Source: an uncultured Lachnospiraceae bacterium | GTDB taxonomy: Bacteria > Bacillota > Clostridia > Lachnospirales > Lachnospiraceae | Assembly: GCA_905235585.1 (NCBI GenBank) | Contig: CAJOME010000005.1 | Span: 1-33,934, forward strand | Reading direction: 5' to 3' | Length of the DNA stretch: 33,934 bases | Shown here: in pieces, positions 1 to 33,934 of the stretch | Numbering within the stretch: position 1 is the first letter of the stretch | Layout: each line of letters opens with the position of its first letter | Program-made: the position numbers and the translations under genes | The notes under the pieces: model-generated | What the model saw: only the letters and a program-made list of their open reading frames with translations | Databases searched by the model: none | What the model was told of the DNA's origin: nothing

Positions 1-18
1 ACGAAGTGGCGGCGACAA

Positions 19-90
19 TCCTCGATAGCTCAATGGTAGAGCATTCGGCTGTTAACCGAAGGGTTGCTGGTTCGAGCCCAGCTCGGGGAG
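19..90 (+). tRNA. tRNA-Asn (GTT)
   Basis: Cloverleaf seen directly. The 7-bp acceptor stem pairs 19-25 with 83-89 (one G-T wobble). The anticodon stem 44-48/56-60 encloses a seven-base loop with anticodon GTT at 51-53, and a TTCGAGC T-loop follows. The discriminator base is G90. No CCA is encoded. It is the first of three tRNAs in this region. Confidence 0.95.
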
Positions 91-130
91 TGGGGTTTCT
101 GTAAGCTGATACATTATGAACCGGATATAC

Positions 131-202
131 GGCCCGGTGGTCAAGAGGTTAAGACATCGCCCTTTCACGGCGGTAACACGGGTTCAATTCCCGTCCGGGT
201 CA
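131..202 (+). tRNA. tRNA-Glu (TTC)
   Basis: Acceptor stem 131-137 pairs with 195-201. The anticodon loop 162-168 carries TTC at 164-166, the T-arm is GGTTCAATTCC-like, and the discriminator is A202; CCA is not encoded. Bases 178-203, covering the T-arm and 3' acceptor strand, recur exactly at 1511-1536. This is the classical signature of a tyrosine-recombinase element that integrated into the 3' end of a tRNA gene and restored it. Confidence 0.95.
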
Positions 203-203
203 C
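178..203 (+). repeat. att-like direct repeat, copy 1 (3' end of tRNA-Glu)
   Basis: This 26-bp stretch is identical to 1511-1536, and the flanking bases 177/1510 and 204/1537 differ. It spans the T-arm, acceptor strand and discriminator of tRNA-Glu. I read it as the element boundary that lies inside the intact tRNA gene. The identity is seen; the att role is inferred. Confidence 0.8.
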
Positions 204-210
204 GAAAGTA

Positions 211-236
211 AAAGCCTTGATTTTTCAAGGCTTTTT
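211..236 (+). terminator. Rho-independent terminator after tRNA-Glu
   Basis: AAAGCCTTGA at 211-220 pairs perfectly with TCAAGGCTTT at 225-234 across a 4-base loop and runs into a T-rich tail. It terminates tRNA-Asn/Glu transcription. If the att interpretation is right, this terminator came with the inserted element. Confidence 0.85.
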
Positions 237-278
237 ATTATTTTATCCCCGAAAAACGGGCGTTTCTGCCGTTTCAAT

Positions 279-482
279 TTATCCCCACAGATAGAGGGTT
301 TCCTTTATGATCCATCTGCCCTCGGGGTTCTCAACCATATCAGAGTGAACATGAGATATCCCGTCCACTATATCCTCATAGGTTAAAGCGCATATCTCTC
401 TGCGCCGCAGACCGATCATGGCAAAGCCCATATACATTTTCATGTTCTTTCCGGAGACGCTACGGCATAGGCTATTTATAAG
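279..482 (-). pseudogene. Tyrosine recombinase (phage integrase) fragment
   Basis: An open stretch of about 67 codons on the minus strand, bounded by a stop at 483-485 upstream and ending at a TAA at 279-281. It translates to a run containing GFAMIGLRRREICALTYEDI followed by a GRWIIKET segment. GLRRxEIxALxxxDI is the motif around the first catalytic arginine of phage-type tyrosine integrases, and the KxT that follows matches the next beta-hairpin. The N-terminal arm-binding and core-binding domains are gone, as is the C-terminal part with the HxxR and tyrosine nucleophile, so it cannot be functional. Its position just inside a tRNA-derived direct repeat is where an integrative element normally keeps its integrase. 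Confidence 0.75.
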
Positions 483-552
483 CTATCAACGGATAGGGGC
501 GGATATACCACACTATAGCCTCCGGCGGATGTGTAAAAATTGCGCGTAGCCA

Positions 553-584
553 TTGACGTATACACAATTATTGTGTATTATAAT
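553..584 (+). promoter_or_regulatory. hicAB promoter with palindromic operator in the spacer
   Basis: A -35 box TTGACG (553-558) is followed after 17 bases by TATTAT (576-581). TATAAT at 579-584 is an alternative -10 but at 20-base spacing. The spacer and the start of the -10 hold a perfect 9-bp inverted repeat, ATACACAAT (560-568) and ATTGTGTAT (570-578), around one central base. A symmetric site here is what a ribbon-helix-helix repressor such as the HicB C-terminus would bind for autoregulation. The sequence is seen; binding is inferred. Confidence 0.7.
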
Positions 585-605
585 ATATGCCAGGAGGCAA
601 TACAC

Positions 606-779
606 ATGAAGAAAAGGGACTTGATTAAAAAGCTTGAAAAAGCAGGCTTCAAACTTGACAGACACGGTAGCAACCATGATGTCTACAAGAGAGGAGCTGA
701 CGAGGAGCCGGTGCCGAGGCACAATGAAATAGACGAAAGCCTTGCAAAGCACATAATCAGAAAGTGGGGGCTTAAATAA
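606..779 (+). CDS. hicA: HicA-type mRNA interferase toxin
   Basis: A 57-residue protein of the HicA family, which adopts a dsRNA-binding-like fold and cleaves mRNA without needing ribosomes. The sequence shows the family pattern: an N-terminal MKKRDLIKKLEKAGF helix, then GSNHDVY carrying the catalytic histidine, then a VPRHNEID strand and helix. I chose the ATG at 606 because an AGGAGG-like site ends about 8 bases upstream, whereas an upstream in-frame ATG at 540 lies before the promoter. hicB begins 29 bases after the stop, so the two form one toxin-first operon. The length is normal and no inactivating change is visible. The pair sits inside the tRNA-Glu element remnant, consistent with an addiction module carried by a mobile element. 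Confidence 0.92.
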   Translation: MKKRDLIKKLEKAGFKLDRHGSNHDVYKRGADEEPVPRHNEIDESLAKHIIRKWGLK

Positions 780-808
780 CCACATCCCTTGAAGAAAAGG
801 AGGTATAT

Positions 809-1231
809 ATGAAGATAGCATATCCGGTAATTTTTACACAGACAAAAGACAAAAAAGACACATACCTCGTCTATATTCCGGACATGGACGGAGCTACAGA
901 GGGATACGGACTGGTAGATGCAATCCACATGGCGAGGGATTACATAGGCAGTATTCTTTTCAACAAGTCTGAAGATGAATACCCCGCTCCAAGCTCATTG
1001 GTATCTATAGATGCAGCTTCGGGAGAGTTCAGCAGCTCAGGCGAGTCTTTTGTGTCGGTGGTAGACATTGATATGGGAGCATACAAAAAGGAACTTGACA
1101 ATAGATCCGTGAGGCGAAATGTGAGCCTACCTAATTGGCTCAACCAGGAAGCAGATAAAGCCCATATCAATGTATCCAGAGTTCTACAGGAGGCTTTGAT
1201 CAGCAAGCTTGATGAACTTAAAATGGCATAA
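809..1231 (+). CDS. hicB: HicB-type antitoxin
   Basis: A 140-residue partner of HicA. Residues 1-70 look like the HicB RNase H-like partial fold that neutralises the toxin (YPVIFTQ, then YLVYIPDMDGATEGYGLVDA). The C-terminus, from VRRNVSLPNWLN through INVSRVLQEAL, is a ribbon-helix-helix (Arc/MetJ-like) DNA-binding segment, so this protein probably represses its own promoter at the palindrome at 560-578. A strong AAAGGAGG site sits 6 bases before the ATG. No clear terminator follows directly; the next 300 bases contain only inverted repeats. Confidence 0.92.
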   Translation: MKIAYPVIFTQTKDKKDTYLVYIPDMDGATEGYGLVDAIHMARDYIGSILFNKSEDEYPAPSSLVSIDAASGEFSSSGESFVSVVDIDMGAYKKELDNRSVRRNVSLPNWLNQEADKAHINVSRVLQEALISKLDELKMA

Positions 1232-1378
1232 AACCCGACAATAAATACGCCCTCATTAGTAAAAAAGTATAGGCGCGATTGAATTAAGATGATACACTTA
1301 CGATACGTTTGTCGCAAACCGTAAGATCTCGAAAGGTAGCAAATTGATCGTGAAAGACAGACAATCCCATCTCTATTC

Positions 1379-1411
1379 AAAAAGGAGGATGTTGACAAAA
1401 AAACATCCTCC
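1379..1411 (-). terminator. Minus-strand rho-independent terminator (orphan)
   Basis: GGAGGATGTT (1384-1393) and AACATCCTCC (1402-1411) form a perfect 10-bp stem with an 8-base loop. Read on the minus strand, the stem is followed by TTTTT (1383-1379), the terminator orientation. No minus-strand gene remains upstream of it, so it may be left from a deleted element gene. Confidence 0.6.
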
Positions 1412-1442
1412 GCATATAATAACTGACGCATGACACGAAAAT

Positions 1443-1473
1443 GTGTCACATTTTTGGACAGGAAATGTGACAC
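1443..1473. repeat. 11-bp inverted repeat, possibly an insertion-sequence end
   Basis: GTGTCACATTT (1443-1453) and AAATGTGACAC (1463-1473) are exact reverse complements separated by TTGGACAGG. TGACACGA occurs both before the repeat (within 1434-1442) and at its end. Clustered TGTGACA/TTTGGACA motifs recall the multiple terminal repeats of IS21-like elements, but no transposase gene is present, so the origin is uncertain. Confidence 0.5.
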
Positions 1474-1510
1474 GACACCATGCAAAGCCTGATAAACGCA
1501 GGGCTTTTAT

Positions 1511-1536
1511 ACGGGTTCAATTCCCGTCCGGGTCAC
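1511..1536 (+). repeat. att-like direct repeat, copy 2
   Basis: An exact 26-bp copy of tRNA-Glu bases 178-203, present without the rest of a tRNA gene. It marks the far boundary of the presumed integrated element; 1537 onward would be the original downstream chromosome. The distance from copy start to copy start is 1333 bp. Confidence 0.8.
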
Positions 1537-1554
1537 TTTGAGGAATCTAGAGAA

Positions 1555-1733
1555 TTCAGGTTTTCTCGATCGAGTGCTTAGTGGTATAATAGGATTGCTC
1601 GCAGAATGGCGATTAGATAGAATTCGCAGTGCATGCGATCTGGAAATAGGTAAAACTCGCAGAATGGCGATTAGACAGAATTCGCAGTGCATGCGATCTC
1701 GAAAACCTTTCAGGTTTTCTCGATCGAGTGCTT
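1555..1733. repeat. Nested direct repeats between the element and tRNA-Cys
   Basis: Two repeat families interleave. A 44-bp unit occurs at 1598-1641 and 1656-1699 with one mismatch (T1618/C1676), a 58-base period. A 25-bp unit occurs exactly at 1555-1579 and 1709-1733 and contains the palindrome CTCGATCGAG. GAAAACCT (1701-1708) and AGGTTTTC (1712-1719) also form a hairpin. With only two copies per unit and no cas genes this is not CRISPR. I do not recognise the family. Confidence 0.8.
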
Positions 1734-1756
1734 CGCACTATAATTTCTTCGCGATA

Positions 1757-1786
1757 AGCACATATGCCCGCAAGCGGTCATGTGCT
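1757..1786. repeat. Imperfect palindrome upstream of tRNA-Cys
   Basis: AGCACAT (1757-1763) pairs with ATGTGCT (1780-1786) and an inner CCGC/GCGG stem extends it, with two mismatches between. No T-run follows, so it is not a standard terminator. It may be a REP-like unit or part of the neighbouring repeat cluster. Confidence 0.5.
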
Positions 1787-1813
1787 TTCCGCTCGAAATT
1801 GCACTGCTCATGT

Positions 1814-1884
1814 GGCGACATAGCCAAGCGGTAAGGCAAGGGTCTGCAACACCCGTATCACCAGTTCGATTCTGGTTGTCGCCT
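1814..1884 (+). tRNA. tRNA-Cys (GCA)
   Basis: Acceptor stem 1814-1820 pairs perfectly with 1877-1883. The anticodon loop 1844-1850 has GCA at 1846-1848, and the discriminator is T1884, which is characteristic of tRNA-Cys. CCA is not encoded. The outermost anticodon-stem pair (A1839-G1855) is mismatched, which is tolerable. Confidence 0.95.
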
Positions 1885-1887
1885 CTG

Positions 1888-1920
1888 AAAAATAGCTGAT
1901 GATTCATCAGCTATTTTTTT
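1888..1920 (+). terminator. Rho-independent terminator after tRNA-Cys
   Basis: An AATAGCTGA / TCAGCTATT stem begins 3 bases after the tRNA, closes over a short loop near 1900-1906, and ends in seven Ts (1914-1920). Confidence 0.9.
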
Positions 1921-1947
1921 GTACAGGAGATTTAATTGGCAAAACTC

Positions 1948-1983
1948 GCTGATATTCGCTGCCAAAAGGCTGTGAATATCAGC
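1948..1983. promoter_or_regulatory. 10-bp inverted repeat upstream of the glycosyltransferase promoter
   Basis: GCTGATATTC (1948-1957) and GAATATCAGC (1974-1983) are perfect reverse complements. The 16-base loop itself contains GCC-AAAA-GGC. The repeat ends 7 bases before the putative -35 region of the glycosyltransferase operon, a position that fits an operator. Function is unknown. Confidence 0.5.
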
Positions 1984-1989
1984 AAATTA

Positions 1990-2016
1990 TGGACACTGTA
2001 AGAACTATGGTATAAT
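1990..2016 (+). promoter_or_regulatory. Candidate extended -10 promoter of the glycosyltransferase pair
   Basis: TATAAT at 2011-2016 is preceded by TGG (2008-2010), an extended -10. A TGGACA at 1990-1995 could be the -35, but the spacer is only 15 bases. An AGGAG-type site follows before the ATG at 2053. Confidence 0.55.
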
Positions 2017-2052
2017 CTACCATTATAAACCTATATATCAGGAGAGCGTAGG

Positions 2053-3108
2053 ATGTCTCAGAAAAAGATAAGTGTCATAATACCCTGCTACAACGTGAGC
2101 ATGTTTGTCGACAGATGCATGGAGTCTCTTGAAAAGCAGACCATAGGGATGGACAGTCTCGAGATCATACTGATCAATGACTGCTCCAAGGATGCCACAC
2201 TCGGCAAGCTGCTGCTGTGGGAGATGAAGTATCCCGAAAGTATAGTGGTGATACCGCTCGAAGAGAATATAATGCAGGGCGCTGCGAGAAACATAGCAAG
2301 AGAGTACTGCACCGCTGAGTATATAGCTTATCTGGACGCTGATGACTGGATCCTGCCCAATGCCTTCGAGAAGATATACAGGGTCGCCAGACAGAACAAT
2401 GCCGACATCGTAAACTATCTTTCAAAGAAAACCTATGTGGAGCCCGAAGAGGATGATCCCACTACCAAAAGCGGGAAGCCAGACAGATTTGTGGAGGTAA
2501 ATACTGCGCAGGAGAGGCTTGATTTCTTCATGGGAGACTGCCCGTTGCTAAGAGGCTGCTGGGACAAGCTTTTCCGCAGGGATTTCGTGGAGGAGCATGA
2601 TCTGAGATTTGCCGAGGGTGTATTTGATGAAGAGAGTCTGTTTACCACCCCGGCATATATGCACTTTAAGAGGATATATCTTTTGAATGAATACCTGCAC
2701 AGGTATTATCAGAATCCCATCAGCTCCACCTACAATCTGATGAGAGATATGAAGAGAAGGGACGATAATGCCAGGACCTGGCTCGCCACCTACAAGGTGA
2801 TGAAGGCAGACGGATCACTTGATGAGAACCATGAGCTGGCGGAGTGGTTCTTTATCATAAACTATTTCATCCGGTCTATTGTGTTTGCGACAGGTCGCGG
2901 CATACCGTATGACCTTGCCGCCGTACAGGAGATGCAGAGGAACGTTCTGGATTTCTTCCCGAACTTCAAGCAGAATAAATCGCTGGCTGCGAGAGAGCTC
3001 TACAGGGAGCCCCTAAAGCTTATAGATATCCCCATAGATGAATCAAACTTTGCGGAGTACAATGCCGCATGGGAAGAGATAGTAAAGACATATCCGAATG
3101 GGATTTGA
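2053..3108 (+). CDS. Family 2 glycosyltransferase
   Basis: A 351-residue protein with an N-terminal GT-A fold. ISVIIPCYN at residues 6-14 is the nucleotide-sugar binding start, LINDCSKD (40-47) follows, and AYLDADDW (92-99) carries the metal-binding DxD. These place it in GT2, which transfers a sugar from an NDP-sugar onto a cell-surface polymer or lipid. The C-terminal half has the block RGCWDKLFRRDF and FDEESLF, shared with the next gene. No membrane segment is visible, so it probably works on the cytoplasmic face. AGGAG lies about 8 bases before the ATG. The acceptor sugar cannot be told from sequence. Confidence 0.88.
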   Translation: MSQKKISVIIPCYNVSMFVDRCMESLEKQTIGMDSLEIILINDCSKDATLGKLLLWEMKYPESIVVIPLEENIMQGAARNIAREYCTAEYIAYLDADDWILPNAFEKIYRVARQNNADIVNYLSKKTYVEPEEDDPTTKSGKPDRFVEVNTAQERLDFFMGDCPLLRGCWDKLFRRDFVEEHDLRFAEGVFDEESLFTTPAYMHFKRIYLLNEYLHRYYQNPISSTYNLMRDMKRRDDNARTWLATYKVMKADGSLDENHELAEWFFIINYFIRSIVFATGRGIPYDLAAVQEMQRNVLDFFPNFKQNKSLAARELYREPLKLIDIPIDESNFAEYNAAWEEIVKTYPNGI

Positions 3109-3109
3109 T

Positions 3110-4177
3110 ATGAAAAAGATCAGCATCATCATCCCCGTATACAATACCGAGAAGTATATAAACCGGTGTGTGATGTCGCTCGTGCGTCAGAGCATAGGAG
3201 CCGACGCGCTGGAGATAATGCTCATTAACGATGCCTCCACAGACGAATCTCTTAAGTATCTTTATGCTTGGGAAAAGGAATTTCCGGAAAGCATCTGTGT
3301 GATAGATCTTGAAGAAAACGTAAAACAGGGCAAGGCAAGAAACATCGCCCTGCAGTATACGACGGGGGAGTACATTGCCTATCTTGACTCAGACGACTGG
3401 CTTGTGCCGGATGCTCTGCGTATGCTGTATGATAAAGCGCAGGAGACCGGTGCGGAGATCGTGGCATATCTTTCAAAGGATGTGAGTATAGAAGAGCAGA
3501 AGAAAAAAGGCGATGCCATAATCCTTGAGAACGATACGGACAGCGGCATGGAGGATGAGTATCTCAGAATAAGGGATACGGTCGACTATATCAGGCTTTT
3601 CTTTGGAGGCATGTCACAGAGAGGCTGCTGGGACAAGCTTTACAGGCGCGATTTTGTATTGAAGCATGATCTTAAATATACCGAGGGCATCTTTGATGAA
3701 GAAAGTCTTTTCACTATCCCCGCGCTCATGCATGTGAAAAAATATTATCTGATGAACAGATACCTGCACAGGTATTCCGATAATCCCATGGGTACAGTCA
3801 GCAACCTCTCTCAGAAATACGAGCATCTGCATGATAATGAAGTCACATGGAGGCAGGTATATGATGTGCTGAAAAAGGACGGATTCCTTAAAAAAGAACC
3901 GGAGCTGACAGAAGCGCTCTTCGTTCACAACTACTTCAACCGTTCACTGATGAATGCCGATGCCGCAGGACTCCTGTATGACGCGGAGGGAATACGGGCA
4001 CTTCAGGACACCATACACAGGCTCTATCCGAAATACAGGTATAATCCCATCCTCATAAATATGAGGAGCTTCCCCTATATGGAAAAGCTCCTCGAAATGA
4101 ATGTGGATGAAGAAAGTGTAGATGCCTTTTACTCCATCCTCAGGGATTGGGAAAGCATAGTAGGAAACGAGGTCTGA
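3110..4177 (+). CDS. Family 2 glycosyltransferase, tandem paralogue
   Basis: A 355-residue GT2 protein closely resembling its upstream neighbour: IIIPVYNTEKY at residues 6-16, LINDASTD, and DSDDW at 93-97, then the shared RGCWDKLYRRDF and FDEESLF blocks. I chose the ATG at 3110, one base after the previous stop, because the protein then aligns from its first residues with its paralogue; an in-frame ATG at 3098 would add only four residues and lacks a ribosome binding site. The arrangement suggests tandem duplication followed by divergence and translational coupling. The two enzymes probably add successive or alternative sugars to one surface glycan. Confidence 0.87.
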   Translation: MKKISIIIPVYNTEKYINRCVMSLVRQSIGADALEIMLINDASTDESLKYLYAWEKEFPESICVIDLEENVKQGKARNIALQYTTGEYIAYLDSDDWLVPDALRMLYDKAQETGAEIVAYLSKDVSIEEQKKKGDAIILENDTDSGMEDEYLRIRDTVDYIRLFFGGMSQRGCWDKLYRRDFVLKHDLKYTEGIFDEESLFTIPALMHVKKYYLMNRYLHRYSDNPMGTVSNLSQKYEHLHDNEVTWRQVYDVLKKDGFLKKEPELTEALFVHNYFNRSLMNADAAGLLYDAEGIRALQDTIHRLYPKYRYNPILINMRSFPYMEKLLEMNVDEESVDAFYSILRDWESIVGNEV

Positions 4178-4204
4178 ACGTCATTTCTTTAATTCGGGTC
4201 AATC

Positions 4205-4257
4205 CGTTTTGGGTCGTAATCGTGCAGCAGGTGCGCGATTCTACTGTGAACTGTAAC
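4205..4257. repeat. Dispersed repeat, copy A (overlaps the end of the ABC permease gene)
   Basis: Two modules: a core with TTTGGGTCG...GCAGCAGGTGCGC, then TACTGTGAACTGTAAC. Both occur again at 16961-17006, but there the core is inverted relative to the second module. On the minus strand the second module encodes the last residues (SYSSQ) and the TAG stop of the permease. No transposase accompanies it. Recurrence is seen; the idea of a genome-wide family is inference. Confidence 0.65.
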
Positions 4258-6358
4258 TCTTTAATACATATATCTCTGACGGTATGCGGCTGTCTTTGTA
4301 GTACACCTCATAATTACTGTCTTCCACTACGTTGAATATGGCATAGTTCTGATATGAGTAATCGGACTTGACCAGATCGGGTACAAGCTTTTTTATCTCA
4401 TCCTCTGACTCAATCTGCTCTGATACAGCTTCCTCATCGTCATATTGTATCTTAATGATATGGTCTATATCATCAGGATCAAGCTCTGCTTTTGCGTATA
4501 TCCCGCACTCATTGAGCAGAGATATGGTCTTTTCAAAGGACGGATATACATAGCCTATATTTACGGGATACGACTCACGATAACTGCCGTGGTCTATCTC
4601 TGTCTCAATATACAGATATCCTATAGGAGCTTCCTTTTGCAGATAGTCGAGGGAGAGTGCCCGGGTCTCATTCCTGACGGTCTCGATAAGGGACTTCATC
4701 TCGGAAGAAGAGAGCGTGCGGTCTCTGGTTTCATAGCTGCCTGATTCATAAGATATCTTCCGGATATTTTCCACATTGCCTGTTCCGTAAGGACCATAAG
4801 CGGCGGCATCGGACAGGATATAATATTCTGCGTTTTTATAGGCATCAGTGTCATATATCTGTTTCAAAGCATTAAGATTGGAACTGTCATTCAGATCCAC
4901 ATAATAGGTACGCTTAAACTGTCTGCCGGAACGGAGTCTGAGATTTACGGATATTTCCGTATAGTTCGATCCGACGGGCTCTGTACGGTCATACTCCATA
5001 TCAGGGGCATTTCGCTTCATCCTGTTTGCCTTTGCATATTCTGCGCCTGCCTTCGCCAGAGTATATACGGACTCTGTGTCGGTCAGACGCATATCACGCA
5101 TGATGCGATCTTCTTCAGACTCGGTGTAGCCGTCATAGCTGTATCTGTAATCGTATCGGTCACTATTGATGCCCGGTATGTACAGAGCAGAGCTTTCTAT
5201 GCTTCCTTCAGCCGGCAGCTTCGTATCATAGCCGGTAGGATCGAGTATGAAAAAGCACGCTGTCAGTGCGACGATCACGGCAGCGATCACCGCCGAAGGC
5301 AGATGCTTTATGCATGCCTTAAAGTCAAACTCATATATTATCTCGATCACGGCATGGCTCAAAACTATACCTATTATCAGACCGAATATCATCCAGCCGT
5401 AGGTCATACTGTCCGAGATGGAAGGAAAGAAAATGCCAAAGGCAAGCGCGGTGGGTATCATGATAAATACCTTTATAAAAGGCTTTGATGCTTCAAAAGC
5501 CATAGCCCTGCCTGCAGCCTCAGCGGGGCGGAGCTTTATGAGTGATCTTGTGAGCGCAAAGAGTACTGCCGTCGCAATGAGGGATACCGCGGCTATCACA
5601 AAGCACTGCAGAGGATATCGATACTGGGACGGGTCGGCATATTTGGTCTCGTTGCTCACTATCATTTTCCCGATGACGGTGACAGGCGAAAGATAAGTAT
5701 AATCGTTAAAGCCGCTGTACTTGCTCATAAAGAATGTGGTGCCGTATCCATCAAGCAAAAGGGCATATATCTCAAGTCCGAACATGAGCACGCCGGCTGC
5801 GGCTACGGTGACCGCACCGTGACCCGTGAGCACGGCGGCGAGTACGATAAATGTGTATATAAGAATATAAGCACTGATATAGATAAACATGGTCTGTACA
5901 CCGTACATGAATCCCGCACCGGTGACCAGCCCGTTTGAAGCTCCCAGTCCTGCGGCAAAGAGCTGCATCACGATATACGGGATAACACCGATCAGTATGC
6001 CGTTCAGATATGCCGCGGAAAACTTTGATGTGCGCAGCACAGGTATGGCGCCGTAGAAATCAGCCTCCTGCTTGCTGTGCAGATATTTCATACCGTGCAT
6101 GGCATTGAGTACTGCCATTATCATCAGTCCGAAAAGGGCAAAGCCGCTTGCGGGTCCTATCGTAAATCTGACAAACGAATACTGCAGCTGCAGCAGGGTA
6201 TCCCGCAGAGTCACATAGGAAGACAGGTGATCCTGTATTTTAATAAGAGCCAGTACGGGAAGCGCAAAGAAGAAGCCCACTATGGAAAGGGCAAGAGACC
6301 ATATCCTGCGTTTTAAATCCTCTGTCAATGTATTAATAAATGATCTTTTTGATGTCAT
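4241..6358 (-). CDS. ABC transporter permease with large C-terminal extracytoplasmic domain
   Basis: A 705-residue membrane protein. About eight or nine hydrophobic segments lie in residues 15-380, including WSLALSIVGFFFALPVLALI near the N-terminus. They are followed by a hydrophilic region of roughly 320 residues rich in Tyr, Asp and Ser, probably outside the cell. This suits the permease half of an ABC-2-type exporter. Its start overlaps the ATPase gene by 26 bases, so the two are coupled. The ribosome binding site is AAGG very close to the ATG. The last codons lie inside a dispersed repeat (4205-4257). The substrate is unknown; a GntR/YtrA-like regulator in the same operon suggests a response to cell-envelope stress or peptide antibiotics. 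Confidence 0.8.
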   Translation of the reverse strand: MTSKRSFINTLTEDLKRRIWSLALSIVGFFFALPVLALIKIQDHLSSYVTLRDTLLQLQYSFVRFTIGPASGFALFGLMIMAVLNAMHGMKYLHSKQEADFYGAIPVLRTSKFSAAYLNGILIGVIPYIVMQLFAAGLGASNGLVTGAGFMYGVQTMFIYISAYILIYTFIVLAAVLTGHGAVTVAAAGVLMFGLEIYALLLDGYGTTFFMSKYSGFNDYTYLSPVTVIGKMIVSNETKYADPSQYRYPLQCFVIAAVSLIATAVLFALTRSLIKLRPAEAAGRAMAFEASKPFIKVFIMIPTALAFGIFFPSISDSMTYGWMIFGLIIGIVLSHAVIEIIYEFDFKACIKHLPSAVIAAVIVALTACFFILDPTGYDTKLPAEGSIESSALYIPGINSDRYDYRYSYDGYTESEEDRIMRDMRLTDTESVYTLAKAGAEYAKANRMKRNAPDMEYDRTEPVGSNYTEISVNLRLRSGRQFKRTYYVDLNDSSNLNALKQIYDTDAYKNAEYYILSDAAAYGPYGTGNVENIRKISYESGSYETRDRTLSSSEMKSLIETVRNETRALSLDYLQKEAPIGYLYIETEIDHGSYRESYPVNIGYVYPSFEKTISLLNECGIYAKAELDPDDIDHIIKIQYDDEEAVSEQIESEDEIKKLVPDLVKSDYSYQNYAIFNVVEDSNYEVYYKDSRIPSEIYVLKSYSSQ

Positions 6359-7235
6359 ATCCTTCTACCCCCGTTGATGTGATAAATATCTCTTCAAGTG
6401 AGAGCGGCAGCGTCTCCATGAATACCGGATTGCCTTCCAACAGCAGCTTCTTCAGTTCATCATGATCCCCTTTTACGATCAGAGTGTACAGAGAACCGCG
6501 TCTCTCCTGCTCCAAAGGCTTCAGTTTTTCAAGCAGCCCGGCCGGATCATAGTCCGACGAAAATACGATCTGGATCTTATGTATGTCTCCCTTGATATCA
6601 TCGAGATCCTCCGACAGCAGCATGCCGCCCTTGTAGAGCAGGCCGATGGTGTCGCATATGTCCTCCAGCTCACGGAGATTGTGCGAAGCGATGATCGGAG
6701 TGAAGCCCCTGTCGGTCATATCCTGCGCGAAAAGGCTTTTCACACCCTGACGCATCACCGGGTCAAGGCCGTCGAACGTCTCATCGCAGAACATATACTT
6801 TGTGTTCGCAGCCAGTCCCAGTATGATAGAGAGCTGCTTTTTCATACCCTTTGAGAACGTAGAGATCTTCCTCCTGCGATCCAGCTCAAAGCGCCGCATC
6901 AGATCTTCATAGCGGCTCCTGTCATAAGACGGATAGCAGGTCCCATAAAACCGGGCCATTTCATCGGGCGTGGCATTTAAGAAGAAAAAAGCCTCGTCAG
7001 ATATGTGGAAGAAGCTTTCCTTGCAGGAAGGATTCTCAAATACACTCTGTCCGTCTATCTCTATCAGACCGGAATCAGGCCTGAGTATGCCTGACAGCAT
7101 ACGAAGGAAGGTGGATTTGCCGGCTCCGTTTGTGCCGATGAGCCCGAAGACTTTCCCCTCCTCTATATGCAGTGTAACTCTGTCTACCGCCACGATATCT
7201 CCGAAGCGCTTGGTGACATTTACTGCTTCTATCAT
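6333..7235 (-). CDS. ABC transporter ATP-binding protein
   Basis: A 300-residue nucleotide-binding subunit. Walker A GTNGAGKST lies at about 34-42. The signature is the variant FSKGMKKQL at 127-135, typical of this exporter subfamily, and Walker B with the catalytic glutamate is YMFCDE at 147-152. A switch histidine (ASHNLRELE) follows. The C-terminal 90 residues form the accessory domain often seen in ABC-2 ATPases. Its ATG overlaps the GntR stop by four bases (ATGA) and its end overlaps the permease start, so regulator, ATPase and permease form one operon. It powers transport by the adjacent permease. Confidence 0.92.
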   Translation of the reverse strand: MIEAVNVTKRFGDIVAVDRVTLHIEEGKVFGLIGTNGAGKSTFLRMLSGILRPDSGLIEIDGQSVFENPSCKESFFHISDEAFFFLNATPDEMARFYGTCYPSYDRSRYEDLMRRFELDRRRKISTFSKGMKKQLSIILGLAANTKYMFCDETFDGLDPVMRQGVKSLFAQDMTDRGFTPIIASHNLRELEDICDTIGLLYKGGMLLSEDLDDIKGDIHKIQIVFSSDYDPAGLLEKLKPLEQERRGSLYTLIVKGDHDELKKLLLEGNPVFMETLPLSLEEIFITSTGVEGYDIKKIIY

Positions 7236-7597
7236 TTGTGACTGTCCCCCTTTACTGCTTTTTGGATCTCATCCTCGGTAATACCGAGCTCGCGGGCTCT
7301 GTCAGCCAGTGCGGCAAGCTCGCGCAGAGTATCTTCCTTTTTCATTTTTTTTACTCCCTCCGTATCTTTTACAAAGCTCCCCCTGCCGGGTACAGAGTAG
7401 GTGTATCCGTCCGCTTCAAGCTGGCGGTATGCCTTCTGTATCGTATTGGGATTGATGGACAGATCCGTGGCAAGACTTCTTACGCTCGGCAAAGGCTCAT
7501 CCGGAGCGAGGAGACCGCTTATGATCTCATCCTCCATACCGGAGACGACCTGCTCGTATATGGGACGCTTATCCCGGAAATCAATTCTCCAAAGCAT
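7232..7597 (-). CDS. GntR-family (YtrA-like) transcriptional regulator
   Basis: A 121-residue protein. PIYEQVVSGMEDEI begins a winged helix; LPSVRSLATDLSINPNTIQ is the helix-turn-helix and GRGSFV the wing. The effector part is only about 40 residues, as in the YtrA subfamily that represses adjacent ABC transporter operons. I start at the ATG at 7597 (MLWRIDF) because AAAGGAG sits just upstream of it; an in-frame ATG at 7615 has no such site. It is the first gene of the operon, so autoregulation is likely. A short inverted repeat TACTA (7621-7625)/TAGTA (7642-7646) overlapping the promoter is a weak operator candidate. Confidence 0.9.
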   Translation of the reverse strand: MLWRIDFRDKRPIYEQVVSGMEDEIISGLLAPDEPLPSVRSLATDLSINPNTIQKAYRQLEADGYTYSVPGRGSFVKDTEGVKKMKKEDTLRELAALADRARELGITEDEIQKAVKGDSHK

Positions 7598-7642
7598 CCT
7601 GACTCCTTTCTGCATAACTGTACTATGACGAATAATACGGTT

Positions 7643-7670
7643 AGTATACCACGGATCGCTCGTGTGTCAA
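7643..7670 (-). promoter_or_regulatory. Promoter of the GntR-ABC operon
   Basis: On the minus strand TTGACA (7670-7665) is followed after 16 bases by TATACT (7648-7643), close to the sigma-A consensus. Confidence 0.7.
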
Positions 7671-7732
7671 TACAAAAAATACGATTTATGGTAAAATAAA
7701 TAGGTTAATGAGTCATTGCATGAGGATAAACG

Positions 7733-8389
7733 ATGGATAATATAGGAAATTACGAGGACGTAAACTCGTGGAATACGGTCATACTGCTGTACAATTCGGC
7801 GTTAAAGGAGATAGAGACCAAGCTCCAGATATTAAACGATGAGTTCCAGCATGTGCATCAGTACAATCCGATAGAGCATATAAAATCAAGGCTCAAGACA
7901 CCGGAGAGCATAGTAAACAAGCTGAAGCGTCGGGGCTATGAGTCTACCATCGCCAACATGGTGAAGTATGTCAACGATATCGCCGGAGTCCGTATCATCT
8001 GTTCCTTTACCTCCGATATATACAGGATAGCGGATATGATGGCAAGGCAGAATGATATCAGCGTGCTTTCGATAAAGGACTACATCAAGAATCCGAAGGA
8101 CTCGGGCTACAAGAGCTTTCATATGATCGTATCGGTGCCGATCTTCCTGTCCAACGAAACGATGGAGACCAAGGTGGAGATACAGATAAGGACAGTAGCG
8201 ATGGATTTCTGGGCGTCTCTGGAGCATAAGATAAACTATAAATATGACGGTACGGTGCCGGAGCATATCAAGAGAGAGCTCAGTGAGTGCGCTGAGATGG
8301 TATCGGATCTGGATGCTAAGATGATGAGCCTGAATGAAGAGATAAAGGAAAGCGAAAATACGAATGAGGATATGGTTCAGAGAGTTTAA
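7733..8389 (+). CDS. Small alarmone synthetase (RelA/SpoT synthetase domain only)
   Basis: A 218-residue member of the GTP pyrophosphokinase family, which transfers pyrophosphate from ATP to GTP or GDP to make (p)ppGpp. The synthetase motifs are present: DIAGVR at 82-87, GYKSFH at 125-130, EIQIRT at 149-154 and ASLEHKINYK at 161-170. There is no HD hydrolase or TGS domain, so it is a stand-alone synthetase of the RelQ/YjbM size class. It is divergent from the GntR-ABC operon and its last 26 bases overlap the next gene. The cluster continues to murA, which suggests a tie between alarmone signalling and envelope synthesis; that is inference. Confidence 0.9.
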   Translation: MDNIGNYEDVNSWNTVILLYNSALKEIETKLQILNDEFQHVHQYNPIEHIKSRLKTPESIVNKLKRRGYESTIANMVKYVNDIAGVRIICSFTSDIYRIADMMARQNDISVLSIKDYIKNPKDSGYKSFHMIVSVPIFLSNETMETKVEIQIRTVAMDFWASLEHKINYKYDGTVPEHIKRELSECAEMVSDLDAKMMSLNEEIKESENTNEDMVQRV

Positions 8390-8630
8390 GGATAACCATA
8401 TGCTGTGTGATCTGACAGTGGACGACTATGACAGGGATACCCGGACCCATAAGGTAGTAGGCGCGCTTGAGAAGGCCTGCAGCGAGCTGGATCTGTCGGT
8501 TCCGATATGGCTTGAGATAAACATCCGCGACTTTAAGAGGAATGCAAAGTGCCGTTTTTATCAGGACAGCTTTGTGGACAGCATAGGCTTTGACTATCTT
8601 GAAATGCAGGTAATAGAGGAGGATTTTTAA
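8364..8630 (+). CDS. Small conserved protein of unknown function
   Basis: An 88-residue acidic protein. Visible features are an IWFREFKDNHML N-terminus, TRTHKVVGALEKAC helix, VPIWLE, FKRNAKCRFYQDSF and an EMQVIEED tail. I recognise this pattern as a short protein found in many Clostridia, but I know of no function. The start at 8364 lies inside the end of the alarmone synthetase gene; an alternative ATG at 8400, preceded by AAGGA, would drop 12 residues, but those residues look conserved. Translational coupling to the synthetase is likely. Confidence 0.75.
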   Translation: MRIWFREFKDNHMLCDLTVDDYDRDTRTHKVVGALEKACSELDLSVPIWLEINIRDFKRNAKCRFYQDSFVDSIGFDYLEMQVIEEDF

Positions 8631-8635
8631 GTTTG

Positions 8636-8664
8636 TTGTAAAACATTGACACTGGTGATAGAAT
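8636..8664 (+). promoter_or_regulatory. Candidate promoter for the coiled-coil gene and murA
   Basis: TTGTAA (8636-8641), a 17-base spacer, and TAGAAT (8659-8664) preceded by TGA, an extended -10. A perfect TTGACA at 8646-8651 lacks a well-spaced -10. Confidence 0.45.
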
Positions 8665-8701
8665 AGACAGGATATAGCGTCTTTTATGAAAGGAGCTTTA
8701 A

Positions 8702-9520
8702 ATGGACAATTTCATGGACAGGCTTGTAGAGAGAATGAATGATCGTGACCAGGGGTACGGGGAGGATATCCCCCAGGATGAGGGAAGATATTCATCTGCA
8801 CCCAGGGGAAGGATGGAATATAACGAGCCGGATGACGGATATGGGTACGGCAGACCACAGAGAGCTGCCGCAGCGTCTTCTGTAGGACGCAGGGATCTCG
8901 AGGAGCTCGGCAGAGCAGTCATTTCGGCGCAGAAGAAGATATCAGACAATCAGACCGCAGCGATTGACGAGCAGAAGACTACTCTTGAAGCGTTAAAGAC
9001 TGCTCTGGTCGATCAGGCCAAGGGACTGGACGAGGGCTTTAAGGAGCAGGACGGCAAGATAGAGGCCAACTCCGAGAAGGTACTCGCGGCATTGCGCGAG
9101 CTCGCATCGGATGTAAAGTCCCCAGCGAACCAGCCTCAGGCACAGGACGGCGGCATCACCAGATCCTATCTGGAGGAGCTCTCCGCGGATATCACGGCGA
9201 AGTCCGCAGATGCGATACATAAGGAAGATGTCAAGCTTTACAAGAACGTACAGGCAATAGTAGAAGAGAATGCCGGCAACCTAAACAAGGCCATCACAGC
9301 ATCCAGCGCAAAGACCGCAGAGGATGTGAAGGCAGGGCTTGCTTCGCTGACACAGCTGGAGAAGATAAACGAGCTGGAGGCAGCCCTTGCGGAGACCAAG
9401 GAGGAGCTTGTAAACAAGACCTCCGGACTCAAGGCAAAGCTTACGGTGGTGATGCTTCTCAGCATAGTAAACTTTATAGGAGTGGCGGTACTGGTCGCTA
9501 TTGCTTTCGGATTTTTATAA
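8702..9520 (+). CDS. Tail-anchored coiled-coil protein upstream of murA
   Basis: A 272-residue protein of unknown function. Residues 1-60 are polar and low complexity (Asp, Gly, Tyr, Arg). Residues 65-245 are Ala/Glu/Lys-rich and predicted helical, with heptad-like spacing. The last 25 residues (TVVMLLSIVNFIGVAVLVAIA and a short tail) form one membrane segment, so the protein would be anchored by its C-terminus with the coiled coil in the cytoplasm. There is no signal peptide. AAAGGAG precedes the ATG. murA starts 4 bases after its stop, which suggests a role near cell-wall synthesis, perhaps as a scaffold. That role is inferred from neighbourhood only. Confidence 0.8.
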   Translation: MDNFMDRLVERMNDRDQGYGEDIPQDEGRYSSAPRGRMEYNEPDDGYGYGRPQRAAAASSVGRRDLEELGRAVISAQKKISDNQTAAIDEQKTTLEALKTALVDQAKGLDEGFKEQDGKIEANSEKVLAALRELASDVKSPANQPQAQDGGITRSYLEELSADITAKSADAIHKEDVKLYKNVQAIVEENAGNLNKAITASSAKTAEDVKAGLASLTQLEKINELEAALAETKEELVNKTSGLKAKLTVVMLLSIVNFIGVAVLVAIAFGFL

Positions 9521-9523
9521 GAA

Positions 9524-10837
9524 ATGGCACAGGATACTGATAAGGATCATTACATCATAAACGGCGGCATACCTCTGACCGGTGAGGTTAGCATAGGCGG
9601 CGCAAAGAATGCGGCGCTTGCCATCATAGCCGCATCCATAATGACAGACGAGACAGTGACTATCGAGAACGTACCTGACGTTCGCGATACTAAAGTCATG
9701 CTTGAGGCCATGGAGGGTATCGGGGTAAAGATCAATCGTCTTGACCGTCACACCATTGAGATAAACGGATCCCGGGTAGAGAATGTAAATATAGATACCG
9801 AGAATATCAGAAAGATAAGGGCATCCTACTATCTTCTTGGAGCGCTGCTCGGTAAGTACTGCCATGCGGAGGTGCCCCTCCCCGGAGGATGCGATATAGG
9901 CAGCCGTCCCATAGACCAGCATGTCAAAGGCTTTAAGGCGCTTGGGGCGAAGGTGAATATAGAGCGCGGTATAGTAAAGGCTTCGGCGGACAGACTTGCC
10001 GCTGCTCATATATACATGGACGTAGTGACTGTCGGAGCTACGATAAATGTCATGATGGCTTCCGTCATGGCAGAGGGCAAGACCATTATAGAGAATGCCG
10101 CAAAGGAGCCGCACATAGTCGATGTGGCAAACTTCCTTAACAGCATGGGGGCCAATATAAAGGGCGCAGGTACCGATGTGATCAGGATAAAGGGTGTAAA
10201 CAGACTTCATGCCTGCACATATAGCGTCATACCGGATCAGATAGAGGCGGGCACGTTTATGTTTGCTGCGGCCATAACAGGCGGAAATATCCTTGTAAAG
10301 AATGTGATACCCAAGCATCTGGAGTCGATCTCCGCAAAGCTTGAGGAGATAGGATGTCATGTGGAGGAGTTTGATGATGCAGTGAGAGTGTCCTCTTTCG
10401 GCAGACTGCAGTCCACTCATATCAAGACTCTCCCGTATCCCGGATATCCTACCGATATGCAGCCGCAGGTCGGAGTCGCGCTGGCACTTGCCGACGGTGT
10501 GAGCACCATCACAGAGAGTATATTCGAGAACAGATTCAGGTATGTGGACGAGCTCACCAGGATGGGAGCAACCATACGGGTAGAGGGAAATACCGCGATC
10601 ATTGACGGAGTGCAGCATTTTGCCGGCGCGCATATACAGGCTCCCGATCTGAGAGCCGGAGCCGCACTGGTGCTTGCCGCGCTTTCGGCAGATGGTACTA
10701 CCACCATGGACGATATACATTTCATCGAGAGAGGTTATGAGGACTTTGACGAAAAGCTCAGAAGCCTCGGCGGCGATATCCGCAAGACTGACAATATCCG
10801 TCAGGAATCCAGAAAATCAAAATTCAAAATAGTCTGA
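9524..10837 (+). CDS. murA: UDP-N-acetylglucosamine 1-carboxyvinyltransferase
   Basis: A 437-residue MurA, which transfers enolpyruvate from PEP to UDP-GlcNAc in the first committed step of peptidoglycan synthesis in the cytosol. GGAKNAAL near residues 25-32 supplies the conserved Lys and Asn. PGGCDIGSRPIDQH has the catalytic cysteine at 123, the residue attacked by fosfomycin in this family, so sensitivity is expected. PGYPTDMQPQ and APDLRAGAAL are also present. The ribosome binding site is weak and the gene starts 4 bases after the coiled-coil gene, so coupling is likely. The last 15 residues are a basic polar tail. Its stop lies 2 bases from the end of the convergent HD-GYP gene, with no terminator between. 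Confidence 0.96.
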   Translation: MAQDTDKDHYIINGGIPLTGEVSIGGAKNAALAIIAASIMTDETVTIENVPDVRDTKVMLEAMEGIGVKINRLDRHTIEINGSRVENVNIDTENIRKIRASYYLLGALLGKYCHAEVPLPGGCDIGSRPIDQHVKGFKALGAKVNIERGIVKASADRLAAAHIYMDVVTVGATINVMMASVMAEGKTIIENAAKEPHIVDVANFLNSMGANIKGAGTDVIRIKGVNRLHACTYSVIPDQIEAGTFMFAAAITGGNILVKNVIPKHLESISAKLEEIGCHVEEFDDAVRVSSFGRLQSTHIKTLPYPGYPTDMQPQVGVALALADGVSTITESIFENRFRYVDELTRMGATIRVEGNTAIIDGVQHFAGAHIQAPDLRAGAALVLAALSADGTTTMDDIHFIERGYEDFDEKLRSLGGDIRKTDNIRQESRKSKFKIV

Positions 10838-10839
10838 TA

Positions 10840-11928
10840 TCAGAGTATAGCTTCCACGTAGAGACCATGCTCGTGCGACAGATCGATGTAATGGCTGCCG
10901 CAGTGTACCATGGGATGTGAGAGATCGAGCTTGTTTATGAGGACGATATCGCCCTCCATTCCGTTTGACAAAAGGACACGGTTATTCACATAGCTGTTGA
11001 CGATATATTCCAGAAAAGTAAGTATATATCTTGAGTCGTACTTCTGCAGTCCTTCGCTTTCAAAGATAGATATGACCTTGAAAGGGCAAAGAGGACCTCT
11101 GTAGACTCTGGCTGAAGTCATAGCATCATATACGTCCGCGATGGCGACTATCTTTGCGAAGGAATCTATCCTTTCGGAGGTGAGACCCAAAGGGTATCCC
11201 GAGCCGTCGCATCTTTCATGATGCATCAGAGCCGAATTCTTTATGTGATCGTCCACCTCGAGATCCTTCAGTATATTAAAGCCCTCTACGGTATGTGTCT
11301 TTATGACCTGATATTCATCATCCGTAAGCTTGGCCGCCTTGCCCAGTATCGTCTCGGGGATCTTGAGCTTGCCCACATCATGCAGGAGTCCGGCGACAGT
11401 AAGCGTATTTACATCTCTGTCGGGCATCCCGAGCCAGTTGCCGAATACATGACATATCAGAGCTACATTCATGCAGTGTGCAAAGGTTGGATCATCATAC
11501 ATACGCATATTGTGCAGCATATCAAAGATCTGGAGACCTGAGGGAGCCTTTTCAAGCAGCTCATTGGTATCCTCGAGCAGCTCTTCGGTATTGATCTTGC
11601 TTCCTTCGGAAACGGTGAGGAGCTTGTTTACCTTACCCTTGAAGTCATCAACAGCGTCTTCAAAATCGGCCTTGAAGATCTTGTACTCCTCCGAAGCCTT
11701 AATGCGCTGACTGTAGGTCATTTCCTCGGGTGCGATGTTTTCTCCCGAAGCTATCGGAGCGGATTCATCCTTTATCCTTACCGAGATGATCGAGTAAAAC
11801 TCAAGCTTGGTGATGGTCTTGTCGGTGAGCTCGGTGTCCTTGAGCAGAACCAGCTGGTTGTTGTACGTATATACATCCTCCGCGACCACCATGCCGGGTA
11901 TTAAATTCTGGGTAAGAACTCTTGCCAT
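10840..11928 (-). CDS. HD-GYP domain protein, probable c-di-GMP phosphodiesterase
   Basis: A 362-residue protein. Residues 145-320 form an HD-GYP domain with HDVGK at 183-187, H212 in KTHTVEG, and HHERCDGSGYP at 236-246, the set that binds two or three metals and hydrolyses cyclic di-GMP. Residues 1-130 are an uncharacterised N-terminal region without a receiver domain; residues 310-362 are a small beta-rich tail. I start at the ATG at 11928 (MARVLTQ), preceded by GGAG at 7 bases, not at the in-frame ATG at 11961. It has its own promoter and converges on murA. The input signal is unknown. Confidence 0.9.
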   Translation of the reverse strand: MARVLTQNLIPGMVVAEDVYTYNNQLVLLKDTELTDKTITKLEFYSIISVRIKDESAPIASGENIAPEEMTYSQRIKASEEYKIFKADFEDAVDDFKGKVNKLLTVSEGSKINTEELLEDTNELLEKAPSGLQIFDMLHNMRMYDDPTFAHCMNVALICHVFGNWLGMPDRDVNTLTVAGLLHDVGKLKIPETILGKAAKLTDDEYQVIKTHTVEGFNILKDLEVDDHIKNSALMHHERCDGSGYPLGLTSERIDSFAKIVAIADVYDAMTSARVYRGPLCPFKVISIFESEGLQKYDSRYILTFLEYIVNSYVNNRVLLSNGMEGDIVLINKLDLSHPMVHCGSHYIDLSHEHGLYVEAIL

Positions 11929-11962
11929 ACAATATCTCCGCTGTGCGTTTAAACCAAACATT

Positions 11963-11991
11963 AGTATAAAAATCTTTCGTGACTATGTCAA
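11963..11991 (-). promoter_or_regulatory. Promoter of the HD-GYP gene
   Basis: Minus-strand TTGACA (11991-11986), a 17-base spacer, and TATACT (11968-11963): a near-consensus sigma-A promoter about 35 bases before the start codon. Confidence 0.8.
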
Positions 11992-12072
11992 ACATGATTT
12001 AGGGTATTGCATTTCACTCTGAATTAAGATATCATCACTACAGTTTAACCTATCAAATTTCATATCGGCGTT

Positions 12073-12184
12073 CTCTTATTAAGAGTGGTGGAGATGCAGA
12101 GGATCTGTGAAGCCACGGCAACCCCTGACACCGGCATACCGGATGGAAGGTGCCAACCTTGAGCGAGTGATCGAACAATGAGAG
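12073..12184 (+). ncRNA. SAM-I (S-box) riboswitch aptamer
   Basis: The conserved core is plain: CTCTTATTAAGAGTGGTGGAG, GTGAAGCCACGGCAACC, and AAGGTGCCAACC followed by the 3' P1 strand. P1 pairs CTCTTAT (12073-12079) with ATGAGAG (12178-12184), one wobble. This class binds S-adenosylmethionine and turns expression off when it is abundant, which fits metK, the SAM synthetase gene, directly downstream. Confidence 0.96.
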
Positions 12185-12203
12185 GATTTGATTAGATTAA
12201 TCG

Positions 12204-12226
12204 GTCCGCCTCAGGCGGACTATTTT
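12204..12226 (+). terminator. Riboswitch expression-platform terminator
   Basis: GTCCGCC (12204-12210) and GGCGGAC (12214-12220) form a perfect 7-bp stem with a TCA loop followed by TATTTT. It sits between the SAM aptamer and metK, so it is the likely premature terminator formed when SAM is bound. Confidence 0.85.
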
Positions 12227-12263
12227 AGTGCAAACCGTTTTCAATAAAGAAAGGAAATGATTT

Positions 12264-13445
12264 ATGGAAAAGAGACTATTTACTTCCGAATCCGTCACAG
12301 AGGGACATCCCGACAAAGTCTGCGATGCCATCTCAGACGCGATCCTTGACGAGTGCATGAGACAGGATCCCATGAGCAGGGTCGCATGCGAGACAGCATG
12401 CTGCACCGGATTTGTGCTCGTCACCGGTGAGATTACCACAAATGCATATGTCGATATCCAGAGGATCGTCCGCGATACCGTAAAGGAGATCGGCTACACT
12501 AAGTCAGAGTACGGCTTTGACGGCAATACCTGTGCGGTATTCTCGGCAATAGACGAGCAGTCTTCCGATATCGCCATGGGTGTGGACAAAGCGCTTGAGG
12601 CAAAGAAAGGCAGCCTGCAGGATGATCTCGACACCGGTGCCGGCGATCAGGGTATGATGTTCGGATATGCCACAAACGAGACCGAGGAATATATGCCTTA
12701 TCCTATTTCTCTTGCGCACAAGCTCGCGCTGCAGCTTACAAAGGTAAGAAAGGACGGCACATTAAAGTATCTCCGTCCCGACGGCAAGTCACAGGTATCC
12801 GTGGAGTATGATGAGAACGGCAAGCCGATCCGTCTGGAGGCTGTGGTGCTTTCCACACAGCATGATGATGGTGTGACACAGGAGCAGATACACGATGATA
12901 TAAAGAAGTATGTGTTCGATCCCGTCCTTCCCGGGGAGCTCGTCGATGACAATACAAAGTTCTTTATCAATCCTACCGGACGTTTCGTCATAGGCGGACC
13001 TCATGGTGATGCGGGTCTTACCGGAAGAAAGATCATAGTAGACACCTACGGCGGATACGCACGTCACGGCGGCGGAGCGTTCTCAGGTAAGGACTGCACC
13101 AAGGTGGATCGCTCGGCTGCGTATGCTGCAAGATATGTGGCAAAGAATATCGTGGCAGCGGGACTTGCCGACAAGTGCGAGATACAGCTCTCATATGCTA
13201 TCGGTGTGGCTCAGCCCACTTCAGTCATGGTAGATACCTTTGGCACAGGCAGGCTCTCGGATGAGAAGCTGGTGGACGTGATAAGAGAGAACTTTGATTT
13301 AAGACCCGCAGGCATCATCAAGATGCTCGATCTGCGTCGTCCCATCTACAAGCAGACCTCTGCTTACGGACACTTCGGTCGTAACGATCTGGATCTGCCG
13401 TGGGAGAAGACCGATAAGGCAGATGCGCTGAAGAAATACATCTAA
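12264..13445 (+). CDS. metK: S-adenosylmethionine synthetase
   Basis: A 393-residue enzyme that makes SAM from methionine and ATP. The family motifs are intact: GHPDK at 14-18, GAGDQG at 125-130 (ATP and methionine site) and GGGAFSGKD at 269-277 (phosphate loop). The length is the usual one for bacteria. GAAAGGAAATG precedes the ATG. The riboswitch and terminator upstream give feedback control by the product. It converges on dnaE with an 11-base gap and no visible terminator. Confidence 0.98.
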
Positions 13446-13456
13446 ACCGTTTCGGA

Positions 13457-16400
13457 TCATACAATAGCTACGTTGTCGTCTCCGAATGCCTCCTTTAAGG
13501 GCTCTATGGCATCGGAGGCGGCAATTTTTATTCTGAGCTTTTTCTGCTGCCTTGTCTCTTTAAGATATACGATCACGGTATCTCCGCCCTCATCGACGGA
13601 GTTCAGTACAGACATCAGCTTTTTGTTATTGTTCTCGTAATCATCTTTGTTTTCGAAACGTATATAGAGCTTTACGGGCACCTCGTCAAAAAGAAATACC
13701 GTGGAAGCGGAGAGGCTTGCATCCCGCTCATCTTCATAGCGGACTCTTCCGGAGACAAAGATCTTTTTATCCATTTCCAGCAGCTCTTTGTATCTTTTAT
13801 ACTGGTCGGGCCATATCATGACCTGCACGGAGCCTACCAGATCCTCTATGGTCAGGATGGCAAGCGGATCACCCTTTTTGGTATAGCGTATCACGATGTC
13901 GGATATCATACCTCCGATGGTCTGTTCCGAGCCCTCCGCCACCGCAGGCATTGCGCTCTCTTCCTCGCGCATGAAGTCCACGGACCTTGCGGTCGTGTGT
14001 TTCTTCCATAGCTCAGCATAGGCATCAAGAGGGTGGCCTGAGATATAGATGCCGAGCACTTCTTTTTCAAAAGCAAGCTTTATCTCATCGGGATACTCGT
14101 CGGTCTCGGGGAGACGGACTGCCGCAGGGTTGTCAATGCCCTTGTCCTCCATGATGTCAAAGAGAGACATCTGTCCGGCGATACCGTTCTTTTTTTCGCG
14201 CGCCACATCATCCATCATGTCGGGAGCTACGATCAGCTTCTGTTTCCTGTTGCCGGGAAGAGAATCAAGAGCACCAGCCTTTATCAGGTTTTCGACCGCA
14301 CGCTTATTTACCTCTCTGCCGCTTATCCTTCTCATGAAATCGTGGATATCGGTGTACGGACCGCCTGATTCGCGCTCCTTCAGGATGGCTTCGATCGCGG
14401 GCCAACCGAGATTTTTGATGGCGGACATCCCGTAGCGTATGCCTCTCTCGCCCGTGGCGGTGAATTTACCGTAGCCCTCGTTGATATCGGGAGCAAGTAT
14501 CTCGATATTCATCGAGCGGCATACCAATATGTACTCTGACACCCTTGAGGTGTTGTCTATGAAGCTGGTGAGCAGAGCCGCCATATACTCGACGGGGTAG
14601 TAATACTTAAGATAGGCGGTCTGCATGGTGATCACGGCATAGCACGCGGCATGGCTTTTATTGAAGGCATATTTTGCAAAGTCATTCATGGAATCATAGA
14701 TCTTATTCGCAGCCTCCTCGGACACACCGAGACCTACACAGCCGACTATGCCCTGCTCGCTGTCACCGTATATGAAGGTCTTGCGGTTCTCGTCTATGAC
14801 GTATTGCTTTTTCTTGCTCATGGCGCGGCGGATATTGTCAGCCTGACCGAGCGAGTAGCCCGCGAGTCTCTGAAAGATCTGCATGACCTGCTCCTGATAG
14901 ACTATACAGCCGTAGGTGGAGTCCAGGATGGGCACGAGGCTGTCAGAGTCGTACTCTATGTGCTCCGGGTCGTTCTTTCCGGCAATGTACTTTGGTATAA
15001 AGTCCATCGGACCCGGCCTGTACAGTGCTATACCAGCGATGATATCCTCGAGCGATCTGGGCTTCAGCCTCTTCATAAAGACCTGCATGCCGCCCGACTC
15101 TATCTGGAAGATGCCGTCTGTAGCGCCTGTGCCGATATAGTCAAGTACCGCAGGATCATCCATGTCTATCTTATCTATATCGAGCGTAAGCCCCGGATGC
15201 CGCTCTACGGCAGCGTCCACGGCGTCCTTTATCACGGTAAGGGTACGGAGTCCGAGAAAGTCCATCTTCAAAAGACCCAGCTCCTCCAGCGTGGTCATCG
15301 TAAACTGTGTGGTGATCTCACCGCCGCCCTGCCTTGAGAGGGGCACATAGTTGTCCGCGTCCTCAGGGGTGATGAGTATGCCGGCGGCATGCATGGAGGT
15401 ATGTCTCGGCAGACCCTCAAGTCGCATTGACATATCCACTACCTCACGGACCTCGGGGTCGGTGTCGTAGAGAGTCCTGAACTCTTTGTTTTCCTCCAGT
15501 GCCTTGGATAGTGTGATACCAAGCTCTGCAGGGACAAGCCTTGCCAGCTGGTCGCCTCTCGAATACGGCAGATCCATCACGCGGCATACATCCCTCAGCA
15601 CACCCTTTGCCTGCAGGGTGCCGAAGGTCACGATCTGCACACATTTGGAACGTCCGTATTTCTGCACCACATAATCGATCACCTGCTGACGTCCCTCATA
15701 AGCGAAGTCCACATCTATGTCGGGCATTGATACACGCGCGGGATTGAGGAAACGCTCAAACAGCAGGCTGTATTTAATGGGATCTATATCGGTTATCTTA
15801 AGGCAGTATGAGAGTACGGCTCCGGCCGCGGAGCCTCTGCCCGGACCTACCGGGATACGGTGAGATCTGGCATAGTTGATGTAGTCCCAGACTATCAGGA
15901 AATAGTCTACATATCCCATGTTCTCTATGACAGAGAGTTCAAAATCAAGACGATCCTTGAGCGTACCGTCATCATCGGGATACCGCTCCTTAAGCCCTGT
16001 ATAGGCGAGATGCTTAAGATAAGCGAGCGAGTCCGCAAAGCCCTCCGGTATCTCGAAGTGCGGGAGCTTGGTGTTGTGGAACTCTATCTCCACATTGCAT
16101 CTGTCGGCGATCCTCTGGGTGTTTTCCAACGCTTCGGGCACGAAAGAAAAGAGCTGACGCATCTCCTCCTCGCTCTTTACATAGTACTGACCTCCCACAT
16201 ACCTCATGCGATCCTCGTCGTTTATCTTCTTGCCCGTCTGCAGACAGAGCAGTATGTCGTGAGGCTTCACGTCATCCGGATAGGTATAGTGGCAGTCATT
16301 TGTGGCTATCAACGGGATATCATGCTTTTGCGAGAGTCTGATCAGATCCTGATTGACCAGAGTCTGTGCCCCGTCGAGATGATCCTGGAGCTCCAGATAG

Positions 16401-16912
16401 AAATTGTCTTTGCCGAAGATATCCAGATATTCGAGCGCAGCCTTTTCAGCCTGATCCTTTAAGCCGCGCTTAAGGTCGCTTGCCACCTCTCCCGCCAGAC
16501 AGGCGGAGGTGCAGATGATGCCCTCATGGTATTTTCTGAGGGTGTCTTTATCGACTCTGGGCTTGTAGTAGTATCCGTCCACGAAGCCTATGGATACTAT
16601 CTTCATCAGATTCTGATACCCGGTGTTGTTTTCGGCGAGAAGGATCAGGTGGAAATATCTGTCATCTCCGTGAGAAGCCTCCTTATCAAATCTGGAACCC
16701 GGAGCGACATAGACCTCACATCCTATGACAGGCCTTATCCCCTGCGCCTGACATTCCTTGTAAAAGTCTATCACGCCGTACATCACTCCGTGATCTGTGA
16801 TGGCAGCGGCATTCATGCCGAGCTCCTTTACCCGTGAGACATATTCTTTTATTTTATTTGACCCGTCTAGCAGGCTGTACTCGGTATGAGTATGTAAATG
16901 AACGAATGACAT
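13457..16912 (-). CDS. dnaE: DNA polymerase III alpha subunit (DnaE)
   Basis: A 1151-residue replicative-type C-family polymerase. The N-terminal PHP domain (1-210) keeps the metal-binding set: HLHTHTEYSLLDG (H5, H7, D16), TDHG (D40, H41), E66, H88, C138, and NDCHY (D206, H208). E. coli DnaE has lost several of these. The catalytic palm shows GPGRGSAAG near 357 and PDIDVDF with aspartates at 398, 400 and 402. HhH and OB-fold regions follow (IGGMISDIVIRYTKKGDPLA in the OB fold). No N-terminal OB or inserted 3'-5' exonuclease is present, so it is DnaE and not PolC. The ATG has no Shine-Dalgarno sequence and a -10 box lies directly before it. Confidence 0.97.
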   Translation of the reverse strand: MSFVHLHTHTEYSLLDGSNKIKEYVSRVKELGMNAAAITDHGVMYGVIDFYKECQAQGIRPVIGCEVYVAPGSRFDKEASHGDDRYFHLILLAENNTGYQNLMKIVSIGFVDGYYYKPRVDKDTLRKYHEGIICTSACLAGEVASDLKRGLKDQAEKAALEYLDIFGKDNFYLELQDHLDGAQTLVNQDLIRLSQKHDIPLIATNDCHYTYPDDVKPHDILLCLQTGKKINDEDRMRYVGGQYYVKSEEEMRQLFSFVPEALENTQRIADRCNVEIEFHNTKLPHFEIPEGFADSLAYLKHLAYTGLKERYPDDDGTLKDRLDFELSVIENMGYVDYFLIVWDYINYARSHRIPVGPGRGSAAGAVLSYCLKITDIDPIKYSLLFERFLNPARVSMPDIDVDFAYEGRQQVIDYVVQKYGRSKCVQIVTFGTLQAKGVLRDVCRVMDLPYSRGDQLARLVPAELGITLSKALEENKEFRTLYDTDPEVREVVDMSMRLEGLPRHTSMHAAGILITPEDADNYVPLSRQGGGEITTQFTMTTLEELGLLKMDFLGLRTLTVIKDAVDAAVERHPGLTLDIDKIDMDDPAVLDYIGTGATDGIFQIESGGMQVFMKRLKPRSLEDIIAGIALYRPGPMDFIPKYIAGKNDPEHIEYDSDSLVPILDSTYGCIVYQEQVMQIFQRLAGYSLGQADNIRRAMSKKKQYVIDENRKTFIYGDSEQGIVGCVGLGVSEEAANKIYDSMNDFAKYAFNKSHAACYAVITMQTAYLKYYYPVEYMAALLTSFIDNTSRVSEYILVCRSMNIEILAPDINEGYGKFTATGERGIRYGMSAIKNLGWPAIEAILKERESGGPYTDIHDFMRRISGREVNKRAVENLIKAGALDSLPGNRKQKLIVAPDMMDDVAREKKNGIAGQMSLFDIMEDKGIDNPAAVRLPETDEYPDEIKLAFEKEVLGIYISGHPLDAYAELWKKHTTARSVDFMREEESAMPAVAEGSEQTIGGMISDIVIRYTKKGDPLAILTIEDLVGSVQVMIWPDQYKRYKELLEMDKKIFVSGRVRYEDERDASLSASTVFLFDEVPVKLYIRFENKDDYENNNKKLMSVLNSVDEGGDTVIVYLKETRQQKKLRIKIAASDAIEPLKEAFGDDNVAIV

Positions 16913-16918
16913 AGGATT

Positions 16919-16947
16919 AGTGTACCAAAATCTTACGGTAAAGCCAA
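16919..16947 (-). promoter_or_regulatory. dnaE promoter, placed for a leaderless transcript
   Basis: Minus-strand TTGGCT (16947-16942), a 17-base spacer, and TACACT (16924-16919). The start codon begins at 16912, only 6 bases past the -10, so transcription would begin at or next to the A of the ATG. Confidence 0.5.
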
Positions 16948-16960
16948 AGGGATGTTTTTT

Positions 16961-17006
16961 GGCGCACCTGCTGCGCGATCGCGACCCAAAGTACTGTGAA
17001 TAGTAA
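16961..17006. repeat. Dispersed repeat, copy B (upstream of dnaE and the HerA-like gene)
   Basis: GCGCACCTGCTGCGCGAT and GCGACCCAAA match the reverse complement of the core of copy A (4205-4257), while the adjoining TACTGTGAATAGTAAC matches copy A in the same orientation. The two modules are therefore in different relative orientation in the two copies. It lies between two divergent genes. Confidence 0.65.
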
Positions 17007-17084
17007 CGGGTTTTGTGCTATCATAGACAGGTATGTATGGACGATAGTGATCTGATCGATCGAAAGCACGCAGGAGGTATGATA

Positions 17085-18695
17085 ATGTATACAGACGGCA
17101 GGATACGCATCGGAATGAAAGAGGACGGGGAAAATATATACATCAACCCGTCTATGAGCTGCAGACACGGGCTGATAGCCGGAGCTACCGGCTCGGGCAA
17201 GACGATCACGCTCAAGGTTCTCGCCGAGTCCTTTTCTGAAATGGGAGTACCGGTTTTCCTTGCGGATGTAAAGGGTGATCTCGCAGGTATGTGCATGCCC
17301 GGCGTGGACAGTGAGGATATGCAAAGGCGTATAGAGAAGTTCAGATTATCCGAAGCGGGCTTTGATTATCACGGATATCCGACTGTATTCTGGGATATAT
17401 ACGGTAAGAAGGGCACACCGCTGCGCACCACGATATCCGAGATGGGACCCGACCTCATGTCGGCAGTGCTCGGTCTCAATGATCTGCAGACAGCGCTGAT
17501 GTCCATCATATATAAGATAGCGGACGATCAGGGGCTTCTCCTTATAGATACAAAGGATCTGAAAGCCATCTTAAACTACGTGTCCGAAAACCATAAGGTG
17601 TTTGAAGAGGACTACGGCAAGATCGCCCCTGTCTCCATCGCCGCTATCGTAAGAGAGGTGGTCGCGCTCGAGATGAGGGGCGCTGAGCAGTTCTTCGGCG
17701 ACCCCGCGATAAATATCATGGATTTCTTCTCTACCGGACCCGAAGGAAGAGGAGTCATAAATATCCTCGATTCGTCATCGCTGATAAACGATCCCACGCT
17801 GTATTCGATGTTCATGCTCTATCTCCTGTCGGAGCTTTTTGAGACCCTGCCCGAGGTGGGAGATCAGGCCAAGCCCAAGCTGGTATTCTTTTTTGACGAG
17901 GCACACCTGCTCTTTAGCGGAGCGTCAAAGGATCTTCTTATAAAGATAGAGCAGGTAGTCAAGCTGATACGTTCAAAGGGTGTGGGTGTATATTTCGCGA
18001 CTCAGAATCCCTCAGACATACCCGACGGTGTGCTGAACCAGCTCGGCAATAAGATCGAGCACGCGCTCCATGCTTATACTCCGGCGGAGCAGAAGAAGGT
18101 AAAGGCTGCGGCGGAGGGACTCAGGGCAAATCCCGACTTTAATACATATGAGACCCTGATGGCACTCGGTACCGGCGAAGCCGTGGTATCTTTTCTTGGC
18201 GAGGACGGAGTGCCCGGTCTCGCGCAAAAGGTGTCCATACTTCCTCCGCAGAGCCAGATAGGAGAGATAAGTGATGCGACAAGAGATTCGGAGATAAAGA
18301 GCTCAGATATCTATACTAAGTACGCGGAGTCAAATGATCCCGACTCGGCGTATGAGTTTCTTAAGAGAAAGGGTGTAGAGGACGAAGAAGCTAAGGCCGC
18401 GGCGGAAAAGGCGGCAGCAGATGAAAAAGAAGCGCTCAAGGCGCAGCAGGCTGCAGAGAAGGAGGCACAGAAGGCTAAAGAAAAGGCTGAAAGAGAAGCC
18501 GAGCGTGAAAAGGAAAGAGAGAGCCGAAGGGTGAAATCCGCAGCCAAATCCGTCGGCAATTCCGTGGCAGGTACGGTAGGCAGAGAGGTCGGCAAGTCCG
18601 TGGGATCATCCTTCGGTAAGTTCGGCAAGACCCTCGGCGGCAACATGGGTGCCAGCATAGGACGCGGTATCATCGGTACGCTTTTCAAGCTCTGA
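17085..18695 (+). CDS. HerA-like ATPase of the DUF853 (YjgR-like) type
   Basis: A 536-residue P-loop ATPase. Walker A GATGSGKT is at 33-40, VFLADVKGDLAGM follows, and Walker B with an acidic pair is KLVFFFDEAHLLF at 265-277. FATQNPSDIPDGVLNQLGNK is the arginine/sensor region typical of this family. After residue 430 comes a long Ala/Lys/Glu coiled coil, then a Gly/Ser/Val-rich tail of about 55 residues. I start at 17085 because AGGAGG lies 7 bases before this ATG; the ATG at 17079 is only one base from that site. HerA relatives pump or remodel DNA, but the role of the stand-alone DUF853 type is not established to my knowledge. No NurA-like nuclease is adjacent, so I do not call it a defence system. 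Confidence 0.85.
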   Translation: MYTDGRIRIGMKEDGENIYINPSMSCRHGLIAGATGSGKTITLKVLAESFSEMGVPVFLADVKGDLAGMCMPGVDSEDMQRRIEKFRLSEAGFDYHGYPTVFWDIYGKKGTPLRTTISEMGPDLMSAVLGLNDLQTALMSIIYKIADDQGLLLIDTKDLKAILNYVSENHKVFEEDYGKIAPVSIAAIVREVVALEMRGAEQFFGDPAINIMDFFSTGPEGRGVINILDSSSLINDPTLYSMFMLYLLSELFETLPEVGDQAKPKLVFFFDEAHLLFSGASKDLLIKIEQVVKLIRSKGVGVYFATQNPSDIPDGVLNQLGNKIEHALHAYTPAEQKKVKAAAEGLRANPDFNTYETLMALGTGEAVVSFLGEDGVPGLAQKVSILPPQSQIGEISDATRDSEIKSSDIYTKYAESNDPDSAYEFLKRKGVEDEEAKAAAEKAAADEKEALKAQQAAEKEAQKAKEKAEREAEREKERESRRVKSAAKSVGNSVAGTVGREVGKSVGSSFGKFGKTLGGNMGASIGRGIIGTLFKL

Positions 18696-19630
18696 TGAAA
18701 AAAGGCGGGGTATTTAATGTAGCGGCGCTCCTGCTCTGCGCTATGATATGGGGCTTTGCTTTTTCGGCGCAGTCAGTGGGTGCACAGTATGTGGGACCGT
18801 GGACATTTCTTGCGGCAAGGGCGTGGCTCGGAGTGCTCACGCTCATAGTCTTTATCGGCATAAGAAAGCTTATAGTCAGGTATACGGAGGAGGGGCGCAT
18901 AGCCGGAGCAGATGCAAAGCTTGAGGGCAGGACATCAGACGGCGACCTCAGGCTCATTATCATAGCAGGAGCGGTAACGGGGACACTGCTTTGCCTTGCA
19001 TCTGTGGTTCAGCAGGCAGGCATCGTCTATACCTCGGTCGCAAAGTCAAGCTTTATCACTGCCTTGTATGTAGTCCTTGTACCTATATTATCCATGGCCT
19101 TAGGCAGGAGGATAGGAGCGCGTATCTGGATAGCGGTCATGCTCAGCGTGGCGGGGCTTTATCTTTTAAGCTTCGCCGGTGGATTCGAGGCAGTAAACAC
19201 AGGCGATCTGATGATGGTCGGCTGCGCATTTCTTTTTTCTCTTCAGATCATATGCATCAACCATTTCGTAAACAGACTTGACGGGCTGATGCTCTCCTGC
19301 TTTGAGTTTTTCTTTGAGGCGCTCATCGCAAGCGCAGGTATGCTTATATTCGAAAAGCCGGAGATGAGCTCACTGCTGCCGGCTCTGTCCGCGATACTCT
19401 ACGCAGGCATCATGAGCAACGGTGTGGCATATACCCTTCAGATCATAGGACAGAGGAATTTCGATCCCACGATCGCGAGTCTCTGCATGTGTATGGAGAG
19501 TGTGTTCGGGGCGATAGGAGGCTTTATGCTTTTGGGGCAGACCCTTACGGCGAGAGAGATCCTGGGCTGTACCCTGATGTTTGCCGCGATCCTTATGGCG
19601 GAGATTCCGGTAGGACGAAAAAAAATATAA
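18695..19630 (+). CDS. EamA/DMT-family transporter
   Basis: A 311-residue membrane protein with about ten hydrophobic helices in two EamA repeats. The N-terminal repeat begins ALLLCAMIWGFAFSAQSVGA and the second has ALSAILYAGIMSNGVAYTLQ. Members export or import amino acids, nucleotides or other small metabolites; the substrate cannot be read here. An insert of about 20 hydrophilic residues (YTEEGRIAGADAKLEGRTSD) lies between the second and third helices. The start codon overlaps the HerA-like stop by one base (TGATG), so translation is coupled. Confidence 0.88.
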   Translation: MKKGGVFNVAALLLCAMIWGFAFSAQSVGAQYVGPWTFLAARAWLGVLTLIVFIGIRKLIVRYTEEGRIAGADAKLEGRTSDGDLRLIIIAGAVTGTLLCLASVVQQAGIVYTSVAKSSFITALYVVLVPILSMALGRRIGARIWIAVMLSVAGLYLLSFAGGFEAVNTGDLMMVGCAFLFSLQIICINHFVNRLDGLMLSCFEFFFEALIASAGMLIFEKPEMSSLLPALSAILYAGIMSNGVAYTLQIIGQRNFDPTIASLCMCMESVFGAIGGFMLLGQTLTAREILGCTLMFAAILMAEIPVGRKKI

Positions 19631-19634
19631 GGGC

Positions 19635-19663
19635 TTGACATCGGGTTGTGCGGGGGTTATTAT
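19635..19663 (+). promoter_or_regulatory. groESL promoter
   Basis: TTGACA (19635-19640), a 17-base spacer, and TATTAT (19658-19663); TATACT at 19661-19666 is an alternative with a 20-base spacer. The CIRCE operator follows 11 bases later. Confidence 0.75.
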
Positions 19664-19674
19664 ACTTGACGTGG

Positions 19675-19701
19675 TTAGCACTCGGGTCAAATGAGTGCTA
19701 A
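19675..19701 (+). promoter_or_regulatory. CIRCE operator (HrcA binding site)
   Basis: A perfect TTAGCACTC - 9 bases - GAGTGCTAA inverted repeat. This is the canonical site of the heat-shock repressor HrcA, placed between the promoter and groES, so groESL should be induced by heat or misfolded protein. Confidence 0.98.
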
Positions 19702-19751
19702 CAACAAAAAAGCAGGTAAATAAATATAATCATATAAGGAGGCAAATTATT

Positions 19752-20039
19752 ATGAAACTGAAGCCATTAGGTGATCGTGTAGTACTTAAGCCTATCGAGG
19801 CTGAAGAAACGACAGCATCAGGGATAGTGATCCCCGGTAAAGAGAAGGAAAAACCCCAGCAGGCAGAAATCCTTGAGGTAGGCCCCGGAGGAGTCATTGA
19901 CGGTAAAGAGGTCAAGATGACCGTAAAGAAAGGACAGAAGGTCATCTACAGCAAGTATGCAGGTACAGAAGTAGAGCTCAAGAAGGACGAGAAGGTCATC
20001 ATCGTAAAGCAGAGTGACATCCTCGCAGTCATAGAATAA
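19752..20039 (+). CDS. groES: Co-chaperonin GroES
   Basis: A 95-residue heptameric lid of the GroEL chamber. It begins MKLKPLGDRVVLKP, contains the mobile loop region EETTASGIVIPGKEKEKPQQ, and ends in the usual VKQSDILAVIE. I start at 19752 with AAGGAGG upstream; an in-frame ATG at 19695 lies inside CIRCE and is not credible. It is cotranscribed with groEL under HrcA control. Confidence 0.98.
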   Translation: MKLKPLGDRVVLKPIEAEETTASGIVIPGKEKEKPQQAEILEVGPGGVIDGKEVKMTVKKGQKVIYSKYAGTEVELKKDEKVIIVKQSDILAVIE

Positions 20040-20050
20040 TAGGGAGGTAA

Positions 20051-21685
<1,635 letters not shown>

Positions 21686-21706
21686 GCGCATAATACAGGA
21701 TGATAA

Positions 21707-21748
21707 AAAAGAAGTCCCCGCGATCACGCGAGGGACTTCTTTTTTTTT
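21707..21748. terminator. Bidirectional terminator between groEL and the dehydrogenase
   Basis: AAGAAGTCCC pairs with GGGACTTCTT, extended by CGCG/CGCG around a short loop. The stem is flanked by A-runs on the left and T-runs on the right, so it can terminate groEL on the plus strand and the convergent dehydrogenase on the minus strand. Confidence 0.92.
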
Positions 21749-21763
21749 CAGACTGTGAACGGA

Positions 21764-22783
21764 TTATACGGTCACCTCGTTTTTGCAAACTCCCGTTGCG
21801 AGATATTCCTTTATATTTGAAAGGGTGGTCTGCGCTATGTTCACCAGAGCTTCATGAGTAAGGAAAGCCTGATGGGAGGTTACGATCACGTTAGGCATCG
21901 AGATAAGCCTTGCGAGGGTATCATCTTCCAATATATGTCCCGATCTGTCCTCGAAGAAGATATCCGCCTCTTCTTCATACACATCCAGACAGGCGGCACC
22001 GATCTTGCGCTTCCTGATCCCGTCCAGCAGAGCATCGGCATCTATCAGGGCACCTCTTGAGGTATTTACGAGCACCACGCCCTTCTTCATCGCACGAATG
22101 CTTTTCTCATCCACCATATGATAGGTGTCATCGGTGAGAGGGCAGTGGAAAGAGATGATATCGCTCTTCTTCCATATCTGCTTCAGATCAACATACTCTA
22201 TGTCGCTGTCCTTTGCGGGAAATTTATCGTACGCGATCACATTCATGCCGAAGCCCCTGCATATATCTATGAATACGCGCCCTATCTTGCCGGTACCCAC
22301 TACACCCACGGTCTTGCCATGCAGGTCAAACCCCATGAGCCCGTTCAGGCTGAAGTTGAAATCCCTGGTGCGAATATATGCCTTGTGTATCCTTCTGATG
22401 GAGGTGAGGAGCAGCGACATCGCATGCTCCGCTACCGCATAGGGAGAGTAGGCAGGGACTCTTACCACACCGATCTGTCCCGCAGCATGCTTGATGTCTA
22501 CATTATTAAAGCCCGCGCATCTTAGGGCAACCAGCCTTACACCCTTTTTGGTGAGGGCATTTATCACCTTCTGGTTTACGGCATCGTTTACGAATACACA
22601 TACCACGTCATAGCCCTTGGCGAGCTTTACCGTATCCGGAGTGAGTCTGGTATCGAAATACTTGATCTCGAACTCCCCGTCCGTATTTGCCTCATCAAAA
22701 GAAGCTATATCATAATCCTTCGCATCAAAGAAAGCGATCTTTGTTTTTACCCTGCTGCTCCCGGTTTCACCTTTTTTACTCAT
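21764..22783 (-). CDS. D-2-hydroxyacid dehydrogenase, probably D-lactate dehydrogenase
   Basis: A 339-residue NAD-dependent enzyme that most likely reduces pyruvate to D-lactate in fermentation. RCAGFNNVD (89-97) and VPAYSPYAVAEH are typical of the D-lactate branch. The Rossmann motif is GTGKIG at 163-168, and the catalytic triad R243, E272 and H304 has the spacing of known D-lactate dehydrogenases. An acidic residue after the second beta strand (AYDKFP) indicates NAD. AGGAGG precedes the ATG by 7 bases. A close relative such as hydroxyisocaproate dehydrogenase cannot be excluded. Confidence 0.88.
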   Translation of the reverse strand: MSKKGETGSSRVKTKIAFFDAKDYDIASFDEANTDGEFEIKYFDTRLTPDTVKLAKGYDVVCVFVNDAVNQKVINALTKKGVRLVALRCAGFNNVDIKHAAGQIGVVRVPAYSPYAVAEHAMSLLLTSIRRIHKAYIRTRDFNFSLNGLMGFDLHGKTVGVVGTGKIGRVFIDICRGFGMNVIAYDKFPAKDSDIEYVDLKQIWKKSDIISFHCPLTDDTYHMVDEKSIRAMKKGVVLVNTSRGALIDADALLDGIRKRKIGAACLDVYEEEADIFFEDRSGHILEDDTLARLISMPNVIVTSHQAFLTHEALVNIAQTTLSNIKEYLATGVCKNEVTV

Positions 22784-22856
22784 AACGGAACCTCCTGAGA
22801 AAGTGCTGTTCGTTCTAATATAACATACTGCGTAGGAAATAGCGACAGACTTCCGA

Positions 22857-22885
22857 TTGCGTGAGGGTTGTCTTTGATATAAAAT
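22857..22885 (+). promoter_or_regulatory. Candidate pfkA promoter
   Basis: TTGCGT (22857-22862), a 17-base spacer, and TAAAAT (22880-22885), about 58 bases before the start codon. Confidence 0.5.
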
Positions 22886-22942
22886 AAATCTGTTGAGTAT
22901 AAGGAAGCGCCTCCTGCCGGGGTGCGAAAGGGAGTAGAGGAT

Positions 22943-23923
22943 ATGCCAAAGACAAAAAAAGAAAAAAAGGTCGCTATACTTACATCGGGAGGCGATTCCC
23001 CGGGTATGAACGCAGCCATAAGAGCTGTCACGCGGAAAGCCATATATAACGGATTTCAGGTGATCGGTATACAGAGAGGATATCAGGGACTGCTGGAAGA
23101 GGATCTTCTTGAGTTTGATGCCAGATCAGTCTCTGACACCATACAGCGCGGAGGCACCATACTAAGGACTGCGAGATCGGAGGAGTTTAAGACCGAAGAA
23201 GGCAGGAAAAAGGCTGCGGAGATATGCAGGAAGCACAGCATAGACGCAGTGGTGGTCATAGGGGGCGACGGCTCATACAGAGGTGCGCTTAAGCTTTCAC
23301 AGGAAGGCATCGGAGTAATAGGTCTTCCCGGCACCATCGATCTGGACATAGCCTGCACGGACTATACCATAGGCTTTGATACAGCCGTAAACACAGCCCT
23401 CGAAGCGATAGATAAGATAAGAGATACATCCTCGTCACATGAGAGATGCTCCATAGTCGAGGTCATGGGACGCAATGCCGGATATATAGCGCTCTGGTGC
23501 GGCGTGGCTTCCGGCGCAGAGGATATACTGCTGCCCGAGAAGTATAGCTATGACGAGCAGGAGATAATAAACCATATCATCGAGAGCCGCAAGACCGGCA
23601 AGACGCATCATCTGATAATAAATGCCGAGGGCATAGGACACTCCACCTCTATGGCAAGACGTATCGAGGCAGCTACCGGCATGGAGACGAGGGCGACGAT
23701 ACTCGGCTACATGCAGAGAGGCGGCGCACCTACCTGCAAGGACAGATACTATGCCTCCATTATGGGAGCCATGGCAGCCGATCTGCTTGCGGAGGGCAAG
23801 ATAAACCGTGTGATAGGTTTCCATGACGGAGAGTTCATGGACTTTGACATAGACGAAGCGCTCGCCATGGAGAAGCAGATACCCGAGTATCAGTATGAGG
23901 TGGCAAGGGCTCTGTCCATCTGA
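22943..23923 (+). CDS. pfkA: 6-phosphofructokinase
   Basis: A 326-residue PFK that phosphorylates fructose 6-phosphate in glycolysis. LTSGGDSPGMNAAIR (13-27), GGDGS at 107-111 with the glycine associated with ATP use in place of pyrophosphate, GFDTAVNT and VEVMGRNAGYIAL are present. The catalytic segment reads GTIDLDIACTD where the usual form is GTIDNDIxGTD: both catalytic aspartates (133, 135) remain, but Asn is Leu and Gly is Cys. I take the ATG at 22943 over a GTG at 22922 because the protein then has the usual N-terminus. It overlaps the next gene by one base. Confidence 0.93.
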   Translation: MPKTKKEKKVAILTSGGDSPGMNAAIRAVTRKAIYNGFQVIGIQRGYQGLLEEDLLEFDARSVSDTIQRGGTILRTARSEEFKTEEGRKKAAEICRKHSIDAVVVIGGDGSYRGALKLSQEGIGVIGLPGTIDLDIACTDYTIGFDTAVNTALEAIDKIRDTSSSHERCSIVEVMGRNAGYIALWCGVASGAEDILLPEKYSYDEQEIINHIIESRKTGKTHHLIINAEGIGHSTSMARRIEAATGMETRATILGYMQRGGAPTCKDRYYASIMGAMAADLLAEGKINRVIGFHDGEFMDFDIDEALAMEKQIPEYQYEVARALSI

Positions 23924-24663
23924 TGTCTGAGCGTCCGGGTAATAAAAAAATAAAAGAAGTCCGGGCTTTGTGTGAGCGGACATCCGCCAGACGCAAGACC
24001 GGGCTTTTTGTCGTAGAGGGCGAGCGCGGATGCAGGGAGATACCCGCATCGGATATACGTGAGATCTATGTATCCAAAGGCTATAAAAAGGATCATCCCG
24101 GGATAAATGAAGATTTCCTGCTGGATGATAAGGAATTTGCGAAGCTTTCCGATACACAGCATCCACAGGGCATACTGGTCACAGCTGCGCAGAGATCCTA
24201 CCATCTCGGCGACATCATGGGCGGAGAGCTCTATCTGCTGCTGGAGACCATACAGGATCCCGGCAATCTCGGGACTATATTCCGTACCGCAGAGGCAGCG
24301 GGAGCTACGGCTGTGATCATGAGCCGTGACTGCGCGGATGTATATTCGCCAAAGGTGGTGCGAGCTACCATGGGAGCCCTGTTCAGGGTTCCGTTCATAT
24401 ATACGGATGATCTGCGGGAGACCGTGGGAGCACTCAGACAGGACGGCGTGACGGTATATGCGGCTCATCTTGACGGGATACTGCTCAAGGATGTCAGTAT
24501 GTCACCCCGCAGGGCATTTATTATCGGTAATGAAGGCAGCGGCCTGTCGGACAGGATGGCAGAGGCGGCTGATATGATGATAAAGATACCTATGAAGGGC
24601 AGAGCGGAGTCACTCAATGCGGCGATATCCGCGGCGCTTTTATCTTATTGGAATACTATTTAA
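23923..24663 (+). CDS. SpoU/TrmH-family RNA 2'-O-methyltransferase
   Basis: A 246-residue SPOUT enzyme. An N-terminal substrate-binding part (1-100, with GLFVVEGERG) is followed by the knotted domain with QDPGNLGTIFRTAEAAG (motif 1), a middle VVRATMGALFRVP, IIGNEGSGLS (motif 2) and IPMKGRAESLNAA (motif 3), which bind SAM. It probably methylates a ribose in rRNA or tRNA; the site is unknown. The ATG overlaps the pfkA stop by one base. Confidence 0.9.
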   Translation: MSERPGNKKIKEVRALCERTSARRKTGLFVVEGERGCREIPASDIREIYVSKGYKKDHPGINEDFLLDDKEFAKLSDTQHPQGILVTAAQRSYHLGDIMGGELYLLLETIQDPGNLGTIFRTAEAAGATAVIMSRDCADVYSPKVVRATMGALFRVPFIYTDDLRETVGALRQDGVTVYAAHLDGILLKDVSMSPRRAFIIGNEGSGLSDRMAEAADMMIKIPMKGRAESLNAAISAALLSYWNTI

Positions 24664-24677
24664 CGGAGGGAAAGACA

Positions 24678-25472
24678 ATGACTATCGGATTTATCGGACT
24701 CGGAAATATGGCCAGGGCTATCATAGGAGGCATATTAAATAATGCCATAGTCTCTGAGGGCTCTGTCATAGGATATGACAAGATGCCCGCGGCAAGAAAC
24801 GCCGCTATAGAAAAATACGGCATAGCAATGGCTGACAGCAATACAGACGTGGTAAAGAGAGCAGATGTGGTCGTGCTCGCGGTAAAGCCGCAGGTCATAG
24901 GAGAGGTGATAGAGGAGATAGCTCCGGATGTCCCAAAGAACATCATCATCATCTCGATCGCTCCCGGCAAGAGCATAGAATGGCTCACAGAGAGATTCGG
25001 CAGGGAGGTAAAGATAGTCAGATGTATGCCAAACACTCCGGCACTGGTAGGCGAGGGCATGACCGGATACTGTGTGAGCAAGAGCGTCACCGCAGAAGAT
25101 AAGCAGATAGCCGAGAAGATACTGACATCCTTCGGAAGAGCGGAAGAGGTAAAGGAAGAGCTGATGGCAGCGGTCACTTCCGTATCCGGCTCGAGCCCCG
25201 CGTATGTATTCATTTTAATAGAAGCAATGGCGGATCAGGCGGTCGCGGACGGCATGACCAGAGCTCAGGCTTATGAGTTTGCGGCACAAGCCGTACTCGG
25301 ATCGGCAAAGATGGTGCTCGATACCGGCAGGCATCCCGGGGAGCTCAAGGACATGGTATGCTCTCCTGCCGGCACTACTATAGAGGCAGTCAAAGAGCTC
25401 GAAAGAGGTGGCTTCAGGGCAGCCATAGAGGATGCTATGCAGGCCTGCACGGAGCGTGCCCGGCAAATATAA
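24678..25472 (+). CDS. proC: Pyrroline-5-carboxylate reductase
   Basis: A 264-residue enzyme for the last step of proline synthesis, reducing pyrroline-5-carboxylate with NAD(P)H. The N-terminal Rossmann motif is GFIGLGNMA, then VVLAVKPQV, VRCMPNTPALVGEG, SGSSPAYVF and the C-terminal signature LKDMVCSPAGTTIEAV. I start at 24678, 7 bases after GGAGGG; an in-frame ATG at 24648 lies inside the methyltransferase gene. No terminator is visible after it. Confidence 0.96.
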   Translation: MTIGFIGLGNMARAIIGGILNNAIVSEGSVIGYDKMPAARNAAIEKYGIAMADSNTDVVKRADVVVLAVKPQVIGEVIEEIAPDVPKNIIIISIAPGKSIEWLTERFGREVKIVRCMPNTPALVGEGMTGYCVSKSVTAEDKQIAEKILTSFGRAEEVKEELMAAVTSVSGSSPAYVFILIEAMADQAVADGMTRAQAYEFAAQAVLGSAKMVLDTGRHPGELKDMVCSPAGTTIEAVKELERGGFRAAIEDAMQACTERARQI

Positions 25473-25602
25473 TATGTTAACAAAATATAGTTGTCCGTCC
25501 ACGCCTGTATGACGCGGAAACACTATATATAGACATGTCCGGAGACAGCATAAAAGCTGCATCGTTGACAAATATTTACAAATATGTTAAAAACTTGTTA
25601 CT
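25473..25602 (+). promoter_or_regulatory. Leader region and candidate promoter of the cell-wall hydrolase gene
   Basis: 130 bases without a gene. TTGACA (25565-25570), 17 bases, and TAAAAA (25588-25593) end 9 bases before the ATG at 25603. Upstream lies sequence with short self-complementary parts (CAGC-ATAAAA-GCTG near 25554) that matches no riboswitch class I know. No Shine-Dalgarno sequence precedes the ATG. Confidence 0.4.
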
Positions 25603-27012
25603 ATGCGTAATAAGGTTAAAAGTGCGGTGGCAGTGCTTGCCGCAACGGTTTTATTAAGTTCAGGTTTATATACGGCAGACATATATGCCGCAAACATAAT
25701 GACAGATCTTACTGCAGGCGCCGGAAAGAAAGAGGTGTCTGTATCGGTATATGCAAATACCCGTGTGATCAAAAACAGTAAAGCAAAGGCTGATACGCAG
25801 TCTCCGGGAGGGGTAGCGTCTGCGTCGACGCGCTCTTCTTCGTCTGCATACACTTCATCATCTAGCATGTCAGGCTATGTATCCGGCGAAGTGTCCGCTG
25901 ACAGTGTTTCAGATAAGGATAATGAATACAAGGATTTCTGCATCACTACCTCCGAGAGCGATCTGGAGGTCAGGGAGGAGCCTGAGGACAGTGCGGCCCT
26001 TGCAGGATATATGTATAAGAACTGTGTGGGCGAGATCATCGAGCAGCGTAACGGATGGTCACATCTTAGATCCGGAGAGCTCGAGGGATGGGCGAGAAAT
26101 ACAGGTCTCTTCTATGGAGATGAGGCTGAGGACAGGATAGCTGCGGCATGTATGCAGGTGGCGGTGATAAATACGGAGACACTCAGAGTCAGGGCAGATG
26201 CGTCGCAGGAGTCGGGTATCAATGCTCTTTTGGGACTTGGTGACGAGGTAGAGGTCATCGATACCGATGAAGAGGGTTGGACAGAGGTCAAGTATGAGGA
26301 CGGTACTTCGGGTACGGCTACCGGATATGTCTCAAACGAATACATCACCTTAAAGAAGAGCTACAAGACCGGAGAGTCTCTCGAAGAAATAAAGGACAGA
26401 GAAGAAAAGGCAGAGGCGAGCAGAAAGGCTGCTGAGGAACAGAAGGCAGAGGAAGAGGCCGAGGCTAAGGCAAAGAAAGAAAAAGAAGAAAAGGCCAAGG
26501 CAGAGGAGGCTGAAAAGGCTGAAAAGGAAGCAAAGGCTCTGGAGGAGTCCGTATCTCAGGACAAGAGTGTATCGGATGACAAGACAGAGACACCTAAGCA
26601 GGAAGAGGCTGCGGAGACCACCGAGGAAAAAGCCGCAGCTCCCGCAGCTCCCGCGGTAAATACCGGAGCGGTAGCGGCATCCGCGAATGATGAATTGCTG
26701 CTGGCAGCCCTTATACAGTGCGAGTGTAACGGTCCTTACGAAGCACAGCTTGCGGTAGGCGCAGTCGTCATGAACAGAGTGAAGACCGGCTACGGCAGCA
26801 TATCAAACGCAATATACGCACCACATCAGTTCGGACCTGCATCATCAGGCAAGCTTGCAGCCACACTGGCATCCGGAGCCATTTCAGCAACCGCGATGCA
26901 GGCAGCTCATGACGCGATCAGCGGCATATCAAATGTAGGCAATGCAAGATACTTCAGAAACGTCAGCTCAGGTCACGCCGGCATAGTCATAGGCAATCAT
27001 GTGTATTGGTAA
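25603..27012 (+). CDS. Secreted SH3-domain cell-wall hydrolase (SleB/CwlJ-like)
   Basis: A 469-residue exported protein. Residues 1-29 form a signal peptide (VKSAVAVLAATVLLSSGLYT core, cleavage near IYA-A). Two bacterial SH3 domains lie at about 112-172 (LEVREEP... GWARNTG) and 187-250 (LRVRADA... GYVSNEYI). Residues 262-345 are a Glu/Lys/Ala coiled coil and linker. Residues 363-469 are a Hydrolase_2-type domain (ECNGPYEAQLAVGAVVMNRV, with candidate catalytic E374; HQFGP; HVYW end). It likely cleaves peptidoglycan outside the membrane; the domain is common in spore cortex enzymes, but the SH3 architecture also suits vegetative wall remodelling. No ribosome binding site is visible. Confidence 0.88.
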   Translation: MRNKVKSAVAVLAATVLLSSGLYTADIYAANIMTDLTAGAGKKEVSVSVYANTRVIKNSKAKADTQSPGGVASASTRSSSSAYTSSSSMSGYVSGEVSADSVSDKDNEYKDFCITTSESDLEVREEPEDSAALAGYMYKNCVGEIIEQRNGWSHLRSGELEGWARNTGLFYGDEAEDRIAAACMQVAVINTETLRVRADASQESGINALLGLGDEVEVIDTDEEGWTEVKYEDGTSGTATGYVSNEYITLKKSYKTGESLEEIKDREEKAEASRKAAEEQKAEEEAEAKAKKEKEEKAKAEEAEKAEKEAKALEESVSQDKSVSDDKTETPKQEEAAETTEEKAAAPAAPAVNTGAVAASANDELLLAALIQCECNGPYEAQLAVGAVVMNRVKTGYGSISNAIYAPHQFGPASSGKLAATLASGAISATAMQAAHDAISGISNVGNARYFRNVSSGHAGIVIGNHVYW

Positions 27013-27034
27013 ACATGCCCTTTGGCATGTTTAC
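27009..27034. repeat. 11-bp inverted repeat covering the hydrolase stop codon
   Basis: GTAAACATGCC (27009-27019) and GGCATGTTTAC (27024-27034) are perfect complements with a CTTT loop; the TAA stop at 27010-27012 is inside the left arm. No T-run follows, only the G+C-rich 27035-27090. It may be an mRNA 3'-end stabiliser or one arm of a dispersed repeat. Confidence 0.6.
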
Positions 27035-27123
27035 GGGCCGAGTTGCGAGCCTTGAGCGCGAGCAGGCCCCGGGGCTTCCCGGTCGCGAACACCTATACCA
27101 CTTCATGCGCCATTAAAGTTTCT

Positions 27124-27147
27124 AAACAGGCTCCGGCCTGTTTTTTT
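27124..27147 (+). terminator. Rho-independent terminator before the SPFH gene
   Basis: AAACAGGC and GCCTGTTT form a perfect 8-bp stem around TCCG, followed by seven Ts (27141-27147). It ends transcription from the hydrolase gene about 110 bases after its stop. Confidence 0.9.
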
Positions 27148-27175
27148 GATTGTAATGGGGAAACTGTGTTATAAT
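27146..27175 (+). promoter_or_regulatory. Promoter of the SPFH-argF operon
   Basis: TTGATT (27146-27151), an 18-base spacer, and a consensus TATAAT (27170-27175). The -35 box begins in the T-tract of the preceding terminator. Confidence 0.65.
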
Positions 27176-27210
27176 TAATAATCTATTCTGTTTTTTTAGG
27201 AGGCATGATA

Positions 27211-28245
27211 ATGGAAGTGATATTAGTTTTATTGATACTTATTTTTATACTTGTTGTGGTAAACGTCCGTATTGTTCCGCAGGCAGAGGCGTTCGTCATG
27301 GAAAGGCTCGGTCAGTACAAGACCACATGGACGGCAGGCATACATGTGAAAGTGCCCTTTATAGAGCGAGTGGCGGTCAAGATGTCACTCAAGGAGCAGG
27401 TGCTCGACTTCCCGCCCCAGCCCGTTATCACAAAGGATAACGTTACCATGCAGATCGATTCGGTCGTATTCTGCAAGGTATTCGATCCGAAGCTCTATGC
27501 ATACGGCGTGGAGCATCCCATAGCAGGTCTTCAGAATCTCGCGGCCACCACCTTAAGAAATATCATAGGTGAGATGGAGCTCGACCAGACACTGACCGGC
27601 AGAGACCAGATCAATGCGAAGATGCAGACCATACTCGACGATGCTACAGATCCATGGGGTATCAAGGTAACAAGAGTGGAGATCAAGAACATCGCTCCTC
27701 CCAAGGAGATAGAGATGATCATGACCAAGCAGATGAGAGCGGAGCGTGAGAGGAGACAGACCGTTCTCGAGGCTCAGGCTCATCAGGAAGCTGTAGTCGC
27801 AAGAGCAGAGGGTGACAAGAAGGCAAAGATCCTTGCCGCGGAGGCTGAGAGAGACGCGCAGATAGCACTTGCCGAAGGTCGCGCAAAGTCAAAGAAGCTC
27901 GTATACGAGGCTGAGGCAGAAGGTGTGACCATGCTCAACAGAGCAAACATCACAGAGGGAGTACTCAGGCTCAAGGGTATAGATGCACTCAAGGATGTGG
28001 CAGACGGACGCGCTACAAAGATATTCATGCCCTCCGACATCTCAGCCGTAGTCGAGACCCTTGGCGTGGCAGCAGAGGCACTCGGTGTCGGCAATGCCGT
28101 CCCTGTGGATGACAGTGAGAGAGTCAAGGCAGCTCCGCAGGCTGATCCCTGCATACATCCCGAGACAGGCGCAGGCGCGATAGAGGCGGCAGAGACTACC
28201 GCGGCTATCATCGAAGACATAGAAAACACAAGTGAGGATCTGTAA
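27211..28245 (+). CDS. SPFH/Band 7 membrane protein (stomatin/QmcA-like)
   Basis: A 344-residue protein with one N-terminal membrane helix (EVILVLLILIFILVVVNV) and a Band 7 domain from about 20 to 190: VPQAEAFVMERLGQYKTTW, GIHVKVPFIERVAVKMSLKE, then RDQINAKMQTILDD and the conserved WGIKVTRVEIKNI. Residues 175-240 form an Ala/Glu/Arg-rich coiled coil typical of oligomeric ring-forming SPFH proteins; the tail is Ala/Glu-rich. It probably scaffolds a membrane microdomain. No NfeD gene is adjacent. The ATG at 27211 is 7 bases after AGGAGG; the ATG at 27205 is too close. argF follows after 4 bases. Confidence 0.9.
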   Translation: MEVILVLLILIFILVVVNVRIVPQAEAFVMERLGQYKTTWTAGIHVKVPFIERVAVKMSLKEQVLDFPPQPVITKDNVTMQIDSVVFCKVFDPKLYAYGVEHPIAGLQNLAATTLRNIIGEMELDQTLTGRDQINAKMQTILDDATDPWGIKVTRVEIKNIAPPKEIEMIMTKQMRAERERRQTVLEAQAHQEAVVARAEGDKKAKILAAEAERDAQIALAEGRAKSKKLVYEAEAEGVTMLNRANITEGVLRLKGIDALKDVADGRATKIFMPSDISAVVETLGVAAEALGVGNAVPVDDSERVKAAPQADPCIHPETGAGAIEAAETTAAIIEDIENTSEDL

Positions 28246-28249
28246 AAAG

Positions 28250-29257
28250 ATGGTTTCGTTAAAGGACAGGGACTTTCTTACATTAAAAGACTTCACTCCG
28301 GAAGAGATCACATATCTGCTGGATCTTGCCACATACTTCAAAAAGCTGAAAAAGGATCATGTACTGCATGACAGGCTGCGTGGCAGGAATGTGGCACTCA
28401 TATTTGAGAAGACATCTACCAGGACAAGGTGTTCCTTTGAAGTGGCAGCCCATGACCTCGGTATGTATACGACCTACCTCGATCCCAATAGCTCGCAGAT
28501 AGGCAAGAAGGAAAGCATAGAGGATACGGCCAAGGTACTCGGGCGCATGTTTGACGGCATAGAGTACAGAGGCTTCGGACAGAGTATAGTCGAGGATCTG
28601 GCAGCGCACGCCGATGTGCCGGTATGGAACGGTCTTACCAATGAATACCATCCAACGCAGGTACTGGCGGATATGCTGACCATAAGAGAGTATATGGGCT
28701 CTCTGCAGGGCAGGACACTGGCCTATATGGGAGATGCTAGATACAACATGGGCAATTCCCTGATGATAGGCTGCGCCAAGCTGGGGGTAAACCTCCATGT
28801 GATATCACCGGCCAAATATTTCCCGGATGAGGATATCGTGCATCAGTGCAGAGAGTGGGCCGTACAGTCCGGTGCAGAGATAGTGCTCACCGAGGATGTG
28901 ATACAGGGCTCCAGGGGAGTAGACGCGGTGTATACGGATGTATGGGTATCAATGGGAGAGCCCGACAGCATATGGGAAGAGCGTATAGAGGATCTCACAT
29001 CCTACAGGGTAACGATGGATGTGATGAAGAATGCCGCAAAGAATGCGATATTCATGCACTGTATGCCTTCCTTCCATGATCTCGATACCGAGATAGGCAG
29101 GGGGATAAACCAGAAGTTCGGACTCACCTGTATGGAGGTCACGGATGAGGTATTCAGAGCATACGACAAGCCTCTCTTCGATGAGGCAGAGAACCGCATG
29201 CATACGATAAAGGCCGTGATGGCGGCCACGCTTTCCGACGAATGGAAGATAGACTGA
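28250..29257 (+). CDS. argF: Ornithine carbamoyltransferase
   Basis: A 335-residue enzyme joining carbamoyl phosphate and ornithine to citrulline. STRTRCS at 56-62 binds carbamoyl phosphate, HPTQ is at 134-137, DVWVSMGE at 230-237 contacts ornithine, and HCMPSF at 270-275 has the conserved cysteine. The length is normal. I prefer ATG 28250 over a GTG at 28232 inside the SPFH gene, although the GAGG site is 12 bases away. With no arcA or arcC beside it I assign the biosynthetic role, but sequence alone does not exclude a catabolic one. Confidence 0.93.
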   Translation: MVSLKDRDFLTLKDFTPEEITYLLDLATYFKKLKKDHVLHDRLRGRNVALIFEKTSTRTRCSFEVAAHDLGMYTTYLDPNSSQIGKKESIEDTAKVLGRMFDGIEYRGFGQSIVEDLAAHADVPVWNGLTNEYHPTQVLADMLTIREYMGSLQGRTLAYMGDARYNMGNSLMIGCAKLGVNLHVISPAKYFPDEDIVHQCREWAVQSGAEIVLTEDVIQGSRGVDAVYTDVWVSMGEPDSIWEERIEDLTSYRVTMDVMKNAAKNAIFMHCMPSFHDLDTEIGRGINQKFGLTCMEVTDEVFRAYDKPLFDEAENRMHTIKAVMAATLSDEWKID

Positions 29258-29264
29258 ATCCGGC

Positions 29265-29549
29265 ATGAAGTTTGAAGTAAGAAATCCGAAGTTCATCACG
29301 GATATGTGTACACTGCTTTTATCGATCACAATAATTGCCCTCACTATCGTTGTGATATTCAACGGTTCGAGGGCAGTTCTTGCTATAGCATTCTATATGG
29401 GTGCCGTTCTGTTTGTGATCAAGGTGATCAGAGGCTTTATGAGCAAGAGAGTAAGGGCGGTCTTATTCATCATACCCATAGCGCTGTGCATCGCAGCCGC
29501 ACTCATGGCACAGGGCATCGTATCCACACCGGAGCTGCCATGGAGCTGA
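29265..29549 (+). CDS. Small membrane protein of unknown function
   Basis: A 94-residue protein with three hydrophobic segments at about 14-34, 38-58 and 64-85 and a basic turn (GFMSKRVRA) between the second and third. It lies 7 bases after argF and overlaps birA by 10 bases, so it is probably translated in this operon. I do not recognise a family. It is unlikely to be a spurious frame: it is open from the argF end to birA, strongly membrane-like, and no other gene explains this gap. Confidence 0.65.
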   Translation: MKFEVRNPKFITDMCTLLLSITIIALTIVVIFNGSRAVLAIAFYMGAVLFVIKVIRGFMSKRVRAVLFIIPIALCIAAALMAQGIVSTPELPWS

Positions 29550-30514
29550 TAGAGTTTCTCAGAGAAAAAAACGACTTTGTCTCGGGACAGGAGATAGCCG
29601 ATGCCATGCACATATCGAGAAACGCGATATGGAAGCAGATAGAGCGTCTCAGAAAGGAAGGCATAGAGATAGAGGCTGTCACGGGGAAAGGCTACAGGAT
29701 AGTGGATGCGAGTGACGCCTTTGGCGAAAAGGCCATCAAATCCTTTCTTCACACCTCATGGCTCGGCAGAGAGCTGCTTTTTTTTGATGAAATCGACAGC
29801 ACAAATGACGAGCTGAAAAGGAGGGCAGACAAGGGAGCAGGAGAGGGGCTTGTCGCTGTAGCCGATATCCAGAGCAAGGGCAAGGGCAGAAGAGGCCGTG
29901 CATGGGAGACACCGGCAGGAGTGAACATAGCAATGAGCTATCTGCTCAGACCGAGGCTGTCCCCGGATATAGCGCCGATGATGACATTGATAATGGCAAT
30001 GGCAGCGGCAAAGGGGATCAAAGAGGTTTCCTCGCTTGATGCAAGGATCAAATGGCCCAATGATATCGTCATAAACGGCAAGAAGCTCGTGGGGATACTC
30101 ACCGAGATGACCGCGGAGCCCGACTATATCCATGAGGTGATAGTAGGCACCGGTATGAACATCAATACCGAGAGCTTTCCAGACGAGATCAAGGACACGG
30201 CGACCTCCTTGCTGATAGAAGGGGGGAGGAGATACTCCCGGGCAAAGGTAGTGGCGGCAGTCACGGATGCCTTTGAGAAGTATTATGAGATCTTTTGTAC
30301 GACCGGTGACCTGAGCATGATGCGTGAGGACTACAACGCAGCCTGTGTAAATACAGGTGCGGAAGTGAGAGTACTCGATCCCAAGGGAGAGTATGACGGT
30401 ATGGCAAAAGGGATAGACAATAGGGGCGAGCTCATCGTCATAAAGGAAGACGGAAGCGAGACCCGTGTATATGCGGGAGAGGTCTCCGTGAGAGGTATAT
30501 ACGGATATGTATGA
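29540..30514 (+). CDS. birA: Bifunctional biotin-protein ligase / biotin repressor
   Basis: A 324-residue BirA. Residues 1-60 are a winged helix (SGQEIADAMHISRNAIWKQI) that can bind the biotin operator. The ligase core has the biotinyl-AMP loop GRRGR at 116-120, and KWPNDIVINGKKLVGILTEM at 171-190. A C-terminal SH3-like domain ends the protein (VRVLDPKGEYDGMAKGID). It attaches biotin to carboxylase subunits and may repress biotin genes. I start at ATG 29540, five bases after GGAG and matching the family N-terminus; the frame is open further upstream but only by chance. Confidence 0.95.
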   Translation: MELIEFLREKNDFVSGQEIADAMHISRNAIWKQIERLRKEGIEIEAVTGKGYRIVDASDAFGEKAIKSFLHTSWLGRELLFFDEIDSTNDELKRRADKGAGEGLVAVADIQSKGKGRRGRAWETPAGVNIAMSYLLRPRLSPDIAPMMTLIMAMAAAKGIKEVSSLDARIKWPNDIVINGKKLVGILTEMTAEPDYIHEVIVGTGMNINTESFPDEIKDTATSLLIEGGRRYSRAKVVAAVTDAFEKYYEIFCTTGDLSMMREDYNAACVNTGAEVRVLDPKGEYDGMAKGIDNRGELIVIKEDGSETRVYAGEVSVRGIYGYV

Positions 30515-30848
30515 GGAAGAAAACAGATGTGTGCTGTGCGGCGCCAGCTCATATGAGAAGAAATACTATTTCAATAAAGACTTCTCCAGACTGCCGGATC
30601 AGGTAAAGGATACCCTTCAGATAATATGTGTGGAGTTTACCGAGAAATGCGGCGGGGTATTCACGGTGGAATTTGATGAGGATGGAGATCTGAAGCTCGT
30701 GACCGAGGCCGAGGAAATGGACGCGATGTATGATGACATCGGAGCGGAGCTGGAGATAAAGAGACTGCGCAGCACGCAGGCAGAGCTTTTTGAAGAACTG
30801 ACTTTATTCTACAGGGTCGTCTTCCTTGGAGAGAAGATAGATCTATGA
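30507..30848 (+). CDS. Small conserved protein, probably DUF6145
   Basis: A 113-residue protein that overlaps the end of birA by 8 bases and the start of dusB by 4. It starts with CVLCGASSYEKKYYFNKDF (a CxxC pair at residues 8 and 11), then LPDQVKDTLQIICVEFTEKCGG, VEFDEDGDL and YDDIGAELEIKRL. The pattern matches what I recall of DUF6145, a family of Lachnospiraceae without known function. The CxxC pair could bind a metal but has no visible partner pair other than scattered cysteines at 41 and 48. Confidence 0.75.
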   Translation: MYEEENRCVLCGASSYEKKYYFNKDFSRLPDQVKDTLQIICVEFTEKCGGVFTVEFDEDGDLKLVTEAEEMDAMYDDIGAELEIKRLRSTQAELFEELTLFYRVVFLGEKIDL

Positions 30849-31783
30849 GCGGTCACATCTATACCGTGCTCTCGCCCATGGCGGGTGTCACCGATATGAG
30901 CTATCGGGTGATCTGCCATGAGATGGGTGCCGATCTTACCGTCACGGAGATGATCTCCGCCAAGGCGGTCACCTATGGAAACAAAGCCACCTATGCTCTG
31001 TGCCGCATAGACGGATCGGAGCATCCGGTATCGCTGCAGATCTTCGGGTCTGAGCCGGAGACCATGGCGGAGGCGGCAAAGATACTCAGAGACAAAATCC
31101 CTTTTGATATGATGGACATCAATATGGGATGTCCTATGCCAAAGATAGTAAATAACGGAGAGGGCTCGGCGCTGATGCGTGATCCCCTGCTCGTTGGCAG
31201 GATAGTAGAGGCGGTAGCAAGGGCTATAGACAAGCCGGTCACGGTGAAGATCAGATCCGGCTTTGACGCAGAGCACATCAATGCCCCGGAGGTCGCATAT
31301 GCCGCACAGGAGTCGGGAGCACAGGCAGTCACGGTACACGGCCGTACCAGAGAGCAGTACTACGCAGGCAAAGCAGACTGGGGAGTGATAGCCGAGGTAA
31401 AACACCGTTTGAGTATCAGAGTGATAGGAAACGGAGACGTGAGAAGCATAGCCGATGCGAGGAGGATGACAGAGCAGACAGGCTGCGACGGTGTGGCAGT
31501 CGGAAGAGCCGCGCAGGGCAATCCGTGGATCTTTAAGGAGCTCTCCGAGGGCAAAGAATATATCCCCACAGTAAAAGAGAAAAAAGAGATCATGCTCAGG
31601 CATCTCGATATGACGATTGCAGAAAAAGGAGAGTATATCGGGATAAGAGAAATGCGCAAGCATATAGGGTGGTATACCTCCGGCATGCCGGGCTCCGCGA
31701 AGCTCAGGGTGAAGATAAATAAGGCAGAAACACTTGAAGAAGCGAAGGCTCTGATATTTGACTTTGAAAGGGTAATAGTATAA
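30845..31783 (+). CDS. dusB: tRNA-dihydrouridine synthase (DusB-like)
   Basis: A 312-residue flavoenzyme that reduces uridines in tRNA using NADPH. LSPMAGVTDMSYR starts the TIM barrel, and DINMGCPMPK has the catalytic cysteine at 96, followed by GEGSALM. VTVHGRTREQYYAGKADW and GNGDVRS are FMN-binding blocks, and VGRAAQGNPWIF closes the barrel. A C-terminal helical RNA-binding part includes MRKHIGWYTSG. The ATG overlaps the previous stop (ATGA). Confidence 0.95.
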   Translation: MSGHIYTVLSPMAGVTDMSYRVICHEMGADLTVTEMISAKAVTYGNKATYALCRIDGSEHPVSLQIFGSEPETMAEAAKILRDKIPFDMMDINMGCPMPKIVNNGEGSALMRDPLLVGRIVEAVARAIDKPVTVKIRSGFDAEHINAPEVAYAAQESGAQAVTVHGRTREQYYAGKADWGVIAEVKHRLSIRVIGNGDVRSIADARRMTEQTGCDGVAVGRAAQGNPWIFKELSEGKEYIPTVKEKKEIMLRHLDMTIAEKGEYIGIREMRKHIGWYTSGMPGSAKLRVKINKAETLEEAKALIFDFERVIV

Positions 31784-31840
31784 AATGTCTTGTCCTGTAG
31801 TTTAGGATAAGATAGTAGCATTTATTTAGGAGTAAGGGAA

Positions 31841-32332
31841 ATGGCAGAAGAAGCACAGATCAAAAAATATGAGATGACGCAGGAGGGATATGACAACCTC
31901 GAGGCGGAGCTTGAAGAACTGACAAACGTAAAGATGAAGGAGATCGCAAAGAAGCTCGGTGAAGCAAGGGAGCAGGGCGACCTCTCCGAGAATGCAGAGT
32001 ATGACGCAGCAAAGAACGAGCAGTCTGAGATCGCCGGCAGGATAGAGAAGATCAAGCACATGCTGAAGTATGCCGTAGTGGTATCACAGGATGCCAACGA
32101 GAAGGGCAAGATCGGCATGGGAAGCACCGTCAAGATCCTCGACGTGGAGTTCAAGGATGAAATGGAGTACAAGATCGTGGGAGCTACCGAGGCAAACAGC
32201 CTCAAGAACAAGCTCTCCAACGAGTCACCCGTAGGCAAGGCCATACTCGGACACAAGAAGGGCGATACCGTAAAGGTAGAGACCAAAGCGGGTGTGCTCA
32301 AGTACAAGATCTTAAGCGTATCCAACAAGTAA
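31841..32332 (+). CDS. greA: Transcription elongation factor GreA
   Basis: A 163-residue factor that rescues backtracked RNA polymerase by stimulating transcript cleavage. The N-terminal coiled coil (5-80) holds the acidic tip EQGDLSENAEYDAAKNEQ; the C-terminal FKBP-like domain contains SPVGKAILGHKKGD. TTAGGAG lies upstream of the ATG. A weak promoter candidate, TTGTCC (31790-31795) - 17 bases - TAGTAG, lies in the 57-base gap after dusB. lysS follows 22 bases later. Confidence 0.97.
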   Translation: MAEEAQIKKYEMTQEGYDNLEAELEELTNVKMKEIAKKLGEAREQGDLSENAEYDAAKNEQSEIAGRIEKIKHMLKYAVVVSQDANEKGKIGMGSTVKILDVEFKDEMEYKIVGATEANSLKNKLSNESPVGKAILGHKKGDTVKVETKAGVLKYKILSVSNK

Positions 32333-32354
32333 TAAACGCAGCACGGAGGGCGAT

Positions 32355-33818
32355 ATGCCGCAGGAAGATATACTTGCAGTAAAAAGGGAAAAGCTGGCCA
32401 CACTTCAGGGCGAAGGCCGCGATCCCTTCCGGATAACCAAATATGATGTGACGCATCACGCTCAGGAGATCAAGGACGGCTTTGATGCTCTTGAGGGACA
32501 GACGGTACGTGTCGCAGGCAGGATGATGTTTAAGAGAAAGATGGGCAAGGCATCTTTCTGCAACTGCATGGATAAGAGCGGCAAGATACAGATATATGTC
32601 GCAAGAGACACCATCGGAGAGGCGGCATATGATGACTTCAAGAAGTATCTGGATGTAGGCGATATCATAGGTGTCGAGGGCGAGGTCTTCCGTACCCAGA
32701 CCGGAGAGATATCCATCCATGCGGCACAGCTCACACTTCTTTCAAAGGAGCTAAAGCCACTGCCCGAGAAGTTCCACGGACTCACCGACACGGATCTCAG
32801 ATACAGGCAGAGGTATGTGGATCTCATAATGAATGAAGAGGTCAAGGATACCTTCATCAAGAGATCACAGGTAATAAAGGAAATCAGGAACTTCCTCGAT
32901 GGCAGAGACTTCATGGAGGTAGAGACTCCAATGCTCGTATCAAATGCCGGCGGCGCAGCGGCGCGTCCCTTTGAGACTCACTATAATGCGCTCGATGAGG
33001 ATGTGAAGCTCCGCATATCACTGGAGCTCTATCTGAAGAGGCTCATAGTCGGCGGACTCGAGAGAGTGTATGAGATAGGCAGGGTCTTTAGGAATGAGGG
33101 AGTGGATACCAGACACAATCCCGAGTTCACACTGATGGAGCTGTATCAGGCATACACCGACTACTACGGGATGATGGAGCTCACCGAGTCCATGTTCAGA
33201 TATCTCGCGGAGAAGGTGTGCGGCTCCACGAAGTTTACCTACAGGGATGTAGAGCTTGATTTCGGCAAGCCCTTCGAGCGTATGACGATGAACGACTGCA
33301 TAAAGAAATACGCGAAAGTGGACTTTGATACCGTGGCAGACGATGAGGAGGCGAAGGCTCTTGCTAAAGAGCATCACATAGAATATGAAGACTTTCACAC
33401 AAAGGGAGATATCATAAATCTATTCTTCGAGACATACTGCGAGGAGCATCTGATCCAGCCTACCTTTATCATGGATCATCCTCTTGCGATATCGCCTCTT
33501 ACAAAGAAGAAGCCCGATGATCCGACCAAGGTAGAGCGCTTCGAGCTTTTCATCAATACGTGGGAAATGTGCAACGCATACTCAGAGCTGAACGATCCCA
33601 TCGACCAGCGTGAGCGGTTCGCTGCGCAGGATGCGCTTGCCGATGCCGGAGACGAGGAAGCAAACCATACCGACGAGGACTTCCTAAATGCCCTTGAGAT
33701 CGGCATGCCTCCCACAGGCGGCATAGGCTACGGCATAGACCGTCTCGTCATGCTCCTGACCAACTCAGAATCAATCCGGGATGTACTGTTGTTCCCGACA
33801 CTCAAGTCCCTCGGTTAA
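32355..33818 (+). CDS. lysS: Lysyl-tRNA synthetase, class II
   Basis: A 487-residue enzyme charging tRNA-Lys. The N-terminal OB-fold anticodon domain (about 40-140) contains VRVAGRMMFKRKMGKASF. The class II core has motif 1 FMEVETPMLVSNAGGAAARPF, motif 2 FRNEGVDTRHNPEFTLME and motif 3 GIGYGIDRLVML near the end. The length and C-terminus (LFPTLK) are normal. GGAGGG precedes the ATG. It is paired with greA, a common order in Firmicutes. No T-box leader is visible before it. Confidence 0.97.
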   Translation: MPQEDILAVKREKLATLQGEGRDPFRITKYDVTHHAQEIKDGFDALEGQTVRVAGRMMFKRKMGKASFCNCMDKSGKIQIYVARDTIGEAAYDDFKKYLDVGDIIGVEGEVFRTQTGEISIHAAQLTLLSKELKPLPEKFHGLTDTDLRYRQRYVDLIMNEEVKDTFIKRSQVIKEIRNFLDGRDFMEVETPMLVSNAGGAAARPFETHYNALDEDVKLRISLELYLKRLIVGGLERVYEIGRVFRNEGVDTRHNPEFTLMELYQAYTDYYGMMELTESMFRYLAEKVCGSTKFTYRDVELDFGKPFERMTMNDCIKKYAKVDFDTVADDEEAKALAKEHHIEYEDFHTKGDIINLFFETYCEEHLIQPTFIMDHPLAISPLTKKKPDDPTKVERFELFINTWEMCNAYSELNDPIDQRERFAAQDALADAGDEEANHTDEDFLNALEIGMPPTGGIGYGIDRLVMLLTNSESIRDVLLFPTLKSLG

Positions 33819-33867
33819 TAGCAAGTCCGCAAACACCGATAAACACTGGGTTTTATGAAAAAGAAAA

Positions 33868-33913
33868 ACCGAAAAAAGTAGCTTACTACAACTTTACTAC
33901 AACTTTTTTCGGT
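33868..33913. repeat. 12-bp inverted repeat with tandem 11-mers downstream of lysS
   Basis: ACCGAAAAAAGT (33868-33879) and ACTTTTTTCGGT (33902-33913) are perfect complements. Between and into the right arm, TTACTACAACT occurs twice head to tail (33883-33893, 33894-33904). It could act as a terminator, but the six Ts are inside the stem and are followed by CGGT, not a free U-tract. It could also be a recombinase site. The window ends 21 bases later. Confidence 0.6.
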
Positions 33914-33934
33914 GCAATGGTGAATAATAGAGAG

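What the first reader, a model, noticed from the sequence alone, without database searches (positions are those of the whole stretch)
1555..1733. Interleaved 44-bp and 25-bp direct repeats between the element and tRNA-Cys
The order is B-A-A'-B, with A copies 58 bases apart and nearly identical, and B copies exact and containing the palindrome CTCGATCGAG. Non-coding, near-identical duplication beside tRNA genes suggests a recent duplication, a recombination hotspot, or a small structured element. It fits no type I can name.
Basis: seen in the sequence. Interest (0 to 1): 0.5.

Follow-up and report, generated by a model that had tools for sequence, protein, structure and literature searches.

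The report
Partial copies of tRNA-leader hairpin repeat
The repeats next to the cysteine tRNA gene are broken, recently duplicated pieces of a small hairpin-rich DNA element that several related gut bacteria carry just before that gene and that is distantly related to a known but unexplained RNA-like repeat family, so the duplication is ordinary and the element behind it is mildly interesting.

Summary
Two A copies (1598-1646 and 1656-1704, 47/49 identical, 58 bp apart) lie inside two B copies (first 25 nt exact). This is far beyond chance.

A' and B' are the 5' half of a complete ~133-nt structured element at 1681-1813, touching tRNA-Cys. It has four helices: P1, P2, P3 and P4 with a GCAAGC loop. 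Nine Lachnospiraceae genomes of the genus, window included, carry it directly upstream of tRNA-Cys. Compensatory changes occur in 25 of 45 pairs, and in 44 of 45 in a wider set. At least 19 of 30 tRNA-Cys loci in the genus lack it.

The upstream B and A are incomplete extra copies. The closest relative, G017, has only one A and one B, so both duplications are recent in the window lineage. Extra 5'-end stubs also lie upstream of the element in six other genomes. Distant members form head-to-tail arrays elsewhere.

The nearest named family is Rfam Clostridiales-1 (RF01699), a multicopy dispersed motif. It matches the antisense strand below its cut-off: homology is supported, membership is not.

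Best reading: a non-autonomous, hairpin-rich intergenic repeat lodged in a pre-tRNA leader, duplicated by illegitimate events. Mobility and transcription were not shown.

The parts
1681..1813 (+). Complete structured element in the tRNA-Cys leader (written on the tRNA strand; the likelier RNA strand is the opposite one)
   Evidence: Alignment of 9 genomes with 25/45 covarying pairs; model match 132.4 bits
1684..1690 (+). P1 5' strand GCAGTGC, pairs with 1801-1807 GCACTGC
   Evidence: P1 paired in all 9, with AU/UA and GC/AU exchanges
1801..1807 (+). P1 3' strand GCACTGC
1695..1725 (+). P2 hairpin (GATC...GATC with AAAACC/GGTTTT)
1727..1739 (+). P3 hairpin AGTGC/GCACT
1742..1800 (+). P4 long hairpin, conserved GCAAGC loop at 1770-1775 (GCTTGC on the other strand, as in Clostridiales-1)
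1685..1806 (-). Sub-threshold match to Rfam RF01699 Clostridiales-1
   Evidence: 29.9 bits, gathering 48, E 6e-5 for 291 nt and 8e-4 for 4 kb
1656..1704 (+). A', the 5' boxes (two P1-like 5' strands) and P2 5' arm of the complete element
1709..1744 (+). B', P2 3' arm and P3 of the complete element
1598..1646 (+). A, incomplete upstream copy of the element's 5' end
   Evidence: single in G017
1588..1645 (+). First 58-bp unit of the tandem duplication (second unit 1646-1703)
   Evidence: Sequence read directly
1555..1590 (+). B, displaced copy of the P2 3' arm and P3 5' arm (25 nt exact)
   Evidence: absent in G017
1814..1885 (+). tRNA-Cys (GCA) directly downstream
   Evidence: ARAGORN
1511..1536 (+). 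26-bp repeat of the tRNA-Glu 3' end (right end of the inserted island), bordering the repeat region but not part of it

Best explanation
The B-A-A'-B repeats are one complete copy plus incomplete copies of a ~133-nt, hairpin-rich, non-coding element in the leader of tRNA-Cys. SHOWN: A' and B' are the 5' half of a complete four-helix element at 1681-1813, whose structure is kept by compensatory changes at the same place in eight other genomes of the genus. SHOWN: the upstream A and B duplicate pieces of it and are absent from the orthologous spacer of the closest relative found. SHOWN: the same kind of 5' stubs lie upstream of the element in six other genomes, and distant members elsewhere form head-to-tail arrays. 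INFERRED: the element belongs to a superfamily of non-autonomous intergenic repeats that includes Rfam Clostridiales-1, transcribed if at all as RNA from the strand opposite the tRNA. INFERRED: an old copy came to lie in the pre-tRNA-Cys leader, where RNase P would cut it off, so it was tolerated and inherited. INFERRED: its hairpins promote slipped or template-switched replication, producing tandem copies, many of which later lost their interiors; in the window lineage this gave the 58-bp tandem A repeat and the displaced B fragment.
For: Position and conservation: the seven best relative matches all lie upstream of tRNA-Cys. Structure: 25/45 covarying pairs in 9 sequences and 44/45 in 30, far above shuffled and slid controls. 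Recency: G017 has a single A and B. Recurrence: more than one 5' box in seven of nine loci counting the window, with interior-deleted stubs keeping both P1 strands in G041, G024 and G023. Superfamily: reciprocal matches with RF01699, always antisense. Arrays and dispersed copies. Not universal: at least 19 of 30 tRNA-Cys loci lack it and one keeps only the 3' end.
Against: No clean empty site with a target duplication and no transposase was found; the nine tRNA-Cys elements form a tight group found only there (117-149 bits against at most 75 elsewhere), so recent mobility of this subfamily is not seen. Long structure conservation could mean function. The superfamily link to RF01699 rests on sub-threshold scores. 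Alignments made with the model lean towards its structure, though A1 was aligned without it.
Confidence: 0.7

Rival explanations
1. The element is a cis-acting leader of pre-tRNA-Cys that controls its transcription, processing or decay, and the extra stubs are variations of a functional leader.
For: It always touches tRNA-Cys, in two genomic contexts (after tRNA-Glu and after a stand-alone promoter), and its structure is kept by compensatory changes.
Against: At least 19 of 30 tRNA-Cys loci of the same genus lack it; related elements sit in unrelated places; the wobble-pair bias and the Clostridiales-1 match favour the opposite strand.
Confidence: 0.12
2. The element is a small-RNA gene on the minus strand, a diverged Clostridiales-1-like RNA that happens to end next to tRNA-Cys, possibly antisense to the pre-tRNA leader.
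For: RF01699 match on the minus strand; 86 minus-strand against 54 plus-strand wobble cells, same direction as in Clostridiales-1; the minus strand folds better than shuffles (z -3.8 against -2.3 for plus).
Against: No minus-strand promoter was found next to the element; the wobble counts are not corrected for relatedness; Clostridiales-1 itself looks like a dispersed repeat.
Confidence: 0.12
3. The repeats belong to the island inserted at tRNA-Glu (attachment or regulatory repeats of that element).
For: The island ends at 1536, only 19 bp before B.
Against: The repeats lie outside the 26-bp att repeat, and five relatives without an island between tRNA-Glu and tRNA-Cys have the same element.
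Confidence: 0.03

Closest known systems
Rfam RF01699 Clostridiales-1 RNA (Weinberg et al. 2010, PMC2864571: 'probably' an RNA, probably not cis-regulatory)
   Same: Closing stem, long hairpin with GCUUGC loop, middle stem, and a terminal hairpin with a purine-rich internal loop, in the same order; found in the same genomes; multicopy and dispersed
   Different: Here on the strand opposite the tRNA; 29.9 bits against a cut-off of 48; the ~50-nt middle domain is reduced to a five-pair hairpin; positioned at tRNA-Cys; end stubs accumulate
Small non-autonomous bacterial repeats such as ERIC/RU-1 and other MITE-like sequences (PMC2229807, PMC2759123)
   Same: About 100-170 bp, intergenic, palindromic and foldable, dispersed, no coding capacity
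   Different: Four-helix architecture, reiterated 5' ends, Lachnospirales distribution; no partner transposase known and no target duplication established here
IS200/IS605-type ssDNA-hairpin elements and REPs
   Same: Hairpin-rich DNA with directional ends; tandem arrangements
   Different: Longer four-helix structure; no Y1 transposase found in the held genome

Membership tests
RF01699 Clostridiales-1 | Covariance-model score at or above the gathering threshold (48 bits) | tested here: not met
   29.9 bits on the minus strand
RF01699 Clostridiales-1 | Closing stem plus long hairpin with GCUUGC loop and terminal hairpin in that order | tested here: met
   cmscan alignment over model positions 1-166; reverse matches of R1 to Clostridiales-1 loci, 7 of 7 antisense, four with E <= 0.012
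RF01699 Clostridiales-1 | Middle domain of about 50 nt | tested here: not met
   42 model positions skipped, replaced by a short hairpin
MITE-like non-autonomous repeat | Multiple dispersed copies without coding capacity | tested here: met
   For the wider family: 34 of 61 genomes, up to 22 matches per genome; two clear copies in the own genome. The tRNA-Cys subfamily itself has one copy per genome, or two in G035 if the copy at a contig edge counts
MITE-like non-autonomous repeat | Terminal inverted repeats | tested here: met
   P1 GCAGTGC/GCACTGC or GCAGAATGG/CCATTCTGC near the ends
MITE-like non-autonomous repeat | Target-site duplication at an occupied site with an empty ortholog | tested here: inconclusive
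   T(A/T)ACT-like sequence on both sides in some loci, single TACT in element-free G020, but G025 may be a remnant and the window lost its right tail
MITE-like non-autonomous repeat | Mobilised by a transposase | not tested
   Only the Y1 family was searched
IS200/IS605-derived element | Y1 transposase available in the genome | tested here: not met
   No PF01797 match in the held genome, 89% complete
Functional tRNA leader | Effect on tRNA-Cys expression | not testable with these tools
   Needs RNA data and mutants

The most novel reading that the evidence does not exclude
An ancient hairpin repeat has been domesticated as a structured leader of tRNA-Cys. It is kept by selection and repeatedly rebuilt by tandem copies, and it tunes cysteine-tRNA supply in cis or through an antisense RNA.
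Probability: 0.1. Interest if true: 0.7.

Novelty: new variant of a known kind. Interest (0 to 1): 0.36.

Why it matters
It turns an odd local repeat into a recognisable class: a structured, tandem-prone intergenic repeat superfamily of Lachnospiraceae and relatives, of which Rfam 15 names only Clostridiales-1 (no family plausibly matched the 16 diverged loci scanned, apart from neighbouring tRNA and rRNA). Clostridiales-1, filed as a small RNA of unknown role, is itself multicopy and dispersed, which bears on whether it is a mobile repeat rather than an ordinary RNA gene. The tRNA-Cys copies give a testable case of a repeat kept in a pre-tRNA leader.

Tried and rejected
BLAST-type search of the genome and a pattern search with 3 mismatches found no other near copies. 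Rfam matches other than RF01699 near the locus (rimP leader, Spd-sr07, plastid and microRNA families) were sub-threshold and implausible. A purely DNA-level hairpin reading was considered because wobble cells are rare (1.9% plus strand, 3.0% minus strand, against 5.9% in the tRNA control), but Clostridiales-1 is also low (3.8%) and the tRNA control is biased, since ARAGORN reports only pairs it accepts, so it was left open. IS200/IS605 origin: no Y1 transposase. The idea that the B fragment created a rescue promoter for tRNA-Cys after the island insertion was not adopted: TGGTATAATAG at 1582-1592 is about as frequent as chance in 34 kb when one mismatch is allowed, and a perfect TTGACA-17-TATAAT lies at 1392-1420. 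A tyrosine-recombinase reading of a minus-strand fragment of the island (GLRRREICALTYEDI) got no Pfam match. Literature searches found only the 2010 description of Clostridiales-1 and no account of tRNA-Cys leader repeats.

Full report
OBSERVATION. The repeats are real and at the stated place. A: 1598-1646 and 1656-1704, 47/49 identical, 58 nt apart. B: 1555-1590 and 1709-1744, 36 nt at 89%, with the first 25 nt identical. 300 shuffles never gave a 49-nt self-match above 29 (observed 47). The A pair is a 58-bp tandem duplication, both units starting AATAGG. The palindrome CTCGATCGAG is not conserved in relatives.

WHAT THE REPEATS ARE PART OF. A search with the whole stretch gave no second copy in the genome (1.97 Mb, 89% complete). 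It did match relatives of the same genus, where the seven best relative matches lie directly upstream of tRNA-Cys. Collecting the tRNA-Cys loci and reading their upstream DNA showed a ~135-nt block in nine genomes, whose closing stem ends 6-11 nt before the tRNA. The alignment folds into a closing stem P1 and three hairpins, P2, P3 and P4. 25 of 45 pairs have changes on both sides that keep pairing. The controls are clear: covariation score 0.437 against 0.172 shuffled and at most 0.107 slid. In the window the complete element is 1681-1813. A' supplies the P1 and P2 5' strands; B' supplies the P2 3' arm and P3.

WHY THE ORDER IS B-A-A'-B. The upstream A is a 5'-end stub and the upstream B is a fragment of P2-P3. 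Both are incomplete extra copies in the same orientation as the complete element. The nearest relative found, G017, has one A and one B between tRNA-Glu and tRNA-Cys, so the extra pieces are most simply recent in the window lineage (loss in G017 is the alternative). Stubs are not unique to the window: seven of nine loci, counting the window, have more than one 5' box. In G041, G024 and G023 the stub keeps both P1 strands with the interior gone, as a collapsed tandem copy would. Which duplication mechanism acted was not tested; slipped or template-switched replication at hairpins is an inference.

RELATION TO OTHER ELEMENTS. Rfam's only match in the repeat region is RF01699 Clostridiales-1, on the minus strand, at 29.9 bits against a threshold of 48. 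The converse search with a model of the tRNA-Cys elements (R1) found seven matches at Clostridiales-1 loci, every one antisense to it. The four strongest have E <= 0.012 and the other three are weak (E 0.85 to 4.4). The shared order of helices and the GCUUGC loop make common descent likely, but the score and the missing middle domain mean it should not be filed as a member. R1 also found diverged elements elsewhere (at most 75 bits), some near tRNAs and most not. None of the 16 diverged loci scanned was named by Rfam 15. A wider model (R2) matched 34 of 61 genomes, up to 22 times per genome; head-to-tail arrays are seen in G081, G010, G060, G050 and G041. In the window's genome it adds C118:364-512, between the 23S rRNA end and tRNA-Asn. 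Clostridiales-1 itself is multicopy here (six above threshold) and in relatives.

STRAND AND LEVEL. Wobble-type cells are few on both strands. Over 69 distinct sequences the minus strand has 86 G-U cells and the plus strand 54 (binomial p = 0.009, not corrected for relatedness). Clostridiales-1 shows 60 against 30 in favour of its annotated strand, which is the same strand. This weakly favours an RNA from the strand opposite the tRNA; it is not proof of transcription.

CONTEXT. In G035 and G041 the element lies between a TATAAT-type promoter and tRNA-Cys, and G025 has the same locus without it. In the window, an island flanked by a 26-bp repeat of the tRNA-Glu end and carrying HicAB has been inserted between tRNA-Glu and the element. 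It brought a terminator-like hairpin at 210-235 and a perfect promoter-like site at 1392-1420. The island does not explain the element, which five relatives carry directly after tRNA-Glu.

VERDICT. Observation confirmed. The duplication is a lineage-specific rearrangement within a conserved structured element, a new variant related to Clostridiales-1. The likeliest role is that of a tolerated non-autonomous repeat. A regulatory leader or antisense RNA is possible but not favoured, since at least 19 of 30 tRNA-Cys loci lack it: nine are complete, one is probable at a contig edge and one is a remnant.

Noticed in passing
window 178-203 and 1511-1536, island 204-1510: A 26-bp exact repeat of the tRNA-Glu 3' end brackets a ~1.3-kb island with a HicA/HicB toxin-antitoxin pair (606-776 and 809-1231) and no intact integrase: a remnant of an element integrated at tRNA-Glu.
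   Followed up: partly
window 1392-1420: A perfect TTGACA-17-TATAAT match on the + strand inside the island, pointing at tRNA-Cys; it may now drive tRNA-Cys, which the island cut off from the upstream tRNA genes.
   Followed up: no
L050-L055 and the genomes: Rfam Clostridiales-1, listed as a small RNA, is a multicopy dispersed element: six copies above threshold in this genome and at least 25 in some relatives, with many equal-scoring copies in G014, which looks like a mobile repeat.
   Followed up: partly
L141 (G081:C1:1798400-1799600), also L144-L147 and L156: Head-to-tail arrays of distant family members, with nearly identical units of about 100-140 nt.
   Followed up: partly
L071, L072 and L079, just upstream of tRNA-Cys: Different hairpin repeats (GCGACACATCTGCGAAGCAGATGTGCCGC and similar) occupy the same tRNA-Asn to tRNA-Cys spacer in other genomes of the genus.
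   Followed up: no
window 2053-3108 and 3098-4177: Two adjacent, similar ORFs resembling family 2 glycosyltransferases (by eye), apparently a tandem gene duplication.
   Followed up: no
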